A stretch of 64,000 bases of DNA from Gemmatimonadota bacterium (GTDB taxonomy: Bacteria > Gemmatimonadota > Gemmatimonadetes > Gemmatimonadales > Gemmatimonadaceae). The position numbers and the translations under genes are program-made. Positions 1 through 64,000 of this stretch are shown here, piece by piece (the first letter of the stretch is position 1; every line of letters starts with the position of its first letter). The notes under the pieces were generated by a model that was not told where the DNA came from, did not search any database, and saw nothing but the letters and a program-made list of their open reading frames with translations. The stretch is from the NCBI GenBank assembly GCA_003134685.1, contig PLCA01000002.1, positions 521,966 through 585,965 of the forward strand, in the 5' to 3' direction.

Positions 1-51
1 CCGAAGAAGGTCATCTTCGTTCCCGGACGGCTGATCAACATCGTCGTCTGA
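1..51 (+). CDS. leuS: Leucyl-tRNA synthetase, C-terminal end (partial)
   Basis: An open frame enters from the left edge and ends at TGA 49-51. The 16 visible residues (PKKVIFVPGRLINIVV) match the conserved C-terminal tail of bacterial LeuRS, where a KVIYVPGK-like strand closes the C-terminal domain that contacts the tRNA elbow. Only the tail is present, so the call rests on this short signature. The enzyme charges tRNA-Leu in the cytoplasm. Confidence 0.7.
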   Translation, partial: PKKVIFVPGRLINIVV

Positions 52-106
52 GGCAGTTGCAGTCTGTTCAGTTGCTATCTGTTCAGATGCAATTCGGTTG
101 TCTGGT

Positions 107-871
107 CTACTCGTACATCTCGTTGAGATCTGCATTCGCGAGATCAACGAGGAAGCCGCCGATCCGATCCGTCACCGCGCGCAGAAACTTCTCGCCTTTC
201 TCCTGAGTGGACGCCGCAGGATTCCCGGTGCCGGTATCATCCGTGACCTTCGACCATTGTCGCGGCGTCCACGCCCACCCATCTCGCAGCCCGGCTATGC
301 GGAACTTTCTCGCTTTGCCGGGGCCCGCCTCGGGTAACGGCCGCAGCAAATCCGGTTCGAGAGCCATCATCAGGCTCGTCTCCATCTCGCCGGCGTGGTC
401 GCCGGGCTCGTCGAAGAAGTCAGCCCCCTTCACGCACGTCCACCAGTTGATGGTGCAGATAAACAGGTCGAGCTTCGGCTGCAGCTCCCGAATCATTTGC
501 CTGAAATCGTTGCCGCCGTGCCCGTTGAGAATCAGCAGCTTTTTCACGCCCTGCCCCGCGATCGCCGAAGCGAGGTCGGTGAGCAACGCGAGCTGTGTGC
601 TCGGATTCATGTTCAGCGCGAGCCTGAGATCGAGCTGGCCGGTGTTGACCCCGAAAGGAACCGTCGGCAACACCACGACCTTTGCCCCTTTCTTCCACGC
701 GATCTCGGCTGCGCGCTCGGCGATCGCGCCGGTCTCGTAGTTGTCGGTGCCGTAAGGCAGATGATAGTTGTGCGGCTCGGTCGCGCCCCAGGGGAGAATC
801 GCGACTTCGAATGGCGTGTCCTTGACCGTTTTCCAATTGGAGCCGGCGAGAACGTATGGGCGTGGTGGCAT
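107..871 (-). CDS. Creatininase family protein (creatinine amidohydrolase-like)
   Basis: 254-aa cytosolic metal-dependent amidohydrolase fold. Family signatures are visible: LPWGATEPHNYHLPYGTDN around residues 26-44 (metal-binding E32, H34 and D43 region), NGHGGN at 116-121 and DHAGEMETS at 158-166, which corresponds to the usual HAG-E-ETS motif. The chosen ATG at 871 begins at the usual family N-terminus; an upstream extension lacks family similarity. Relatives hydrolyse creatinine, formylated pyrimidines or peptide-derived amides, so the substrate is not determined. The gene is convergent with leuS and divergent from the lipoprotein at 1002. Confidence 0.85.
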   Translation of the reverse strand: MPPRPYVLAGSNWKTVKDTPFEVAILPWGATEPHNYHLPYGTDNYETGAIAERAAEIAWKKGAKVVVLPTVPFGVNTGQLDLRLALNMNPSTQLALLTDLASAIAGQGVKKLLILNGHGGNDFRQMIRELQPKLDLFICTINWWTCVKGADFFDEPGDHAGEMETSLMMALEPDLLRPLPEAGPGKARKFRIAGLRDGWAWTPRQWSKVTDDTGTGNPAASTQEKGEKFLRAVTDRIGGFLVDLANADLNEMYE

Positions 872-1001
872 CAGTGATGGTAGCAAAGGGGAGCAGTCCG
901 GCACCAGTGCGGACGATCTCCCGCTTGCGAGATCAACAGGGTCAACCAACATTGACCGATCATCGAGTCCCGCTGTGAATCGTCCTGCCGGAGACATCCC
1001 A

Positions 1002-2108
1002 ATGGTGTTCCAGACACATTCCCGTCGTTTTCTTGCCCTGTTGGGCGCTGTGCTCGTGTCGTCAACGCTGTCTTGCCGCCGTGCCAGTAACGAGCCGCAA
1101 AACGAGATCGCGCGGCGTGGCGACGATGTGCTGGCAACGGGATCGATGGCGACAATCATGGACAGCGTGCCGGGCGACGCAATCCTCGCCAGCGGTGATG
1201 TGAGCTTCGGCGGGGTAACCGGCGGGGATTATCTGGGAGCGGGTGGCAAGCAGGTAATCACCGGGCGCATCCATGGATCGCTACGGGCAGCCGGTGGTCA
1301 GGTTCACGTCGCCGCTGCTGTCGATCGGAACGCCACTATCGCGGGCGGTGCTGTCGGCCTGGATTCCGCGGCGGTCATAGCCAAGAACGCCTATCTCATG
1401 GGAGGGACGGTTCAGGTCGACGGGACAGTGCGCGGAGCGCTCCTGGCGTCAGGTGGCATGATCATACTGAACGGCGTGGTTGGACGCGATGTCGAGGTCG
1501 CCGGGGGAGCGCTTCGTATCGGACCGCACGCGCAGATCGCGGGAAACCTTCGCTATCGCGTGCCGGCAGGAAAGGTCCGCATTGATCCAGCCGCGCGCAT
1601 CACCGGGACCGTTACCGCTATTCCGGTCTCAGGCAGGTGGGGACTCAAGCGCGTGCTCTGGTTTCTCGGCCTCCTCATGATGGGTGCAGTCGCGGTCGCT
1701 CTTTTCCCCGGCTTTATGGCGGAGGCGGCCGAGATACTCCCTCAGCGTCCGGGCCGGTCGGCTCTGTTCGGTCTGGGATGGGCGATCCTGGTCCCAATTG
1801 CCATTTGCGTCGCGGCCATTACGATCGTCGGGCTACCACTCGCGCTCCTTACGGCCGCCATCTACGCAATCATGGTGTGCCTGGCGACCGTCCCGTTCGC
1901 CGTTTGGCTGGGGCAGCTACTGCTCGGCGCGCGCGCCCGAAAAGGGCGTGAAGGAGCGCTCATGAACTTTTTCCTTGGCGGGTTCCTTCTGCTCGTGGTG
2001 GGGATCATACCGATCGTCGGGGGCTGGGTGTCGTTGGTAGCCGCTGTCCTCGGGCTTGGGACGATCGTGCTCCAGGCCATCTCATTGCGGGAGAGACAGC
2101 CAGTTTGA
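1002..2108 (+). CDS. Bactofilin-like polymer-forming lipoprotein with C-terminal membrane helices
   Basis: 368 aa. The N-terminus is a lipoprotein signal (hydrophobic stretch ending LVSSTLSC, Cys25). Residues about 45-205 are Gly/Ala/Val-rich short repeats (GDV, GGAV, GGTVQVDGTVRG, GGMIILNGVVGRDVEVAGG) typical of the right-handed beta-helix of polymer-forming (bactofilin/DUF583) proteins. Residues about 215-360 hold several hydrophobic helices. Start ATG 1002 has a GGAG 8-11 bases upstream. The helix appears to be placed outside the membrane rather than in the cytoplasm as in classical bactofilins. It ends 4 bp from the convergent VIT1 gene. Confidence 0.75.
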   Translation: MVFQTHSRRFLALLGAVLVSSTLSCRRASNEPQNEIARRGDDVLATGSMATIMDSVPGDAILASGDVSFGGVTGGDYLGAGGKQVITGRIHGSLRAAGGQVHVAAAVDRNATIAGGAVGLDSAAVIAKNAYLMGGTVQVDGTVRGALLASGGMIILNGVVGRDVEVAGGALRIGPHAQIAGNLRYRVPAGKVRIDPAARITGTVTAIPVSGRWGLKRVLWFLGLLMMGAVAVALFPGFMAEAAEILPQRPGRSALFGLGWAILVPIAICVAAITIVGLPLALLTAAIYAIMVCLATVPFAVWLGQLLLGARARKGREGALMNFFLGGFLLLVVGIIPIVGGWVSLVAAVLGLGTIVLQAISLRERQPV

Positions 2109-2112
2109 GACT

Positions 2113-3267
2113 TTAGATCCGCCGCCCCACCCACCCGCCGACGTAGTAGCCGACCAGCGCGACGCCGACGCCGACCACGAACATGTCGAAGCCGGACCGG
2201 AAAGCTCCGCGACCCGTGAACACCGATCGGGCCGCACCGACCAGGAAGTGCGAGAGCATAGCCACCGTGAACGAGATCGCGATCGCGGTCGCGCCATGCC
2301 AGACGAGAAATGGAAATACCGGAATCGCCGCGCCGAACGCGGTCGCGAGCCCGGTGATCCATCCTTCCCTGAATGGAGAAACGGTGAACTCGCCGATCTT
2401 GAGCTCCTCCTGCACCTGCTCCTTCAGCATCTGCTGGGGGTCCGCCATGATTCGCGTTGCAAGCATGTGCGCATCGCCCCGATCCATCCCCTTCGCTTCA
2501 TAGATGACCGCCAGCTCGTCCCGCTCGATTTCCGGCATGAGCTCGACTTCCGTTTTTTCCATCGAGATCTCATACTCGTAAACCTCGCGCTCGCTCTTGC
2601 TGGCGAGATATCCGCTCGAGCCCATCGACAGTGCGTCGGCAATCAGACCGGCCATCCCGGCAACGACGACCGCTTGGTGCTGGTTCACAGTCGCGGCGCC
2701 GATCACACCCGCGACCAGGCCGAAGTTCGCAGTGAGTCCGTCGTTGAATCCGTACACGACGTTGCGGAGGAACCCGCCGGACGCCGTCTTGTGCCACGGC
2801 TCCCCACCCTTGCCCGCGATCTGGCCGAGCGTTGTTGCGTGATCAGCTGATTCGCGGGCGAGCATCAGCGCCTCGGCGCCGCCCGGCGCCCCGACCGGTG
2901 TCGCACGATGCATGTCGAGGTACCCTCTTACCTCGCGTCCCTCCTCTTCGAGGAGCATCGGCAGCAGAAACCCCGGGCCGAACCGGCGCCCAAATACGGC
3001 CAGCAGTCGTGCGCGTCGGCTCGGACGGAATTCCGCCGGCGGATGTCCATGCTGTGCCAGAAGACCGGACCAGACCACGACATGCCGGTCCTCGACGCCC
3101 GCCAGTCTCGAGTAGATGTCTTTCTTTTTCGCGTCGGGCTCCGCCGCGGCGAGGATCCGATAGAGATAGGCGGCGTCCGCTTCATCCTGCCAATGGTGCT
3201 CGAACGCGTGAACGTCGATCTCGCGAGCGTGCGGTGGTGCTTCGCGGGGCTCCAGCGTCGTAGACAT
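2113..3267 (-). CDS. Ferritin-like domain / VIT1-CCC1 metal transporter fusion
   Basis: 384 aa. The first ~140 residues are a ferritin/rubrerythrin-like four-helix domain with acidic/His metal ligands (HAFEHHWQDEADAAYLYR near the start, GVEDRHVVVW near residue 60). The remainder is a VIT1/CCC1 domain (NVVYGFNDGLTANFGLVAGV, then several membrane helices). This is the architecture of MbfA-type iron/manganese exporters that move metal out of the cytoplasm and limit oxidative damage. A second VIT1 gene without the ferritin domain lies at 46098. Confidence 0.9.
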   Translation of the reverse strand: MSTTLEPREAPPHAREIDVHAFEHHWQDEADAAYLYRILAAAEPDAKKKDIYSRLAGVEDRHVVVWSGLLAQHGHPPAEFRPSRRARLLAVFGRRFGPGFLLPMLLEEEGREVRGYLDMHRATPVGAPGGAEALMLARESADHATTLGQIAGKGGEPWHKTASGGFLRNVVYGFNDGLTANFGLVAGVIGAATVNQHQAVVVAGMAGLIADALSMGSSGYLASKSEREVYEYEISMEKTEVELMPEIERDELAVIYEAKGMDRGDAHMLATRIMADPQQMLKEQVQEELKIGEFTVSPFREGWITGLATAFGAAIPVFPFLVWHGATAIAISFTVAMLSHFLVGAARSVFTGRGAFRSGFDMFVVGVGVALVGYYVGGWVGRRI

Positions 3268-3364
3268 GCCTTCAATATCACCCGGCCGACCCTCTTTTGC
3301 ACCGGCGGCAACCCTTGGATGCGACCCGATGTCCTATGTCACAGAACCCATCAAGGGAGACAAG

Positions 3365-4279
3365 ATGAAGGCACTACTGCTTCTTTCCGCCGTAGCCGCT
3401 GCTTCCGCCGCGGCAACGCTGAACGCGCAGGTGACACCCGCCAAGCCCGACTCGAGCTGCACGAATTACCCCGATGGGCGCGTCGAATGCCGCATCTTTC
3501 GTGGCGGCGGCCGTGGGGATTCAGCGCTTCGAAACCGGATGTTCTACAGGGTGGATTCGGCGCTGGCGAAACGCGCGGCGCTGGGCCTCGAGCTCCGCAC
3601 CACCGGGACGAAGCGCGACACGCTCGGAGTCTTCGTCGAAGCGGTGACACCGAAGGGGCCGGCTGAGACCGCCGGCATCATCGAAGGAGATCGCATCGCT
3701 TCGATCAACGGGGTGGATCTTCGCACGTCCTCGGGAGACACCGACGACTCCTATACCAATGGGATCGCGGCGCACCGTTTGAGCCGAGAAGTGCAGAAGC
3801 TCGCGCCCGGTAGCCGGGTGAACCTTCGCGTCTATTCGGGCGGGCGATTCCGGGATGTGCAGGTCACGGCCGGGAAGGCGAGCGACCTCATGCGTCTCGG
3901 CAATCGAGTCAACTACATGATGCCGGGGATGGACGGCATGATGGAGTTCAACGGTCCGGAGGGGATGATGTTTGCACCGGACATGCAGAGGATGCGCGAG
4001 CACCTGGAGCCGCTAATGAAAGAGCGCATGGATCTGCTGATGAAGGAACGCATTGAGCCACTGTTGCAGAAGCGCCCGGACGATCTGCCGAGCACGATCC
4101 GGCTTCGCGCGCCCGTGCGGATCAGAACTCTTGCTCCGGTGCGCGCTCAGCGGACTTACAGAGTCGATGCCAGCGGAATCGAGCCGGTTTCAGCCGACGA
4201 GATCAGGGACCTTGTGGCGACAACAATTCGGAACGCTCGATCCGCGTTAAAGCAGCTCGCTGCGGACGGAATCTCCTAG
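3365..4279 (+). CDS. Exported PDZ-domain protein with Met-rich helical segment
   Basis: 304 aa. ATG 3365 follows AGGGAG and begins a clear signal peptide (MKALLLLSAVAAASAAATLNAQ). One PDZ domain spans roughly residues 75-165 (GVFVEAVTPKGPAETAGIIEGDRIASINGVDL). It is followed by an unusual Met/Glu-rich stretch (about 178-240) and a C-terminal helix. No protease domain is present, so it is probably a periplasmic adaptor or chaperone-like factor. Its last 77 bp overlap the convergent membrane-protein gene. Confidence 0.75.
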   Translation: MKALLLLSAVAAASAAATLNAQVTPAKPDSSCTNYPDGRVECRIFRGGGRGDSALRNRMFYRVDSALAKRAALGLELRTTGTKRDTLGVFVEAVTPKGPAETAGIIEGDRIASINGVDLRTSSGDTDDSYTNGIAAHRLSREVQKLAPGSRVNLRVYSGGRFRDVQVTAGKASDLMRLGNRVNYMMPGMDGMMEFNGPEGMMFAPDMQRMREHLEPLMKERMDLLMKERIEPLLQKRPDDLPSTIRLRAPVRIRTLAPVRAQRTYRVDASGIEPVSADEIRDLVATTIRNARSALKQLAADGIS

Positions 4280-4826
4280 ACAGCTCGTCGGCGCGCGCCT
4301 GCCAGCGCGCCTCTATCGAACGAGTCGCAATTTGGACGCGTTGTTCTACTGCGGAAGTACGGGGCAACGCGTTCTGCGTAGCCGGACACGAGAACTGCGG
4401 AGGATGCTTCGGGTCAACGGCAGCGTAGCCGATCCTCGGCAGTATCTCAACCGCCATCAATGTCAGACCGGTCAGGATGATGAGCAGCGACAGCGTATGC
4501 ATCTTGGGGAGCCGGTGGCGCCAGGTCGTGAGGGCGACCCACAAGCCGCCCACGATGATGACGAGTTCGACGCCGAGATAGTAGAACAGACCCAGGCCGC
4601 ACGCGCGCTCGTACGGCCAGACCGCCAGCGCGGCGAAGAGCGCGAACACGAGTATCAACCGCGCTCCGCCACCGAACATGGCCGCGCGCTGCTGGTTGCG
4701 CTCCTGCGCGCGCCGCTCCTCCTCGCTCTGAAGCTTCTTCATGGCAGGCGAAGGTTCGGGCGGAAGTCCATCGAACTCCCGCTCGATTTTTTTCAGTTGA
4801 TTTGACCAGTCGTCTTGCTGAGCCAC
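4203..4826 (-). CDS. Small integral membrane protein, function unknown
   Basis: 207 aa from GTG 4826, which has GGGAG about 6 bases upstream. A charged N-terminal helix (residues 1-50, many E/K/Q) precedes three hydrophobic segments (about 55-72, 80-100 and 110-130) and a basic C-terminal tail. I do not recognise the family. The tail is encoded antisense to the end of the PDZ gene (77-bp overlap), so its last ~25 residues may not be conserved. Confidence 0.6.
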   Translation of the reverse strand: MAQQDDWSNQLKKIEREFDGLPPEPSPAMKKLQSEEERRAQERNQQRAAMFGGGARLILVFALFAALAVWPYERACGLGLFYYLGVELVIIVGGLWVALTTWRHRLPKMHTLSLLIILTGLTLMAVEILPRIGYAAVDPKHPPQFSCPATQNALPRTSAVEQRVQIATRSIEARWQARADELSRRFRPQRAALTRIERSELLSPQGP

Positions 4827-4895
4827 GATTGCTCCCGGCAGGGGACGTATCTCCCTTATCTTTCTGACTCCGCAGCCTCGTCACGGCAACCAAAA

Positions 4896-5297
4896 ATGAA
4901 TTTAGGCGATGTAATCAGGGTCCGGCTCGATAAATGGCTGTGGGCCGCGCGTTTCTTCAAGACACGGGCGCTTGCCGCGACGGCAATCGAAACCGGAAAG
5001 GTCGAGGTCAATGGCGAGCGGGCCAAGCGGGCGAAACAGCTCCAGGTTGGCGATTCCCTGCGGATCCGGCTCGGGCCATACCATCACATCGTGACGGTCC
5101 GAGCGCTCTCGGAGAACCGCGGACCAGCTCCAATTGCGGCCAAGCTTTACGAAGAAACCGAAGAGGGGCGAAAAGCGCGTGAGGCGATGCAGCTGCAGGT
5201 GAAGGTAGCGCGATCGGTTCCGGGCTACGATCGCGGGCGGCCCACCAAGAAGGATCGGCGGGATCTTGAGAGGGTGAGGAGGCCGGATCGGGACTGA
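4896..5297 (+). CDS. hslR: S4-domain RNA-binding protein (HslR/Hsp15 family)
   Basis: 133 aa. The S4 domain occupies residues ~6-65 with the family signature RLDKWLWAARFFKTRALA followed by GKVEVNGERAKRAKQLQVGD. The basic tail (GYDRGRPTKKDRRDLERVRR) resembles Hsp15, which recycles stalled 50S subunits that still carry nascent chains. Start ATG 4896 gives the normal family N-terminus. Confidence 0.88.
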   Translation: MNLGDVIRVRLDKWLWAARFFKTRALAATAIETGKVEVNGERAKRAKQLQVGDSLRIRLGPYHHIVTVRALSENRGPAPIAAKLYEETEEGRKAREAMQLQVKVARSVPGYDRGRPTKKDRRDLERVRRPDRD

Positions 5298-5331
5298 GGT
5301 CACGCAAACGAAAAAATCAAATACAACAGAA

Positions 5332-5502
5332 CGGGCGGGAGGCGCCAGAAGCGTAGTTGTCAGTCTTTAGTTCACTACGCCCGGACTTGCCTCTGTGGCA
5401 TTCTGGGCACAAGCAGTTGCTTTTGTCATGACCCAACCGAGATAAGTCGGGGCGTAGTGAACTAACAAACTGGCACCTGTGCTCTCTGGTGCCTCCCGCC
5501 CG
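5332..5502. repeat. Nested large palindrome between convergent genes
   Basis: Outer arms 5332-5349 and 5485-5502 are complementary over 18 bases with one G·U-compatible mismatch. Inner arms 5367-5382 and 5450-5465 are perfectly complementary over 16 bases. The 67-base centre has smaller complementary runs. The whole block would fold into a long hairpin in RNA or ssDNA. It is far larger than an ordinary terminator and carries no ORF. It could be a small non-autonomous repeat element, a structured RNA or a bidirectional 3' structure between hslR and kup. Confidence 0.75.
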
Positions 5503-5539
5503 GTCAGTTGCAGTTCGTCGGTCAGTCTAGCGCAGCAGC

Positions 5540-7453
5540 CTAGAACTCCATCTGTGCGCCCAACTCGACCACCCGATTCGGCGGTATTCCGAAGAACTCC
5601 GTCGCCGGGCGCGCGTTGCGCTGCATAAAAATGAAAAGCCGCTTGCGCCAGCGCGCGAGCGGCTTGTTGCCGGTCGGGATGAGATTCTCGCGGCCGAGGT
5701 AAAACGTGGTCTCCGTCGGCTTGGCGACGATGCCGCGCTCGGCCGCCAGCGCGAGAATCTCGGGCACGTTTGGCGTCTGCATGAAGCCGTACTTCGCCTT
5801 GATGCGCCCGAAGTTGTGCGGGAAGCAGGTCACTTCGATGCGCTCGGCGATCGGAATTTCCGGCACCTGTGCGGAGACGATGGAAAGGAGAACCACGTTC
5901 TCGTGCAGCACCTTGTTGTGCTTGAGGTGGTGCAGCAGCACTAGCGGCGCGTCCTTCGATTCGGACGTCAGGAACACCGCGGTCCCCGGAACACGCGGAG
6001 GCTTGAAGCGCTTGTCAGGATTGTCATCGCTCAGATCCCTGAGCAGCACGTCGAGAGGGATCGAAGCATCCACGAGCAGGCTGCGCACGATCAGTCGTCC
6101 ACGGTGCCACGTCGTCATCAGCGTGAAAATCCCGCCCGCGATGACGAGAGGCACCCAGCCGCCCTGCACGATCTTGAGCATGTTGGCGGAGAAGAACGCG
6201 AGATCGATGATCAGGAAAAACGCGGCGAGCAGGCCGGCTCGCCAGACACTCCACCGCCAGTGCGTCCGCGCGAGCACGTAGAAGAGAATCGTCGTGATGG
6301 TCATTGTCCCGGTGACGGCAATTCCGTACGCGGCTGCCAGCGAGCTCGAGGTCCTGAACATGAGCACCACGAGAATGCATCCGAGTCCCAGTGCGCGATT
6401 CACTTCGGGAACGAATATCTGCCCCTGTTCCGATTGCGACGTATGGACGATCTGAACGCGCGGGCTGTAGCCCAGCTGCACTGACTGCTGCGTGAGCGAG
6501 AACGCGCCGGAGATGAGAGCCTGAGACGCGATGATCGCCGCGATCGTCGCGAGAGCGATCAGAGGATACTGGAGCGCGCTGGGCGCGAGCAGGTAGAACG
6601 GATTGACCGCGGTCGTCGGGTCCCTCAGAATCAGCGCGCCCTGCCCGAAGTAGTTCGCCAGCAGTGCCGGCAACACCAGGAGGAACCAGGCTAGGCGGAT
6701 CGGCCGCTTGCCGAAGTGTCCCATGTCGGCATACAGCGCCTCGGCTCCCGTGACGGCCAGGACTACCGCTCCGAGCAGGACAAACCCGGCGTGCCCATGT
6801 CGAAGGAAAAACTCCACGCCGTATAGGGGATTCGCCGCGACGAGGACCTGAGGGGCCTGCAGAATCTCGGCGAGGCCGAGTCCGCCTATCGTCGCGAACC
6901 AGACGACCATCACGGGCCCGAATATTCGTCCGACCTTCGCGGTCCCGTGCTGCTGAAAGAAAAACAGGCCGAAGAGTATCACCACGGTCAAAGGAAGCAC
7001 GAGATGCACCGACTGCGGTGCCACCACTTCCAGGCCTTCCACGGCGCTCAACACGGAGATCGCCGGGGTGATCACGCCATCGCCGTAGAGGAGCGCCGCT
7101 CCGATCAATCCCAGAGCGATGATCGTCTTGCGACGAAAGGAATCCGCATCGCGCCGCTGCTTCTGAAGAATGAGCGCCAGCAACGCGAGAATTCCGCCCT
7201 CGCCGTTGTTGTCCGCCCGCATGATGAAGATGATGTACTTGATGCTGACGATGACTATCAGCGACCAGACGATCAGCGAGAGAACGCCGTAGACGTTGTC
7301 CGGCACCGGAGCGAGGCCATGCTCCAGCTTGAAGCACTCGCGCAGGGCATAGAGGGGACTGGTGCCGATGTCCCCATAAACGACGCCTAAAGCGAGAAGA
7401 GTGAGTTTTGCGAGACGGCGGCCGCTCGGACGAGCTTCGAGGTTAGTGCTGAT
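5540..7453 (-). CDS. kup: Low-affinity potassium transporter Kup
   Basis: About 637 aa, a 12-helix KUP/HAK/KT potassium:proton symporter of the inner membrane with a soluble C-terminal domain. The conserved first-helix motif GVVYGDIGTSPLY lies at 7349-7387. It is upstream of the first conventional start (GTG 7306), which would delete 49 conserved residues. No ATG, GTG or TTG occurs in frame between the stop TAG 7463-7465 and this motif. The best candidate start is ATC at 7453, giving ISTNLEARPSGRR with AGG about 8 bases upstream. The exact start remains inference; the family call is firm. Confidence 0.9.
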   Translation of the reverse strand: MSTNLEARPSGRRLAKLTLLALGVVYGDIGTSPLYALRECFKLEHGLAPVPDNVYGVLSLIVWSLIVIVSIKYIIFIMRADNNGEGGILALLALILQKQRRDADSFRRKTIIALGLIGAALLYGDGVITPAISVLSAVEGLEVVAPQSVHLVLPLTVVILFGLFFFQQHGTAKVGRIFGPVMVVWFATIGGLGLAEILQAPQVLVAANPLYGVEFFLRHGHAGFVLLGAVVLAVTGAEALYADMGHFGKRPIRLAWFLLVLPALLANYFGQGALILRDPTTAVNPFYLLAPSALQYPLIALATIAAIIASQALISGAFSLTQQSVQLGYSPRVQIVHTSQSEQGQIFVPEVNRALGLGCILVVLMFRTSSSLAAAYGIAVTGTMTITTILFYVLARTHWRWSVWRAGLLAAFFLIIDLAFFSANMLKIVQGGWVPLVIAGGIFTLMTTWHRGRLIVRSLLVDASIPLDVLLRDLSDDNPDKRFKPPRVPGTAVFLTSESKDAPLVLLHHLKHNKVLHENVVLLSIVSAQVPEIPIAERIEVTCFPHNFGRIKAKYGFMQTPNVPEILALAAERGIVAKPTETTFYLGRENLIPTGNKPLARWRKRLFIFMQRNARPATEFFGIPPNRVVELGAQMEF

Positions 7454-7531
7454 TTGCGCGACCTATAGAGGTTCAGGCCACCCAATTGCCGGCGGCTTTG
7501 AGTTCGGAATTTCCTCAAGCGCGCGACCCTT

Positions 7532-7567
7532 TGCAAGGCCGATCCCCCCCCTGCAAGGCTGACCCCA
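7532..7567 (+). promoter_or_regulatory. Paired direct repeats upstream of csbD
   Basis: TGCAAGGCCGATCCCC (7532-7547) and TGCAAGGCTGACCCCA (7552-7567) are near-identical and exactly 20 bp apart, about two helical turns. They lie between divergent kup and csbD. This arrangement suits a dimeric activator or repressor, but none is identified. Confidence 0.4.
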
Positions 7568-7658
7568 GTACGTACAAAAAAGACGTAAAAGGGGGGCATA
7601 TCGCTTGCTTTATGAGAGGCACAACAGAAAGCACCTGATTCTACTTATGGAGGGTTAA

Positions 7659-7859
7659 ATGAAGGATCTAAACGAAAGGGGTCTCGAGAACCAAGTCAAA
7701 GGAACCGCCAAGGAATTGAAAGGAAGGGTTCGCGGCGATCTGGGCGACGCCACCGACAACTCCAGTGAGCACATCAAGGGGCGTACTGAAGAGCTCAAGG
7801 GCAAGGTCCAGAAGAACTTCGGGAAGGGCGAGAGAAAAGCCGACCCGGATAACGTCTAA
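7659..7859 (+). CDS. csbD: CsbD family stress-response protein
   Basis: 66-aa hydrophilic protein with the CsbD pattern LENQVKGTAKELKGRVRGDLGD and a second KG-T-ELKGKVQKNFGKGERK half. Start ATG 7659 has a strong GGAGG 7-11 bases upstream. Family members are small abundant cytoplasmic proteins induced by general stress; their biochemical role is unknown. The gene is monocistronic and closed by a strong terminator. Confidence 0.9.
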   Translation: MKDLNERGLENQVKGTAKELKGRVRGDLGDATDNSSEHIKGRTEELKGKVQKNFGKGERKADPDNV

Positions 7860-7879
7860 CACCTCGAAGGGGTAAAGAA

Positions 7880-7915
7880 AAAAGCGCCGGTGCAGAGATC
7901 TGCACCGGCGCTTTT
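7880..7915 (+). terminator. Rho-independent terminator of csbD
   Basis: AAAAGCGCCGGTGCA (7880-7894) pairs perfectly with TGCACCGGCGCTTTT (7901-7915) around a 6-base loop. The flanking A- and T-runs make it potentially bidirectional, so it could also stop transcripts of the Spy-like gene. Confidence 0.9.
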
Positions 7916-7938
7916 ATTGTTTTCGGGCTTTGCAATCC

Positions 7939-8382
7939 TCAGTAAGGCGCATCTCCCGGTGGCGGGACTGGAGGGCGTGCCGTCGAGTCTCCTCCTCGAC
8001 GCTCAGCGAGCTCACGGCGCGCGGCCGCGCGCATCCTGTCGAGCTTCACCTGCTGGTCCGGATTCAACAGCCGCTTGATCTGCGCGTGAGTACTGTCGCT
8101 GACTACCCGCGCCAGGACCGCGATCGAATCGAGCTGCGACTTTACCGGCTTGTAGAGCGTGACGATCTGCCTGTGCTTCTGCTCGATCAGCGAATCAACG
8201 GAAGCCTGCTGCCCGGGAGTGAGCTTGAGCTCTTCGGCCATTCTTTGTCTGTACGCGCGCGGTCCCCGCATATCGCGGCCATGCTTGGCGTCCATCATCC
8301 GGTCGGCGGTAAAACCCAGCGCGCCGCCCGCGAGGAAAGCGCCGAGCAGAAACATCATGGCGTAACCCTTTGAGCTTTCCAT
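7939..8382 (-). CDS. Spy/CpxP-like periplasmic protein
   Basis: 147 aa with an N-terminal membrane/signal segment (YAMMFLLGAFLAGGALGF). Two LTPxQ-type repeats are visible (LKLTPGQQASVDSLIEQ at ~52-68 and LLNPDQQVKLDRM at ~105-117), the hallmark of the Spy/CpxP helical-cradle fold. Such proteins act as periplasmic chaperones or stress sensors. It follows the anti-sigma-like gene by 8 bp, with GAGG before ATG 8382. Confidence 0.75.
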   Translation of the reverse strand: MESSKGYAMMFLLGAFLAGGALGFTADRMMDAKHGRDMRGPRAYRQRMAEELKLTPGQQASVDSLIEQKHRQIVTLYKPVKSQLDSIAVLARVVSDSTHAQIKRLLNPDQQVKLDRMRAAARRELAERRGGDSTARPPVPPPGDAPY

Positions 8383-8390
8383 CTCGATCC

Positions 8391-8801
8391 TCAGTGTGAC
8401 AAGACGTAGCGGAACGTCGCTTCGCGCTGCGAAGAGCCATCGCGCGGAGCCGTTACAACCTGAACAGCGCCAGGCAGAACGTCCGAAGCGAGTGGCTCCG
8501 TGACGGCCTCGTAGGTCGTGCGCAGATCTTCGTCTTTCTGCCGCGACCACATCACGCCGGCCGCGACGAACAGGAGAGCCGCGGCAGCGAGCCCGGGTCC
8601 GGCCCAGGTCGCGAGATCCGACCACCAGTTGACCGGGATACTGACGACCGCTCCCTCGTGCTCCTTGATGTACGCCATGATGCGCGTCTCGAGGGCGTCC
8701 CAATATGCGCCTGCGGCGGGCGGTGCGTAGACGTCACGGAGCATCTCCGTGATCTTCGCATCGCCTTCATCGTCGAGTCGCAAGTCGGTACGATCTTCCA
8801 T
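8391..8801 (-). CDS. Putative membrane anti-sigma factor
   Basis: 136 aa. An acidic cytoplasmic N-terminal part (MEDRTDLRLDDEGDAKITEM) is followed by one membrane helix near residues 65-83 (WAGPGLAAAALLFVAAGVMW) and a short outer tail. It begins 2 bp after the ECF sigma gene, the normal arrangement for sigma/anti-sigma pairs. No clear zinc-binding HxxxCxxC motif is visible, so the assignment depends mainly on position and topology. Confidence 0.65.
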   Translation of the reverse strand: MEDRTDLRLDDEGDAKITEMLRDVYAPPAAGAYWDALETRIMAYIKEHEGAVVSIPVNWWSDLATWAGPGLAAAALLFVAAGVMWSRQKDEDLRTTYEAVTEPLASDVLPGAVQVVTAPRDGSSQREATFRYVLSH

Positions 8802-8803
8802 CT

Positions 8804-9448
8804 CTAATCCCTCAGGTTTCCGAGTACCACGCGCAGTTTCTGCCGCGCGTGGTGCAAATCCGAGCGAGCCGTTCCGCCCGGGATACTCAACATCTCGCCA
8901 ATCTCCGCGTGCGTAAAGCCCTCGATATCATGCATGACGATTACCGCCCGCGCACGATCCGGAAGCTGCGCCAGCGCCGCCTCGAGCCGCTCTCGCAGCT
9001 CGCCGCTTACCGCCGGATCGCGGAAAGGGGCCGGAATCGATTCGGAGATCTCCTCCGCATTTCTCACTTTCCGGCGGCGAGCCAGATCGAGCGCCGCGTT
9101 CGCGACGATTCGATTGAGCCACGCGCCGAAAGCCTGTGCCGGATCGAACCGGTCGAGCGCCTGATACGCGCGCAGGAAACCCTCCTGCACCGCATCTTCC
9201 GCATCCTCGTGCGTCATGACGATCGAGCGTGCCACTATGTACGCGCGCCGCTGATGAAGACGTACGAGCCCTGCAAAACCCCGTTCGTCCCCATTCCTGG
9301 CCAGACTTACGAGCGCTCGTTCCTCATCAGAAATACGTATGGCTGGGTGCGACTGTTGAGGGGCTGACAATAACGGTGGGTAGAGGTTCTGGCCGTAAGA
9401 TACGGCCGGAGCCGGCTTATCGGCGTCGGGAGCATTCCCATTCGACAA
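8804..9448 (-). CDS. ECF-type RNA polymerase sigma factor
   Basis: 214 aa from a TTG start. Region 2 is clear (FAGLVRLHQRRAYIVARSIV, then DAEDAVQEGFLRAYQALDRFD, residues ~58-105). Region 4 carries LPDRARAVIVMHDIEGFTHAEIGEMLSIPGGTARSDLHHAR, the helix-turn-helix that reads the -35 element. There is no sigma 1.1 or region 3. It begins 16 bp after the MFS pump gene, so it may be cotranscribed with the efflux operon. Confidence 0.9.
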   Translation of the reverse strand: MSNGNAPDADKPAPAVSYGQNLYPPLLSAPQQSHPAIRISDEERALVSLARNGDERGFAGLVRLHQRRAYIVARSIVMTHEDAEDAVQEGFLRAYQALDRFDPAQAFGAWLNRIVANAALDLARRRKVRNAEEISESIPAPFRDPAVSGELRERLEAALAQLPDRARAVIVMHDIEGFTHAEIGEMLSIPGGTARSDLHHARQKLRVVLGNLRD

Positions 9449-9464
9449 TTGGCGCTAACCCGGG

Positions 9465-11051
9465 CTAGTGAACCGGTCCCATGGAGCCGCGCGCGCGACC
9501 GGTCCGGAACAGTAGCAGGAGCGGCAGCCCGCATATCAGTACCAGCCCACTGTACAGATAGATCCTCGAAAACGCGAGCATGCTCGATTGCACGGTAACC
9601 TGGCGGTCAAGGATCGCGAGCGCCTGCTGCTGCGCGATCATCGGATTGATTCCGCGGGCTACCAGACCGCGTGCCAGCATCGAGAGCCGGCTCAGTGTCT
9701 CGGGATCGTTCGCGCCGACGTGCTCGACCAGAACCGCCTTCTCGGACGCCATGAAGCGGGCGAGAAGGGTCGCCATCACCGCGATTCCGAGCGAGCCGCC
9801 GAGTTGGCGCATGAGATTGAACATGCCGGTTCCCTGCGCCAGATCCTGCACCTTGAGGTCGGCCATCGTCGCGTTCGTCAAGGGAACGAAGATGAGACCG
9901 AGCCCCACGCCGCGAAGCACCAGGGGCCAGAAGAGATCCCCCGAACCGCTCGCGGATGTGAGGTGCGACAGCTTAAGCATCGACAAGAAGAAGAGAAACG
10001 CCCCTGCTACTACCGTGTATCTGGCATCTAGTCGCATGGCGTTTCTCCCGACCACTGCCATTGTCACAGCCGAAGCGATCGCTCCGGGCAGGATGATCTT
10101 TCCGGTCTGCCACGCCGTCATCTGCAGCAACTGCTGGAGAAAGACTGGCAGAATGAAGACGGATCCGTACAGCGCGAACCCGAGCAGCAGGCCGATGCTC
10201 ACGCCGGCGGTCACCTGCCGGCTCTTCAGAATGCGGAGGTTGATTATCGGCTCGTCGGTCGTCAGCTCGTGCCAGACGAGGGCGATTCCCGCGAAGAGCG
10301 CGGTAAAGCCCAGCATCGTGACGAAGCGCGATTCCCACCAGTCGTAGCGCTCACCGCGCTCCAGCATCCATTGCAGCGATCCGACACAGAGCGTCAGCAG
10401 GATTATTCCTAGATAGTCGATCTTGTCGGCCCGCTCCTGGTGGATGGCGTCATGTATGTACGTGACCGTGAGAATTGCCGCGATGATGCCGAGCGGAACG
10501 TTGATGTAGAAGATCCACGGCCAGTTGTAGTTGTCCGTGATCCAGCCGCCGAGCGTGGGGCCGAGGGTCGGGCCGACCATGACCCCGACGCCGAAGATCG
10601 CCATGCCGGTTCCCGCTTCTTCGGGCGGGAACGACTCGTACAGCGTCGCCTGCGCCGTCGAGAGCAGCGCACCGCCGCCAATTCCCTGAATCACGCGCCA
10701 GAAAATGAGTCCCAGCAGCGAGTGCGATGAGCCGCAGAAGAAGGACGCGAGAGTGAAGAGAAGGATCGAGCCCGTGAAGTAGCGCCTTCTGCCGAAGAAC
10801 GCAGACAGCCATCCCGACATCGGGATGACGATGACGTTGGCGATGATGTACGAGGTCGAAACCCAGGCGATCTCGTCGAGCGTCGCGCCCAGATTCCCCA
10901 TCATGTGCGGAATGGCGACGTTGACGATCGAAGTGTCGATCAGCTCGAGCATCGCCGCCATCGTGACCGTGGCGGCGATTATGTACTTGTGCGCGTACCG
11001 GTCTTCGGAGGACGAAGCCGTCCCCGACGACCGAAGTACTGCCGTGCTCAC
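9465..11051 (-). CDS. DHA2-family MFS drug efflux pump (EmrB/QacA type)
   Basis: 528 aa from GTG 11051, which overlaps the stop of the membrane-fusion gene as GTGA. The protein has the 14-helix DHA2 pattern with ELIDTSIVNVAIP in helix 1 (motif D1), GRRRYFTGS (motif A) and GPTLGPTLGGWI (motif C, antiporter). EmrB-like proteins export hydrophobic drugs by proton antiport with EmrA and TolC, both encoded just upstream. Confidence 0.9.
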   Translation of the reverse strand: MSTAVLRSSGTASSSEDRYAHKYIIAATVTMAAMLELIDTSIVNVAIPHMMGNLGATLDEIAWVSTSYIIANVIVIPMSGWLSAFFGRRRYFTGSILLFTLASFFCGSSHSLLGLIFWRVIQGIGGGALLSTAQATLYESFPPEEAGTGMAIFGVGVMVGPTLGPTLGGWITDNYNWPWIFYINVPLGIIAAILTVTYIHDAIHQERADKIDYLGIILLTLCVGSLQWMLERGERYDWWESRFVTMLGFTALFAGIALVWHELTTDEPIINLRILKSRQVTAGVSIGLLLGFALYGSVFILPVFLQQLLQMTAWQTGKIILPGAIASAVTMAVVGRNAMRLDARYTVVAGAFLFFLSMLKLSHLTSASGSGDLFWPLVLRGVGLGLIFVPLTNATMADLKVQDLAQGTGMFNLMRQLGGSLGIAVMATLLARFMASEKAVLVEHVGANDPETLSRLSMLARGLVARGINPMIAQQQALAILDRQVTVQSSMLAFSRIYLYSGLVLICGLPLLLLFRTGRARGSMGPVH

Positions 11052-12175
11052 CGCTTTGAGGTGTCTATGTGGACGTTCGCCGAGAGACCTGGCCGCAGAG
11101 GATAGTTGCCCGCACACGGTTTGGTGACGGCGATTCGCACCGGAACACGCTGCACGACCTTGGTAAAGTTTCCCGTGGCGTTGTCGGGCGGGAGGAGCGC
11201 GAACTTCGCTCCGGTCGCGCCGCTGACGCTCGCGACCTTGCCCTCGCCGACGCAGCCGCCGTAGGCATCGATCTCGAACTCCACGGGCTGGCCCGGACGG
11301 ATCGTGGCGAGCTGGGTCTCCTTGAAGTTCGCGGTGACCCAGACGCCGGTGTCAGCGACGATGCTGAGCAATGGCTGTCCCGGCGCGACGAGCTGCCCTA
11401 CTTCCACCTGCTTTCTCGAAACCTCGCCGGAGGCCGGCGCTGTGATGCGGGTGTAATCGAGCTGCAGCTGAGCGTTCTCCGCCGCCGCGCGAGAAGCGAG
11501 CGAGCGCGCGTTGGCGACACGGACGCCGGCTTCCATTGTGTTCACCGTTCCGCCGGCCGCCGCGGCCTGACGCTGGGCAGCGAGGAGGTTCGCGTGCGCG
11601 ACGTCTGCGGTCGCCTGTGCGGCGTCAAGCTGTTGCTTGGAGATGATCTGCTTGGCGACCAGCTCCCTGGCGCGGGCAAGATCGGCGTCAGCCTTGTTCG
11701 CGTTGGCCTGAGCGGCCCCGATCTGCGCATCGAGCGCGGCGCGCTGGCCGGTGGCGCTCTGAACCTGCGCCTCCGCCTGCCCGGAGAAACCACCGCCGCC
11801 GGCCGTCGCTTCGGCAGCCGCGAGATCAGCCTGCGCCTGCTGGAGACGGACGCGATAGTCGGCGTCGTCGAGCTGCACCAGGAGCTGTCCCGCGTTCACA
11901 TGATCGTTCTCGTTCACGTTGACCGTTTTCACGTAGCCGCCGACCTTCGCCAGCACCGGCACGATGTGGCCGTCGACCTGCGCGTTGTCAGTCGACTGGT
12001 GCGTGCGGCCGTAACTCCACTTCTGGAACCCCCAGACGAGGAGGATCAACGCGACGACACCAACGATCGGAATTACGAACTTCTTTTTCGATGGTGTGTC
12101 GGGCTCGGACGCTTCGGTTCTGCCGTTGCGTGAAGCTGGAGTCGCGGGTGATTCGGTATTGATTGCGGTTGCCAT
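11048..12175 (-). CDS. HlyD/EmrA-type membrane fusion protein
   Basis: 375 aa. One N-terminal membrane helix (FVIPIVGVVALILLVWGF, ~33-50) is followed by the biotinyl-lipoyl-like strand (STDNAQVDGHIVPVLAKVGGYV), a long Ala/Gln-rich coiled coil (~110-225) and a beta-barrel domain (APASGEVSRKQVEVGQLV). It bridges the inner-membrane pump to the outer-membrane channel. It is translationally coupled to the pump by a 4-bp overlap. Confidence 0.92.
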   Translation of the reverse strand: MATAINTESPATPASRNGRTEASEPDTPSKKKFVIPIVGVVALILLVWGFQKWSYGRTHQSTDNAQVDGHIVPVLAKVGGYVKTVNVNENDHVNAGQLLVQLDDADYRVRLQQAQADLAAAEATAGGGGFSGQAEAQVQSATGQRAALDAQIGAAQANANKADADLARARELVAKQIISKQQLDAAQATADVAHANLLAAQRQAAAAGGTVNTMEAGVRVANARSLASRAAAENAQLQLDYTRITAPASGEVSRKQVEVGQLVAPGQPLLSIVADTGVWVTANFKETQLATIRPGQPVEFEIDAYGGCVGEGKVASVSGATGAKFALLPPDNATGNFTKVVQRVPVRIAVTKPCAGNYPLRPGLSANVHIDTSKR

Positions 12176-12228
12176 AACCTGTCCTGTAGTCCTGATAGTC
12201 TAATTGGAGTTTTTGTAAATCCTGACGA

Positions 12229-13629
12229 TCATTTCAGTGTCGTAACGCTTCCCGTCGCTCGCGCGAGCGACACGCGCGCGAGCTGGTACAGCGTCTCGGC
12301 GTCGTTCACGAGCGTCCGCGAGGACGTGAGAGCGAGCGACGCGTTCACCACGTCCGCGTTTCCGGCGACCCCGGCGTTGAAGCGGTCGCGCGCCTGCACC
12401 ACTTCCTGCTCGGCCAGGCTAAGCCTCTCGGTCGCTGCGCCGAGCTGCTCGCGGGCGCCAGCGAGGTCGATCAATGCGCCGCGCACGTCGACCTGAGCCT
12501 GCTGCTCGAGATCGCGCCGGCGAATTTCCGTCGCCTTCACCACCGACTGCTGCTCTTGGACGCGCGCCTCCCGCCTGAAGCCGTCGAAAATCGGGAGCGT
12601 GACCTGCAATCCCCAGGTGTACGTGTTGAGCATCTTCGCGCCGTTTTTTCCGATCACGCCATCGTCGGCGACGAGCCCCAGCGAGGGAAGGCGCTCGGCC
12701 TTGATGGCCGAGAGACCCTGTTTTGCCGCGCGGATGCGCTCGTCCTCGGCGAGGAGGTCCGGTCGATTGCGAATCGCCTGCGCCACGAGCGCTGTTTCGT
12801 CCGGAAGCGTCCCATTGTCGGTGGCGGTGGAGAGAGAATCCGCGAGCACGATGTCGGTTCCGACGGGAAGCGCGAGGGCGCGCAGGAGATCGAGATGCGC
12901 GTGGTCACGCGCGTTGCGTGACGCGATGAGGGCGGCGCGTGTGTTCGCGAGTTGTGATTTGGCGCGCGTGACGTCGAGCCCGACACCGGTGCCAGCCTGA
13001 AGCTGCGACTGCGCAATGCTGAGCAACTCGGTGGCGAGGACGGTGTCGGCCTGACGCGCGCGTAGATCGGCGTCCGCGCGCATCGCTCTCACGTAAGCGT
13101 TGGTGGCGATGGTCGCGGCCTGCTCGGCGGTGGCGTCGGCGTCCGCGCTCGAGGAGCGTGCCTCGGCCTGAGCCGAGCGAACTCGTCCGAGCGCGCCAAA
13201 ATCGAAAAGGCTCTGCCTCACTTGCCCGCGAAAGTCCAACGTGTTGACGGGGCCTTCGATCTGACCCTGCGGATCGAACAGAGCAGGCTGGCCAGGCGTG
13301 GCAGGGAAATCGATGCCGAGCGTGGAGGTGTTGAAGGTGCGCCCGGCTTCCTGGACGTAGCTGCTTATGGTTGGGAGCAGATCCGACTTGCGCTGGCGCA
13401 CGCGAGCTACGGCTTCGTCGGCGCGAAGGCGAGCACCCCGGGAAATCGCGCTTTGGCGCGCGGCGAGTCGTGCGGCGTCGCCGAGGGTGAGGGGTATCAC
13501 CGCTGCCGGCAACAGGACAGGCGTTGGCGCGGTCACGGGCGTCTGCGCGAGCGCGAAAGAGGATGCGGTTGCAATCGTTGCAACGGCCGCGAGCAGGCGC
13601 CTGATCATACTGGGAAGAATCTTAGTCAT
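12229..13629 (-). CDS. TolC-like outer-membrane efflux protein
   Basis: 466 aa from ATG 13629, with a signal peptide ending AQ (LLAAVATIATASSFALAQ). It contains the duplicated OEP domain: long alpha-helical repeats with LxxAxxxAL-like heptads and the second-half motif WGLQVTLPIFDGFRREARV. It forms the outer-membrane exit duct of the tripartite pump. The start overlaps the tetR stop by 8 bp; ATG 13608 is an alternative. Confidence 0.9.
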   Translation of the reverse strand: MTKILPSMIRRLLAAVATIATASSFALAQTPVTAPTPVLLPAAVIPLTLGDAARLAARQSAISRGARLRADEAVARVRQRKSDLLPTISSYVQEAGRTFNTSTLGIDFPATPGQPALFDPQGQIEGPVNTLDFRGQVRQSLFDFGALGRVRSAQAEARSSSADADATAEQAATIATNAYVRAMRADADLRARQADTVLATELLSIAQSQLQAGTGVGLDVTRAKSQLANTRAALIASRNARDHAHLDLLRALALPVGTDIVLADSLSTATDNGTLPDETALVAQAIRNRPDLLAEDERIRAAKQGLSAIKAERLPSLGLVADDGVIGKNGAKMLNTYTWGLQVTLPIFDGFRREARVQEQQSVVKATEIRRRDLEQQAQVDVRGALIDLAGAREQLGAATERLSLAEQEVVQARDRFNAGVAGNADVVNASLALTSSRTLVNDAETLYQLARVSLARATGSVTTLK

Positions 13630-14338
13630 TGTTGGAGGGAATGAACAAAGTTGTGTCCGACGGAGCGCCATCAGCTTGCGCGGAGCAGCCCGCAAAGGGC
13701 GTGATCGAGTGGAGGTAGAACTGGGCCACCTCCTGGAAAACCTGCTCGTCTTTCTTGTCGCAGAGGAGTGGTACTCCGGTGTACTCGTCGCGCCAGATAC
13801 CGTTCATGACGGTGAGCGCAACGAGCATACGCGCGGCGATCATTGGATCGATCTCACGGAATTCGCCCGCGTCGACTCCCTTGCGAATGATTCCGCTCAG
13901 CAGCTTGAGCCCGCGGGACACCACCTCATCGGCGTAGAACTTGGCAAGATCGGGGAATTGGTGGAGCTCGCCTAGGACGAGGCGGTAAATGGTGCTGAAG
14001 ACGGGCGAGCGGACGAAATTCCAGTAGCCCCGCATGGCGACGTAGAGCTGCTCGGTGGGTGTGCCGCTGCCGACAGTTCTTTCGGCGTACTCGATCGCGG
14101 CGACGGCGGTTTGCCGGACCATCTCGCGGAAGAGCTCTTCCTTGTTGGGGAAGTAGAGGTAGATGGTGCCCTTGGAGACCCCGGCGCGCTCGGCGATGTC
14201 CTGGAGCCGGGCGTTGGCGAGCCCGCATTCGCCGAAAACCTCGAGAGCGGCCTCGATGATCTGCTGGGGCCGGTGCTCGGGTCGTCTACGCCACTTTGGG
14301 GCCGATTTTACTGACTTGGCTGGTTTGGTTCTAGGCAT
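13622..14338 (-). CDS. TetR-family regulator of the efflux operon
   Basis: 238 aa. The N-terminal helix-turn-helix is clear at ~24-70 (IIEAALEVFGECGLANARLQDIA and GVSKGTIYLYFPNKEELF). The C-terminal ligand domain resembles the TetR_C family of multidrug regulators. As the first gene of the operon, with a palindrome 16 bp upstream, it probably represses itself and tolC-emrA-emrB until a pump substrate binds. Confidence 0.92.
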   Translation of the reverse strand: MPRTKPAKSVKSAPKWRRRPEHRPQQIIEAALEVFGECGLANARLQDIAERAGVSKGTIYLYFPNKEELFREMVRQTAVAAIEYAERTVGSGTPTEQLYVAMRGYWNFVRSPVFSTIYRLVLGELHQFPDLAKFYADEVVSRGLKLLSGIIRKGVDAGEFREIDPMIAARMLVALTVMNGIWRDEYTGVPLLCDKKDEQVFQEVAQFYLHSITPFAGCSAQADGAPSDTTLFIPSNND

Positions 14339-14353
14339 CGCTAAAGGAAATAG

Positions 14354-14371
14354 TTACTGACCAGTCAGTAA
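14354..14371. promoter_or_regulatory. TetR-type operator palindrome
   Basis: TTACTGAC-CA-GTCAGTAA is a perfect inverted repeat with 8-base arms and a 2-base spacer. It is centred about 24 bp before the tetR start. The TGAC-x-GTCA core resembles operators of many autoregulating TetR pump repressors. Assignment to the adjacent regulator is by position. Confidence 0.8.
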
Positions 14372-14417
14372 TATACTAAGGCCGAGGGATTGCGTCAATT
14401 ACTTAGTACCGCGATCT

Positions 14418-14567
14418 CTATTGGTGGGTCGTCTCCGCGGCCTCTTTGCCCCGAAAGTGCGCGTTCGTCAGCAGCACTATCGACGTCAGTAGCAGGAACA
14501 GCGTCACCGCGCCGAGGACCAGTCCGGTGAGTGCGGCACTCAGGTCGGTCTTCTTCTTGGTCGCCAT
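14418..14567 (-). CDS. 49-aa single-pass membrane peptide
   Basis: Small ORF starting [12 protein letters not shown], followed by one strong membrane helix (LVLGAVTLFLLLTSIVLLT) and a short polar tail ending ETTHQ. Its ATG overlaps the stop of the mini-ORF upstream as TGATG, so it is probably translated by coupling with the cyclophilin gene. No family recognised. Confidence 0.6.
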   Translation of the reverse strand: MATKKKTDLSAALTGLVLGAVTLFLLLTSIVLLTNAHFRGKEAAETTHQ

Positions 14568-14605
14568 CAGGTTGCTCTCCGGTCGGTCTTCTTTTTCGTC
14601 GCCAT
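14567..14605 (-). CDS. 12-aa mini-ORF duplicating the start of the next gene
   Basis: ATG 14605 overlaps the cyclophilin TAA as TAATG and encodes [12 protein letters not shown] before TGA. The first eight residues are identical to those of the following 49-aa ORF, with synonymous codon differences. It may be a degenerate duplicated start or a coupling leader. There is no evidence of function. Confidence 0.35.
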   Translation of the reverse strand: MATKKKTDRRAT

Positions 14606-15084
14606 TACTTCGCCTCCGGCCCGCTCGAAACTCTGGCCTTCGTTACGGTGTCGTTCTGGTTGATCTTGGGGACCACGTCGACCCCTTGGATAACCTTGCC
14701 AAAAACCGTGTGGACTCCGTTCAGGTGCTTGGTGTTCTGCTCGCTGAGCACGATGAAGAACTGGCTGCCGCCGGTGTTCTTTCCGGCATGCGCCATCGAC
14801 AGCGCTCCGACTTCGTGCTTGCGCGGGTTTCCACTCGTCTCGCAATCGATCTTGTAACCCGGACCTCCGGTTCCCACCGGACCCTTCGCGTGCTCCCCGC
14901 CCTTCGAGTAGGGGTCACCGCCCTGGACCATGAAATCCTTGATGACGCGGTGGAACTTGGTGCCGTCGTAAAAGCCGGAGTTGGCGAGCTTCTCGAAGTT
15001 GGCGACCGTCTTCGGCGCCTCCTTCTCGTACAGCTCGGCCTTCATGGTGCCCCTGTTGGTTTCAATCGTGGCGAATTTTGTCAT
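14605..15084 (-). CDS. Cyclophilin-type peptidyl-prolyl isomerase
   Basis: 159-aa single-domain cyclophilin without a signal peptide, so cytosolic. Catalytic and ligand motifs are [14 protein letters not shown] (~44-57), GALSMAHAG and GSQFFI (~105-111). It catalyses cis/trans isomerisation of Xaa-Pro bonds. It is first in a coupled chain with the mini-ORF and the 49-aa membrane peptide. Confidence 0.93.
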
Positions 15085-15125
15085 GGTCGCGTTAAGAGGA
15101 AATTAGCGCTGAATGATAACATTAA

Positions 15126-15140
15126 ACCGTCCTTGACGGT
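15126..15140 (-). terminator. Weak hairpin downstream of nth
   Basis: ACCGTC-AAG-GACGGT (minus strand) is a perfect 6-bp stem with a 3-base loop, followed by TTTAAT. It lies 19 bp past the nth stop. The stem is short and the T-run poor, so termination is only suggested. Confidence 0.4.
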
Positions 15141-15158
15141 CAAATCTCGTTGAACACA

Positions 15159-15935
15159 TTAAACTCTGCTCGCCGGGCAGATGTCATTGAGCACGCAGAG
15201 TTCGCATTTGGGCCTTCTCGCCTCGCAGACTCTACGCCCGTGAAAGATGAGCAGGTGCGCGAGCAGCGCCCAATCGTCGCGCGGGAACAGCGGCATCAGA
15301 TCCTGCTCTATCTTGACCGGATCCGTCTCCCTGGTGAGGCCGAGGCGGTGGCTTACTCGCGCAACGTGAGTGTCGACGACTATCCCTACGTTCTTCCCGA
15401 ACGCGTTGCCGAGCACGACGTTGGCGGTCTTGCGTCCGACGCCGGGTAGCTTTACGAGCGCGTCCATCGAATCCGGCACCTCGCCGTTGTGGCGCTCGAC
15501 GAGTGCCTTGCCGAGTCCGATGAGGCTTTTCGTCTTGTTGCGGAAGAACCCGGTGCTCTTGATGATCTCTTCGAGCTTTTCCGGTGGCGCATCGGCGAGA
15601 GACGCGGCCGTCGGGAAGGTCTGAAAGAGCAGCGGCGTCACCATGTTGACGCGCCTGTCGGTGCATTGCGCGCTCAGGATCGTCGCCATCAACAACTGGA
15701 GCGTCGTCTGGTAATCGAGCTCGGTGCGGGCGTCCGGGTATTCGCGCCTGAGACGGGAGAGAACCTCGAGTGCGTGAGGGCCGATGGAATTTTTCGCGAT
15801 TCGGCGGGGCGCAGTCTTTCGCTGAAGACGAGCCCGAAGATTTGTGACTCGCGGCTTTCGCGCCACCCGTACGGCGACTTTTGGCTTCGCGAGCACAGGC
15901 CGACGCTTTTTCACCTTTGCCGTAGTGCGTTTCAT
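15159..15935 (-). CDS. nth: Endonuclease III
   Basis: 258 aa. A basic ~55-residue N-terminal extension precedes the HhH-GPD domain. Catalytic features are the helix-hairpin-helix KLPGVGRKTANVVL with its catalytic Lys, and the downstream Asp in VVDTHVARV. The C-terminal 4Fe-4S cluster pattern C-x6-C-x2-C-x5-C (CEARRPKCELCVLNDIC) is intact. It removes oxidised pyrimidines and nicks the abasic site. ATG 15935 overlaps the polX stop (ATGA), coupling two base-excision-repair enzymes. Confidence 0.95.
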   Translation of the reverse strand: MKRTTAKVKKRRPVLAKPKVAVRVARKPRVTNLRARLQRKTAPRRIAKNSIGPHALEVLSRLRREYPDARTELDYQTTLQLLMATILSAQCTDRRVNMVTPLLFQTFPTAASLADAPPEKLEEIIKSTGFFRNKTKSLIGLGKALVERHNGEVPDSMDALVKLPGVGRKTANVVLGNAFGKNVGIVVDTHVARVSHRLGLTRETDPVKIEQDLMPLFPRDDWALLAHLLIFHGRRVCEARRPKCELCVLNDICPASRV

Positions 15936-17665
15936 CGGGCCCGTCGCTTCCGCGCAAACGCGAGCACGTCGTCCGCGTTCCGCGTGTTGAGGATCTCTCC
16001 CGCCTCGAGCCAAGCCTTTCTCGCCATCCCAATTCCAAAATGCACGTTGTCGAGCCCGGCCGTCGAGTGCGCGTCGGGCCCGATTTCGATCGTGACGCCC
16101 AGCTCCTTCGCCTGGCGGCAGTAGCGCCAGTCCAGGTCCAGGCGATGGGGGTCGGCGTTGAGCTCCACCGCGACTCCGACCTGTACTGCTTTCTCGAGCA
16201 CCGCCTCGATGTTGATCGCGTATGGCTCGCGCGTGAGAAGCAATCTGCCGGTCGGATGCGCCAGGATCGTGAGGTGCGGGTCGTCGAGCGCGGCAAGCAC
16301 GCGCTTTGTCATCGCCTCTCCATCCATGCTGAACCGCGAATGGATCGACCCTATCACGTAGTCGAAACCGTCCAGAATCTCCGCGTCGTAGTCGAGACGC
16401 CCGTCGGCCAGAATGTCGGCTTCGATTCCCTTGAGGATGCGAAAGCCGTTCATCTGCGCATTAACGCGGTCGATCTCCTCCTGTTGGCGAAGGAGCCGGT
16501 CGCGCTTGAGTCCACCCGCATAGAACGCCGACTCCGAGTGATCCGAGATTCCGATGTAGTCCCAGCCGCGCTCTTTTGCGGCGGCAGCCATCTCTTCTAT
16601 CGTCGCGGTGCCATCGGAATAGTCGGAGTGGCAGTGGAGCACCCCGCGGATGTCGTCGAAGGTCACGAGATTCGGCAGCTCCCGCCGCGCCGCGGCCTCG
16701 ATCTCACCCATCCCCTCCCGCATTTCGGGCGGAATCGGCTCCAGATCCAGCGCGGTGAAAAACGCATCTTCGTCCTTCAGGCGAATGCGATCTCCTCCCT
16801 TCCCGATGAGCGAATTGCCGGCGATCTCGAAGCCCTTCTTCCGGGCCAGCACCTTCATCTCTTCTATGTGGGCCGTGCTTCCCGTGGCGCGCCACAACGC
16901 CACCGGGTAATCCGCCCTGGTGACGCAGTGCATGTCGAGATGGGTCCCATCGACGAATCGAATATGGACCGAGCCCGGATCCTCACAGGTCTTGCTCTCT
17001 CTGACGCCAGGCGATCTTCCGAATGATGCCGCCACACTCGCCGGATCGCCCGAACACTCGGCGACTATGTCGATGTCGGCCACGACCTCGTTGTGACGTC
17101 GGATCGAGCCCGCGACGTCGGCGTGAGTGACGTCGGGATGCTTGACGACGTTGGCGAGAAGGAGGTGCGCTTCGACCGCTGCCGCCGGAAAGCGCTTGAG
17201 GTGCGCGTTGCGCCGGAGAGTCTCGATCCCTCTGAGAATTTTCTCCGCCGTCTTCTTGCCGAACTTCGGAAGCTCGGCCAGCTGGCCATTCTGGGCCACG
17301 CGCTCGAGATCCTCCAAATTCTGGACACCGAGCGAGTCGTGAATGAGCTGGACCTTGGCGGCGTTGAGTCCGGGGACCCGAAAAAGCTCCAGCAGTCCTT
17401 CGGGGACTCCCTCGCGCAGCTCGTTCAGGTACGACGACTCGCCAGTCTCGATCAGCTCACGAACGACGGACAACGTCGCCGGTCCGATCCCCGAAATGTC
17501 CGCCAGCTCGCCCGAGCGCAACAGTGGGGCAAGATCATCGGTGTCGAGCGCGATGAGCGAACGGGCTGCCCCGGCGTAAGCGCGCGCCTTGAATTTCTGT
17601 TCGCCTTTTACTTCGAGGAGGGCGCCGATCTGGGAAAGAACGTGCGCGGCCGAGCGGGAATCCAT
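15932..17665 (-). CDS. polX: PolX family DNA polymerase/PHP 3'-5' exonuclease
   Basis: About 577 aa. The N-terminal PolX polymerase part contains two HhH motifs (ISGIGPATLSVV, PKFGKKTAEKI) and the nucleotidyl-transfer region (GSIRRHNEVVADIDIVAEC, with DID). The C-terminal PHP domain has VLHCHSDYSDG, GISDHSES and IGPDAHSTAGL metal ligands. Bacterial PolX fills short repair gaps, and the PHP part trims 3' ends. Start 17665 matches family N-termini; 17686 is possible. Confidence 0.92.
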   Translation of the reverse strand: MDSRSAAHVLSQIGALLEVKGEQKFKARAYAGAARSLIALDTDDLAPLLRSGELADISGIGPATLSVVRELIETGESSYLNELREGVPEGLLELFRVPGLNAAKVQLIHDSLGVQNLEDLERVAQNGQLAELPKFGKKTAEKILRGIETLRRNAHLKRFPAAAVEAHLLLANVVKHPDVTHADVAGSIRRHNEVVADIDIVAECSGDPASVAASFGRSPGVRESKTCEDPGSVHIRFVDGTHLDMHCVTRADYPVALWRATGSTAHIEEMKVLARKKGFEIAGNSLIGKGGDRIRLKDEDAFFTALDLEPIPPEMREGMGEIEAAARRELPNLVTFDDIRGVLHCHSDYSDGTATIEEMAAAAKERGWDYIGISDHSESAFYAGGLKRDRLLRQQEEIDRVNAQMNGFRILKGIEADILADGRLDYDAEILDGFDYVIGSIHSRFSMDGEAMTKRVLAALDDPHLTILAHPTGRLLLTREPYAINIEAVLEKAVQVGVAVELNADPHRLDLDWRYCRQAKELGVTIEIGPDAHSTAGLDNVHFGIGMARKAWLEAGEILNTRNADDVLAFARKRRAR

Positions 17666-17756
17666 TCCCCCAATATACGGGGCCATCCTTCGCCGTTTCT
17701 ACACGCAGATCCTTCCCATCCAATCCTGTTATTCGGAGTCCAGGATCGCCGGAGAA

Positions 17757-18218
17757 CTACGCCGTTTCTTCGATTCCGGCGTGGAATGGCAGCGTCTTGA
17801 CGATGTCTTCGATCTGCTTCTGGATCAGCTCGAGCTCCTGGCTGGCGCCTTCGCTATCGAGCATTCCGTGTCGCATCGTTACCGCGACGCGATTCATGTA
17901 CTTGATCTTGGTGATGATCTCTTCGGTCGCGCGACGAAGTCGGATGTAGCGTCTCTTGTCGGCCAGAGCGCGGTGGCAGCGTCGCTCGAGGTCCTGCGGA
18001 GTGAGCTTCCTGGCTACTTCGACCGCTTCAGCGATCGTCCGGCCGGGAACGGCGCCGTGATCCGGGATTCCCATCTGGTCGCTCGAAGGATCGCTGAACC
18101 ACAACCTGCCAATGTATTCCACGCCATCGTACGCGAGACGGAGCGCGACCTTGTATTCCTTGCCGTCGACCGTGATCGAGCTGATCGCGTGCTGTGTGAC
18201 GCCGGAGTCAGATGTCAT
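17757..18218 (-). CDS. Conserved hypothetical protein, 153 aa
   Basis: Soluble protein. The N-terminal ~60 residues look like beta strands (SSITVDGKEYKVALRLAYDGVEYIGRLWF). Then come helical segments with basic clusters (ALADKRRYIRLRRATEEIITKIKYM) and an acidic C-terminus. I recognise no domain. It follows the proline-iminopeptidase-like gene by 9 bp, so it is probably cotranscribed. The name of the fold is unknown. Confidence 0.65.
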   Translation of the reverse strand: MTSDSGVTQHAISSITVDGKEYKVALRLAYDGVEYIGRLWFSDPSSDQMGIPDHGAVPGRTIAEAVEVARKLTPQDLERRCHRALADKRRYIRLRRATEEIITKIKYMNRVAVTMRHGMLDSEGASQELELIQKQIEDIVKTLPFHAGIEETA

Positions 18219-18227
18219 GGCAGAGTT

Positions 18228-19121
18228 TCAGCTTCGTACGGTCGGAGTGGATTCATTAAGGAATGGGTCGAGTGCCGTGAAAAGCTTTTCCGGCTGTTCA
18301 ACGTACGGCACATGGCCGCACTCGTCCAGAACCACGAGGTTCGTTGCGAGCGCACTGGCGCCTGCAGTGAATGACGCAAATGGAATGGGATCGTCACGGC
18401 CACAGATGATGATCGAGTGGATTTTGATCCCTTTCAGGTCATTGATGAGGTTGAAATCCCCCAGACTTTCCCAGACGGATTGCTGCACCCTGCCGACGAT
18501 CCGGAAGGGTGTGAGGTCCTTTGCGTTGCGCGGATCCGAGAAATAACCGGCGACCCCCAGCTCAAAAGCGCGCTGCCGGTACGCGTCCGGATCCCGCTCT
18601 CGGAGGCCCGACGCCGCCAGCTCTTCGCGCATCCCGTGGATCTCCGGATTCAGCTGTCGGCGGGTGAACTCCGCCTCGAACTGAAGCTGGTACTCCTTCG
18701 TCAAAGGCGCCGGACTGATGAGAGCCATGCGATCGGGCGCGCGGAGATGGGGGTTTCTCCGTTGTTCGATTGCGTACAGGAGTGCGAGCATCGCCCCCCA
18801 CGAGTACCCGACGATCGACAACGGGTCCAATGCGAACTCGTCGACGATCGCGCCCAGATCCTCGATGTGGGTCTTCCAGGTGATCTTAACGCGCGCGTCG
18901 GCCTTGGATCGACCACCGCCCCGTTGGTCGTAAAAGAGCAGATCGTGGTTCTCGCCCAGATGCAGCATCTGCGGCAGCAGGTACCGGTGGTCCGCCCCCG
19001 GCCCGCCGTGAAGAATGAGCAGCTTCGGAGCATTCGGACGACCGTACTTCACCCAGTAGAGCGGCGACCCCGCGGTCGTCGTGAATCCTTCCTCCCGTGG
19101 GGCGGGGATCGGCTTCGGCAT
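18228..19121 (-). CDS. Alpha/beta hydrolase, proline iminopeptidase-like (S33)
   Basis: 297 aa. The oxyanion motif HGGPGADHRYL is at ~38-48, the DQRGGGRS loop follows, and the nucleophile elbow GYSWGAM has Ser ~115. Asp (GRDDPIPF) and His (DECGHVPYVEQPE) complete the triad. HGGPG plus DQRGxGRS is typical of prolyl aminopeptidases. It lacks a signal peptide. It follows the M42 aminopeptidase by 27 bp, consistent with a peptide-degradation operon. Confidence 0.85.
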   Translation of the reverse strand: MPKPIPAPREEGFTTTAGSPLYWVKYGRPNAPKLLILHGGPGADHRYLLPQMLHLGENHDLLFYDQRGGGRSKADARVKITWKTHIEDLGAIVDEFALDPLSIVGYSWGAMLALLYAIEQRRNPHLRAPDRMALISPAPLTKEYQLQFEAEFTRRQLNPEIHGMREELAASGLRERDPDAYRQRAFELGVAGYFSDPRNAKDLTPFRIVGRVQQSVWESLGDFNLINDLKGIKIHSIIICGRDDPIPFASFTAGASALATNLVVLDECGHVPYVEQPEKLFTALDPFLNESTPTVRS

Positions 19122-19148
19122 GGGAGCTAGCTCAGCGACACCCCTCGA

Positions 19149-20216
19149 CTACCGCGCCGTGAAGTCGGTCTTGCTCGTTACGATCCGGCAGGTCTCGGCG
19201 ATCAGCTCCGCAGCGTGATCGATGTCCTGGAGGCTCGCCAGCTCATTGGGCGAATGCATGTAGCGATTGGGAACGGAGACGAGCCCCGTCGCGACTCCCT
19301 CGCGCGCGATGTGAATCGCGTCTGCATCCGTGCTCGTCTCCCGCCCGGCGGCGTGCAACGAGAAGGGGATCTTCCGGGTCTCCGCCGTCTTCATCAGCAT
19401 GCCGAACACCACCGGCGAGATGATCGACCCGCGCGTCAACACCGGGCCTCCTTCGATGGCGGCATCGCCGTATTCCTTCTTCTCGACCCCGGGATGATCG
19501 ATCGCGAACGTTACATCGACGACGATCGCCATCTGCGGCGCGATGCAGTTCGCGCACACGCCAGCGCCGCCTCCGCGGTAGCCGATCTCCTCCTGCGTCG
19601 TGGCGACGGCGACGACTTTGGCCGAACCGGGCTTTTCCGCGTATCGACGCAACGCCTCGAGGACGACGAAGGCGCCGATCCGGTCGTCGATCGAGCGCGA
19701 AACGAGTCTCCCATTCGGAAATTCCATGGTGCGTGAGTCAATCACGCCGGCATCGCCCACCAGAACCATCCCCTCCGCCTCTTTCTTCGTCTTGGCGCCG
19801 AGGTCGACCCAGATTTCCGTGAACTTCGCCGCCTTCTCGCGCTCTTCCAGTTTGATCAGATGGATCGGTTTCTTGCCCACGACCCCGAACACCTCGCCAT
19901 GGCGGCCGATGAAGCGGAGGCGCTGTCCGATCAGCACCTGGGGATCCCATCCCCCAATTGGTTGGATGTACGCGTAGCCCTGGTCGTCGATGTAGCTGAT
20001 GATGACGCCGATCTCATCGATGTGGCCGGCCAGCATGATCGTGGGCTTGCCGCCGCCATTCACCTCGGCGAGGCTGTTGCCGGCGACGTCGCCGCTCACC
20101 TTCGCGAATTTCTTTGCGTAGTCGCGCCAGACCTTTGCGGGCGCGGCCTCGAAGCCGGAGGGGCCCGGCGTATCGAGCAGCTTTTTCAGGAAGCTGAGAG
20201 AGTCAGAGGCTATCAT
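19149..20216 (-). CDS. M42 family metallo-aminopeptidase
   Basis: 355 aa. M42 ligands are visible: His in LAGHIDEIG, Asp in SRSIDDRIG, catalytic Glu pair in TTQEEIGYRG, Asp in VVDVTFAIDH and final His near YMHSPNE. M42 (TET/FrvX) enzymes are large cytosolic dimetal aminopeptidases that finish peptides left by proteases. ATG 20216 gives the standard N-terminus; an upstream GTG at 20252 is in frame but less likely. Confidence 0.9.
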   Translation of the reverse strand: MIASDSLSFLKKLLDTPGPSGFEAAPAKVWRDYAKKFAKVSGDVAGNSLAEVNGGGKPTIMLAGHIDEIGVIISYIDDQGYAYIQPIGGWDPQVLIGQRLRFIGRHGEVFGVVGKKPIHLIKLEEREKAAKFTEIWVDLGAKTKKEAEGMVLVGDAGVIDSRTMEFPNGRLVSRSIDDRIGAFVVLEALRRYAEKPGSAKVVAVATTQEEIGYRGGGAGVCANCIAPQMAIVVDVTFAIDHPGVEKKEYGDAAIEGGPVLTRGSIISPVVFGMLMKTAETRKIPFSLHAAGRETSTDADAIHIAREGVATGLVSVPNRYMHSPNELASLQDIDHAAELIAETCRIVTSKTDFTAR

Positions 20217-20386
20217 CAGGATGTATGGGAATTCGTGTAGAGGCGGGGGCACGAACCGACGAGACAGCGGGATTGTCGGGGCGGGTCGAATATAGCATCA
20301 CGCAGGGGGCGCTCCTAACGTGGCGCGCGAACGAGTCTTGCAAGTCAGAGATCGCAGTTGGTGTCCCTTCTACGCTAGCGGTTGCG

Positions 20387-22225
20387 ATGTCCACGTCACG
20401 ATTCAAAAAAATGAGAACATGCGTCATTCTGCTGCTCGCAGGGCTCTCCGCGCCACTGGTCCCGCCGCGCGCATCGGCCCAGGGCACCGCGACTTCCGCG
20501 CCACTCACCGACATCCAATACGAGGTGACGTTCACGCGCGCGAACGCGGAGCGGCGGCAGGTCACGTCGACGATGACGTTCACCGTGGGAGGGACGGATC
20601 CTGTCCTTCTCTCGATTCCCAAATGGACGCCCGGAGCCTATGAGATCGCCAACTTTGCGCGCGACGTCTCCAGCTTCTCGGCGGAGCAGGCGGGGACCTC
20701 CCTGGCGTGGGACAAGATCGATCCGGATACCTGGCGCATCCGCCCGCGCGGGGTGGGCGAGGTCACGGTGAAATTCGACTATCTGGCCGACAGCCTCGAC
20801 AACGCCAACACGTGGTCGCGTCCCGACTTTCTTCTCTTCAACGGGACGAATCTCTTTCCATATCCAGAGGGCAGAGGATTCGATTTTCCAGCCTCAGTGA
20901 CGGTGAACACCGAAGCCGGATGGAAGATCGTGACCGGGATGACGCCGGCGGGCGCCCACCGCTACTCCGCACCGAACTATCACGATCTCGTAGACATGCC
21001 GTTCTTTGTGGGGCAGTTCGATCTCGACAGCGCACAGATCTCCGGGACGTGGGTTCGCTTTGCCACATATCCGTCCGGAAGTGTGACCGGCGGCGCCCGG
21101 GTCGCCGTCTGGGAGGCGCTCAAACGCGTGATTCCGGCAGAGGTGAAAGTGTTCGGCGAAGTGCCGTGGAGCACGTACAGCGTGCTGCAGATCACCGATC
21201 CATCTTACGGGGGCGGCTCGGGGCTCGAGCACCAGAATTCCCACGTCGATGTCCTGAATCCCGGAATGCTCGGCACGCCCGTGCTGCCATCCCTCTACGC
21301 GCACGAAATCTTTCACGCCTGGAACGTCAAGCGCTTGCGCCCCGCCGATCTTTTTCCCTACAGATACGACGAGGAGCAGCCCACACCGCTGCTATGGATC
21401 AGCGAGGGAATCACAGACTACTACGCCGATCTGGCGGAAGTCCGCGGCGGGATCGTCGATGCGAACGGCTTCTACCTTCTCACGGGTGACAAGATATCCG
21501 AAGTCGAGGCGCTGGCACCGACGGCGCTGGAGGATGCGTCGCTCTCGACATGGATCCATCCGCGCGATGGGACCGAGTACATCTACTATTCAAAGGGATC
21601 GCTTGCCGGACTGCTGCTCGACATCATGATCCGCGACGCGAGCGACAACCACAGCTCGCTCGACGACGTGTTGCGCACGCTGTACAACACGGCTTACAAG
21701 AATGGTCGCGGCTTCACCTCGGACGAGTGGTGGAGCACGGTGAGCAAAGCCGCGAAGGGACGATCCTTCAGTGATTTCTACGCGCGCTACATCGATGGCC
21801 GCGAGCCCCTCCCGTATGACAAGGTTCTGCCGCTGGCTGGACTTCGGCTCGCGCGCGATACCGCTCACGTTCCTCAGCTCGGAATCGCGAGTCTTCAGGA
21901 TTCGACCGGCTTGCACGTGACTCAAGTGATTTCGGAGAGCGCCGCGGCGGTCGCGGGCGTCCAGCCCGGCGATCAACTCATTTCCGTGGGCGGATTCAAC
22001 GCCGACGATCCAAACTGGACCGAGAAATTCCGCTACCGTTACGCCCGTCAACCAGGAGGCACCGAGCTTCCCGTTGTTATTCGTCGAAACGGGGCCGAGC
22101 AGACTCTGACCGCTCGACTCCATTTCGTCATTAGCGTCGGCTCGCATCTGATCGAGGACGCGCGGGCCTCGGCAAAAGCACGCAAAGTGAGAGACGGACT
22201 ACTGCGCGGAGTAACTCAGCCCTGA
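20387..22225 (+). CDS. Secreted M61 glycyl-aminopeptidase-like protease with PDZ domain
   Basis: 613 aa with a signal peptide (CVILLLAGLSAPLVPPRASAQ). An N-terminal M61 beta domain (~30-190) precedes the catalytic domain. Zinc motif HEIFHAWNVKRLRP is at ~306-319 and the third ligand Glu lies in ISEGITDYYADL. A PDZ domain follows (VTQVISESAAAVAGVQPGDQLISVGG, ~510-560). It probably acts in the periplasm on N-terminal Gly/Ala peptides. Start could also be ATG 20411. It overlaps the convergent acyl-CoA dehydrogenase by 10 bp. Confidence 0.88.
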   Translation: MSTSRFKKMRTCVILLLAGLSAPLVPPRASAQGTATSAPLTDIQYEVTFTRANAERRQVTSTMTFTVGGTDPVLLSIPKWTPGAYEIANFARDVSSFSAEQAGTSLAWDKIDPDTWRIRPRGVGEVTVKFDYLADSLDNANTWSRPDFLLFNGTNLFPYPEGRGFDFPASVTVNTEAGWKIVTGMTPAGAHRYSAPNYHDLVDMPFFVGQFDLDSAQISGTWVRFATYPSGSVTGGARVAVWEALKRVIPAEVKVFGEVPWSTYSVLQITDPSYGGGSGLEHQNSHVDVLNPGMLGTPVLPSLYAHEIFHAWNVKRLRPADLFPYRYDEEQPTPLLWISEGITDYYADLAEVRGGIVDANGFYLLTGDKISEVEALAPTALEDASLSTWIHPRDGTEYIYYSKGSLAGLLLDIMIRDASDNHSSLDDVLRTLYNTAYKNGRGFTSDEWWSTVSKAAKGRSFSDFYARYIDGREPLPYDKVLPLAGLRLARDTAHVPQLGIASLQDSTGLHVTQVISESAAAVAGVQPGDQLISVGGFNADDPNWTEKFRYRYARQPGGTELPVVIRRNGAEQTLTARLHFVISVGSHLIEDARASAKARKVRDGLLRGVTQP

Positions 22226-23397
22226 CCGCCCTGCTTGAGCACCGCCTTCGCGATGGTCTGCAGCTGCATATTGGACGTCCCTTCGTAGATCGTCCCGATC
22301 TTCGCGTCGCGATAGAACTTCTCCACCGGGTAGTCCTTCGTGTAGCCGTAGCCTCCGAAGAGCTCGACGCAGAGCGACGTGACGCGCTCGCACACTTGTG
22401 AGGAGAAGAGCTTCGCCATCGCCCCTTCGCGCGCGATGTCTTTTCCGGCGTCCTTGAGACGCGCCGCGTTGTACACCATCAGCCGCGCGGCCTCGACATC
22501 TGTCGCAGCCTGGGCGATCTGGAACTGGATCCCCTGGAATTCGGCTAGCGGCTTCCCGAATTGCTTGCGCTCGCTGAGGTACTTGATGGTGACGTCGAGC
22601 GCGCCCTGCGCGACGCCGATCATCTGCGCGCCGATGCCGACGCGTCCTTCGTTCAGCGTGTTGATCGCGATCTTGTAACCCTGTCCCACGGGACCGAGCA
22701 CATTCTCCGTGGGAACCTCGCAGTTGTCGAGCAGGAGCTCGACGGTGCTCGAGGCGCGAATCCCCAGCTTGTCCTCCTTCTTGCCGACCTTGAATCCCTT
22801 GAAGTCCCGCTCGATGATGAAGGCAGTGATCCCGCGATAACCGGCCGATGGGTCGGCGTTCGCGAAAACGACGAAGATTCCTGCCTCCGCCCCGTTGGTG
22901 ATCCAGAGCTTCTGACCATTCAGGACCCAACAATCGCCGCGCTTCTCGGCGCGCGCGGCAAGGCCGAACGCGTCTGAGCCCGAGCCTGACTCGGAGAGCG
23001 CGTACGCGCCGATGACTTCCGAAGTGAGCAACGGCAGATACTTCGATTTCTGCGCGTCGCTGCCGTATCGGGCTATGGGATAATTCACCAGCGTATTCTG
23101 AACGTCACACACGATGGCCGACGCAGCATCCACCTTGCTGATTTCCTCGACCGCCAGCGTCACCATGAAAAGCGAGCCACCGGCTCCCCCGTACTCCTCG
23201 GGAACCTCGATGCCCATGAGCCCGAGCTCGAAATATTTCGGAAACAATGCGGGGTCGATTCTCCCCGCCTTCTCCATTTCCGCCGATCGCGGGCGCACCT
23301 CTTCGTCCGCAAACGCCGCAACCGCGTCGCGGAACATCATCTCCTCCTCGGAGAGGAGAGTCAGCGCGGACGTTGAGGCGGTCGTATCAGCTGGCAC
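22216..23397 (-). CDS. Acyl-CoA dehydrogenase, short/branched-chain type
   Basis: 393 aa, full length. FAD-binding signatures ALSESGSGSDAFG (~130-142) and WITNGAEAGIFVVFAN are present, and the catalytic Glu lies in IYEGTSNMQLQTI near the C-terminus. It introduces the alpha,beta double bond in acyl-CoA and passes electrons to ETF. No beta-oxidation partners lie nearby. It follows the M13 peptidase gene by 21 bp, but the relationship is unclear. Confidence 0.92.
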   Translation of the reverse strand: MPADTTASTSALTLLSEEEMMFRDAVAAFADEEVRPRSAEMEKAGRIDPALFPKYFELGLMGIEVPEEYGGAGGSLFMVTLAVEEISKVDAASAIVCDVQNTLVNYPIARYGSDAQKSKYLPLLTSEVIGAYALSESGSGSDAFGLAARAEKRGDCWVLNGQKLWITNGAEAGIFVVFANADPSAGYRGITAFIIERDFKGFKVGKKEDKLGIRASSTVELLLDNCEVPTENVLGPVGQGYKIAINTLNEGRVGIGAQMIGVAQGALDVTIKYLSERKQFGKPLAEFQGIQFQIAQAATDVEAARLMVYNAARLKDAGKDIAREGAMAKLFSSQVCERVTSLCVELFGGYGYTKDYPVEKFYRDAKIGTIYEGTSNMQLQTIAKAVLKQGGQG

Positions 23398-23418
23398 GGC
23401 GATCGATTCCTCTGCGGT

Positions 23419-25467
23419 CTACCAGATTCGCGGCTGAATTGCGGTCGCGCGCACCATTGGATCACTGTCCTTGCATCCCCATGCCGCTTTGAACTCCGGC
23501 ATGTTGCTGAGCGGCCCGTTCACACGCCACTTCGCCGGCGGATGGGGGTTGGAGGCGACGAGGAATCGGAGGAATTCCGGTCGATCGAGCGTGCGCCACA
23601 CCTGTGCCCAACCGAGGAAGAAACGCTGCTCCGGAGTAAAGCTGTCAATCACCGGTTGGGGATGCGTCGCGAGAGCCCGCTTCATCGCCGCATAGGCGAC
23701 GGTCAAACCGCCAAAGTCGCCGATGTTCTCACCGAGTGTCAGCTGCCCCTGCACGTGCGTGGCCGTGTCGATCACGGTGTACGCATCGAACTGTTTGACA
23801 ATTTTCTGCGCCTCGGCGTCGTAGCGCGCAGCGTCGTCCTTGCTCCACCAGTCGCGCATGTTGCCGAACTTGTCGAACTGCCTGCCCTGGTCGTCGAAGG
23901 CGTGCGACATCTCATGCCCGATCACGGCGCCCATGGCTCCGTAGTTCAGCGCATCATCGGCTTTGGGATCGTAGAAAGGCGGCTGGAGAATTCCCGCCGG
24001 GAATACGATCTCGTTGAGAAGCGGGTTCTCGTACGCGTTGACGGTTGGAGGCGTCATGCCCCATTCAGTGCGGTCTGTCGGCTTGCCGATCTTTGCCCAA
24101 TCGCGCGCCGACGCCCACTGCTGCCCAGCGAGAACGTTCGCGTAGTATCCCGTCGGACTGATCTGCAACTTCGAGTAGTCGCGCCACTTGTCGGGATAGC
24201 CGATCTTGCGGTTGAATGCGTCGAGCTTGACCAGCGCCTGTTGCTTCGTCTCCGGCCCCATCCACTGCAACTGTTCGATGCGCGAGCGCAGCTCCCGCAC
24301 GAGATTATCCACTATCGTGACTGCACGCGCTTTCGCTGCCGGGGAGAATTTGCGCGCAACGAACTCCTGACCGAGCAATTCACCGAGGTAGTTGTCGGTA
24401 GCGTTGACGCACCGCTTCCAACGCGGGCTGATCTCTGTCGCGCCCGTGAACAGCTTGTTGAACTCGAAGTTCTCCTTCACGAAAGGTGTGCTCAGTGAAG
24501 GCGCGGAGCCGTTGATCAGCCGCCAGCGCAGCAGTGTCTTCCAGTCGGGAAGCGGCACGCTGGTCAGCATCCCGTCGAAGTTCTGGAAGAATTCCGGCTG
24601 CCCGACATTGATCTTGGCCGGAATCGGCGCTCCAAGCTCCGAGTAGAACTGCGCCCATGAAAAGTGCGGCGTCAGCGAGTCGACCTGCCGCAGCGTCAAA
24701 CCGTGATAGTTGTTGACTACGTCGCGCAGCTGAATGGGAGTGCGCGAGCCCTTCGCGAACTGGGTCTCGACCGCAAGTACAGTACTGCCTTCAGCGTCCG
24801 CCTTCGCCGGAGGGTCGCCGAGCAGCTGAAACATTCGTGAGACGCCAGCGGTGAATTTCGCGCGCAGATTGGCGGACGCAGTGTCCGTCTTCGTGTAGTA
24901 CTCGCTATTTGGAAGCGACAACCCGCCTTGATACAGGCCGGCGATCGTATTTGCCGCATCCTTCGCGTCCTGGGCGGATCCCTCCGAGATGGGCGCAAGC
25001 CCGTAACTCTTCTCGAGCTCGCCGAGCGCTCGTTTCAAATCGTCCACGCTGTTGATTGCCGCGATGCGATCGAAGCCCGGCTTGAGCGGTGCCGCTCCAA
25101 GGCGTTCGATGGCGGCCGTGTCCATGCACGTCGAGTAAAAAGCTCCGACTTTCCATTCCCCCGAGCCTGGTTTGTACTGCCCGGACTTCACTCGCACCAC
25201 ATTGGTGTCGAGGATGTTGCGCAGAACCTCCTGGTTCTGATCGAACAGCTGGTCGAACGCACCGAAAGAGGGATAGTCTCCGGGAATCTTCGCGCGTTGC
25301 AGCCAGCCGCCGTTGGCGAACTGGTAGAAATCCTGGCAGGCCGGGTGGCTCGAATCGAGGTTGGCGCGATCGAAGGGGACGGTCTGCAATGGTGCCTGCC
25401 CGCGCAGCGTGGCCGCGAGCGTTACCATGAGCATGAAAGAGCCGGCGAAAATACGACGCGAGTGCAT
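23419..25467 (-). CDS. M13 family metallopeptidase (neprilysin/PepO type)
   Basis: 682 aa with an N-terminal signal peptide (RIFAGSFMLMVTLAATLRGQA). The zinc motif is GHEMSHAFDDQG with ENIGDFGGL supplying the third ligand. The NAYYNP-like substrate motif appears as NAYENPLLNEIVFPAGILQ, preceding it. The C-terminal CxxW is present (WGCKD). It probably degrades oligopeptides in the periplasm. Start ATG 25467 follows GGGAGG and overlaps the CbiX-like stop (TGATG). Confidence 0.92.
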   Translation of the reverse strand: MHSRRIFAGSFMLMVTLAATLRGQAPLQTVPFDRANLDSSHPACQDFYQFANGGWLQRAKIPGDYPSFGAFDQLFDQNQEVLRNILDTNVVRVKSGQYKPGSGEWKVGAFYSTCMDTAAIERLGAAPLKPGFDRIAAINSVDDLKRALGELEKSYGLAPISEGSAQDAKDAANTIAGLYQGGLSLPNSEYYTKTDTASANLRAKFTAGVSRMFQLLGDPPAKADAEGSTVLAVETQFAKGSRTPIQLRDVVNNYHGLTLRQVDSLTPHFSWAQFYSELGAPIPAKINVGQPEFFQNFDGMLTSVPLPDWKTLLRWRLINGSAPSLSTPFVKENFEFNKLFTGATEISPRWKRCVNATDNYLGELLGQEFVARKFSPAAKARAVTIVDNLVRELRSRIEQLQWMGPETKQQALVKLDAFNRKIGYPDKWRDYSKLQISPTGYYANVLAGQQWASARDWAKIGKPTDRTEWGMTPPTVNAYENPLLNEIVFPAGILQPPFYDPKADDALNYGAMGAVIGHEMSHAFDDQGRQFDKFGNMRDWWSKDDAARYDAEAQKIVKQFDAYTVIDTATHVQGQLTLGENIGDFGGLTVAYAAMKRALATHPQPVIDSFTPEQRFFLGWAQVWRTLDRPEFLRFLVASNPHPPAKWRVNGPLSNMPEFKAAWGCKDSDPMVRATAIQPRIW

Positions 25468-25955
25468 CACGACGAGCCTCCCGGGAGAGCAGTTTGGCGC
25501 GCCGTCCTGGCACGGCACGCGTCCCCACAAAGTTTCTCTGAACAGTCCGGATCCCAGCACCGATCAGCCTCGGTTCCGTCAACAGGTATCACGGCTTCAA
25601 TTCCGGCGCGCTCGAGAATGAGCTCCGCAAGTTTTTCGTGGACACCAAAAGCGGGCGTGACGCTGAATGTCACGTGCGGAAACGCCCGCGCCGCTTCGGC
25701 TACCATGCGGGGGATATCCGCCGTCGAATGTCGACCTGGTGAAAGCATGTACGGAAAGACACTGACGTCCGTCGCGCCGCCGCCGACGCAATCGGCGAAT
25801 CCGTGAGCAATGTCCGGGTCTGCCAGCTCCATGTGAGCATGGCGCACGACGACTTCCGGGCCAGCCATCGTCTGCAGGAGATTCGACACGCAGCGGAGCA
25901 TGTCGTTCGCCTCCCGTTTACGAGAGCCGTGGTCGACGATCAGAATTCCCTTCAT
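25467..25955 (-). CDS. cbiX: CbiX/SirB-like chelatase with Cys-rich tail
   Basis: 162 aa, one chelatase domain. Motifs are DHGSRKREAN (~8-17), HAHMELADPDIAHG, FPYMLSPGRHSTADIPRM (~67-84) and PAFGVHEKLAELI. They supply the two active-site histidines of sirohydrochlorin cobalt- or ferrochelatases. A C-terminal tail carries four cysteines (C133, C138, C143, C147), suggesting an Fe-S or metal site. Its place between B12-dependent methionine synthase genes and a peptidase suggests cobalt insertion for corrin synthesis, but other chelation roles are possible. Confidence 0.82.
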   Translation of the reverse strand: MKGILIVDHGSRKREANDMLRCVSNLLQTMAGPEVVVRHAHMELADPDIAHGFADCVGGGATDVSVFPYMLSPGRHSTADIPRMVAEAARAFPHVTFSVTPAFGVHEKLAELILERAGIEAVIPVDGTEADRCWDPDCSEKLCGDACRARTARQTALPGGSS

Positions 25956-25987
25956 GTGTGCAAAATGGCGCCGTGCCCGCTTGGCGA

Positions 25988-26530
25988 CTAGTGCGCGGCT
26001 TCGTCGAGGGCGCTTCCCCGGTGCCAGATCGGGCGCGCCAGGCCGCCGGAGTCGTCGTAGAAGTGGATTTTGTCGGGCGCGTAGATCTTGGTGAGAAAGA
26101 CGATCTGGCCCGTATGCATCGAGAAGTGCTCCACCACGTGGTACACGGCCGCAAGCACTGTCGTGTCGCGCTCCTGGATCACGATCGATCGGCCAAGATC
26201 CGCTGCGGTCAATCCGGCGAGCACACCGTCTGCCTCGCGGAGGACTGCCTCCAAATTGTCGAGCAGCTTCGACCCTTCGGCGCCATCGGTTTGCGCGAAT
26301 TCGCCGGCGCGGTAGCGGGTGATCGATCGTCCGCCAATGCCGCCGAGTATCCATTCGGTGACGTTTCCGGTGAGATGGACGAGAAGATTGCCGATGCTGT
26401 TTGAGCCCTGATTCGGCCTCGCCCATACCGCGCTGCGGGGCAGCGCGTTGACACAGTGCCGGAGCTTGATCGGGTACTCTTTCGTCAGCCAGTAGCGCGA
26501 GCGCGAAAGGAAGATCTCCGGAACCGACAC
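25988..26530 (-). CDS. DinB-family protein
   Basis: 180 aa from GTG 26530, overlapping the upstream stop as TAGTG. Four-helix DinB/YfiT fold with the metal-ligand pattern His in NLLVHLTGN (~52) and HVVEHFSMHTGQI (~131-143). Relatives include bacillithiol transferases and thiol-dependent enzymes; the activity here is unknown. It is embedded in the methionine operon. Confidence 0.8.
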   Translation of the reverse strand: MSVPEIFLSRSRYWLTKEYPIKLRHCVNALPRSAVWARPNQGSNSIGNLLVHLTGNVTEWILGGIGGRSITRYRAGEFAQTDGAEGSKLLDNLEAVLREADGVLAGLTAADLGRSIVIQERDTTVLAAVYHVVEHFSMHTGQIVFLTKIYAPDKIHFYDDSGGLARPIWHRGSALDEAAH

Positions 26531-28425
26531 TACGCCGTCCTGGCTTGGGCGGGAGCGAGCGTGTCGCGGAACACTTCCAGCGCCAGCTCGACCTTCCCGA
26601 ATGGAGCCGACACCTGCACACCTTGAACGTGGGGCTTCACGCGCTCGAGCATCTCTCTTGCGATCGCGATTCCCTCCGCCACGCCGTGCTCCTTGGATTT
26701 GGCGCTCGCCGCGCGCATCCGCTCGATGACCTTCGCCGGCACGACGACGCCCGGCACTTCGTTCGCGAGAAACTCGGCGTTGCGCAACGACACGAGCGGC
26801 CAGATTCCGGCCACGATCGGAATGCGCGTATGCTCGATAGTCGAGAGGAATTTCTCGAGCTGTTTCACATCGAACACGGGCTGCGTGATCGCGTACTCCG
26901 CCCCGGCTTCGACTTTCCACTCGAAGCGCTTGAGCTCGTGCGCTGGATCGAGCGCGGCGGGATTCACGCCGACGCCGATCGCGAACCTGGTGGGCGCCCC
27001 AATGGCATTGCCGCCCGGATCCAGTCCGTGGTTGAGCTGGCTCACCAGGTTCGTCAACCCGATCGCATCGATGTCGAACACCGCCGTAGCATTCGGATAC
27101 GGCCCCATCTTGGGCGGATCGCCCGTGATGAGGAGGATGTTGCGGAGTCCAACGGCCGCCGCGCCCAGCAGGTCGCTCAGCATGCCGAGGAGATTGCGAT
27201 CGCGGCAGCAGTAGTGGGTGACAGTCTCGATTCCCACCTGCTGCTCGATCAGGACGCTGGTGAGCAGCGCGCCCATCCGGCTCTGCGCCCGCGGACCATC
27301 CGGCACGTTCACGGCATCGACTCCCGCATCCCTCAGGCGCGATGTGTCCATTAGCATCTTCGAGGCGTCGACCCCGCGCGGAGGCACGATCTCCACCGAC
27401 GTCACGAACTCGCCGGCCGCGATCTTCCGCGCCCACTTCGATCGCTCGGCGAAGGGTACGGGCTGCACGCCCGGATTTTCGGGCGGAGCATCGGGTTGCA
27501 CCTGCCGTCGCTCCCGTGCCGGAACGCGCGGCTGCCTCGGCGAAAGGGGACGCACACCTTCTACCATCGCCGCGATGTGCTCGGGGGTGGTACCGCAACA
27601 GCCACCGACGATTTTGGCTCCCGCCTGGACCAGGTGATGCGCGTAGGTCGCCATGTACTCGGGGCTCGCCATGTACATGCTGCGCCCGCTCACATCACGT
27701 GGCATCCCGGCGTTGGGTTGCGCGCTCAGCTTGCGCCTCGTAACCGGCACCATTTTCTCGATCGCGTCGAGGATTATCTGCGGACCAACAGAGCAGTTCA
27801 GGCCGATTATGTCGGCGCCAAACGCGTCCAGCGACTGCGCGATATCCTCGACCGATACTCCGTACGGCGTGTGGCAGTCGGAGCCAATGGTCATCTGCGC
27901 GATGACGGGAATGGTCGGATCCACTTCGTGAGCGGCGAGAATCGCCTGCTCGATCTCGTGCACATCGGCGAACGTCTCGAGAACGAAGAGATCACAGCCG
28001 CCCTCCTTGAGCGCCTGGAGCTGCTCGCGGAATGTCGCCCGCGCTTCGTCGAGACTGGTTGGCCCGAATGGCTCGAGACGAACGCCAAGCGGACCTACAG
28101 CGCCGGCGACGAGGACATCGTCGTCCGCGACTTCGCGCGCAATCTTGGCCGCGGCGCGATTGATGTCGGCAACCTGCCCCTCGAGCCCATATTGCGCCAG
28201 CTTGATCCGGTTTGCGCCGAAGGTGTTCGTCTCCAGCACCTCGGCTCCCGCTTTCTTGTACGCCTTGTGCACGTCGCGGACGAGATCCGGGGCGCGCAGG
28301 TTCAGCTCGTCGTAGCACTGGTTGATGAACACGCCCTTGTTGTACAGCATCGTGCCCATCGCACCGTCGAAAACGATGACCTGATGCGGGTCGAGGAGCC
28401 GGGCGATCAGCGGGTTCTCAGGCAA
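26530..28425 (-). CDS. Bifunctional homocysteine S-methyltransferase / methylenetetrahydrofolate reductase
   Basis: 631 aa. N-terminal homocysteine methyltransferase domain (1-~310) has the zinc cysteines in GLNCSVGPQ and GGCCGTTPEH. C-terminal MTHFR domain (~340-631) has FVTSVEIVPPRG, ITGDPP and ITQPVFD. It makes methyl-THF and can methylate homocysteine. Start TTG 28425 gives MPENPLIARLLDPHQ, the expected N-terminus, and overlaps the metH stop by 8 bp; no ATG or GTG fits. A second MTHFR was not seen, so this probably supplies MetH. Confidence 0.9.
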   Translation of the reverse strand: MPENPLIARLLDPHQVIVFDGAMGTMLYNKGVFINQCYDELNLRAPDLVRDVHKAYKKAGAEVLETNTFGANRIKLAQYGLEGQVADINRAAAKIAREVADDDVLVAGAVGPLGVRLEPFGPTSLDEARATFREQLQALKEGGCDLFVLETFADVHEIEQAILAAHEVDPTIPVIAQMTIGSDCHTPYGVSVEDIAQSLDAFGADIIGLNCSVGPQIILDAIEKMVPVTRRKLSAQPNAGMPRDVSGRSMYMASPEYMATYAHHLVQAGAKIVGGCCGTTPEHIAAMVEGVRPLSPRQPRVPARERRQVQPDAPPENPGVQPVPFAERSKWARKIAAGEFVTSVEIVPPRGVDASKMLMDTSRLRDAGVDAVNVPDGPRAQSRMGALLTSVLIEQQVGIETVTHYCCRDRNLLGMLSDLLGAAAVGLRNILLITGDPPKMGPYPNATAVFDIDAIGLTNLVSQLNHGLDPGGNAIGAPTRFAIGVGVNPAALDPAHELKRFEWKVEAGAEYAITQPVFDVKQLEKFLSTIEHTRIPIVAGIWPLVSLRNAEFLANEVPGVVVPAKVIERMRAASAKSKEHGVAEGIAIAREMLERVKPHVQGVQVSAPFGKVELALEVFRDTLAPAQARTA

Positions 28426-31400
28426 CGGCGGCCTCCGCTTCAGTCGAAGCGCCGGTGTCGGCGCCACGGACCGCGTAGTACTTCGCTTCCGGATGATGGA
28501 TGACGACCGCGGCTGTCGACTGTTCGGGAAGAATCTGGAACGCTTCGGTGAGATCCATGCCGAGCGCTTCCTTCGCTGGGAGGAGCTTGAACACAGTAGT
28601 GTGGTCGTCGAGGTCGGGACACGCGCCGTAGCCCCACGAGTACCTCTTCCCACTCGACACTCCCAGCTCCTTCTTGATGCGCCGGTGCGCCCACTCGGCT
28701 ACGGCTTCCGCCGCCTCTACTGACAGGCCGTGAGAATAGAACGCTTCAGTGTACTCGTTCTTCGCCTGCAGCTCCTCGAATCGCTTCGTCGCTTCCTTGC
28801 CCACCGTTACGATCTGAAGGGGAATGACATCTACGTCGCCCGAATCGACACTGCGGATATAATCGGCGAGACAGAGTCGCTCGCGGCCGACCATGCGCGG
28901 GAAGTGGAAGCGCGCGATCTCGCGCAGCGAGCCGCCGTCGCTCGAGTAAGCTGCGGGATCGTAGATGAGCACGTCGTTCCCCCGCGACTGCGCGGGGAAA
29001 TAACCGTAGACCATCTGTGGCTTGATCCAGCCGTTCTTCTTTGCGTCCTTCTTCAGCCGCTCGAGTGCGGGCTCGAATTCGTTCTTGATGGTCGCCTTGT
29101 ACTGATCGCCCGAGCCGCGCGCGCCCCACTGGAGGCGATAGAGCTCGTCGAGATCGAGCAGATCGAAGATCTCGTCGATCGGAACGTCGCGAACCACGCG
29201 CGTTCCCCAGAAGGGCGGCGACGGGACGGGATTGTTGGCCGCGACATCACTGCGAGCTCCTCCGGCATCGCCAACGGCGATGTCCTTGCCGACGGCGGTG
29301 CGCAGGAACACATCGTTCCGGGCATCGTCAAGATTTTTATCGACAAAATGCGTCCGCTTCTTCGGATCCTGGAGGACATCCATCGTCTCCAGCCCTTCGA
29401 ACGCGTCCTTGCAGTAAAACACGCCGGATTCGTACGCGCGCTCGCCCTCGACGAAGAGCGCGCGCCGGCCAAAGCGACGATTGATCGCCGCGCCACCGAT
29501 CAGCACCGGGATCTGCATTCCGCGCTTGTCCAGCTCCTGAACGCAGAGCGGCATCTGCTTCGACGTCGAGACGAGCAGCGCGCTCAGCCCGATCGCATCG
29601 GCGCCGACCTCGACCGCCTTGTCCAGAATCGTGTTGACCGGAACCTGCTTGCCGAGGTCGAAAACGGTGTAGCCGTTGTTGGAAAGGATGGTGTTGACGA
29701 GCGACTTGCCGATGTCGTGCACGTCTCCGTACACGGTTGCCAGCACGACTTTCCCTTTGGTGTATCCCTCTGCCTTCTCGAGGAAAAGCTCGAGATGCTT
29801 GACTGCTTTCTTCATCACTTCGGCGGACTGGAGCACGAATGGAAGTATCAGCTCGCCGGCGCCGAACTTGTCGCCGACTTCCTTCATCGCGGGGAGTAGT
29901 ACCTCGTTCAGTACCCGGACTGGATGCTTGCGCACATCCGCCGCATCCAGTTGCTCTTCGATGCCCTCTTTCTTTCGGTGCAGAATCATCCAGTGGATCT
30001 TCTGCTCCGGCGTCATTCCAGCGGTCGGATCTTCCTTCTCGACCTGCGCCGCGGCACCGCCGCCACCAACGTTCGAGAAGTACTCGATGAAACGTTGCAG
30101 GGCAGTCGGAGTTTTGTTGAAGACCAAATCGTCGGCCATCTCGCGCTCTTCCGCCGAAATCTCCGCGTAGGGCCGGATATGCGCCGGATTGACGATCGCC
30201 GCGTCGAGCCCCGCCTGCACGCAGTGGTGGAGGAACACCGAGTTGAGGACGCCGCGGGCTTCGGGAGTCAACCCGAAGCTGACATTGGAGACACCGAGTA
30301 TGGTGGAGACGCCCGGAAGCTCGCGCTTGATGAGACGAATGCCTTCGACCGTCTCCTTGGCGGAGTCGATCCACTCGGCATCGCCGGTCGCGAGCGTGAA
30401 CGTCAGCGCGTCGTAAATGAGATCTTCCGGCGCCAACCCATATTCACCGACCACGATATCATAAATCTTTTTTGCAACTTCGAGTTTTCTCTCTCTCGTC
30501 TTGGCCATGCCGATCTCGTCGATCGTGAGCGCGATCACCGCCGCTCCGTGCTTCTTTACCAGAGGCACGACGGAATCGATGCGCGTCCGACCGTTCTCCA
30601 TGTTGATGGAGTTGACGATCCCGCGACCAGGGATGTGCTCGAGCGCAGCCTCGATCACGTTCGCCTCGGTGGAATCGATCACCAGCGGCGTCTCGACACT
30701 CATCGAGAGCAGCTTCACCACCTTCGACATCTGTTCCGCTTCATCCCCGCGCTCGGTCAGAGCGACGCAGACGTCCAGCACGTGCGCGCCGGAATCCACC
30801 TGCTCGCGCGCGACCTCGAGGATTCCCTCGTAATCGTCGGCCAGCAGCAGGCGCTTCACCTTGCGCGAGCCCTGCGCATTGACGCGCTCGCCCACCAGGA
30901 GCGGCGGCGGGTCCTGATGTAGTGTGATGGCGCGCATAGCGGAGCTCACCCGCGGGACGTGCTGCGCGTGCTTGACGGGCTTCGATGCGCGTTCTGCCTC
31001 GCGAACCGCTCCGACGATCGCAGCGAGATGCTCCGGAGTCGTACCGCAGCATCCACCGACAATGCGGACACCGAAGTCCTTCACGAATTCCGAGAGCGCG
31101 GTCGCCATCGGTCCTGGCTCGAGCGGATACACCGCCTCACCGACCCCGGTATTGAGCGGTAATCCCGCATTGGGAATCACCGACAACGGAAGCGTCGCGT
31201 GCTCGGACAGATACCTCACCGGCTCGCGCATATGTTCGGGGCCGGTGGAACAGTTCAACCCGATCACATCGACGCCGAGCGCCTCGAGCGTCGTCATCGC
31301 ACTCGCGATGTCGGTCCCCAGGAGCATGCGCCCGCTCACGTCGAGCGTGACCTGCGTCTGCAACGGAAGCCGCCGTCCGATCTCGACGAACAATCGCTCG

Positions 31401-31954
31401 ATGCCCGCGACCGCCGCCTTCACTTCGAGAATGTCCTGCGACGTCTCGATCAAAAGCAGATCGACTCCGCCCTCGACCAGGTACTTCGCCTGCTCGTAGA
31501 AGTTGTCTGCCAGCTCGGCATACGATATCTGCGACAGCACGGGATCGGAGCTGGACGGCAGCATCCCCGTCGGGCCCATCGAAGCCGCCACAAACCGCGG
31601 CTGATCGGGTGTCGAGTATTTGTCAGCAGCAGCCCGCGCCAGTCGCGCGGCACCAACGTTTATCTCGCGAACCTTGTCGCCCAACCCCCATTCCCTGAGA
31701 CGACGGGGCGTCGACTGGAACGTGCACGTCTCCACGACATCGCATCCCACCGCCAGGAACGACTCGTGAATCGCCTGGATCACGTCGGGACGAGTGAGAA
31801 CGAGATTGTCGTTACACCCCTCCAGCGCCTTGCCGCCAAAGTCCTCAGCGGAAAGGTTGTACCTCTGGATGTTCGTCCCCATCGCGCCGTCATATATCAG
31901 CACTCGGCGCTCTAACGCTTGCAGATAGGGTGATTCGGTGCTGCGTTCGGTCAT
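28418..31954 (-). CDS. metH: Cobalamin-dependent methionine synthase
   Basis: 1178 aa with all four modules: homocysteine domain (GLNCSTGPEHM, GGCCGTTPEH), pterin-binding domain (starting LLVGERVNAQGSRKVKRLL), B12 domain with the base-off motif DVHDIGKSLVNTIL, and the C-terminal AdoMet reactivation domain (RIKKELG, RYSWGYGACPDLDDH). It transfers methyl from methyl-THF through cobalamin to homocysteine. Expression is probably controlled by the riboswitch upstream. It is first in a five-gene operon. Confidence 0.97.
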   Translation of the reverse strand: MTERSTESPYLQALERRVLIYDGAMGTNIQRYNLSAEDFGGKALEGCNDNLVLTRPDVIQAIHESFLAVGCDVVETCTFQSTPRRLREWGLGDKVREINVGAARLARAAADKYSTPDQPRFVAASMGPTGMLPSSSDPVLSQISYAELADNFYEQAKYLVEGGVDLLLIETSQDILEVKAAVAGIERLFVEIGRRLPLQTQVTLDVSGRMLLGTDIASAMTTLEALGVDVIGLNCSTGPEHMREPVRYLSEHATLPLSVIPNAGLPLNTGVGEAVYPLEPGPMATALSEFVKDFGVRIVGGCCGTTPEHLAAIVGAVREAERASKPVKHAQHVPRVSSAMRAITLHQDPPPLLVGERVNAQGSRKVKRLLLADDYEGILEVAREQVDSGAHVLDVCVALTERGDEAEQMSKVVKLLSMSVETPLVIDSTEANVIEAALEHIPGRGIVNSINMENGRTRIDSVVPLVKKHGAAVIALTIDEIGMAKTRERKLEVAKKIYDIVVGEYGLAPEDLIYDALTFTLATGDAEWIDSAKETVEGIRLIKRELPGVSTILGVSNVSFGLTPEARGVLNSVFLHHCVQAGLDAAIVNPAHIRPYAEISAEEREMADDLVFNKTPTALQRFIEYFSNVGGGGAAAQVEKEDPTAGMTPEQKIHWMILHRKKEGIEEQLDAADVRKHPVRVLNEVLLPAMKEVGDKFGAGELILPFVLQSAEVMKKAVKHLELFLEKAEGYTKGKVVLATVYGDVHDIGKSLVNTILSNNGYTVFDLGKQVPVNTILDKAVEVGADAIGLSALLVSTSKQMPLCVQELDKRGMQIPVLIGGAAINRRFGRRALFVEGERAYESGVFYCKDAFEGLETMDVLQDPKKRTHFVDKNLDDARNDVFLRTAVGKDIAVGDAGGARSDVAANNPVPSPPFWGTRVVRDVPIDEIFDLLDLDELYRLQWGARGSGDQYKATIKNEFEPALERLKKDAKKNGWIKPQMVYGYFPAQSRGNDVLIYDPAAYSSDGGSLREIARFHFPRMVGRERLCLADYIRSVDSGDVDVIPLQIVTVGKEATKRFEELQAKNEYTEAFYSHGLSVEAAEAVAEWAHRRIKKELGVSSGKRYSWGYGACPDLDDHTTVFKLLPAKEALGMDLTEAFQILPEQSTAAVVIHHPEAKYYAVRGADTGASTEAEAAVA

Positions 31955-32029
31955 TGTTGCGTTGCGGAATCAGGTAGTCGGAGACGAAACCTCGTCTCGA
32001 AGTAGTCAGCCCCGGACAATGGGGACAAC

Positions 32030-32056
32030 AAAAAAGCCCGCGCATGGGCGCCGGGC
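32030..32056 (-). terminator. Attenuator-like terminator after SAM-II aptamer
   Basis: On the minus strand, a GC-rich stem (GCCCGgcGC with GCGCGGGC, one bulge/mismatch) is followed by TTTTTT. It lies directly downstream of the aptamer and 75 bp before metH. That position fits SAM-dependent premature termination. Confidence 0.8.
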
Positions 32057-32058
32057 GA

Positions 32059-32111
32059 GCGCTTTAGCGGATTGTTTAACGTGGCCGCAAGTTGCATTAA
32101 ATCGCCACGGG
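32059..32111 (-). ncRNA. SAM-II (metA-type) riboswitch aptamer
   Basis: Minus-strand sequence reads CCGTGGCGATTTAATG, then CAACTTGCGGCCACG, TTAAACAATCCGCTAAAG. It carries the SAM-II core: P1 stem CGTGGC (32104-32109) with GCCACG (32080-32085), GATTT in loop 1, CTTGCgGCCACGtTAAAC and GCTAAAG (32062-32068), which closes the H-type pseudoknot. The family binds S-adenosylmethionine and shuts off methionine genes. The target here is the metH operon. Confidence 0.93.
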
Positions 32112-32130
32112 TTCAGTTGTACCCTTCACT

Positions 32131-32159
32131 ATAGTAGCGGAGAAAGCTCGGCAGGGCAA
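32131..32159 (-). promoter_or_regulatory. Predicted sigma-70-type promoter of the metH operon
   Basis: TTGCCC (32154-32159) and TACTAT (32131-32136) on the minus strand are separated by 17 bp. They lie just upstream of the riboswitch, which would begin ~20 bases into the transcript. Matches to consensus are moderate. Confidence 0.55.
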
Positions 32160-32194
32160 GACAAAAACGGAGCTGCGTCAGTGGTGGCGTGGAC

Positions 32195-32968
32195 TCACGA
32201 AGTGACCGCCGCAAGGTATTTCAGATTTACATCGCCGTGAGGGGCCAGGGGGCGCCACAACTTGTACAGGAACTTGTTCCAGCCGTGCAACCCGCGATCG
32301 GCCCGACGAGCTATGGGGATGAGTCGCCGAGCGGGGATGGCGAGCAGCCGCCGGCGCCGGCGAAACCGGGCGGCCTTGCCACCGCGCGGACGGTACTGCG
32401 CCCACCCGATGGATCCGCTGAAACCCGCCGGGCCGAAATCGTCGGAGTCGAGAACCTCCTCGACAAAAACGCGCAACGCCCCTTCGAAGGTGCCGAGTAC
32501 ATCGTGCATGGCGACGATGGCGCCGTCGACGAGATAGGGCTTGAACATGTCGAGATCCGCCTTCGCTCCCTCGTACGTATGGTCACCGTCGATCCAGAGA
32601 AAGCGAATCGAGTCTTTCCACTCGCGCGCCAGCTCATGCGAGTACACGCGCTCGATCTTGACGCGCTCGAAGACTCCCGCTGTCCTGAGGTTGGCGACGA
32701 AGTCGTCGTATGAGCTCGTCTTGCCGCGGAGATCAGGATCGGTCGTCGCTGGCGAGGTGTGCGGATCCACGGCGACGACGGTGCCGAGTCCAAGCTCGCG
32801 GGTAACGTAGGCAAGTCCGACGGTCGATCTGCCCTTGAAGCTGCCGATTTCGAGATTTTTTCCCTGCGCGGGCGCAAGCGCGGCCGCGGCCATCAGGAAG
32901 CGCGCTTCGCGCTCGGAGAGATAGCCCGAAGTCATGGAGACACGACGCCATCCCTGATCTATGATCAC
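32195..32968 (-). CDS. Class I SAM-dependent methyltransferase (Methyltransf_24-like)
   Basis: 257 aa. Rossmann methyltransferase motif I is NLEIGSFKGRSTVGLA (~38-53), followed by VAVDPHTSP and WIDGDHTYEGAKADLDMF, typical of the glycan/antibiotic-modifying Methyltransf_24 group. The C-terminal ~50 residues are Arg-rich and Trp-containing, perhaps membrane-associated. Start may be GTG 32968 or ATG 32935. Acceptor unknown. Confidence 0.8.
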   Translation of the reverse strand: MIIDQGWRRVSMTSGYLSEREARFLMAAAALAPAQGKNLEIGSFKGRSTVGLAYVTRELGLGTVVAVDPHTSPATTDPDLRGKTSSYDDFVANLRTAGVFERVKIERVYSHELAREWKDSIRFLWIDGDHTYEGAKADLDMFKPYLVDGAIVAMHDVLGTFEGALRVFVEEVLDSDDFGPAGFSGSIGWAQYRPRGGKAARFRRRRRLLAIPARRLIPIARRADRGLHGWNKFLYKLWRPLAPHGDVNLKYLAAVTS

Positions 32969-32997
32969 CGCGATGTGGTCGAGGTCGCGCTTTGCCG

Positions 32998-33414
32998 TCA
33001 GAACTCCAACTGAGGATCGTCGTCCACTTCGTCACGAACAATGGAACGGCCAGTTGTGCGCGATCGGCTCTCGAACGATTGCACGAGGGCTATGAGCCGA
33101 TTGCGTTCCAGCGGGAGAACCAAATGCGCGAGCGTTGCCCGCTGGAGCTTCTGCGCGAGGAATGGCCGCTCGCCGTGCGTTTTCCCGTAAACGATGATTG
33201 CTCCGCCAGGCGTGAGTGGAAGTGCGGCGCCGGGCCCTCCATTTTCGAGCGCTTCACAGGAGACGACGGCTATCGCCGGCAGACCCCCGTTCATCACGCC
33301 AACTACTTCTCCAACCGTTGCCGCCAGCAAAACCTCATGTCCAAATCCAATCAGTGTCTGGGCGAGCCCTTCGAGAAGCGCCACATCAGTCCCGACGAGA
33401 ATCACTTTTACCAC
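32998..33414 (-). CDS. Pseudo-receiver (REC-like) protein
   Basis: 138 aa. It has the alternating alpha/beta pattern of a response-regulator receiver (VKVILVGTDVALLEGLAQTLIGFGHEVLLA). The phospho-acceptor strand reads IAVVSCEAL, so Ser/Cys replaces Asp. The Lys strand reads AHLVLPLERNRLIALV, also lacking Lys-Pro. It is probably a non-phosphorylated protein-interaction domain. It lies 13 bp upstream-in-transcript neighbours of the DUF167/YggT genes, possibly one unit. Confidence 0.6.
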   Translation of the reverse strand: MVKVILVGTDVALLEGLAQTLIGFGHEVLLAATVGEVVGVMNGGLPAIAVVSCEALENGGPGAALPLTPGGAIIVYGKTHGERPFLAQKLQRATLAHLVLPLERNRLIALVQSFESRSRTTGRSIVRDEVDDDPQLEF

Positions 33415-33427
33415 TATGGAGTTTTCC

Positions 33428-33739
33428 TCAGTCAGCCAGGCGTTGAACCGATTCCAGATCCGCCTCGCTGATCTCGACTACCTTCGTCCGCGAGGAGTGA
33501 CCAGACACGATGCACACATTGCGCCGCGAAGTCTTGAGCGCTTTGGAAAGAAACTCGATCAGGGCGTCGTTCGCCAATCCATCCACCGGCGGAGCTGTCA
33601 CGCGCACCTTGAGCGCGGCGCCCTGCAAGCCTACGATCTCGTTCTTCGACGCTCGAGGTTGGAGACGGACCGAGAATCGTACCGCGTCACCTCGCTGATG
33701 AGCGTCAAAATCGGTCACATCAGGTTGAACAGAGCCCAT
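33428..33739 (-). CDS. DUF167 (YggU) family protein
   Basis: 103 aa. The family core is VRFSVRLQPRASKNEIVG and LKVRVTAPPVDGLANDALIEFLSKALKTSRRNVCIVSGHSSRTKVVEI. It nearly always travels with YggT, as here. Function remains unknown. Start overlaps the end of the YggT gene by 25 bp. Confidence 0.9.
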   Translation of the reverse strand: MGSVQPDVTDFDAHQRGDAVRFSVRLQPRASKNEIVGLQGAALKVRVTAPPVDGLANDALIEFLSKALKTSRRNVCIVSGHSSRTKVVEISEADLESVQRLAD

Positions 33740-34305
33740 TCAATGATGTTGATCAGTATGTATGCGAGAATCGGAGTTATGTCGAGTCCGCCGAAGTTGG
33801 GAACGACGCGCCGGAGCGGCGCGAGTATCGGCTCACTCAACCGGTAGCTCCAGCTGACCCATCTGGAGTAGGGAGAAATCGGTAGCCAGGAGCTGATCAC
33901 TCTCACGATAATCGCCGCCTTCAGAATCGTGAAAGTCCAGCTCACGAGCAGGTGAAAGATTCCGGCAGCTCCCTCCTGAGAGGCGATGATTGATTTGACG
34001 ACCTCGAGGCGAATCATGTCAAACACCGTGAGCAGCAGTATCCCGCCGATCACGATTGCGGCGAGCGCCCACAACGGAGCCGCGGCCGGAGTTCCGCCGG
34101 CACGGACCACCGTCCGTTCAATTGGCGCGATGATGGGATCCACCGTCGAGCGACAGAACCGCGCGACGGCGTTGAAGGGACTGATTTTCCTTGCGCGAAC
34201 AGCCCAGTCGAGAAGGCAGATCGCGCCGAACACGACCGCTATCGACAACAGCGCGGTACGCAGAACAAGGATTACTGCGTCCGCGCCGGCGAGAAAGGTT
34301 TCCAT
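33715..34305 (-). CDS. YggT family integral membrane protein
   Basis: 196 aa, two YggT repeats. The first has helices near residues 8-33 and 75-97; the second carries VSWTFTILKAAIIVRVISSWLPISPYSRWVSWSYRLSEPILAPLRRVVP, the repeat signature. Linked to cell-envelope or osmotic functions in other bacteria. ATG 34305 begins immediately after the S9 peptidase stop, so it is probably cotranscribed. Confidence 0.9.
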   Translation of the reverse strand: METFLAGADAVILVLRTALLSIAVVFGAICLLDWAVRARKISPFNAVARFCRSTVDPIIAPIERTVVRAGGTPAAAPLWALAAIVIGGILLLTVFDMIRLEVVKSIIASQEGAAGIFHLLVSWTFTILKAAIIVRVISSWLPISPYSRWVSWSYRLSEPILAPLRRVVPNFGGLDITPILAYILINIIEWALFNLM

Positions 34306-36615
<2,310 letters not shown>

Positions 36616-36720
36616 AGGTGACTGGCCTGCTGGGCTAATGGTTATGATGTACTCCAATGTACGGCGCTTCGCCGGTTAGGTTCCACTGGAATCTGTCTCT
36701 TGCCAACGGCGGTATGTCGA

Positions 36721-37227
36721 ATGACGAAGGTTACGCGACCCTTGCAGAAAGACAGGCACTACTGGCTTCTCAAGTCGGATGCCGATTCGTTCTCCTTCGA
36801 GGATCTCTGGAAATTGCCCACCCGGACCACTCACTGGGACGGTGTGCGGAATTTTCAAGCGCGGAATTTCATGCGCGACGACATGAAAAAGGGCGATCTC
36901 GCCTTCTTCTACCATTCCGGCGGGGCTGATCCGGGTATAGTGGGAATCGTCGAGATCGTGCGTGAAGGATATCCGGACCACACCGCGCTCGACCCGAAGG
37001 ATCCGCACTACGATCCGAGAAGCAAGAGTGGGGAATCCTACTGGTCGATGGTGGACATCCAGGCCATCGAGCGCTTTCCCCGCCACGTCCCCCTGAGTGA
37101 GCTGCGGACGAAGCCCGAGCTCGAGGGAATGTCGCTCCTTCAAAAGGGGAACCGCCTCTCCGTTCAGAAAGTCGGAGCAGCGGAGTGGAATGCCGTGTTG
37201 AGGCTGGCCAAGGAGACAACCGGCTGA
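36721..37227 (+). CDS. EVE domain protein
   Basis: 168 aa from ATG 36721. The EVE (thymocyte nuclear protein 1) pattern is clear: YWLLKSDADSFSFEDL, WDGVRNFQARNFMRDDMKKGDLAFFYHSG, VGIVEIVREGYPD, WSMVDIQAIERFPRHVPLSELR. EVE domains resemble PUA/YTH folds and bind modified bases in nucleic acids. The gene stands alone between divergent neighbours. Confidence 0.92.
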   Translation: MTKVTRPLQKDRHYWLLKSDADSFSFEDLWKLPTRTTHWDGVRNFQARNFMRDDMKKGDLAFFYHSGGADPGIVGIVEIVREGYPDHTALDPKDPHYDPRSKSGESYWSMVDIQAIERFPRHVPLSELRTKPELEGMSLLQKGNRLSVQKVGAAEWNAVLRLAKETTG

Positions 37228-37296
37228 GACAGTGCCGCCAACCCTGTTTGCGCCGTTCGGCGACGCACGGTCTGGGGTGGTATGTTCCGTAGGTAG

Positions 37297-39414
37297 ATGA
37301 CGGAATCCGTCTCACTCCTGGTGTCGGGAATACCCGCGGAGATCGTCCGCGAAATCGGGCTGAGGATCCGTGACGTCGTCATCAGCGAATTTGCGAACGC
37401 ACAGCAGATGGGCGATGCCGCTGCTCGCGGCGAAGCCCGCCTGGTCCTTCTCAGTGACACTCTTCCTGTTGAGGATTCCGTCGAGGTTGCCCGTCGCGCC
37501 AAGGACGCGAACGACGATGTTCGGATAGCGTACGTGATCTCGATGCAGCAGGCGGAAACAGCACTACGTGCGTTAAAAGAAATCCATGTAGATCGTTTCT
37601 TTCTGTCTCCGGTGGACACGGAAGAGATGCTGCGAGAGCTCGCGAAAATGGGTGGCGTCGATGTCCTCCCACCTCACGCATCGCATGGCGAGCACATTGC
37701 GGCCGCTGTAGTCGCGGCGTGGGATCGCACCCGTGCATCCACCTTGGAGAAGATCGACAAGCTGGACGACGCGGCGATCGCGCTTCTCGACAACGGCCTG
37801 TCCACCGATCTGAGAGCGGTGGCCCAGCGGGAGGCGCAGGACATCGCCAAGGTGGCGGCCCAATTTGGATTCCAGAAGGGAGAGCGCGTCGCTCGTGAGC
37901 TCGCGGATCGGTTCGCGCATGGATCACTCACTCCGATCGACGGCGTTGCCATCTCGAAGCAGCTCCTGTCGCTGCGAGAGAGCCTGGTGGGCGCCCCGTC
38001 TCCTCCGTCCGCGCTGCAACAGCCGACCGGTTCGTCGCCGGCCGAGTCGGCCCTGCCGACGTCAACGGCCTCCGGAGCGGTATCCGACGATTTCTCCCTC
38101 GAAGGCCGCAGGATTCTCGTCGTTGACGACGAGCCGATGATATCCCGCGGCCTGACCACTCTCCTCGGAAAGCGGGGAATGGCAGTGACGGCCGTGAACG
38201 ACCCGCTTCGATTCTGGACTGCGCTCGACGAGACGAAGCCGAATCTGATTCTGCTCGATCTCGAGATGCCGAGGATCAGCGGCACCGAGCTGTGCCGCGT
38301 GGTGAGAAGCGATTCCCGCTGGAGCGAGCTGCCCGTGATTTTTCTGACGGGCCACACGGACCAGGCGAGTGTGCAGCGGGTGTTTGCGGCGGGCGCGGAC
38401 GACTACGTCGGCAAGCCGTTCGTCCCGGCCGAGCTGTTGATGCGCATCGAGAACCGCCTCAACGGAGTGAAGGCGCGGCGCGCCCCGGTGGAGACGGATC
38501 CGCTGACGGGTCTGCCGATAGCGCACAAAGCGACGGAGCAAATCGACCGCTTTTTGCGGCTGGCACGGAGAAAATCTGATCCGTATTCGATCGCCGTGCT
38601 TCAGGTCGACGCCTTCGCAAGCCTCGCCAGCACATTCGGTCGCGGCACCGGCGATGTCGTATTGCGCGCCATCGGTGAGCTGCTGCCAAAATCCTTTCGC
38701 GCCGAGGACATTGTCGGCTGGTGGGGCGGGGCGGATTTCACGATCGGCATGTACGGATGCACCAAGGAGTACGCCGCGATCAAGCTCACTCAGGTCTTGT
38801 CGAAAATCGCGGATCAGAATTTTCTTTCGGAAGATGGACGGAGGGTTCACGTCGCCTGCAGCGGCGGAGTTTCACAGTACCAGACCGATGGAGATTCCGT
38901 CACCGCGATGCGGGAGGCGGCGCTGAAGGCTCTCGAGCAAGTCAGAGCGACTGGTGGGGTCAGAACGACCGGCGGCGTAGTCCGCATCGGCATCTCAGGG
39001 TTGAAAGCCATGGGACCGATGACGCGTCGCGTGGACGTCGCCATCGTTGACGATGATACGGCGCTGGTGTCCCTGCTGCAGCACGCAATGGAGAGTCGTA
39101 ATCTCCGCGTCGCCACGTTTGCCGACGGAGAGATCGCGGTGGCCGCGCTAACCGGAACCCCACCGGAGGTGCAGGCATCCATAATCCTGCTTGGCGTCGA
39201 CATTCCGGCACTGAATGGGCTCGACGTGCTGCGCCGGCTCAAGACCGGCGAAATAACGAGATCGAGCAGCGTGGTGATGCTGACATCCCGCACCGGCGAG
39301 CGCGACGTACTCGCCGCCCTCGAGCTTGGCGCCGCCGACCACATCGCCAAGCCGTTCAGCGTTCCGGTCCTCATGCACAAGGTCCGCGCGATGTTGAGGC
39401 AGAGCCAGGCATGA
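37297..39414 (+). CDS. Multi-receiver regulator with degenerate GGDEF domain
   Basis: 705 aa. Domains in order: REC-like 1-115; helical Hpt-like segment ~135-210 lacking a phospho-His; canonical REC 271-390 (DD at 277-278, phospho-acceptor D321, K373); GGDEF-type domain ~400-560 whose active motif is GGADF (477-481); REC 579-700 in which the acceptor position is Gly633 (LLGVDIP). Only one receiver looks phosphorylatable and the cyclase motif is degenerate. This suggests a scaffold or c-di-GMP-independent switch. It is coupled to the next gene by ATGA. Confidence 0.85.
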   Translation: MTESVSLLVSGIPAEIVREIGLRIRDVVISEFANAQQMGDAAARGEARLVLLSDTLPVEDSVEVARRAKDANDDVRIAYVISMQQAETALRALKEIHVDRFFLSPVDTEEMLRELAKMGGVDVLPPHASHGEHIAAAVVAAWDRTRASTLEKIDKLDDAAIALLDNGLSTDLRAVAQREAQDIAKVAAQFGFQKGERVARELADRFAHGSLTPIDGVAISKQLLSLRESLVGAPSPPSALQQPTGSSPAESALPTSTASGAVSDDFSLEGRRILVVDDEPMISRGLTTLLGKRGMAVTAVNDPLRFWTALDETKPNLILLDLEMPRISGTELCRVVRSDSRWSELPVIFLTGHTDQASVQRVFAAGADDYVGKPFVPAELLMRIENRLNGVKARRAPVETDPLTGLPIAHKATEQIDRFLRLARRKSDPYSIAVLQVDAFASLASTFGRGTGDVVLRAIGELLPKSFRAEDIVGWWGGADFTIGMYGCTKEYAAIKLTQVLSKIADQNFLSEDGRRVHVACSGGVSQYQTDGDSVTAMREAALKALEQVRATGGVRTTGGVVRIGISGLKAMGPMTRRVDVAIVDDDTALVSLLQHAMESRNLRVATFADGEIAVAALTGTPPEVQASIILLGVDIPALNGLDVLRRLKTGEITRSSSVVMLTSRTGERDVLAALELGAADHIAKPFSVPVLMHKVRAMLRQSQA

Positions 39415-40457
39415 TCAGCAGGCAGCTCCTCAACATAGTAATGCTGGTGGAGATCGGACTCCTGGTACTCGCGGTCTGTCTCTTCTTTGCGCACGGCCTC
39501 TGGCTCTTTTTCTACGAACGTCGGCTCGCGCGCCTGACGGAAGCAGCGCGTGACTCGCTCGCGCATCTGGCCACGCGCGGAACCGTGAACGTCGAGGAGA
39601 TCGAAGCTCTCCGCCGGCTTCCGCACGATGTGCAGGTAATCGCGTTCCTCGAGATATCGCGTCACCTGAGCGGATCAGGAAAGGAAAGACTCAGTTTCGT
39701 CGCGCTCCAGGTGGGGGTGGTGGATCGCGCCCGGAAGTTGTGCGAGAGCCGCAGCTGGGCGCGGCGTCTTCGCGGCGCTCGCATCCTGTCGCGCCTGGAT
39801 GTAGTTGACCCACTGGTCCAGCGACTGCTGTCGGATCCCCACCCGGCGGTGCGCGCACAAGCGGCGGAATGGGCCGCCGCTCAGCCGTCGGTCGCGGTGA
39901 TCTCCGCCATGTTGGCCTTGCTGGCGGACCCCGCGACGCAGGCGCGCTTTGCGGTGCAGAATGCGCTCCTGCGCATGGGCAGTGTCGTGGCAGGGCCACT
40001 CGCTACTTTCCTGGAGAGAAATTCCGGGCGAGCGGCGGAAGCGGGTCTTCGCGTCGCCGAATCGCTCGCGGGGCCAACATTCGGGCAGGCCGGGCTGCGT
40101 CTGTCGCGTACCGCGGATATAGGCGTTCGGATCGCGGCGGCGAAGCTGTTGGGCGCGGTCGGCGATGCTGCCGGGGCCGAACGACTGATCGAGCTGCTGG
40201 ATGATAGTGACTCTAGCGTGAGAGCCGCTGCGGCGCAGGGCCTCGGTCGGATGCAGCACTGGAAGGCGGCATCACTATTGGCGCATCGCCTGCGCGACTC
40301 GGCCTGGAGAGTTCGGCGCGCGGCAGGTCTCGCCCTTCGATCGATTGGTGCGCCGGGTGTGCTGTTCCTGCGGCGGGCGCTCAAGGAAGACGACGCGTTC
40401 GCGGCTGACATGGCGCAGCAGGTACTCGATCTCCCCGCCGCGGCGGCATCCGTATGA
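39411..40457 (+). CDS. Membrane-anchored HEAT-repeat protein
   Basis: 348 aa. One N-terminal membrane helix (IVMLVEIGLLVLAVCLFFAHGLWLFF) is followed by ~8 HEAT-like helical pairs (ILSRLDVVDPLVQRLLSDPHPAVRAQ; LLGAVGDAAGAERLIELLDD; AAQGLGRMQHWKAASLLAHRL). HEAT arrays are protein-interaction scaffolds. Four-base overlaps with the regulator before it and the glycosyltransferase after it imply a fixed-stoichiometry complex at the inner membrane. Confidence 0.85.
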   Translation: MISRQLLNIVMLVEIGLLVLAVCLFFAHGLWLFFYERRLARLTEAARDSLAHLATRGTVNVEEIEALRRLPHDVQVIAFLEISRHLSGSGKERLSFVALQVGVVDRARKLCESRSWARRLRGARILSRLDVVDPLVQRLLSDPHPAVRAQAAEWAAAQPSVAVISAMLALLADPATQARFAVQNALLRMGSVVAGPLATFLERNSGRAAEAGLRVAESLAGPTFGQAGLRLSRTADIGVRIAAAKLLGAVGDAAGAERLIELLDDSDSSVRAAAAQGLGRMQHWKAASLLAHRLRDSAWRVRRAAGLALRSIGAPGVLFLRRALKEDDAFAADMAQQVLDLPAAAASV

Positions 40458-41884
40458 GCGGCGTGTTGCAGACCGGCGTCAGCCAGATTCTGCTCAAAGG
40501 CCAGTTCGTCGTGCTCTTGTATTTCCTTGCCGTGAACGGGTGGTATCTGATCCTGCTCCTCAGCTCGTTGTTGGAGCTGCGCCGCCACATGCTCCTCATC
40601 GCGGACGAGAGCCGCCATCTCCTGCTAAGCTCGACGCTCTCGCCGACGATCTCCATTCTCGCGCCGGCGTACAACGAGGAAGCGACGATCGATGCGAGCT
40701 TGCGTGCGCTCCTGGCGCTCCAGTACCCGAATCTCGAGGTGATCGTGGTGAGCGATGGGTCGAAGGACCGGACCGTCCAGGTTCTCGTCGAACGGTTCGA
40801 TCTGGTACCGGTGAAAACGATCTACGAGCAGCGCATCAAGACGAAACCGGTGCGGTCACTCTATCGCTCCTCGACGTACCCCTCGCTCGTCGTCGTCGAC
40901 AAGGACAATGGAGGAAAGGCCGACGCCCTGAACGTTGGGCTCAGCTTCGCGCGCGGAGAGCTGGTGTGTGCGATGGATGCCGACACTCTGATCGAAGCAG
41001 ACGGCCTTCAGCGCATGATACGCCCTTTCCTCTACGGAACGGACGTCGTCGCGACCGGCGGGACAATTCGAGTCGTCAACGGATCCGAAGTGAAATTCGG
41101 CCGCGTCGTCAAGACGTCCGTTCCCACCAACCTGCTGGCTGGAGTTCAGGTGGTCGAATACCTCCGCGCGTTTCTGTTCGGCCGTCTCGGATGGAATCGG
41201 CTCGGCGGGAACATCATCATCTCCGGCGCCTTTGGACTTTTTCAGCGCGACGCAGTGGTGAACGCGGGAGGCTATCTCCACGATACGGTCGGCGAAGACA
41301 TGGAGCTGGTGCTGCGCCTGAAAAGGCTCTCGTACGAACGCGGCGGCCCAGGAACGATCGCGTTCGTTCCCGATCCGGTGGCGTGGACCGAAGTCCCGGA
41401 GTCGGCAAAGGTGCTCGGGCGACAGCGGGATCGTTGGCATCGTGGCCTGGCTGACGTGCTATGGAGACACCGCCGGATGTTGTTCAATCCCCGGTATGGC
41501 GTGACGGGCCTCTTTGTTTTCCCGTATTACGCGTTCGTAGAGTTGTTGGCTCCCGTGATTGAGGCCGCCGGCCTGATCGCTTTGGCTCTCGGGCTCGCGA
41601 CGGGCGCGGTCGACTGGACCTTCGCCGGACTCTTCTATCTCACTGCCTACGGGCTCGGCACGGCGCTCACGGCATTCACGCTGATTCTTGAGGATCTGAG
41701 CTTTCACCGATACGAGACATTCCGCGACCGTACCCTGCTTTTCTGGTGGGCACTCGTCGAAAACCTCGGCTACCGGCAGATGACGGTGTACTGGCGGCTC
41801 CGTGGCCTCTGGAAATTCCTGCGCGGAAAAAAGGATTGGGGGAGCATGGAGCGAAAAGGCTTCCATCCCCTGACAGTGTCATAA
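40454..41884 (+). CDS. Processive family 2 glycosyltransferase (PgaC/BcsA-like)
   Basis: 476 aa. N-terminal helix (~17-40), cytosolic GT-A domain with SILAPAYNEE, VSDGS (99-103), NGGKADALN, DAD 175-177, the TVGEDMEL acceptor region (281-282) and QRDRW (324-328), then three to four C-terminal helices. This is the complete signature of a processive beta-glycan synthase. No PilZ domain is visible. The product is probably an exported polysaccharide; the polymer is unknown. Confidence 0.9.
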   Translation: MSGVLQTGVSQILLKGQFVVLLYFLAVNGWYLILLLSSLLELRRHMLLIADESRHLLLSSTLSPTISILAPAYNEEATIDASLRALLALQYPNLEVIVVSDGSKDRTVQVLVERFDLVPVKTIYEQRIKTKPVRSLYRSSTYPSLVVVDKDNGGKADALNVGLSFARGELVCAMDADTLIEADGLQRMIRPFLYGTDVVATGGTIRVVNGSEVKFGRVVKTSVPTNLLAGVQVVEYLRAFLFGRLGWNRLGGNIIISGAFGLFQRDAVVNAGGYLHDTVGEDMELVLRLKRLSYERGGPGTIAFVPDPVAWTEVPESAKVLGRQRDRWHRGLADVLWRHRRMLFNPRYGVTGLFVFPYYAFVELLAPVIEAAGLIALALGLATGAVDWTFAGLFYLTAYGLGTALTAFTLILEDLSFHRYETFRDRTLLFWWALVENLGYRQMTVYWRLRGLWKFLRGKKDWGSMERKGFHPLTVS

Positions 41885-41971
41885 GCGGGGTAGTGTGCCA
41901 CCGCCTTGCCCAGCGAACGAATACCTGCCAATCTGTGGGTGAGGGAGAGAAAGTCTCAACCGGAGAAACCG

Positions 41972-42487
41972 ATGCTACGAGTTTCCTCGATCATTGCGGC
42001 AGGTCTCGCCGCTTCTGCCATTGCCTGCGCGTCACACCCTCCGTCGACCGAAGTGACGGCCAGTGATTTCGACCTCAACCCCCTCGTTGGTGAATGGCGT
42101 GGGGATTACAGCAGCACCCAAACCGGAAGAACGGGCACGATCGCTTTCACGCTCCGAGCGGGAGAGTCCTCCGCGTCAGGCAACATCGTGATGATTCCGC
42201 GCGCCGACTCGTTGCTGTCGCCGGTCGAGCGTGAGCTGGTGACTAATGTCTCGGCCCCGGGGAGAACGGTGCTCACGATTCACTTCGTCAGGAAGGAAGG
42301 CGGCAATCTGAGCGGCACGCTCGAGCCGTACCCGGATCCTGATTGCGCCTGCCCGGTCACGACGACGTTTCAGGGATCTTTTCGCGATGCGCGCACGATC
42401 GAGGGAACATTCAGCACCGTTCCATCCCAGCCGGGACGCAGCGTCACCGGCGGGACATGGAAGGTCACACGGGTGAAGCGGCTCTAG
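41972..42487 (+). CDS. Exported lipoprotein-like protein, paralogue of 58355
   Basis: 171 aa. N-terminal signal ends at Cys (AASAIACASH), a probable lipobox. The mature part is beta-rich: DFDLNPLVGEWRGDY, GRTGTIAFTLRAG, LTIHFVRKEGG, DPDCACPVTTTFQG, RTIEGTFST, GGTWKVTRVKRL. It shares the same motifs throughout with the protein at 58355. No named family is recognised. ATG 41972 follows GGAG. Confidence 0.75.
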   Translation: MLRVSSIIAAGLAASAIACASHPPSTEVTASDFDLNPLVGEWRGDYSSTQTGRTGTIAFTLRAGESSASGNIVMIPRADSLLSPVERELVTNVSAPGRTVLTIHFVRKEGGNLSGTLEPYPDPDCACPVTTTFQGSFRDARTIEGTFSTVPSQPGRSVTGGTWKVTRVKRL

Positions 42488-42906
42488 GGCTTCTCATCGG
42501 GCTCATCGTGAGCCGCGATCTCCAGATGGAACTTGTGCAGGAAGCGATGCACCACCGGCGCAAAGAGCACGCCCACCGTCGTGATGAATGTCACGCCGCT
42601 GAAGAGCGCGTAGAAACCAGCGAAGAGGTGAAGATTCAGCAACCCGGCGCCGGTGAGCGCCTCTGGATCCACCGGCGGTCCCTCGCCGGAAAGAATCATC
42701 GACGCGTAGTAAAACGAATCCACCCAACCCATCCCGCCAAGCCGGTGGTAGCCGATCATCCCGATCAGGAGGCCGCCACCGACCACTCCGGCCGCGATCC
42801 CGGCGTTGTGGAGCATTCGGCCAATGAAAAACCGCCGCGGCGGAATCGGGATCATCATGATCTCCGGATCGGGCATTGGGCCCGTAACCCTGCGATTGAA
42901 TGCCAT
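42484..42906 (-). CDS. Two-helix membrane protein with a degenerate channel-pore motif
   Basis: 140 aa. Hydrophobic helix ~30-52, a re-entrant-like segment WVDSFYYASMILSGEGPP (~61-78), then helix ~90-118 and a His-rich tail. The order helix, pore loop, helix resembles 2TM potassium channels, but SGEGPP stands where TVGYGD would be, so potassium selectivity is doubtful. It overlaps the convergent lipoprotein gene by 4 bp. Confidence 0.6.
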   Translation of the reverse strand: MAFNRRVTGPMPDPEIMMIPIPPRRFFIGRMLHNAGIAAGVVGGGLLIGMIGYHRLGGMGWVDSFYYASMILSGEGPPVDPEALTGAGLLNLHLFAGFYALFSGVTFITTVGVLFAPVVHRFLHKFHLEIAAHDEPDEKP

Positions 42907-42987
42907 CAGTCTCTCCCCGTTAGATGCATGCGATTATCACCCATGGCGGCGTTGCGCTAAATTTGATCTAATCAACTGGAGAACAGG

Positions 42988-44391
42988 ATGCCGAAAACCG
43001 GCTCGAGTGCGCCACCCGCCCCACCCAAGAAAAACAACGCCAAGCCAGCCCCCGCGACACCCGCCCGGGCCTCTGCCAAGCCACCCGCCGCTGCTCCGTC
43101 AGGGAGCGCGCTCGAGGTAAAGGACACCCGCACCAGCAAGACATACAACGTGCCGGTCGCCGACGGCGCAATTCGCGCCACCGAGCTCAAGAAAATCAGA
43201 ACGAACGATCCCGACGATACGGGGCTCATGAGCTACGATCCGGCATTTCTGAACACTGCGTCGTGCCGGAGCGCCATCACTTTTATAGATGGGGACAAGG
43301 GAATACTCCGCTACCGTGGGTATCCCATCGAGCAGCTCGCGGAGAATGCCACATTCCTCGAGGTCGCGTGGCTGCTTCGCCACGGCGACCTGCCGACCCA
43401 GCCGGAGTACGACCAGTTCACCCACGATATCACGTTTCACACCTACGTGCACGAGAACATGCGGAAATTCCTCGAGGGCTTCCGCTACGACGCGCATCCC
43501 ATGGCGATGCTCAACAGCTCCGTCGCCGGGCTGGCGGCGTTTTATCCATCGGCGCGCAACATCTTCGACGAGACCGAGCGGAACATCTCGATCATCCGCC
43601 TGCTCGCGAAGACGCCGACGATTGCCGCGTTCTCGTATCGCCACGTGAAGGGACTTCCCTTCGTGTATCCGGACAATCGGCTCTCGTACGTCGAGAACTT
43701 CCTGTCGATGATCGCGCGCATGAGCGAGTCGAAGTATGAAGCGAACCCGGTGTTCGCTCGCGCCCTCGAGATCCTGTTCATTCTCCACGCCGACCACGAG
43801 CAGAACTGCTCGACGAGCGCGGTCCGCGGAGTTGGTTCCTCGCACGTCGATCCCTTCTCCGCGATCTCTGCCGGAGTCGCCGCGCTGTTCGGCCCGCTGC
43901 ATGGCGGCGCCAACGAGCAGGTTCTCCGCATGATCAGTGAGATCGGGAGCGTCAAGAACGTCCCCAAATTCATCGAGACGGTGAAGAGCGGCGAAGGCGG
44001 GAGGCTCATGGGGTTCGGCCACCGCGTCTACAAGAGCTACGATCCGCGCGCCAAGATCGTGAAGAAGCTGGCCGACGAAATATTCAAGGTCGTGGGCGTC
44101 GACAAGGATCTCGAGATCGCGCTGGAGCTGGAGCGGATCGCGCTGTCCGACGATTACTTCACGTCGCGCAAGCTGTACCCGAACGTCGATTTCTACACGG
44201 GACTGATCTACCGCTCGATGGCGTTCCCAACCGATTTCTTCACGGTGCTGTTCGCGATCGGCCGCATGCCGGGCTGGCTCGCCCAGTGGGAGGAGATGCT
44301 GCTGGACAAGGAGCAGAAGATCTCTCGGCCGCGCCAGATATACACGGGGGCGCCGGAGAGGCCGTTCCGGAGCATGCTCAAGGCGAAGTAG
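42988..44391 (+). CDS. gltA: Citrate synthase
   Basis: 467 aa. The catalytic domain has GILRYRGYPIEQLAE, the His in HADHEQNCSTSAVR, HGGANEQVL, GFGHRVYKSYDPRA (catalytic His) and the late Asp in YPNVDFYTGLIY. A 45-residue Pro/Ala/Lys-rich N-terminal extension is unusual and probably disordered. It condenses acetyl-CoA with oxaloacetate at entry to the TCA cycle. GGAG precedes ATG 42988. Confidence 0.96.
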   Translation: MPKTGSSAPPAPPKKNNAKPAPATPARASAKPPAAAPSGSALEVKDTRTSKTYNVPVADGAIRATELKKIRTNDPDDTGLMSYDPAFLNTASCRSAITFIDGDKGILRYRGYPIEQLAENATFLEVAWLLRHGDLPTQPEYDQFTHDITFHTYVHENMRKFLEGFRYDAHPMAMLNSSVAGLAAFYPSARNIFDETERNISIIRLLAKTPTIAAFSYRHVKGLPFVYPDNRLSYVENFLSMIARMSESKYEANPVFARALEILFILHADHEQNCSTSAVRGVGSSHVDPFSAISAGVAALFGPLHGGANEQVLRMISEIGSVKNVPKFIETVKSGEGGRLMGFGHRVYKSYDPRAKIVKKLADEIFKVVGVDKDLEIALELERIALSDDYFTSRKLYPNVDFYTGLIYRSMAFPTDFFTVLFAIGRMPGWLAQWEEMLLDKEQKISRPRQIYTGAPERPFRSMLKAK

Positions 44392-44412
44392 CGTTTTGTT
44401 TGTACTAAGTAA

Positions 44413-44928
44413 CTAGACCGACGTCGCGAACTCCCGCACTCCTTCTGCCGCGAGCAACGCCTTCTTAACACCGGGCAGCCCGCTGTACCCGCCGATCGAG
44501 CCGTCGCTCATCACGACGCGATGGCACGGCACCACTACCGCGACTGGATTCGCCCCACATGCCTGCGCCACCGCACGCGTCGCTTTTGGCCGCTTGATGG
44601 CCTGCGCGACATCGAGATAGGTCCGCGTCTTACCGGCCGGAATTGCCAGAAGCTCGTTCCACACTTCACGCTGAAACTCCGTGCCCCGCAGATCGAGCGG
44701 CAGCGCGCTGTCGAGTTTGCGACCGGCGATTCGCTCCCGGACGGTATCGAGTGCTCGTTTGAGCGCCACATCGTCGCGCGCTACCTCCGACTTTGGAAAT
44801 CGCGCACGCAGGTAGTCCTCTGCCCCCGCGTCGGATTCGCGCAGGCTGACGACACACACGCCTTTGGTCGTGGCCGCGACAAGCACCCTTCCAAGCGGGC
44901 TCGCCCCAGTCGTGAATTTGATTTCCAT
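44413..44928 (-). CDS. ogt: Methylated-DNA--protein-cysteine methyltransferase
   Basis: 171 aa from ATG 44928 with AGGGG upstream. Active site VVVPCHRVV contains the acceptor Cys. The HTH region is TYLDVAQAIKRPKATRAVAQACGANP, and the C-terminal GGYSGLPGVKKALLAAEG motif is intact. It directly reverses O6-methylguanine in a suicide reaction. Ada-type N-terminal domains are absent. Confidence 0.95.
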   Translation of the reverse strand: MEIKFTTGASPLGRVLVAATTKGVCVVSLRESDAGAEDYLRARFPKSEVARDDVALKRALDTVRERIAGRKLDSALPLDLRGTEFQREVWNELLAIPAGKTRTYLDVAQAIKRPKATRAVAQACGANPVAVVVPCHRVVMSDGSIGGYSGLPGVKKALLAAEGVREFATSV

Positions 44929-45110
44929 TTTGCTTTCCCCTGTTGATGCTAGACAGTATGCTGAGGCGACGACAACTCTGCCAGCCTTCAACATGGACCC
45001 CTCATTCCGAATGTCATCGCAATCTTTCGCCATGACTCTGCTCAGCCTGAAGGACGAGCTTCCCCAGCAACCAGCCCTGACACGGCCATGTTAATGCTAC
45101 ATTCACTGAC

Positions 45111-45572
45111 GTGGACTGGTTCGTTAGACGATTCATAAAGTCGGCGCTGGCGTGGCTCGGCATGGGAGTCACCCTGGGTGTCGCAATGGCCGCGCATCCA
45201 ATGTGGATCATTTATCGGCCGGCGCACGTGCACATGAATCTCCTTGGATTTGTCACGATGATGATCTTTGGAGTGGCTTACCATGTCGTGCCACGCTTTT
45301 TCGGGCACCCGCTTTACAGCAAGAGGCTGGCTGGCGGCCATTGGTGGTTCTCGAACGTTGGGCTTGCGTTGATGGTCGTAGGATTCTTCATGGCGCCACA
45401 TGTCGGAGAGCGGAGCGTCCCCGTCCTCGCAACAGGGGGCGTGCTCAGCGCGCTCGGCGCTTTCGCATTCATCTTCAACATCTGGCGCACGATTGACGGG
45501 CCGACGACGCTCCGCCGGATCGAGGATACGCCAGCATCGCGGCGCCCTCCGCTCGTGCCGGGCGATTCCTAG
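45111..45572 (+). CDS. Four-helix heme-copper-oxidase subunit I-like protein
   Basis: 153 aa from GTG 45111. Four membrane helices; a first helix after VRRFIKSALAWL and a second containing PAHVHMNLLGFVTMMIFGVAYHVVPRFFG. These resemble part of CcoN/NorB-type oxidase subunit I, including His residues that could bind heme, but the binuclear-centre half is absent. It is about one third of a real subunit I. It faces the similar protein at 45605. Confidence 0.7.
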   Translation: MDWFVRRFIKSALAWLGMGVTLGVAMAAHPMWIIYRPAHVHMNLLGFVTMMIFGVAYHVVPRFFGHPLYSKRLAGGHWWFSNVGLALMVVGFFMAPHVGERSVPVLATGGVLSALGAFAFIFNIWRTIDGPTTLRRIEDTPASRRPPLVPGDS

Positions 45573-45604
45573 GTCTCGACGCTGAGAATTCCGATTAATT
45601 GAGT

Positions 45605-46060
45605 TTAGAACTTCTCGCCCTTCGCTTCTCGAATGTGGCTTCCGGCGGAGCGGATTCGGGGCCACATCGTAAAAAAGAAAAGCGCAATTCCTGCGAACTG
45701 CGCCAGGCCACCAATTACGACGGCCGATCGCAGCCACAGAGCCGCGGAGTACCCCCGCGCCAGTTCGCCCACGACACGTCCGCCCGTCCCGATCGTGAGA
45801 AGCCAGTAAGCAGCAGCGGCCAACCTCGGGTCATACTGCTGCTCGCCGCGTTCAGCGCGCGGAAAGAGCCAGAGCGCCACACCCAGGATCATCATCATCA
45901 CGAAGCCCACCAGAATCGCGTGGGTGTGCGCACTTACCTCGTACAGACTTGGGGACCGCAGGAATATCTCGCGTCGAATCAGTATCCTGGTTCCGATCGC
46001 GAGTCCGAGGACCAAAAATGCGATGGCGGTCTTGATGTAGCGGCGGACGAGTGAATGCAC
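45605..46060 (-). CDS. Four-helix heme-copper-oxidase subunit I-like protein, paralogue
   Basis: 151 aa. It opens LVRRYIKTAIAFLVLGLAIG and continues SAHTHAILVGFVMMMILGVALWLFPRA, parallel to the protein at 45111 (RRFIK, AHVH, GFVTMM, VVPR). It has four helices and short loops. The convergent pair are therefore paralogues that may form a membrane heme protein or NO/O2-sensing module. No catalytic partner subunits are nearby. Confidence 0.7.
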   Translation of the reverse strand: MHSLVRRYIKTAIAFLVLGLAIGTRILIRREIFLRSPSLYEVSAHTHAILVGFVMMMILGVALWLFPRAERGEQQYDPRLAAAAYWLLTIGTGGRVVGELARGYSAALWLRSAVVIGGLAQFAGIALFFFTMWPRIRSAGSHIREAKGEKF

Positions 46061-46097
46061 GATTCAAAATGTCCCAAAACGGTCTTCTGTTCCAGGT

Positions 46098-46793
46098 TCA
46101 GGAAATCCAGCGGGCGATTCCAAATGCGGCAATAGCCGCAAGGCCTCCGATCACGCTCGTCTGGAGTGCGCTCCGCAAAACGGGGACGCCGGTGAATTTC
46201 CCCTTCACTCCGCCAAAGACGGCCAGCGCGATGAGCGTGACGATCACCGACAGGCGCAACGCTGTGCGCGCGTCCGGGAGCAACAGGTAGGCACTGAGGG
46301 GGATGATTCCGCCCACCGCGTACGCGAGCGCGATCGTCAGAGCGCTCTTCCAGGCGCGACTCGGCTGCGGCTCTTCGAGGCCGAGCTCGAAGCGCATCAT
46401 GAATGCTACCCAGTCTTTCGGTCGCTGTCGGAGCGACTGAACGACAGAGGAGCTCTCACCATCCGAGAGCCCGTAACTTCGGAAAATGTCGGCGACCTCC
46501 TTTGCTTCGGCCTCCGGAATGCGCGTGATCTCATCCTGCTCGCGCGCCACTTCGTGTGCATAGTGCTCGGCGTCGCCCCGTGCCGCGAGATAGCCTCCGA
46601 GGCCCATTGCAATCGAGCCGGCTGCGATCTCGGCGAAACCGGCAGTGACGATGAGGCGGGACTGCGCGATCGCCCCGGTTAGACCTGCGGCCAGGGCGAA
46701 CGGCACTGTCAACCCGTCGGACATCCCGATTACGACGTCGCGTACGGCATCACTCGAGGTGAAGTGCTTCTCAACGTGCGGAGTCAACGGCAC
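46098..46793 (-). CDS. VIT1/CCC1 family metal transporter
   Basis: 231 aa from GTG 46793. Signature VRDVVIGMSDGLTVPFALAAGL (~18-39) and AAGSIAMGLGGYLAARGDAEHY (helix 2 to the metal-binding insert) are clear, with five helices in total. Relatives move Fe2+ or Mn2+. Unlike the protein at 2113 it has no ferritin-like domain. It lies next to universal-stress and oxidase-like genes. Confidence 0.9.
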   Translation of the reverse strand: MPLTPHVEKHFTSSDAVRDVVIGMSDGLTVPFALAAGLTGAIAQSRLIVTAGFAEIAAGSIAMGLGGYLAARGDAEHYAHEVAREQDEITRIPEAEAKEVADIFRSYGLSDGESSSVVQSLRQRPKDWVAFMMRFELGLEEPQPSRAWKSALTIALAYAVGGIIPLSAYLLLPDARTALRLSVIVTLIALAVFGGVKGKFTGVPVLRSALQTSVIGGLAAIAAFGIARWIS

Positions 46794-46824
46794 TAATACT
46801 ATCTGATTGAGGCGAGCCTTACGC

Positions 46825-47796
46825 TCAGGCCGGAATCAAATCCGCTCTGACTCCATCCTCGGCCGGCGCCTCTTGCATTTCCACGACGCTGTCCGGCTTG
46901 AGCACGAGCATCGACATACTAGCCGAATGCATTACGGCGGTAGCGACACTGCCACGAAGCATTCGGGCGAGCCCGCCGCGGCCGTGCGTCGCGATCGCAA
47001 TCAGATCGGCCCGCTGCCGGCCAGCAAAATCGCCAATGGCGCTGGCTATGTTCTCGCCGATGACGACATCTGTCGTCACTGCCATGCCATTCCGGCGGAG
47101 CTTGCTGGCGATGCGGAAGAGGTATGACCGCGCGTCCGCGATGTCCTTGTCCCACCAGGGCAGGCTGGGATCGACGATCTCCTTCTGCGCGTGCGATTGT
47201 GGAATGAGAACGTTGAGCAGGGTGATCTCGGCTTCCTCGATCGACGCCAGCGCCATTACGCGTGGAAGAATCTGCTCGGCCAGCGTGGATCCATCGAGCG
47301 GTACAACGATGCGCTTGAATGCTTCATTGATCTGCGGATTCAGATAGCTCGTCGGCGGCTTCACGACCAGGATGGGAATCGTCGTATGGCGGATCAGCGA
47401 GTCCGTCACGCTTCCAAGCGTGAACCTGGAAAAGCCGCTGCGTCCGTGAGTGCTGATTACTATCAGGTCGACGTCGTGACGCCGAGCGTACCCCTCGAGG
47501 ACTTCGGCGACCGGCCCGGTGTGCAGATCGATGGTGATGATGGCTTTCGATGTAGCCCTGCACTCTGCCGCCAGCGCGTATAGCTCGCTCAATGCTCTGT
47601 CACGCTCGCTGACCACGAGCTCGGCTGCGACGGCCAGGCCATCGGCTGCCGTTGCCATCCCGAAGAAGGAGCCCGTTCCGAGCACGCGCACAAGCTGGAT
47701 CTTCGCGTCGCAACGTTCCGCAATCCTGAGTGCAACCCGGATCGCTTCGCGGTCGAACCCCGATCCATCGGTCGGGACCATGATCACCTTGTACAT
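46825..47796 (-). CDS. Tandem universal stress protein
   Basis: 323 aa, two UspA domains. Domain 1 (1-~150): MYKVIMVPTDGSG and ISTHGRSGFSRFTLGSVTDSLIRHTTIPILVV. Domain 2: RIVVPLDGSTLAEQ and IATHGRGGLARMLRGSVATAVMHSASMSMLVLKP. Both carry the G-2x-G-9x-G-S/T ATP-binding pattern. ATG 47796 follows AAGGAG. A copy of the island motif lies 96 bp upstream. Confidence 0.95.
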   Translation of the reverse strand: MYKVIMVPTDGSGFDREAIRVALRIAERCDAKIQLVRVLGTGSFFGMATAADGLAVAAELVVSERDRALSELYALAAECRATSKAIITIDLHTGPVAEVLEGYARRHDVDLIVISTHGRSGFSRFTLGSVTDSLIRHTTIPILVVKPPTSYLNPQINEAFKRIVVPLDGSTLAEQILPRVMALASIEEAEITLLNVLIPQSHAQKEIVDPSLPWWDKDIADARSYLFRIASKLRRNGMAVTTDVVIGENIASAIGDFAGRQRADLIAIATHGRGGLARMLRGSVATAVMHSASMSMLVLKPDSVVEMQEAPAEDGVRADLIPA

Positions 47797-47892
47797 ACAG
47801 ACTCCTTGTGATTGCACGCTCGTATCTCGCGGCGCGAATGCGCCCCGGTGCATGCAATCTCGACACAATGAGGAGGGAGCTCAGTCAGTTTA

Positions 47893-47919
47893 AGGCTGAT
47901 TTCTTGTCCGAGTTTCCCT
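47893..47919 (-). promoter_or_regulatory. Island motif copy D, upstream of the USP gene
   Basis: Minus strand: GGGAAACTCGGACAAGAA followed by ATCAGCCT. It matches the pattern GGGAA-N(17-19)-TTCAGG with one mismatch in the second box, and ends 96 bp before ATG 47796. The rest of 47797-48004 shows no gene. Confidence 0.4.
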
Positions 47920-48004
47920 GTTTTCGCGGGGGTATTGACCTACTTCCGCGCCAACGACCCCCGATTCGCGGGTTCGGGGTATGTCGCCCGCGGTTTAAAG
48001 CTCT

Positions 48005-48388
48005 TTACGGTTTGACCTTGCCTTGGCCGACCGACCAGACGTACGACGCCACAGCCAGTGCCTGCGCGGGCGTAATTCCGCCGGGGTAAGCAACCATAAG
48101 AGTAGACGGCACGCCGTGCGTCGCCACGCGGTAGATCTGCGCGAATTCGCCGTTCTTGGCATCTCTCCAGGCGTGCGGCTTCAAAGTCGGAGCGATCTGC
48201 GTCCCTTCGAGTTTTTGGCCGTGACACGCAAAGCATGTCCCTTGGCCGTGAAAGATCGCCCGACCCAGTTCCACCGTTGCCGGGGTGATCGCGCTGGTGT
48301 CGGGCTGCTGCGCGCCCTGTGGACGCAGCGCCAGTGCGCCGGCACCGGCGAACATCACTGTCGCCACCGCCAGAAGGAGCGGTCTCAT
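48005..48388 (-). CDS. Exported monoheme cytochrome c
   Basis: 127 aa. Signal peptide (RPLLLAVATVMFAGAGALAL), heme site CFACHG near residue 52 and a distal Met candidate in STLMVAYPGGIT. C-terminal helix is TPAQALAVASYVWSVGQG, typical of class I cytochromes. It is probably a soluble periplasmic electron carrier. It follows DoxX by 37 bp and shares orientation with the porin-cytochrome. Confidence 0.88.
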   Translation of the reverse strand: MRPLLLAVATVMFAGAGALALRPQGAQQPDTSAITPATVELGRAIFHGQGTCFACHGQKLEGTQIAPTLKPHAWRDAKNGEFAQIYRVATHGVPSTLMVAYPGGITPAQALAVASYVWSVGQGKVKP

Positions 48389-48425
48389 TGCCGTGCGCAA
48401 AGGCCCCGGATCCCAATCGCCGGCA

Positions 48426-48845
48426 TCAAACCGTCGGAGATCGGTGCCATATCTCTTCGGCCGACATTCGACCCGGTCCATTCAACGCGAACGTGAGGCA
48501 CGCGCCGAGAAGCGTGAGCTCGAACTCATAGCCATATGGCGCGAAGAAGCCACCATGAAATCGCGCGACGAGTATGGCGACAACCATCTCAAAGGCCAGT
48601 AGAGCGCCAGCCAGTCGGGTAAATACCCCGAGAAGGATCGCCAATCCTCCGAGCAATTCAACCGCGATCACGACGGCCGCGGACACAGATGGCAGCGGCA
48701 GTCCGAGCTTTCCCATAATGTCCGTGGTTCCGCCGATGCCGAAGACGAAGAGCTTTTGCGCGCCGTGCATCAAGAACACGAGTCCAACCACGATCCGCAG
48801 TGGCAGCATCCCCCACTTGGCGAATCGGGCGCCAGTGTATTTCAT
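48426..48845 (-). CDS. DoxX family membrane protein
   Basis: 139 aa, four helices. The family motif is PLRIVVGLVFLMHGAQKLF (~15-33), followed by VELLGGLAILLGVFTRLAGALLAFEMVVAI. DoxX-type proteins are linked to quinol oxidation or oxidative-stress membrane complexes. The adjacent cytochrome genes fit a redox role. Confidence 0.88.
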   Translation of the reverse strand: MKYTGARFAKWGMLPLRIVVGLVFLMHGAQKLFVFGIGGTTDIMGKLGLPLPSVSAAVVIAVELLGGLAILLGVFTRLAGALLAFEMVVAILVARFHGGFFAPYGYEFELTLLGACLTFALNGPGRMSAEEIWHRSPTV

Positions 48846-48902
48846 CTCACTTCTCCGAGTTGTGACGTGATTTTTCGCTGATAGAGACGCAGACGTCTCC
48901 TG

Positions 48903-50384
48903 CTAGAACGCCACCCACGAATACAGGAAGAGTGTGTTGTTGTCCGTGGCCTTGCGACCGGCGGCGTCGTAATCGTTTGATGCGCCATTAAACATGTTGT
49001 AGAACACGTACTGAAGTCCGAATCGCATATTCTGCCATGGGTTGACCGTGAGTTCTCCGATTTCTCCTCTCGAGTTCGGGCTGCCCGTGCGACTGCCAGT
49101 GACGGATGCCGGAGCAAAGATTACGGCGTCGCTCGTGCCCGTCGTCTGGAAGTACCCAGCGGTCAGTCCGTAACGCAGGCTCGGCTCCAACGTAAGATTG
49201 GTCCGAAACGTGGAAAGCGTCTCGTGCAGATTTGCGGCTTCTGGTGGTGCCGCGGCAGCGAACGCGGAAAGAGTCTGGCTCTCGTGAATGAACGCCGCGC
49301 GTCCAATCCACATGCCGATCTTGGCCTGATGCTCGATCTGCGCATCAATCGCCGCGTCGGTGTAGTTGTTCGTTGGCCCGCTCACGCCCTGCGGATACAA
49401 GCGCGCCGCGAAGCCGTACGTCCCGATCATCCCATATGTGGAGGGCCAGGCGTGCTGTAGGGCGACCCTCCAATACGGGATTACGCCCTTCGTTACGTTT
49501 GTAGCGGTCCCGTCGAGTGGCTCGGTTGCGCCCTGCGGCGCGGATCTGTAGGCGGTGAGTTCGGTGTACAGCATGTCGTTGTACAACGAGTAGGCGCCGA
49601 GCCCCGCTACCTGCTGCCCAAGCGCGCCATCGATGAGCGTGCTCGCCGCGGGAGATGGAGCGACGTCGGAGCTCATGAACGGGAAGCTCCATGCGGGCGC
49701 AGTATTCCACGGATCCTGGACGGTCGGATTGTTGTGCAAGGTGAAACCGAAGAGCACGTCGCGGTTTGCTACGGTCACATGCTTCGCCCAGCGCAGATCG
49801 ACGTTGTCGATGCCGATCCCGCCATCGGCTGCCGCGTAAGTGAACTGGCTGAATATTCCGACGTGTGGCGTGATCTGTCCCGCGAGGAAAATACTGAGTT
49901 GTTGCGGGAAGCTCACGGTCCCATTCTGCGCTCCCGGTTGGGCCCGCGAAGTTTGCGTCAGACCCGTCACGACCATGGCAGCCAAGGGCGGAATCGTAGC
50001 CAGCTTGAGTGATTCCCGACCGACGCTGTCGCCGGGTTGGCCAATCGTAGGCAGACCGGTGAGTGTGTAGCCATTGAGCTTGAACATTCGCCCGAATGGA
50101 GTGAGCTGCGGGAACTGGTAGTGGCAGGCGCTACACGCCAGTCCGGTTTGACGCGAAAAGCTCGGAACGAAAATCTTCGCAAGCGCCGCATAGAGCGAAG
50201 CTGGAGCTACTGTATGACTGGCGGGAAAGCCAGGGATCGCATCGGCGCGACCGGCCCTTGTCGATATTGGCTGTCGGCTCGCGCTGCCGGGAAGAGCGCT
50301 CGCTGCGCCGGAGAACATGCTCAATGCGAAAAGCGCGAATACAACGGTGATTCTGAAATGGCCAGGCATCCGGCGCATGCACAT
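48903..50384 (-). CDS. Outer-membrane porin-cytochrome (Cyc2-like), monoheme
   Basis: About 493 aa. Signal peptide (TVVFALFALSMFSGAASA) then an N-terminal heme segment FSRQTGLACSACHYQFPQLTPFGRMFKLNGYTL (one CxxCH). The remaining ~370 residues alternate in amphipathic strands and end with aromatic FLYSWVAF, typical of an outer-membrane beta-barrel. This fused cytochrome-porin layout matches Cyc2-like extracellular electron-transfer proteins. Start among ATG 50384, 50378 or 50369 is uncertain. Function in iron or other electron exchange is inference. Confidence 0.72.
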   Translation of the reverse strand: MCMRRMPGHFRITVVFALFALSMFSGAASALPGSASRQPISTRAGRADAIPGFPASHTVAPASLYAALAKIFVPSFSRQTGLACSACHYQFPQLTPFGRMFKLNGYTLTGLPTIGQPGDSVGRESLKLATIPPLAAMVVTGLTQTSRAQPGAQNGTVSFPQQLSIFLAGQITPHVGIFSQFTYAAADGGIGIDNVDLRWAKHVTVANRDVLFGFTLHNNPTVQDPWNTAPAWSFPFMSSDVAPSPAASTLIDGALGQQVAGLGAYSLYNDMLYTELTAYRSAPQGATEPLDGTATNVTKGVIPYWRVALQHAWPSTYGMIGTYGFAARLYPQGVSGPTNNYTDAAIDAQIEHQAKIGMWIGRAAFIHESQTLSAFAAAAPPEAANLHETLSTFRTNLTLEPSLRYGLTAGYFQTTGTSDAVIFAPASVTGSRTGSPNSRGEIGELTVNPWQNMRFGLQYVFYNMFNGASNDYDAAGRKATDNNTLFLYSWVAF

Positions 50385-50580
50385 GGAGCAATCCGTGAAC
50401 AGGAAGGAAAGACTCGACCTGCGGGCGTATTCGCGCCAGCGCGTTAACGTAATCGCGAGGCGCTCTCTCACACTGTAAGGGAATCCCTGATTCGATTGGT
50501 TGCCGTTCACGTGCTCGCCGTGTAGGAGGCATTACAATCGGGCGGATTACAACAACACCGTCGAAGAAGGCGAGCATTGA

Positions 50581-50599
50581 GCGCAACGATGCGTTGCGC
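50581..50599. other. Perfect hairpin downstream of the DUF3108 gene
   Basis: GCGCAACG-ATG-CGTTGCGC: 8-bp stem, 3-base loop. It lies 23 bp past the stop of the gene at 50623 (minus strand). There is no T-run, so it may be a Rho-independent-like stabiliser rather than a terminator. The remainder of 50385-50622 contains no gene. Confidence 0.4.
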
Positions 50600-50622
50600 C
50601 TGAAACCATTGCGAAAGAACCG

Positions 50623-51453
50623 TTACGGAAGGGGCTGCGTCTCCTTACAGCGCGTGTTTTGAGAAGCGATGGTCAGTACCGCGGTTCCGACCACCGGCAT
50701 GGTGCTCTCGATTCTCGCCGGAAGTCTGCAGGCGTCATCGGTCAGATGAATCCGGATGATGCCCTCTCCTTTATAGTGCTGAGGGTCGCGTACGCGCATC
50801 TCTACCAGGATTACCCGCAACTCTCCCATCGGAGTCGGAATCATCTCGCGGCGGATCACGGTTACGGTGGTTGGATTTCGGGCGGAGTCGAAATGGCGAT
50901 CAAAGCGGTACGTCGCGCCCGGGGTCATTGGAAGCGTGCGGATGAAATACATGAACGACAGCTCGTCGAGCGGCGTGTTGCTCAGACTCTGGCCGGTTTC
51001 TCCCTTCGCCGATTTCCACTCTTTCTGATCGGGATAGAGGTCAATCGACTCGTCGTGACGCGCCAACGGATTCTTTTCGTGCTTGGAGAAGCGGAGCGAG
51101 GAGCCTCGAAGCGGGTCGAACCAGGATGAGCTGCTGCTGACTGCGCTGAGGAGTGCAATGCGAATCTTGGAATCGAAGCGCAGAAGATATGTGCTGGTCC
51201 CCCGGACATCGACCGGACCTTCGATCCACATTGCCGCAGTTCCGACTTTCCCGCCGTGCGCGACGCTGACTTCGTAATTGAGCTTCTCTCCAACGGAGAA
51301 GGGCAGCGCGGCGGTCTCGGAGGGTACGCGGCCGCTGGCACAGACACCGATCACGGCGAGAGCAATGAAACCGGGTTGCCCGAGCTGGATGGCGCGGCGT
51401 ACGTGTCGGGGGAATCGCGGCCCCGGTACCTGAAGGAGATTGGTAGGTAACAT
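50623..51453 (-). CDS. DUF3108 domain protein
   Basis: 276 aa. A hydrophobic N-terminal segment (GFIALAVIGVCASG) may be a signal or lipobox. The core has FSVGEKLNYEVSVAHGGKVGTAAMWIEG, LRFDSKIRIALLSAVSSSSSWFDP, TPLDELSFMYFIRTLPM and IHLTDDACRLPARIESTMPVVGTAVLTI, the DUF3108 pattern of exported beta-sandwich proteins. Function unknown, perhaps lipid or lipoprotein handling. Confidence 0.85.
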   Translation of the reverse strand: MLPTNLLQVPGPRFPRHVRRAIQLGQPGFIALAVIGVCASGRVPSETAALPFSVGEKLNYEVSVAHGGKVGTAAMWIEGPVDVRGTSTYLLRFDSKIRIALLSAVSSSSSWFDPLRGSSLRFSKHEKNPLARHDESIDLYPDQKEWKSAKGETGQSLSNTPLDELSFMYFIRTLPMTPGATYRFDRHFDSARNPTTVTVIRREMIPTPMGELRVILVEMRVRDPQHYKGEGIIRIHLTDDACRLPARIESTMPVVGTAVLTIASQNTRCKETQPLP

Positions 51454-51534
51454 CCCTCAAGATGCTGGAGCTTCGTGCGCTTGACTGTCGGGGAGCACGG
51501 TCGAATCCTGAGTGAATGGGCCGCGCTGCGGTGA

Positions 51535-51559
51535 GGGAAAGCCCTACACAATTTCCGGG
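51535..51559 (+). promoter_or_regulatory. Island motif copy F
   Basis: GGGAAAGCCCTACACAAT followed by TTCCGGG. It follows GGGAA-N18-TTCxGG, with one mismatch to TTCAGG, and ends 106 bp before GTG 51666. This is a weaker match than A-C. Confidence 0.3.
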
Positions 51560-51567
51560 CGGCAGAT

Positions 51568-51586
51568 TGTAAGCGTGATGCTTACA
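51568..51586. promoter_or_regulatory. Palindrome TGTAAGC-N5-GCTTACA
   Basis: A perfect 7-base inverted repeat with a 5-base spacer, just downstream of motif F and 80 bp before the next start. It has the size of a dimeric-regulator operator. No regulator is assigned. Confidence 0.45.
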
Positions 51587-51665
51587 TCATTTCGGGCATC
51601 GCCCGATACCTGATCGTCCCCCCCACTTAGAACTTGCCGGCGTCCCCTGCTCAGAGGTTGCATCC

Positions 51666-51866
51666 GTGACGGCGCCCAGCACAGTCCTATCACGAAGCGA
51701 AACGCGTCCGTGCGCTCTGTTTGACGTTACGTCGATGCAGCGAATGCTCTTCGGATCGTTTCTGTTGTTTCATGGGCTGGCTCACGCCGGAATCGGTGTA
51801 TGGGCGGGCGAGACCGGCCGGTGGTGGATCGTCACCTTGCTGTGTGGCGGCTCCAGCGCCTGGTGA
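51666..51866 (+). CDS. Short membrane-protein remnant
   Basis: 66 aa from GTG 51666, or 43 aa from ATG 51735. The part MLFGSFLLFHGLAHAGIGVWAGETGRWWIVTLL looks like the first helix pair of a longer membrane family, but it stops at GGSSAW. No continuation was found in other frames. It may be a truncated gene or a genuine small membrane protein. Confidence 0.4.
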   Translation: MTAPSTVLSRSETRPCALFDVTSMQRMLFGSFLLFHGLAHAGIGVWAGETGRWWIVTLLCGGSSAW

Positions 51867-51935
51867 GGAAAACTCTCACAAAAAAACAGCGGAACTCCGA
51901 CGGACGCGGACGGCCTGAGGCTGCAGCTTCCCATC

Positions 51936-52253
51936 ATGGGATTCTACGAAGAAAGACCTCCACGTCACGGGCACCGCACTCCGTCCGAGCTGGCTGAGGA
52001 CGAGATGCTCTCGGCGCTCCACGGAGATTTCTGTGGGATGCCGGAAGCCAAGGAAGAGCCTCGACCAACGACTGAATTCGAACGCGTGCGTTTGAAGCAC
52101 GTCTCGCTACTGCCGTGGGCCGACGCGCATCCGTTCGCAGCAACATCGGTGAAGCAGCCTCCCGCTAGGGCGGGCACTGCCCCGGCTCCTGCCGAGAACC
52201 TTGCGGCGCAGACACCGAAGCCAAACGCAGCAGGAGCGAGCCATGACAACTGA
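51936..52253 (+). CDS. Hypothetical protein, 105 aa
   Basis: Hydrophilic, beginning MGFYEERPPRHGHRTPSELAEDEMLSALHG, with a Pro/Ala-rich C-terminal part. It overlaps the following USP start by 11 bp, which supports translation coupling. No family is recognised, and the Pro/Ala end is compositionally biased. Confidence 0.45.
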   Translation: MGFYEERPPRHGHRTPSELAEDEMLSALHGDFCGMPEAKEEPRPTTEFERVRLKHVSLLPWADAHPFAATSVKQPPARAGTAPAPAENLAAQTPKPNAAGASHDN

Positions 52254-53205
52254 GACAGTTGAGACGCCAGTCGCCGAACTAAAGCCCTTGCCGGTCGTGC
52301 ATGAGGTTCGTCACCTGTTCCGACCCGGTACTTCGTTCAAGCTCCTGCTGGCCATTGAAAACGACGACAATGCTCGAGCCGCGATTCGCGTGACCGATGC
52401 TCTCATCGCTCGAGGCGCGGTGCCGCGCGTCATTCATGCCACAGAGCTGATGACGCCGGTTGCCGGCACTCCCGACTCAATGATGTTTTTTGCGGAGGCG
52501 GTGCTGGGCGAAGAATTCCACGAGGCGCTGGCACGTTCCCTTCGCAAGCTGATTTCATCCACTGTCGGTCGAGCCCAACCGTGGCCGGTGCAAAGCGTTA
52601 CCGGAGAACCATCTTTCTGCATAACGCAGGAAGCGCAAGCACAGAACTCCGAGCTTCTGGTGATGGGGATCCACCGGCACGGAGCGTTCGAGCAGGCGAT
52701 CGGCGAGAATACCGCTACTCGCGTGATTGCAAAGGCAGCGGTACCTGTGCTTGGCGTGCGTCCGGCATTATCAGGATTACCGCGGCGAATCATGGTCGCC
52801 ACCGACTTCGGAAACGCCAGCCGCGAAGCTGCTCACCTCGCCGCAAACCTGGCCGATCCGGGCGGTTCGGTGATCCTCGTTCACGCGAGCTTGCCAACGC
52901 CGATTGTTGAGGAGGGAGACGAGGGTGCAGCGCTCATTCAACGCGAGGGAATCGAGCATGCCTTTCTCCACCTGACCGATGAGATCAGCGAAGGCAAATC
53001 GATTCAGGTCGAAACCGTTTGCCGCACTGGCGACGCAGGAGCGCAACTGATGGCCGCGGCGGCACTCGTCTCACCCGATCTGATCGCAATAGCGAGCCAG
53101 CGACATCATCTCATCACTCGCCTGATTCTGGGAAGCGTTACTCGGAAGCTGGTGCGGGAAGGCAGTTGGTCAATGCTCATCACGCCACCTGTCGGGAGTC
53201 ATTGA
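52243..53205 (+). CDS. Tandem universal stress protein, second copy
   Basis: 320 aa from ATG 52243 with AGGAG at good spacing. Domain 1 (FKLLLAIENDDNARAAIRV; ELLVMGIHRHGAFEQAIGENTATRVIAKAAVPVLGV) and domain 2 (RRIMVATDFGNASREAAHLA; LIAIASQRHHLITRLILGSVTRKLVREGSWSMLI) are both Usp folds. The first domain's glycine ATP loop is degenerate, so nucleotide binding may be limited to domain 2. It lies directly before phosphoketolase. Confidence 0.9.
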   Translation: MTTETVETPVAELKPLPVVHEVRHLFRPGTSFKLLLAIENDDNARAAIRVTDALIARGAVPRVIHATELMTPVAGTPDSMMFFAEAVLGEEFHEALARSLRKLISSTVGRAQPWPVQSVTGEPSFCITQEAQAQNSELLVMGIHRHGAFEQAIGENTATRVIAKAAVPVLGVRPALSGLPRRIMVATDFGNASREAAHLAANLADPGGSVILVHASLPTPIVEEGDEGAALIQREGIEHAFLHLTDEISEGKSIQVETVCRTGDAGAQLMAAAALVSPDLIAIASQRHHLITRLILGSVTRKLVREGSWSMLITPPVGSH

Positions 53206-53468
53206 GGGCTGAGCTTTCTCAGAGGGAGCCATCCCGAAAGAGGACGCGCCTGGTCGCCTCTGAAGTGAGCGCGTAAGCCGCCACAATTCCGCAGACGCCA
53301 GCGAGCGTGCTCTCCTTGCTTCCGGAAATCTGGACGCCAAGTTTGCGATCAAGCTTTACTGTTATCGCAGAGAGGGAGGGCCGAACGAAAAAGTTTGAGT
53401 TCGATGTCACCGTATCGAGCGCTGTGCCAGCTGTTGCTCCAACGCCCACAGCGAAAGCCGACTCGGCG
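53206..53468. other. 263-bp gap before phosphoketolase
   Basis: No convincing gene. An open reading extension of the phosphoketolase frame begins at 53307 but its first ~54 residues look non-coding. A very weak motif-like sequence (GGGAGGGCCGAACG, AAAAAGTTTGAG) lies at about 53374-53400. Confidence 0.4.
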
Positions 53469-55919
53469 ATGCGTAGAGTCTCTGCGGCGGGCGATGCGGA
53501 ATCGGTCGTCGCGTCGCCGCTGACTCCAGAGCTTGTGGCGAGAATGCAGCGGTACTGGCAAGCCGCCAACTATCTGACTGTCGGCCAGATCTATCTCCGG
53601 GACAACCCACTTCTCCGTGAGCCGCTTAAGGCAGGAGACGTAAAGCCGCGGCTGCTTGGACATTGGGGTACGTCGCCGGGGTTGAGCTTCATCTATGTGC
53701 ACCTCAACCGACTGATCACGGAGCGAGATGCCAACATCATTTATCTTGCTGGACCGGGGCACGGCGGGCCCGCCATCGTTGCGAACGTCTACCTCGAGGC
53801 TACCTACACCGAAGTCTATCCGGCCATTACCCGAGATGTGGATGGTCTCAGGCGCCTCTTTCGGCAGTTCTCGACACCGGGCGGCATTCCGAGCCACGTA
53901 AGCGCACCGACACCGGGCTCGATCCATGAAGGAGGAGAGCTCGGCTACGTCCTGATGCATGCCCTCGGCGCGGTGTTCGACAATCCGGATCTCATAGCCG
54001 TAGCCGTTGTTGGAGATGGAGAAGCCGAGACCGCGCCACTGGAAGGATCGTGGAAAGGAACGAGCTTTCTGAATCCCGTTCGCGACGGCGCGGTGCTTCC
54101 GATCCTCCACCTGAACGGATATAAAATCAGCGGACCCACGGTCCTCGGGCGTGGCAGCGACGATGACGTACGGAGTCTTCTTCAGGCGCACGGCTACGAC
54201 GTTCATTTCGTGGAAGGCGATGAGCCGCTCCGATTGCATCAGGAGTTTGCCGCGACTCTCGACGAATGCTACGCGCGAATTCAGCAGATTCAGATCAGCG
54301 CCCGTTCCCGATCTTCCGGCGCGATTCGAGAGCGTCCACGCTGGCCGGCGATCGTCCTCCGCACGCCGAAGGGATGGACAGGGCCGAAGATTGTGAATGG
54401 TCTTCCCGTCGAGGGCACTTTTCGCTCGCATCAGGTGCCGCTGAGCGAGGTGCCGGCTAGCGCTGAGCAGATGCGGCAGCTCGAGGAGTGGCTGCGAAGC
54501 TATGAGCCGGAGACTCTCTTTGATTCGTCGGGCGCGCTGCTGCCGGAGTTGGCGGAGATCGCACCGAAGGGTAAGCGCCGCATGGGGGCGAATCCCCATT
54601 CGAATGGCGGCAGCCTTCTCGTTCCCCTGACCGTGCCCGATTTCCGCAGTTATTCCGTTGATGTCTCCTCCCCTGGGACAATCACACGGGAGTCGACACG
54701 ACAACTTGGGCAGATGGTCCGCGACATCTTCGTTGAAAACCGGCGCACGTCGAACTTTCGGCTGTTTTGTCCGGACGAGACCAACTCCAACAGACTAGGC
54801 AACGTCTTCGAGGTCGAGAAGCGATGTCTCGTCGGTCCTATTCTCGGAATCGATGATCACATCGCTCCCGATGGCCGCGTGATGGAGGTCCTGAGCGAGC
54901 ACTTGTGTGAAGGATGGCTGGAGGGCTACCTCCTCACCGGCCGTCATGGACTGTACCTGACTTACGAAGCCTTCGCCATGGTGTCGGCGTCGCAGATGGT
55001 CCAGCACACAAAGTGGTTGAAGGAAGCCTGCAGCCTCGACTGGCGGGCGCCGATCGCTTCGCTCAACATCCTGCTCACGTCCACGTGCTGGCGCAACGAT
55101 CACAATGGCTTCAGCCACCAGGGACCCGGATTGATCGATGTAATTATGTCGAAGCGAGGCAGCGTCGCGCGGATCTACCTTCCGCCCGATGCCAATTCAC
55201 TTCTCGCCGTCGCTGACCACTGCTTTCGCAGCCGTAACTATGTAAACCTGATTGTGATCGACAAACAGCCGCAGCTCCAGTGGCTTTCGATTGAGCAGGC
55301 AATCGCGCACGCCGCGCGTGGCGCTTCGGTGTGGGACTGGGCGGGAAACGAAAAGAGTAGTGAGCAGCCGAGTACAGGTGCTGACCGCGAGCCCGACGTA
55401 GTGCTGGCATGCGCGGGTGATACACCGACACTGGAAACTGTCGCGGCGGCGTGGTGGCTGAGACAACTCGCGCCGGAACTTCGTGTACGGGTGGTGAATG
55501 TGGTCGACCTCATGACTCTCTTTTCACCGGGCGACCACCCGCACGGAATGAAAGACGAAGATTTCAATCGGCTGTTCACCGCCGACAAGCCGGTCGTCTT
55601 CGCATTCCACGGATATCAGTACCTGGTTCATCAGATGCTGCATCACCGGTCGCATCCAGGCCGCTTCCACGTACGGGGCTTCAAAGAGCAGGGAACCACT
55701 ACCACTCCGTTCGACATGGTAGTCCTGAACGCGATGAGCCGGTTCCATCTGGCGGCCGAAGCGATTCGGCGATCGCCATTCGAGTCAACTCACAAAGATT
55801 CCATCGGACGCCTGGAAACGATGATTACCGATGCGGTGCGCTATTCGCGCGAACAGCTACAGGATCCTCCTGAGATTCGCGACTGGGTCTGGACACGCGA
55901 AACGGGGCGCGCGTCTTAG
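53469..55919 (+). CDS. xfp: D-xylulose 5-phosphate/fructose 6-phosphate phosphoketolase
   Basis: 816 aa from ATG 53469. Thiamine-diphosphate domains are clear: YLAGPGHGGPAIVANVYLEATYTEVYP, GDGEAETAPLEGSWKG and LHLNGYKISGPTVLGR; later LSEHLCEGWLEGYLLTGRHGLYLTYEAF and NDHNGFSHQGPG. It converts xylulose-5-P (and F6P) plus phosphate into acetyl-phosphate and GAP/E4P, an ATP-sparing route. No acetate kinase or phosphotransacetylase is adjacent. The start lacks an obvious RBS. Confidence 0.95.
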   Translation: MRRVSAAGDAESVVASPLTPELVARMQRYWQAANYLTVGQIYLRDNPLLREPLKAGDVKPRLLGHWGTSPGLSFIYVHLNRLITERDANIIYLAGPGHGGPAIVANVYLEATYTEVYPAITRDVDGLRRLFRQFSTPGGIPSHVSAPTPGSIHEGGELGYVLMHALGAVFDNPDLIAVAVVGDGEAETAPLEGSWKGTSFLNPVRDGAVLPILHLNGYKISGPTVLGRGSDDDVRSLLQAHGYDVHFVEGDEPLRLHQEFAATLDECYARIQQIQISARSRSSGAIRERPRWPAIVLRTPKGWTGPKIVNGLPVEGTFRSHQVPLSEVPASAEQMRQLEEWLRSYEPETLFDSSGALLPELAEIAPKGKRRMGANPHSNGGSLLVPLTVPDFRSYSVDVSSPGTITRESTRQLGQMVRDIFVENRRTSNFRLFCPDETNSNRLGNVFEVEKRCLVGPILGIDDHIAPDGRVMEVLSEHLCEGWLEGYLLTGRHGLYLTYEAFAMVSASQMVQHTKWLKEACSLDWRAPIASLNILLTSTCWRNDHNGFSHQGPGLIDVIMSKRGSVARIYLPPDANSLLAVADHCFRSRNYVNLIVIDKQPQLQWLSIEQAIAHAARGASVWDWAGNEKSSEQPSTGADREPDVVLACAGDTPTLETVAAAWWLRQLAPELRVRVVNVVDLMTLFSPGDHPHGMKDEDFNRLFTADKPVVFAFHGYQYLVHQMLHHRSHPGRFHVRGFKEQGTTTTPFDMVVLNAMSRFHLAAEAIRRSPFESTHKDSIGRLETMITDAVRYSREQLQDPPEIRDWVWTRETGRAS

Positions 55920-55927
55920 GTCCGGAA

Positions 55928-55968
55928 GAAATCCTCACAGGAATTCAGGAAATCCTCCCTCGTTTCCG
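55928..55968 (+). promoter_or_regulatory. Island motif copy A
   Basis: GAAATCCTCACAGGAA, TTCAGG, AAATCCTCCCTCG. It matches copy B over AATCCTCAC, TTCAGG, AATCC and CTCGTT. It ends 120 bp before ATG 56089 and begins 8 bp after the phosphoketolase stop. No terminator hairpin was seen here. Confidence 0.55.
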
Positions 55969-56088
55969 AAGCTGGATCCGCACAGAATGACAACAGCAAC
56001 CTGGGCGCACTTTGTTCAAACGCGGGAGGGGATCGTGTGGAAAAGACTGCATGCGATTGCCGAGTCGGTGAGGAGTCGACGCGAGCCG

Positions 56089-56484
56089 ATGAAAACTCTG
56101 CTCGCCGCATTGTTCGGGCTGTTCGTGTCCAGCCTGTTCGCGATCTCCGGCAACTGGCTCACCATCAGGCTCGGTGGGGGGTCATACCTCAGTGAACAGT
56201 CCGCCCATGCCACCATGGTCGTGCTGATCGCGTTCTTCTGGACAGCAGCGTCGGTCGTGCTCGGAGGCTATGTGGTGGCACGCCTGCACAACACTCGTGG
56301 TGCTGCGAGCGCCTACATCGTCCTCGAGCTGTTTTTTGGGGCGGGCATGGTGGCCGAGTTCTGGAGCTCGTGGGCCGCATGGTATGATACCGTCGCGGTG
56401 TTGTTCGTCATACCCTGTGCGCTGCTCGGTGCCAGTTTGTTGCGGCCACGCTGGCTGACGGGGAGCGCGCGCCATACTGGCTGA
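56089..56484 (+). CDS. Four-helix membrane protein, unknown function
   Basis: 131 aa from ATG 56089 (MKTLLAALFGLFVSSLFAIS). Four hydrophobic helices with a loop GGGSYLSEQSAHA and a Trp-rich fourth helix pair (FWSSWAAWYD). ATG 55987 would add 34 residues, but the later start gives a natural membrane N-terminus and keeps the motif at its usual distance. Not recognised. Confidence 0.55.
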   Translation: MKTLLAALFGLFVSSLFAISGNWLTIRLGGGSYLSEQSAHATMVVLIAFFWTAASVVLGGYVVARLHNTRGAASAYIVLELFFGAGMVAEFWSSWAAWYDTVAVLFVIPCALLGASLLRPRWLTGSARHTG

Positions 56485-56506
56485 ACCGGCGACACCATCG
56501 CAGCGG

Positions 56507-57277
56507 CTACTGAGCGGTGTAGCCGCCGTCGATCACCAGCTCCGTTCCGGTGACGAACTTTGACTCGTCCGACGCGAGGTACAGCACGCCATACGCAATA
56601 TCGTCGGGCTCACCGACGTGACCGATTGGATGCAGACTGTCCAGCAGCTTGCGACCTTGCGCCGCATCGCCCTGAGATTTTAGAAAGTTCTCCACCATGG
56701 GCGTCCAGATATAGCCAGGGTGCACCGAGTTGACCCGAATATTGTACCCCGCTTTGGCGCAGTAGAGCGCCGCTGATTTCGTCAATAGGCGCACGCCGCC
56801 TTTGCTCGCGTTGTACGCGGCCAGGTTCGGATCGCCCACCAGACCCTCGATCGAGGAGAGATTCACTATCGAGCCGCTTCCATTTGTCTTCATGGTCTGG
56901 ATCGCGTGCTTCGTCCCCAGAAAGACGCCCTCGAGATTGATGCTCATGAGCCACCGCCACTCGGCGAGGGTGGTGTGCTCGACGTCCTTGCTCAGTGCGA
57001 CGCCCGCGTTGTTAACCAGAACGTCGAGCTTCTTGTGGCGCTCAATGACGATCCCCATGACGCGTTCCCACCCTGCCTCGTCGGCGACGTCGTGCTCGAC
57101 GAAAACTGCATCGCCCCCACGGCCCCGGATCTCCTCGGCCACAATTGACCCTTTGTTGACATCGACATCGGTCACTGTGACGGCCGCCCCTTCTTCGGCG
57201 AACTTGAGGGCGCATGCACGTCCGATTCTCAGGGCACCACCGGTTATGACCGCTGACTTGCCGCGCATCCTGTTCAT
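56507..57277 (-). CDS. Short-chain dehydrogenase/reductase
   Basis: 256 aa. Classical SDR: cofactor loop TGGALRIGRACA (~12-23), NNAGVAL, catalytic Ser in VNLSSIEGL and Y-x3-K in YNASKGG (~155-161). The Asp after beta-2 (VTDVDVN) predicts NAD(H). Substrate unknown. Its promoter region holds motif copy C. Confidence 0.92.
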   Translation of the reverse strand: MNRMRGKSAVITGGALRIGRACALKFAEEGAAVTVTDVDVNKGSIVAEEIRGRGGDAVFVEHDVADEAGWERVMGIVIERHKKLDVLVNNAGVALSKDVEHTTLAEWRWLMSINLEGVFLGTKHAIQTMKTNGSGSIVNLSSIEGLVGDPNLAAYNASKGGVRLLTKSAALYCAKAGYNIRVNSVHPGYIWTPMVENFLKSQGDAAQGRKLLDSLHPIGHVGEPDDIAYGVLYLASDESKFVTGTELVIDGGYTAQ

Positions 57278-57610
57278 TTCGTCTCCTGCCGAGGCCGAAG
57301 AAAACTAGAGCCCCCGCTCAGTGGTTTCCCACTTTGCGGAGGCTCCGCTTCTGCTGGCGGTCGCCGATCCGGTTCGTTTCCGTGCTTTCACGCACAGTCG
57401 GCTCGACAACCTTGCCCTCGTCGGACGGGCGACTCAGGTGCCCCGGTGATCCCGGAGCTTTGATTGTGTCCAGCAACCTCACAATCTGTGCGACGGCTTC
57501 GAACTTCCATCGCGCTGCCCTCCGCCGGCGTCCCGGGAGAGAACCCGTTCACACAATTCCGTCTTGTGAACACGAATGCAAAATAGCGCGGCCACGCCAT
57601 CGCGGGCGTA

Positions 57611-57643
57611 GGCAAATCCCTGAATTTTCTTGGAGGTTTTCCC
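57611..57643 (-). promoter_or_regulatory. Island motif copy C
   Basis: Minus strand: GGGAAAACCTCCAAGAAAA, TTCAGG, GATTTGCC. It agrees with copy B at GGGAA, CCTC, AA and TTCAGG. It is oriented toward the SDR gene but lies 333 bp upstream, farther than the other copies. Confidence 0.5.
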
Positions 57644-57724
57644 TGCTCACGTGAATGGACAGCAGCGGTAGCCGCGCGCCGCTCACTCCGTTGGCAGTCC
57701 CTCGGCTTGCGCCGATAAATACAG

Positions 57725-57760
57725 GGGAATCCTCACGCAAGTTCAGGCAATCCTTTCTCG
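57725..57760 (+). promoter_or_regulatory. Island motif copy B
   Basis: GGGAATCCTCACGCAAG, TTCAGG, CAATCCTTTCTCG. It is the best match to copy A and ends 111 bp before the CBS start. Together A and B define a ~36-base element rather than a simple dyad. Confidence 0.55.
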
Positions 57761-57871
57761 TTCAGGGGAGCGAATCGGATCAGACTATTGGATGGAAGCT
57801 GCCACCACCAGCAGGCGGCCGTCGGCGAGTGGGCACCTGAACGCTTCATCGCGCCGCTCAAGGGAGGACCG

Positions 57872-58324
57872 ATGCTAAGGCTAAGAGACATCATGACGCG
57901 GAACGTGATCAGCGCCACGCCCGACATGACGATTCGCGATGCTATGGAGCTGTTGTCGGCGCGGCACGTGAGCGGCGCGCCGGTCGTCGACCGAGGAAAG
58001 GTTGTCGGAATCTTCTCGGCAACCGATATCCTTGCGCTTCTCGCGGATCTCAACGATACGACTCCCTCCCTCACCTTCAGGCGTCGAAGGGGACGCACGG
58101 CACCCCTCGAGGATGTAACTGTCGACGAGGTAATGACTCGGAAGGTTCAGTCGCTTCCACCTGATTGTTCTGTCGACGAAGCGGCCGCCTTAATGGGGAA
58201 AAAGCAAATCCATCGGGTGCTGGTGATGCTGGGAGATGCCTTGCTCGGAATCGTAACCACGTCCGACGTGGCGAAGGCTGTCGCTGAACACAGGATCAGA
58301 AGTCGTACGTACGTCTTCGGGTAG
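57872..58324 (+). CDS. Paired CBS-domain protein (Hrp1-like)
   Basis: 150 aa with two CBS domains (LRDIMTRNVISATPDMTIRDAMELL; VDEVMTRKVQSLPPDCSVDEAAALM) and VVGIFSATDIL, LLGIVTTSDVAKAV ends. CBS pairs bind adenine nucleotides. The size and form resemble mycobacterial hypoxic response protein 1. GGAGG sits 4-8 bases before ATG 57872. Confidence 0.92.
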   Translation: MLRLRDIMTRNVISATPDMTIRDAMELLSARHVSGAPVVDRGKVVGIFSATDILALLADLNDTTPSLTFRRRRGRTAPLEDVTVDEVMTRKVQSLPPDCSVDEAAALMGKKQIHRVLVMLGDALLGIVTTSDVAKAVAEHRIRSRTYVFG

Positions 58325-58354
58325 CTGAGAGTCTGGTAGACTCGGGAGGAGCAA

Positions 58355-58879
58355 ATGAGAGGGACAACTTTTGCAATCGCCGCAGCCAGTGCTTCTGTGT
58401 TGGCTCTTGGGTGTGTCCTGCGGACGGCGAAAACAGAGGTGAGCGCCGACGACTTTGACCTGGCCCCGCTCGCGGGTAAGTGGATTGGCGAATACACCAG
58501 CCAGGAGAGTGGCAGGACCGGAGATGTGTCATTTGTCCTGCGCGCCGGCGAGGTTGCGGCCTCTGGGCGCATCGAAATGATCGCGCGCGAATCGGAGAAT
58601 GCGTCTATTGCCGCCTATCGGCCGATGGTGAATGGCAGTCTGGGTGTTCCCGTGAAGCAGCCTCTGACCATTCACTTCGTCAGAAAGGAAGGCAACACGG
58701 TCATCGGACTGCTCGATCCCTACATCGATCCGGATTGTGCGTGCAAGGTGACGACGACATTCCAGGGCGCATTCGTTGACTCTCGCACGATCGAGGGGAC
58801 TTTCAACACCTTCAGTGCTGAGCTGTCGCACATTTCTAATGGCGGCCGATGGAAGGTGACGAGGACGAAGCATTTGTAA
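58355..58879 (+). CDS. Exported lipoprotein-like protein, paralogue of 41972
   Basis: 174 aa, signal ending at Cys (SVLALGCVLR). It shares ADDFDLAPLAGKWIGEYTS, SGRTGDVSFVLRAGE, LTIHFVRKEGN, DPDCACKVTTTFQG, RTIEGTFNT and WKVTRTKHL with the protein at 41972, roughly half of positions by eye. It is 30 bp after the CBS gene, probably cotranscribed. Family unnamed. Confidence 0.75.
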   Translation: MRGTTFAIAAASASVLALGCVLRTAKTEVSADDFDLAPLAGKWIGEYTSQESGRTGDVSFVLRAGEVAASGRIEMIARESENASIAAYRPMVNGSLGVPVKQPLTIHFVRKEGNTVIGLLDPYIDPDCACKVTTTFQGAFVDSRTIEGTFNTFSAELSHISNGGRWKVTRTKHL

Positions 58880-58920
58880 CTACGGTCAGAGCTAGTAGTA
58901 GCAGACCCCCAAATTTGACG

Positions 58921-59628
58921 CTAGCCCGCGCTGGAGTACGTGCGCATTTGTGCATGCGTGTCGACCAGATACTCCGTGAACCACTTCTGTGCTAGATCGG
59001 ATACCTTCTCGAGCGCTCCGATCTCCTCGAAGAGATGCCCCGCACGTGGCACAATCTCGAGGCGGGCCATGCAGCGGAGCCTGCGGAGCGCTTCGTGGTT
59101 GAGGCCGATTACGATTGTATCGGCACCCCCGACAATGAGTAGCGTCGGCGCGCGCAAATCCTCCAGCGCACTCCCGGCAAGGTCGGGCCTTCCGCCTCGC
59201 GAAACGACCGCGCCCACCAGCTCTGGAAGGGCGGCGGCAGCGACAATCGCGGCCGCGGCTCCCGTGCTGGCGCCAAAGTAGCCGACGGGCAGCCCGTCTA
59301 GGCCGCGCTGTCCGACTGCCCAATTAGTTACCGTGGCAAGGCGCACTGAAAGCATCTCGATGTCGAATCGCAAATGCCGAGTGAGGGCTTCCGCCCGCTC
59401 CTCCTCTCGCGTGAGCAGATCCAGAAGCAGCGTCGCAAAACCCGCATACTGGAGTTTCCGAGCTACCACCCTGTTTCTCTGGCTGAATCTGCTGCTGCCG
59501 CTGCCATGCGCGAAAAGCACCACACCTTTGGCATCAACAGGGACAGAAAGATCCGCTTCCAGAGTTGTCCCCTCAAATGGTATGCGAGCGGGACGCTCTT
59601 CTACTCGCCTCTCCTTTTCGTTCGTCAT
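58921..59628 (-). CDS. Dienelactone-hydrolase-like alpha/beta hydrolase
   Basis: 235 aa. Oxyanion strand VVLFAHGSGSS, nucleophile YFGASTGAAAAIVAAA, Asp in LLIVGGADTIV and His in PRAGHLFEE. In actinobacteria this hydrolase is found fused to a phosphoribosyltransferase; here it is a separate gene, last of an operon with one. ATG 59628 follows GAGGAGG. Confidence 0.85.
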   Translation of the reverse strand: MTNEKERRVEERPARIPFEGTTLEADLSVPVDAKGVVLFAHGSGSSRFSQRNRVVARKLQYAGFATLLLDLLTREEERAEALTRHLRFDIEMLSVRLATVTNWAVGQRGLDGLPVGYFGASTGAAAAIVAAAALPELVGAVVSRGGRPDLAGSALEDLRAPTLLIVGGADTIVIGLNHEALRRLRCMARLEIVPRAGHLFEEIGALEKVSDLAQKWFTEYLVDTHAQMRTYSSAG

Positions 59629-59650
59629 CTGAACCTCCTCTCGAGGCTCG

Positions 59651-60994
59651 TCAAAGCGTCGAGGGATACGTTTCGGGAAGCTCACCACGCTTCCACAGTC
59701 CGGTCCGCTCCAGTGGCTCGACGGCGCGGGTCACGTCATAATGGAGCACGGCGTCGAACTGGTGCGGCAATCGTGCTCCAAAGTAGTGGCTCATTCGCTC
59801 GGTCTCCGGGCGATAGATGACACCTATCGCACGCTCCAGCCGCGGCTGCCTCAAGCCGAGAATGGCCTCCTCGTTTCCGCGCAGGCCGAGAAGGAAGTTT
59901 CCGAGACCCAACTCGTGGAACAGCGCTTCATAACTTCCATCCAGCGCCGGCCGCACGATCTTCCTCTCCGCCGGCTCGTCCCAATCGGATGCCGCGGTCA
60001 CGGTGCCCGAGTGGGTGCTGAACCCAACGAGGAACGCGGTGCTTCCCCATCGCTCTCGCATCAGCTGACCGACATTCAGCTCGCCTTGGCCGGCCATGTC
60101 GGTTGCGCGGGCATCGCCGAGGTGTGAGTTGTGTGCCCAAACTACAATCTTCGGCTGCCGCCGGTCGTACTCGAGAAACGCCACTAACGAATCCAGCGTC
60201 GCGGCCATGTGCCGGTCCCGCATGTTCCATGACGCGGCCCGGATTCCGAACATCGCGCGGTAGTAGCGCTCGGCATTCAGGACGACTCTCGCATTCTGTT
60301 CGGCAAAGAAGAGATCGTCGGCCGCCATCCTCCCATCGTGGGTCGCGTACTCGGCGGCCGATTTCTGGAGCTCCGCGAGCTGCGCAATCACTTCAGTCTC
60401 GCACGATGGTGCCAGGCCGGCCGTGGCGGCGTAACCGTAGGACTGTGGATCTTCTCCGAAATGGTCGAAGCAGGCATAGCGCTGCTCCGCTCTGAGAGCG
60501 GCTTCCGGATCGACTTTCCGCAGATACGACAGAACGGCGTCCATCGAGGCGTGCAGGCTGTAGAGGTCGAGCCCGTAGAAGCCGACTTTTCGCGAGGCCC
60601 CGATAGCATCGTTATAGTCGCGGAGCCAGCCGACGAACTCGAGCACGTCCGCATTTCGCCACATCCATTGCGGAAAGCGCTTGAACCCCTCGAGCGCCTG
60701 CGAGGCACCTGTGTCGCTACCGCGGCCCTGCACGTAACGATTCACCCGATACGCGTCCGGCCAGTCCGCTTCAACCGCGATGGCCGAAAAGCCTTTCTCG
60801 CGAATGAGTCGTTTCGTGATCTCGGCGCGAATCCGATAGAACTCGTGGGTTCCATGGGAGGCTTCACCGATAAGGACAAATCGGCTGTCGCCGACGAGTA
60901 CCATCAGCGGATCGAAATCCTTGCGGTCCCCCGTAAGTGGATGCGCTGCCTTGCGCAGCCCGTCGTAGAAGCCTCTATCAACAGATAGGGTCAT
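59651..60994 (-). CDS. Erythromycin-esterase-like protein
   Basis: 447 aa. EreA/EreC signatures VLIGEASHGTHEFYRIRAEITKRLI (~35-59), AIAVEADWPDAYRVNRYV, VGFYGLDLYSLHASM, WNMRDRHMAATLDSL and WAHNSHLGDARA supply His/Glu active-site residues. Members open macrolide lactones but many act elsewhere, and stress-regulon homologues are not resistance genes. It sits between PRT and hydrolase genes. Confidence 0.9.
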   Translation of the reverse strand: MTLSVDRGFYDGLRKAAHPLTGDRKDFDPLMVLVGDSRFVLIGEASHGTHEFYRIRAEITKRLIREKGFSAIAVEADWPDAYRVNRYVQGRGSDTGASQALEGFKRFPQWMWRNADVLEFVGWLRDYNDAIGASRKVGFYGLDLYSLHASMDAVLSYLRKVDPEAALRAEQRYACFDHFGEDPQSYGYAATAGLAPSCETEVIAQLAELQKSAAEYATHDGRMAADDLFFAEQNARVVLNAERYYRAMFGIRAASWNMRDRHMAATLDSLVAFLEYDRRQPKIVVWAHNSHLGDARATDMAGQGELNVGQLMRERWGSTAFLVGFSTHSGTVTAASDWDEPAERKIVRPALDGSYEALFHELGLGNFLLGLRGNEEAILGLRQPRLERAIGVIYRPETERMSHYFGARLPHQFDAVLHYDVTRAVEPLERTGLWKRGELPETYPSTL

Positions 60995-61005
60995 GTTTGC
61001 TTTCC

Positions 61006-61686
61006 TCAGTACTGGTAAGCAGGGTGTTGAACGGGAGAGATCGTTTCGCGCGCCGCGGCTTCCAGGAGCAATTGGACCTCGCGGTCGGTCGTTGGCGTAA
61101 AGTCGGCGTACCAAAATCCGACTCCATAGAACGGCTCCGGCGCCAGAACGTACTCACAGCCGTCTGCTACTGTGCGGAGCTCCCGGAACGTGTCGCGAGC
61201 AACGACCGGCGCGGCGACGATGATCGATTTCGGGTCTGACTTGCGGAGTGCCGCGACCGCCGCTTTCATGGTGGCGCCGGTGGCGAGACCATCATCCACA
61301 ACCAGCACCGTGCGGCCTTTTACAACCACGTGGCCACGGTCTCCCCGATACATCTTCTCCCTGCGTTCCAGCTCCTGCTGCTCCAGCATTGTGATGCGCT
61401 CGATCGTGCTCCGGGTAATCCCAAGAAGCTGAATCGCCTCCTGGTTCAGGACTCGAACGCCCCCGGTAGCAATGGCACCGATCGCAAATTCCTCGTGCCC
61501 CGGCGCGCCAAGCTTCCTCACGACGAAGACGTCGAGCGGCAGATCCAGAGAGCGCGCGATTTCGTACGCGACCGGAACTCCTCCGCGCGCAAGCCCGAGC
61601 ACGACTACGTCTTGTCTCCCCGCAAAGCGGTCGAGCTTCTCCGCCAATTCGAGCCCCGCTTCGCGGCGGTTGAGAAAACGCTTCAT
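61006..61686 (-). CDS. Phosphoribosyltransferase domain protein
   Basis: 226 aa. N-terminal AGLELAEKLDRF, GLARGGVPVAYEIA and the PRPP-binding loop VLVVDDGLATGATMKAAVAAL (~130-150) define a type I PRT fold. Such proteins lie beside or are fused to erythromycin-esterase-like or hydrolase domains in dormancy regulons. GGAGG precedes ATG 61686. Substrate unknown. Confidence 0.9.
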   Translation of the reverse strand: MKRFLNRREAGLELAEKLDRFAGRQDVVVLGLARGGVPVAYEIARSLDLPLDVFVVRKLGAPGHEEFAIGAIATGGVRVLNQEAIQLLGITRSTIERITMLEQQELERREKMYRGDRGHVVVKGRTVLVVDDGLATGATMKAAVAALRKSDPKSIIVAAPVVARDTFRELRTVADGCEYVLAPEPFYGVGFWYADFTPTTDREVQLLLEAAARETISPVQHPAYQY

Positions 61687-61769
61687 AGTTCCTCCTTCAG
61701 GGATTTCGCGAGATGCGGCGCACACGCAAGGAGGCAGCTGCAACTGATGCGTGCGCGCCTGAACGCCGG

Positions 61770-62426
61770 TCAATACATGACGGCGATCTGGTCATCGACG
61801 CTCGTAACTCCCTGAGCCTGCCACGCGGCGTGCTCAGCATCCTTCCGTTCAGCGAACGAGCTGACGCTTCCCCGCAGGGTTACGCGACCGTCTTTTGCTT
61901 CGATCGTGATCCTGTCGGCGTCCCGCTCTGCATGCCGGCGCATGGAGTCCTTGATCTTCTGACCCACCTCGTGCGAAGAAGCCTTCTTGGGCTTCACCGT
62001 GATGAGGTTGGTTACGCCTTTGACACCGGTCAGATTGCGCACAGCTCCTTCGGCTGCCCACTTCTGGTACTGCCACTCGACGTCGCCTTCAAGGGCGATC
62101 CAGCCGTCCTCGATAGTGGCCTTGATACGGTCGTCCGGGACCTGGACATCCCACCGTAGCGCGTTGACCGTCGCGTGAGCAATGTCGGTATCCGAGCGCT
62201 GATGCGCGCCGGGCAGCTTCACCTTGATCTCGTCTGCGACTGCCTTGACGCCCCCCACGCGCTCGGCGGTGCGCTCCGCAGAGAACTTTTGGGCGTAACT
62301 GTCGACAAACCCGGTCAAGGTGACGACGCCTCCCTTGGCCGCGATTCCGATTTCTGCCTCGCGGATGCTTGGCTCGAATTTGAGCTCGTCGAGCACATCA
62401 CGCTGCAGTTGTAGATCCGTCTTCAT
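61770..62426 (-). CDS. Triple BON-domain protein
   Basis: 218 aa, three BON domains each with a GVVTLTGFV / GWIALEGDVEW / GRVTLRGSVSS strand and a GV-V..I ending. No signal peptide is evident at MKTDLQLQRDVL. BON proteins bind lipids or membranes and accompany osmotic stress. It is first in the four-gene operon with PRT, Ere and hydrolase. Confidence 0.9.
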   Translation of the reverse strand: MKTDLQLQRDVLDELKFEPSIREAEIGIAAKGGVVTLTGFVDSYAQKFSAERTAERVGGVKAVADEIKVKLPGAHQRSDTDIAHATVNALRWDVQVPDDRIKATIEDGWIALEGDVEWQYQKWAAEGAVRNLTGVKGVTNLITVKPKKASSHEVGQKIKDSMRRHAERDADRITIEAKDGRVTLRGSVSSFAERKDAEHAAWQAQGVTSVDDQIAVMY

Positions 62427-62815
62427 GATTTTTCCCTCCGCTACGAGTGGCCCTGCCGCATATGGAGGCAACTTCGCGGATTCGCGGGGGAATGTCTGTC
62501 AGCGTGTGGTTGAGAACGGCTGGGAGAAACCAGTACACAGGTGTGCGAGAAATACCTCGAAGTGCGACTGGGGTCCGATCGACGAGATCGTTCAGGGCAA
62601 GGCGGCCGCGGGCGCGAACCCATCGGGCACGATTGATCGATTCGAACGGTCAACCCTGTAGGGGTTTCCCCGAAAAATGAATGGGGATTTCGCGCCAAAA
62701 GTTCAGTCACATACCCGCGAAAGTTGAGGTGAAGTCCGACAGTAGGGGCCGTCATCTGTTCGTATCCTCAGTGCATAACAGAAACATCCGCTCTTACGAA
62801 CTGAGGATTATGAAG
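62427..62815. other. Divergent 389-bp intergenic region
   Basis: Holds no supported gene. It contains the BON operon start region and motif copy G facing the YceI-like gene. A GGGGTTTCCCC-type inverted repeat is present near 62660-62672. Confidence 0.5.
62683..62708 (+). promoter_or_regulatory. Island motif copy G
   Basis: GGGGATTTCGCGCCAAAAG, TTCAGT, ending 107 bp before ATG 62816. It keeps the GGG and TTCAG boxes at 19 bp spacing, one mismatch in each box. Confidence 0.35.
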
Positions 62816-63463
62816 ATGAGAAAGACCTTAATGACCGTTTCTGCGCTGATGGCAGTAGCGGCTACGGCAAGCGCACAGAGCGCGAGCGCCATTCGCCTTC
62901 GACTCGATCCGACCAGTGAAGTGACAATCGAAGGAACCTCGTCGATGCACGATTTTCACTGCAAGACCAACAAGATCAACGCCTATGTGGATGTAGATCC
63001 CAGCTACACGAAGGATCTCACCAAGATTGCGCGTCCGATCGTGAGCGTGCAGGTCAACATCGTCGTGCGGACGCTCTCCTGCGGCAATGGGCAGATGGAC
63101 AAGAACATGTACAGCACCCTGGATGCCGACAAGAATCCGATCATCAAGTACACGATGTCGGGATACGACATTCTCAATGGTAGCGCGTCACCTGCCGCAT
63201 TCGTCGCGAAGACAACCGGCACCCTGACGATCTCCGGCCAGCAAAAGGTCGTCAACATGAAGATCAACGCCGAGCGACTGAGCGATGGCAAGGCCACCGC
63301 ACAGGCAGAGCAGTCGATTCTCATGTCCGACTATGGCATCAAGGCGCCGAGCTTCATGTTCGGCAGGCTCAAGGTAGGAAATGAAGTCACCGTGAAGTTC
63401 AACCTGAAAGCCGGCCCCGAACTTCTGGCGCAGCTCGCCGCGGTAAATGGCGGCACACAGTAG
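62816..63463 (+). CDS. Exported YceI-like domain protein
   Basis: 215 aa with a signal peptide (TLMTVSALMAVAATASAQ). The core VTIEGTSSMHDFHC, ISGQQKVVNMKI and IKAPSFMFGRLKVGNEVTVKFNLKA fits the YceI lipocalin-like isoprenoid-binding barrel. ATG 62816 has GAGG 10-13 bases upstream; ATG 62810 is possible but too close. YceI proteins may carry quinone-like lipids in the periplasm. Confidence 0.82.
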   Translation: MRKTLMTVSALMAVAATASAQSASAIRLRLDPTSEVTIEGTSSMHDFHCKTNKINAYVDVDPSYTKDLTKIARPIVSVQVNIVVRTLSCGNGQMDKNMYSTLDADKNPIIKYTMSGYDILNGSASPAAFVAKTTGTLTISGQQKVVNMKINAERLSDGKATAQAEQSILMSDYGIKAPSFMFGRLKVGNEVTVKFNLKAGPELLAQLAAVNGGTQ

Positions 63464-63521
63464 GACCGCTCTACAACAACCGATTCAGCAGCCACAACGC
63501 ATTCAATAAATGGAGACCACC

Positions 63522-64000
63522 ATGAAAACCAGCTTTATCGTCCTGACCGCCGCGTTCGCGACGGTTGCTTTTGCGCCGGTTTCGAGCGCTCAAGGGACCG
63601 ACAAGTTGACCATCCCGACCACCGCCCCCAAAACCGAGACGATCGACACCATGTCCGTCGTTGTCGGTGTCGGTGTCGACACCATGTCCGTCGTTATCGC
63701 CCTGCCGGAGTCGACGACGATCGACACCGTCAAGAGGATCGCGGGCGCAAAAGCGAAGAGGAGCTTCCTCTCGACCGCGCCTGGAATCCAGATGCAGAAC
63801 TACCGTCCAGAGGACAAGCGCGGAATCAACGTCTTTGAAACACCGAAGGACGAGTCGGTTGCTTACGACGGATTCAAGCTTCAGTGGGGCGCTGCCTTCA
63901 CGCAGCAGTTCCAGGGCCTCGATCACAGCAACACCGCGGCCCCGGTCCTGGTCACGACGGCTGGCGTCACGACCAATGCGAATCAGCTGATCCGCATCGG
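63522..64000 (+). CDS. Outer-membrane beta-barrel protein (partial, runs off the right edge)
   Basis: At least 159 aa. Signal peptide (IVLTAAFATVAFAPVSSAQ) then a Thr/Pro stretch with an internal near-repeat (DTMSVV, VGVGV, DTMSVV) and FKLQWGAAFTQQFQGLDHSN, a first barrel strand typical of porins. GGAG precedes ATG 63522, 58 bp after the YceI-like gene. Exact family cannot be fixed from the fragment. Confidence 0.65.
   Translation, partial: MKTSFIVLTAAFATVAFAPVSSAQGTDKLTIPTTAPKTETIDTMSVVVGVGVDTMSVVIALPESTTIDTVKRIAGAKAKRSFLSTAPGIQMQNYRPEDKRGINVFETPKDESVAYDGFKLQWGAAFTQQFQGLDHSNTAAPVLVTTAGVTTNANQLIRI

Follow-up and report, generated by a model that had tools for sequence, protein, structure and literature searches.

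A conserved ATC codon as the predicted translation start of the potassium transporter gene kup in a genus of Gemmatimonadaceae

Introduction

The pcnB gene of E. coli, a different gene in a different phylum from the one considered here, is a chromosomal gene limited by its AUU start codon. AUC and AUU start codons are known as a class, and kup, the gene of a potassium transporter, is an unexpected gene for such a start. According to PMC5472188, infC starts with ATT in E. coli and with ATC in Streptomyces, the GTC start of the Streptomyces sigR gene is under repression by IF3 and SigR is overproduced when that start is made canonical, and characterised natural non-canonical starts outside infC are very few. 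The AUC start in PMC10303841 is an engineered mutation, and the available portions of PMC10158994 and PMC11497404 treat no natural AUC gene. Searches of an open-access library returned no paper that, judged by its title and the beginning of its abstract, describes a natural AUC start in kup.

The locus described here lies in a stretch of 64,000 nucleotides from a Gemmatimonadota bacterium (contig PLCA01000002.1), referred to as the window, and compares with these systems as follows. Its kup shares with infC both the codon class and the very same genomes; however, infC is under negative autoregulation via AUU/AUC, whereas the kup product is a K+ transporter and not the discriminating factor, and no feedback by its own product would be expected. 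Like sigR (PMC5472188), kup is a gene other than infC whose non-canonical start is conserved, but sigR has a GTC codon behind a very strong AGGAGGTG site, whereas kup has ATC behind a site of the AGG type only; moreover, the repression of sigR by IF3 was proven by experiment, whereas the kup start is predicted from sequence comparison. Within the Kup/HAK/KT family of K+ transporters (PF02705, TIGR00794), the present gene is a full-length domain match, and its clade departs from the family in having no canonical start and an N-terminus that is shortened relative to most of the other Gemmatimonadaceae copies seen.

Results and Discussion

The kup frame and its 5' end

On the minus strand of the window, a frame that is open from GTC 7462 to the stop codon at 5540-5542 was identified as kup (window 5540-7462). 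The codons at its 5' end are TAG (7465-7463), GTC, GCG, CAA, ATC (7453-7451), AGC, ACT and AAC, and the first canonical codon in the frame is GTG 7306, from which the list of open reading frames gives an ORF of 588 amino acids. The sequence-only reading had described this frame as devoid of ATG, GTG and TTG from the in-frame stop at 7463-7465 to the conserved motif ahead of GTG 7306, and the description is exact. The features of the region, in window coordinates, are the following.

5540..7453, minus strand: kup coding sequence counted from the ATC, 637 amino acids plus stop (PF02705, PF22776, TIGR00794)
7451..7453, minus strand: predicted ATC start codon, kept as ATC or ATT in the genus (comparison of relatives)
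7461..7464, minus strand: AGGT, Shine-Dalgarno-like, 7 nt 5' of the ATC; identical in 9/9 aligned close relatives, including the window genome
7463..7465, minus strand: TAG in frame with kup, which bounds the open frame on its 5' side and overlaps the AGGT (sequence)
7304..7306, minus strand: GTG, first in-frame canonical codon, which automatic gene calling would probably, but wrongly, choose as the start (ORF list, Pfam)
7505..7520, minus strand: conserved block GCTTGAGGAAATTCCG upstream of kup, which is GCTTGCGGAAATTCCG in most close relatives (leader alignment)
7659..7859, plus strand: divergent csbD-like gene that shares the intergenic region with kup and lies upstream of kup in 15/17 loci (Pfam, leader alignment)

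Counted from the ATC, the protein matched the Pfam families PF02705 (K_trans) over residues 18-471 (1.6e-188) and PF22776 (K_trans_C) over residues 489-636 (6.5e-50). It passed TIGR00794 with 577.6 bits against a cut-off of 539.6, and scored below the E. coli-type Kup model NF008015 (743.5 against a cut-off of 883). Both the integral membrane domain and the C-terminal domain of a Kup potassium transporter are thus present, which places the protein in that family, and it is the product of the only kup of the window genome.

These matches also bear on GTG 7306, which is what a standard ORF finder returns and which would be the true start if the conserved part upstream of it were a relic. The frame had been claimed to be conserved ahead of this GTG, and it is indeed so. 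K_trans begins at residue 18 (ATC = 1) and includes GVVYGDIGTSPLY. Initiation at the GTG would lose the first 49 residues; since the GTG is residue 50 and K_trans starts at residue 18, about 32 residues of the domain would be deleted, GVVYGDIGTSPLY among them. The lost residues include, moreover, some of the most conserved of the protein, with third-base variation, while 7306 itself (offset 147) falls in a variable stretch and is occupied by many different codons. We give this alternative next to no credence. Annotation limited to ATG, GTG and TTG would truncate genes such as kup.

The start codon across the genus

Of 19 genus genomes searched, 17 had a kup match, none being found in G004 and G016, and the start region was readable in 15 of those 17. 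In the resulting 17 copies, all from assembled genomes that are mostly many-contig drafts, the start codon was ATC in 16 and ATT in one (L015 of G015), and was always located at codon -26 relative to GDIGTSPLY. The proposal that ATC 7453 is the start of kup was thereby strengthened, as its position is kept in 15/15 genus genomes with a readable start and maps identically in the close relatives; an ATG at the equal position in one homologue (L035) and a well-spaced AGG in 15/17 copies lend it further support. Kept out of the 17 was a partial 18th copy (L037), which also has ATC but is cut to 57 residues by the end of a G012 contig, and three further loci were dropped, namely L003 (G014, in which the contig ends short of the start), L036 (a C-terminal fragment in G006) and L038 (a second view of G013).

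The window genome is itself a draft in 16 contigs, and a sequencing or assembly error could in principle have turned a true ATG into ATC, or an indel could mask an ATG upstream. However, the same ATC, once replaced by ATT, recurs across 15 genomes in 17 copies with protein identities as low as 66%, and nine of the 17 have the closely placed TAG in common. The occurrence of ATC/ATT in the relatives therefore refutes an error for practical purposes, and we consider its probability negligible.

The frame upstream of the ATC lacks any canonical codon in 12/17 copies; the other five (L011, L013, L032, L033 and L034) do have some, in places that are not conserved. When per-base variation was examined without gaps in the 17 copies, the codons directly upstream were found to vary at all three positions, the first and second bases of the ATC codon were invariant, and the variation downstream shifted to third positions. 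Judged from this alignment, conservation of the codon type starts at the ATC codon. It is to be noted that residues 4, 5, 8 and 10 of the Kup tail just past the ATC vary among the copies; an isoleucine with no role in initiation would hardly be expected to stay invariant in so variable a tail.

Another route into the frame would be a programmed frameshift out of an ORF that begins farther upstream in a different frame, or stop-codon read-through, the ATC then being an internal isoleucine codon. The window does contain a 70-amino-acid ORF in another frame that begins with ATG and overlaps the ATC (7387-7599), and a true programmed frameshift, that of prfB, emerged from the scan of the same genome presented below. 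Yet the overlapping frames are not conserved, the DNA upstream of the ATC shows no codon-like conservation, and three copies (L010, L015 and L034) have no canonical codon upstream of the ATC/ATT in either of the other frames, so that entry from an upstream ORF cannot account for kup in general. We regard entry from another frame or by read-through as very improbable. The ATC, on the other hand, bears several marks of a non-canonical start: the lack of an in-frame canonical codon, a fixed position in relatives that is canonical in some homologues, and the spacing of the ribosome-binding site. On the strength of these comparisons, the ATC/ATT start of kup is judged to be real and genus-wide, and its position is well supported.

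Two genomes carry kup in tandem (G003:C1 and G018:C322; L033 and L034), and both copies start with ATC. As a separate observation, the first residues of the G017 kup (L012, G017:C174) are nearly those of the G005 kup (L008), while the match to the window protein is 70% for G017 against 82% for G005; a mosaic or recombination is possible.

Homologues and phylogeny

In a tree of 57 kup proteins, built from loci L001-L060 minus the dropped loci and second copies already counted, with L061-L118 left out, the 17 copies formed one clade with a support of 95/90. Two other copies from genus genomes fell outside it: L031 (G006) is 52% identical and differs at the N-terminus, where an ATG lies in frame, and L035, a distant copy in G015, has its ATG at the same -26 position. 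A kup from another family (L026) has GTG at the equivalent position. Outside the genus, an in-frame canonical codon preceded the motif in 15/15 copies of a first set, at least 20 codons ahead, and in 43/43 copies of a second set, at least 15 codons ahead; five members of the second set had been counted before, which leaves 53 distinct copies (53/53 canonical), and 20 of the loci had been picked mainly among shorter open frames, in which a missing start is likeliest. In most of the other Gemmatimonadaceae kup copies seen, the N-terminus is extended and a canonical codon lies upstream. Since all 53 copies examined outside the genus have an in-frame canonical codon ahead of the motif, the ATC start seems to characterise the genus, in which the N-terminus appears shorter than in most relatives.

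Ribosome-binding site and leader

An AGG occurs no more than 22 nt upstream of the start in 15/17 copies. The mean pairing with the anti-Shine-Dalgarno sequence was -3.5 kcal/mol for the kup starts versus -2.2 kcal/mol for internal ATC/ATT codons (17 versus 765 sites, rank test p 0.001, the rows not being independent), and 31% of the internal control sites paired as well as the median kup start or better. By these measures, the kup ribosome-binding site is of the AGG type and of only moderate strength. Close to the gene, the alignment of the nine closest leaders is best conserved from TAGGTCGC to AATCAG and ACT, and the conserved block farther upstream at 7505-7520 is perhaps a promoter or operator.

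No riboswitch or known RNA was found over the kup leader with Rfam at a permissive threshold, all matches being below gathering scores and located elsewhere, and no sigma-70 promoter or terminator was found in 7440-7700. A hairpin that would hide the ribosome-binding site was considered and rejected: among the 11 of 17 copies covered by leader folding, it folds in the window (-14.5 kcal/mol) and in L014 (-13.0 kcal/mol), but not in others (L009, -2.8 kcal/mol), and hence no conserved structure is claimed for the leader. Two minor observations were also made in the vicinity. At 7552-7570 the window contains about 19 nt that eight aligned relatives lack. CCTTGCA is repeated close by, and the extra bases apparently arose by recent insertion or duplication between kup and csbD. 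At ~7880-7915, past a minus-strand gene ending at 7939, a strong stem-loop rich in GC precedes a run of T, an arrangement that resembles an intrinsic terminator.

Selection on the third base

Four-fold degenerate columns with an invariant amino acid were compared in 16 aligned full copies, with the copies being related and codon bias left unmodelled, and 102 of the 108 had G as the third base in some copy; six had no G, and only one of these was restricted to C and T, as is the start codon. Since free third bases sample G in nearly all columns, never having become ATG is unusual, which suggests that canonical starts of kup are selected against. The ratio of ATC to ATT at the start equals that at one other invariant isoleucine codon of the gene, and the third base alone is therefore no proof of a start.

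The same data bear on whether the ATC, though a start, is a relic of drift devoid of regulatory meaning, in a low-demand gene that lost a longer N-terminus. Other genera mostly have such an extension with its upstream canonical codon, and the ATC may have been captured when the extension was lost. Drift would nevertheless have had to keep the ATC through the whole clade and in the tandem duplicates (L033, L034) with ATG one base away, in a gene whose free third bases nearly always sample G. We consider a drift relic unlikely, though a good deal more credible than the other alternatives above.

infC and the proposed control by IF3

IF3 was found in 19/19 genus genomes, and infC starts with ATC in seven and with ATT in 12 of the 19, at a fixed place before CAG GAC. 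The gene known for this codon class thus shows, in the same genus, a C/T exchange like that of kup. We propose that the AUC of kup (7453-7451), sitting behind a moderate AGG-type ribosome-binding site, would be read as fMet by the usual initiator tRNA, with (f)MSTNLEARPSGRR as the predicted N-terminus. Kup would be made at a low rate because selection keeps its start codon weak, and translation of kup is probably held low. The earlier suggestion that the ATC start could tune translation is plausible by analogy with infC and sigR; just as infC represses itself via AUC/AUU, IF3 would be expected to repress initiation at kup, which may in this manner be controlled by IF3. Taken as a whole, an AUC start that is initiated with fMet, weak by selection and expected to be repressed by IF3 is in our estimate a highly likely reading.

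More tentatively, K+ uptake might have become part of the IF3 circuit through a common AUC/AUU start class of kup and infC, in which the ratio of IF3 to ribosomes would set Kup synthesis; we find this conceivable but rather doubtful. If true, ion uptake would be coupled to translation capacity through K+, the main counter-ion of the ribosome. With its genus-wide AUC start, kup adds a metabolic gene, that of a transporter, to the few natural AUC, AUU and GUC starts outside infC, of which fewer still have been shown to be under IF3 control, and it offers a simple test of whether ion uptake can come under initiation-fidelity control.

Genome-wide scan for missing starts

A coding-potential scan covered 864 kb (40 stretches plus the window, ~24% of the genome) and 606 gene-like ORFs, among which kup ranked fifth for coding signal ahead of the first canonical codon. 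Judging from their translations, ranks one to four are apparently antisense shadows of other genes, and kup was judged the top-ranked case in the 864 kb of a real gene without a canonical start codon. Such a scan is blind to genes, infC included, that happen to have a canonical codon upstream, and the count of AUC/AUU starts is therefore a lower bound.

Below kup, the scan returned prfB and coaBC. The prfB gene (release factor 2, L177:8337-9422) has the programmed +1 frameshift site CTT TGA C, a known feature. The coaBC gene (L161:13275-14522, minus strand; G000:C12 ~473275-474522; relatives L178-L193) lacks an ATG, GTG or TTG start among the closer relatives of the window genome, which have GCG behind GGAG, whereas the rest of the genus (L187-L193) has GTG, TTG or ATG in the place of that GCG; coaBC is possibly a second non-canonical or coupled start.

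What the first reader, a model, noticed from the sequence alone, without database searches (positions are those of the whole stretch)
37297..41884. Degenerate multi-receiver regulator, HEAT scaffold and processive glycosyltransferase as one coupled system
Three genes overlap by 4 bp each. The regulator has one canonical REC, a Hpt-like segment without His, GGADF instead of GGDEF, and a terminal REC with Gly at the phospho-acceptor. The GT2 enzyme lacks a visible PilZ domain. This points to polysaccharide synthesis controlled by protein contacts rather than by local c-di-GMP synthesis, and I know of no named system of this form.
Basis: partly seen in the sequence, partly recalled or inferred. 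Interest (0 to 1): 0.7.

Follow-up and report, generated by a model that had tools for sequence, protein, structure and literature searches.

The report
Decayed regulator of HEAT–GT2 polysaccharide synthase
Three coupled genes that probably make and control a cell-surface sugar polymer; they are a lineage-specific, partly decayed version of a widespread but apparently unnamed gene set whose other members keep the phosphate relay and the second-messenger enzyme that this one has lost.

Summary
In detail: three genes (705, 348 and 476 aa) overlap by 4 bp each, with the described residues. The regulator is REC(pseudo)–Hpt-like(Gln181 for His)–REC(Asp321)–GGADF–REC(Gly633). (1) The set is not peculiar to this organism. 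HEAT lies directly upstream of the GT2 gene in 111/111 distinct loci, and a REC directly upstream of HEAT in 103/109, across at least seven phylum labels. (2) The degeneracy is lineage-specific. Relatives keep the Hpt His, the terminal Asp, an intact GG(D/E)EF and often an adjacent CHASE3 hybrid kinase; the window's eight-taxon clade lost the kinase, His and cyclase residues. (3) The GGADF domain cannot plausibly make c-di-GMP, but it keeps the I-site RxxD (RAED468-471, all eight clade members), is under purifying selection (dN/dS about 0.10), and sits in a genome with four intact cyclases and no PilZ protein. So c-di-GMP sensing, as in PssE and YdaK, is the better prediction, and 'protein contacts only' the rival. 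No name for the module was found in the held papers. Binding, phosphotransfer, protein contacts and the polymer are all untested.

The parts
37297..39414 (+). Regulator gene, 705 aa: pseudoREC - Hpt-like - REC - GGDEF(GGADF) - REC
   Evidence: (PleD best solved relative)
37306..37656 (+). N-terminal pseudo-receiver (residues 4-120), Ser at the acceptor place
   Evidence: model (alternating strands and helices); alignment
37684..37989 (+). Hpt-like four-helix bundle (residues 130-231); Gln181 (37837-37839) in place of the phosphorylatable His
   Evidence: His present in most relatives
38110..38466 (+). Middle receiver REC2, canonical, Asp321 (38257-38259)
   Evidence: dN/dS 0.05-0.09
38494..38958 (+). 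Degenerate GGDEF domain (residues 400-554)
   Evidence: (dN/dS 0.10)
38698..38709 (+). Primary I-site RAED (R468-D471), candidate c-di-GMP binding motif, five residues before the signature
   Evidence: D471 invariant and R468 at least 90% in 26 regulators
38725..38739 (+). Signature GGADF (477-481), catalytically dead form of GG(D/E)EF
39028..39408 (+). Terminal receiver REC3 (residues 578-704), Gly633 (GGC, 39193-39195) at the acceptor
   Evidence: Asp in 3 and Gly in 5 of the 8 clade members
39411..40457 (+). HEAT-repeat protein, 348 aa, one N-terminal membrane helix then a HEAT solenoid
   Evidence: (pLDDT 95)
40454..41884 (+). Membrane GT2 glycosyltransferase, 476 aa, PgaC/IcaA-like; D101, DAD175-177, ED281-282, QRDRW324-328 present

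Best explanation
The three genes encode a membrane GT2 polysaccharide synthase (gene 3), a membrane-anchored HEAT-repeat partner (gene 2) and a response regulator (gene 1) whose terminal receiver is encoded next to the HEAT gene. The ancestral module takes a phosphate signal from a CHASE3 hybrid kinase through the Hpt domain to the receivers, makes c-di-GMP with its own GGDEF domain, and passes the state of the regulator through the HEAT protein to the synthase. In the window's clade the kinase neighbour, the Hpt His and the cyclase residues are gone. The GGADF domain most likely acts as an I-site receptor that reads c-di-GMP made by the other cyclases of the cell, with Asp321 of REC2 as a possible second input from unlinked kinases. 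Shown here: anatomy, synteny, lineage-specific losses, purifying selection, I-site retention. Inferred: c-di-GMP binding, contact of the regulator with HEAT and of HEAT with GT2, and that the product is an extracellular polymer of HexNAc-like sugar.
For: Unit: 4-bp overlaps; HEAT-GT2 adjacency 111/111 and REC-HEAT 103/109 distinct loci; spread over Gemmatimonadota, Actinomycetota, Acidobacteriota, Nitrospirota, Neomarinimicrobiota, Cloacimonadota and Chloroflexota labels, with REC-HEAT-GT2 also in haloarchaeal plasmids. Ancestral inputs: CHASE3-PAS-HisKA-HATPase-REC-REC kinase next to the trio in L036, L037, L038; all 29 loci with an adjacent kinase keep the Hpt His, and the 9 that lost it have none. 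Dead cyclase: Q/A/A for D/N/(D or E), with four intact cyclases elsewhere, one EAL protein and no PilZ in the genome. I-site: RxxD in 8/8 clade members and in 24 of 33 dead GGDEF rows; dN/dS 0.10 for the GGDEF domain. Precedents: PssE binds c-di-GMP with Kd 0.79 uM through such a domain and is needed for EPS (PMC4125290); YdaK R202A and D205A abolish EPS (PMC5422440).
Against: I-site retention is not exceptional over all dead GGDEF rows: by weighted conservation R468 ranks 29th and D471 18th of 155 columns, and 9 of 33 dead rows lost it. The Asp of RxxD is conserved in GGDEF domains generally. The secondary I-site Arg of PleD aligns with Gln in the window (by eye). Kinase-His association counts loci, not independent events (about four changes of the His on the tree). 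Some relatives have no GGDEF at all (Hpt-REC only), so c-di-GMP is not needed by the module in general. No export partner lies in or near the window operon, and the genome has no YaiO match.
Confidence: 0.5

Rival explanations
1. Protein contacts only: the GGADF domain and the acceptor-less domains are structural platforms; the regulator controls HEAT-GT2 by binding, with REC2 phosphorylation as the only switch, and c-di-GMP plays no part.
For: Cyclase residues, Hpt His and (in five of eight clade members) the terminal Asp are lost while all domains stay under purifying selection; family f2 relatives run with Hpt-REC regulators that have no GGDEF domain; REC2 Asp kept in every clade member in which it could be read.
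Against: R and D of the I-site are kept in 8/8 clade members while neighbouring catalytic residues drift; four intact cyclases and no PilZ protein in the genome leave room for non-PilZ receptors.
Confidence: 0.3
2. The regulator is on the way out: the synthase is constitutive or controlled by transcription, and the regulator is retained only because it is co-translated or stabilises the complex.
For: Stepwise loss of kinase, His, cyclase and terminal Asp in one clade; Hpt segment evolves faster (dN/dS 0.30 against L034); six same-genus genomes had no GT2 match.
Against: dN/dS of GGDEF 0.10, REC2 0.05-0.09 and REC3 0.06-0.10, close to or below the HEAT protein's 0.10-0.22; no stop or frameshift in any clade member whose regulator was read in full.
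Confidence: 0.12
3. The GT2 does not make an extracellular polymer but glycosylates a lipid or protein.
For: No export partner or sugar-modifying enzyme next to the window trio; the PgaC/IcaA model matches far below its cut-off (133 against 422 bits).
Against: Cellulose- and PgaC-type GT2 core with D, DxD, ED and QxxRW motifs, largely conserved in 21 aligned relatives; YaiO-type outer-membrane barrel adjacent or fused in relatives; GlmS and sugar nucleotidyltransferase beside a haloarchaeal pair.
Confidence: 0.08

Closest known systems
Listeria monocytogenes pssA-E with PssE (PMC4125290)
   Same: EPS operon with a glycosyltransferase and an operon-encoded degenerate GGDEF protein with RxxD five residues before the dead signature
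   Different: PssE as described has no REC or Hpt; no HEAT protein described in that operon. Binding of c-di-GMP is shown for PssE, not here
Bacillus subtilis yda(J)KLMN with YdaK (PMC5422440)
   Same: Degenerate GGDEF (SDERI) with a functional RxxD I-site needed for EPS made by an operon partner
   Different: YdaK has transmembrane helices and no receivers; partners differ
PelD and BcsE (review PMC8461298)
   Same: Degenerate GGDEF domains reported as c-di-GMP sites of polysaccharide synthases (BcsE via its I-site; PelD in a PilZ-free system)
   Different: PelD is TM-GAF-GGDEF; BcsE recruits BcsQ/BcsR to a PilZ-bearing synthase; no HEAT protein
PleD-type REC-GGDEF response regulators (1w25, 2v0n, 2wb4)
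   Same: Best solved relative of the regulator by sequence and fold
   Different: Window regulator adds an Hpt-like domain and a terminal receiver and has lost the cyclase residues
PgaC/IcaA PNAG synthase (TIGR03937)
   Same: Best curated family for the GT2 (133 bits)
   Different: Far below the 422-bit cut-off; no pga-type partner genes beside it
HEAT-GT2 pairs annotated but not studied: NELoc-2 of Clostridium perfringens (PMC2879425), Planococcus, Legionella, Mesorhizobium and haloarchaeal plasmids
   Same: HEAT gene directly before a GT2 gene
   Different: Other partners (CotH, YaiO, TPR, stand-alone REC or Hpt); no GGDEF protein listed in the plasmid regions read

Membership tests
I-site c-di-GMP receptor with degenerate GGDEF (PssE/YdaK type) | GGDEF domain with dead active site | tested here: met
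   GGADF; metal Asp to Gln436, base Asn to Ala444
I-site c-di-GMP receptor with degenerate GGDEF (PssE/YdaK type) | RxxD I-site five residues before the signature | tested here: met
   RAED 468-471; 8/8 in the clade
I-site c-di-GMP receptor with degenerate GGDEF (PssE/YdaK type) | Binds c-di-GMP | not testable with these tools
   needs a binding assay
I-site c-di-GMP receptor with degenerate GGDEF (PssE/YdaK type) | Encoded in the operon of the synthase it controls | tested here: met
   4-bp overlaps, synteny; control itself not tested
Active diguanylate cyclase (PleD type) | GG(D/E)EF plus metal and base residues | tested here: not met
Hpt phosphotransfer domain | Four-helix bundle | tested here: met
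Hpt phosphotransfer domain | Phosphorylatable His | tested here: not met
   Gln181 in the window; His in most relatives
Phosphorelay-controlled Hpt-REC-(GGDEF)-REC/HEAT/GT2 module (as defined from relatives here) | REC-HEAT-GT2 gene order | tested here: met
Phosphorelay-controlled Hpt-REC-(GGDEF)-REC/HEAT/GT2 module (as defined from relatives here) | Intact terminal acceptor Asp | tested here: not met
   Gly633; Asp in 43, Glu in 11, Gly in 5 of 59 rows
PgaC/IcaA PNAG synthase | Score above the curated cut-off of TIGR03937 | tested here: not met
   133 against 422 bits
Cellulose synthase BcsA | PilZ domain on the synthase | tested here: not met
   no PilZ in the protein or genome; CelA 51 bits against 699; BcsB was not searched for
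Pel system | PelD (TM-GAF-GGDEF) as c-di-GMP receptor | tested here: not met
   regulator has REC and Hpt domains, no GAF by Pfam

The most novel reading that the evidence does not exclude
REC-HEAT-GT2, with or without a YaiO-type barrel, is an ancient and unnamed class of polysaccharide synthase in bacteria and haloarchaea. In it a membrane HEAT protein, not PilZ, is the activating subunit and the docking site of a phosphorylated receiver. The window clade has changed the input from phosphorelay plus own cyclase to c-di-GMP sensing alone.
Probability: 0.35. Interest if true: 0.7.

Novelty: new variant of a known kind. Interest (0 to 1): 0.5.

Why it matters
The principle (a degenerate GGDEF receptor in an EPS operon) is known. 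What matters is that a HEAT-GT2 pair with a receiver upstream recurs over many phyla, including cultured Arthrobacter, Patulibacter, Solirubrobacter, Mesorhizobium and haloarchaea, and seems not to have been studied. Nature offers a graded series: regulators with intact relay and cyclase, with Glu or Gly at the terminal acceptor, with dead cyclase and kept I-site, and with no GGDEF at all. That series makes it possible to test what a HEAT protein does to a GT2 synthase and which input drives it.

Tried and rejected
First reading that Gly633 is private to the window (note 1): wrong; Gly also in L122, L124, L125 and L129, Asp in L034, L035 and L127. Sequencing error as the cause: unlikely, since L122 (98% identical GT2) also has Gly (GGC). 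Cognate kinase elsewhere in the genome: 83 matches, none with full-length similarity; best 36% over PAS-kinase parts. Link between dead cyclase and loss of terminal Asp by independent pairs: no signal. I-site as the most conserved part of dead GGDEF domains: not so over the whole set. Literature searches for a named HEAT-GT2 system: none found; the library lacks most subscription papers and preprints.

Full report
Observation. The three ORFs are at 37297-39414, 39411-40457 and 40454-41884 on the + strand with ATGA overlaps. Gene 1 matches receiver and GGDEF families, gene 2 HEAT, gene 3 GT2; no PilZ at E<=1. The model of gene 1 (mean pLDDT 83, pTM 0.42, so domain folds are reliable but not their arrangement) shows five domains: a receiver-like fold at 5-119, a four-helix bundle at 130-231, a receiver, a GGDEF fold and a receiver; the best solved relatives are PleD structures. 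The HEAT protein is a long N-terminal helix (4-55) that includes the membrane segment, then a solenoid (pLDDT 95; its fold matches are other helical-repeat proteins). The GT2 has D101, DAD175-177, ED281-282 and QRDRW324-328, largely conserved in relatives.

Residues. The metal Asp is Gln436 and the base Asn is Ala444, so the domain should not make c-di-GMP.

Synteny. The window's HEAT protein was searched in 200 genomes of the phylum and GT2 in 394 of the class; 108 of 394 had a GT2 match at E<=1e-60. A scan of genome contigs with the GT2 alignment alone gave 80 loci. Over 121 distinct loci, HEAT lies just upstream of GT2 in 111 of 111 with enough sequence, a receiver upstream of HEAT in 103 of 109, Hpt in 85 of 102 and GGDEF in 55 of 102. 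Thirty-five of the loci (L034-L068) were picked by HEAT and so are biased for that count; the rest were picked by GT2. Phylum labels of metagenome contigs may be wrong in places (for example L126, a short 'Nitrospira' contig 85% identical), but isolates of Arthrobacter, Zafaria, Patulibacter, Solirubrobacter and Frankia carry it. HEAT-GT2 pairs also stand on plasmids of Haloarcula, Halosolutus, Mesorhizobium, Legionella, Erythrobacter, Deinococcus and Planococcus, with a receiver, YaiO barrel, TPR or CotH gene beside them, and in the NELoc-2 table of Clostridium perfringens (PMC2879425).

Lineage-specific decay. In a tree of 60 GT2 proteins from loci with a GGDEF domain, the window falls in a clade of eight (100/99). 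All seven members with a readable Hpt lack the His; all eight have a dead signature (GGADF, GGPDF, GGAEF, SGAEF, GEADF) and all eight keep R(A/G)ED. Just outside, L036 has His, GGEEF with Asp and Asn, and a CHASE3 hybrid kinase beside it; L037 has His and the kinase but GDGEF. Canonical cyclases also occur in L038, L104-L106, L109, Actinobacteria and Neomarinimicrobiota. Other clades lost the cyclase on their own (nine changes at least on the tree), two of them with Glu at the REC3 acceptor. Family f2 has only Hpt-REC regulators. So the ancestral form most likely has a phosphorelay; the degeneracy is derived. All 29 Hpt loci with an adjacent kinase keep the His, none of the 9 without His has one (Fisher p 0.011, loci not independent).

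Is it decaying junk? No. Against L034 and L035, dN/dS is 0.10 for GGDEF, 0.05-0.09 for REC2, 0.06-0.10 for REC3; the Hpt gives 0.30 and 0.08, and the linkers are higher.

Mechanism. The genome holds four other GGDEF domains with full signatures, one EAL protein and no PilZ protein. A degenerate GGDEF with kept RxxD in an EPS operon is the PssE/YdaK pattern, where binding (Kd 0.79 uM for PssE) and the need for R and D (YdaK) are shown (PMC4125290, PMC5422440). I therefore predict c-di-GMP sensing, at about 0.5. The caution is that over all dead GGDEF domains of this family the I-site is only moderately conserved (ranks 18 and 29 of 155), and nine dead rows lost it. The contact-only reading keeps about 0.3. 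The output step, regulator to HEAT to GT2, is inferred from gene order alone. The polymer is unknown; PgaC similarity is far below cut-off, and GlmS or nucleotide-sugar genes near relatives hint at amino or acidic sugars.

Novelty. The pieces and the principle are known; the module has no name in the papers held, which lack most subscription journals. I file it as a new variant of a known kind.

Noticed in passing
window 39193-39195 and L122, L124, L125, L127, L129, L034, L035: The terminal receiver acceptor alternates between Gly (GGC/GGT) and Asp (GAC) within the window clade, with one of each in three sister groupings; repeated D-to-G change or reversal, unexplained.
   Followed up: partly
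L040, L042, L043, L108, L137, L140, L149, L151-L153, L158: Terminal receiver carries Glu at the acceptor, a possible built-in phospho-mimic; in all but L158 together with a dead GGDEF.
   Followed up: partly
L052:4850-6982, L055:8347-10479, L057:7650-9782: GT2 is fused in frame to a YaiO-like outer-membrane barrel (about 30 bits, cut-off 32); an internal Met at 460 followed by a signal-like stretch suggests internal start. L060 has the barrel as a separate ORF downstream.
   Followed up: partly
L066:2798-6355: KaiC-like ATPase, GAF histidine kinase and receiver directly upstream of HEAT-GT2.
   Followed up: no
L142 and L172 (Patulibacter americanus, NZ_ATUD01000009.1): Two copies of the module lie close together on one contig of a cultured isolate.
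   Followed up: no
window 45111-45572 (+) and 45605-46060 (-): Two small tail-to-tail ORFs that each match a part of COX1 (cytochrome oxidase subunit I).
   Followed up: no
window 36700-37227 and 41906-42487: EVE-domain gene upstream and a lipoprotein-like gene without Pfam match downstream; ORFs of similar size and order flank the trio in L034 and L035.
   Followed up: no
G000 whole genome: No PilZ match in a genome with at least four intact GGDEF domains and one EAL protein, so its c-di-GMP receptors are probably of other kinds.
   Followed up: partly
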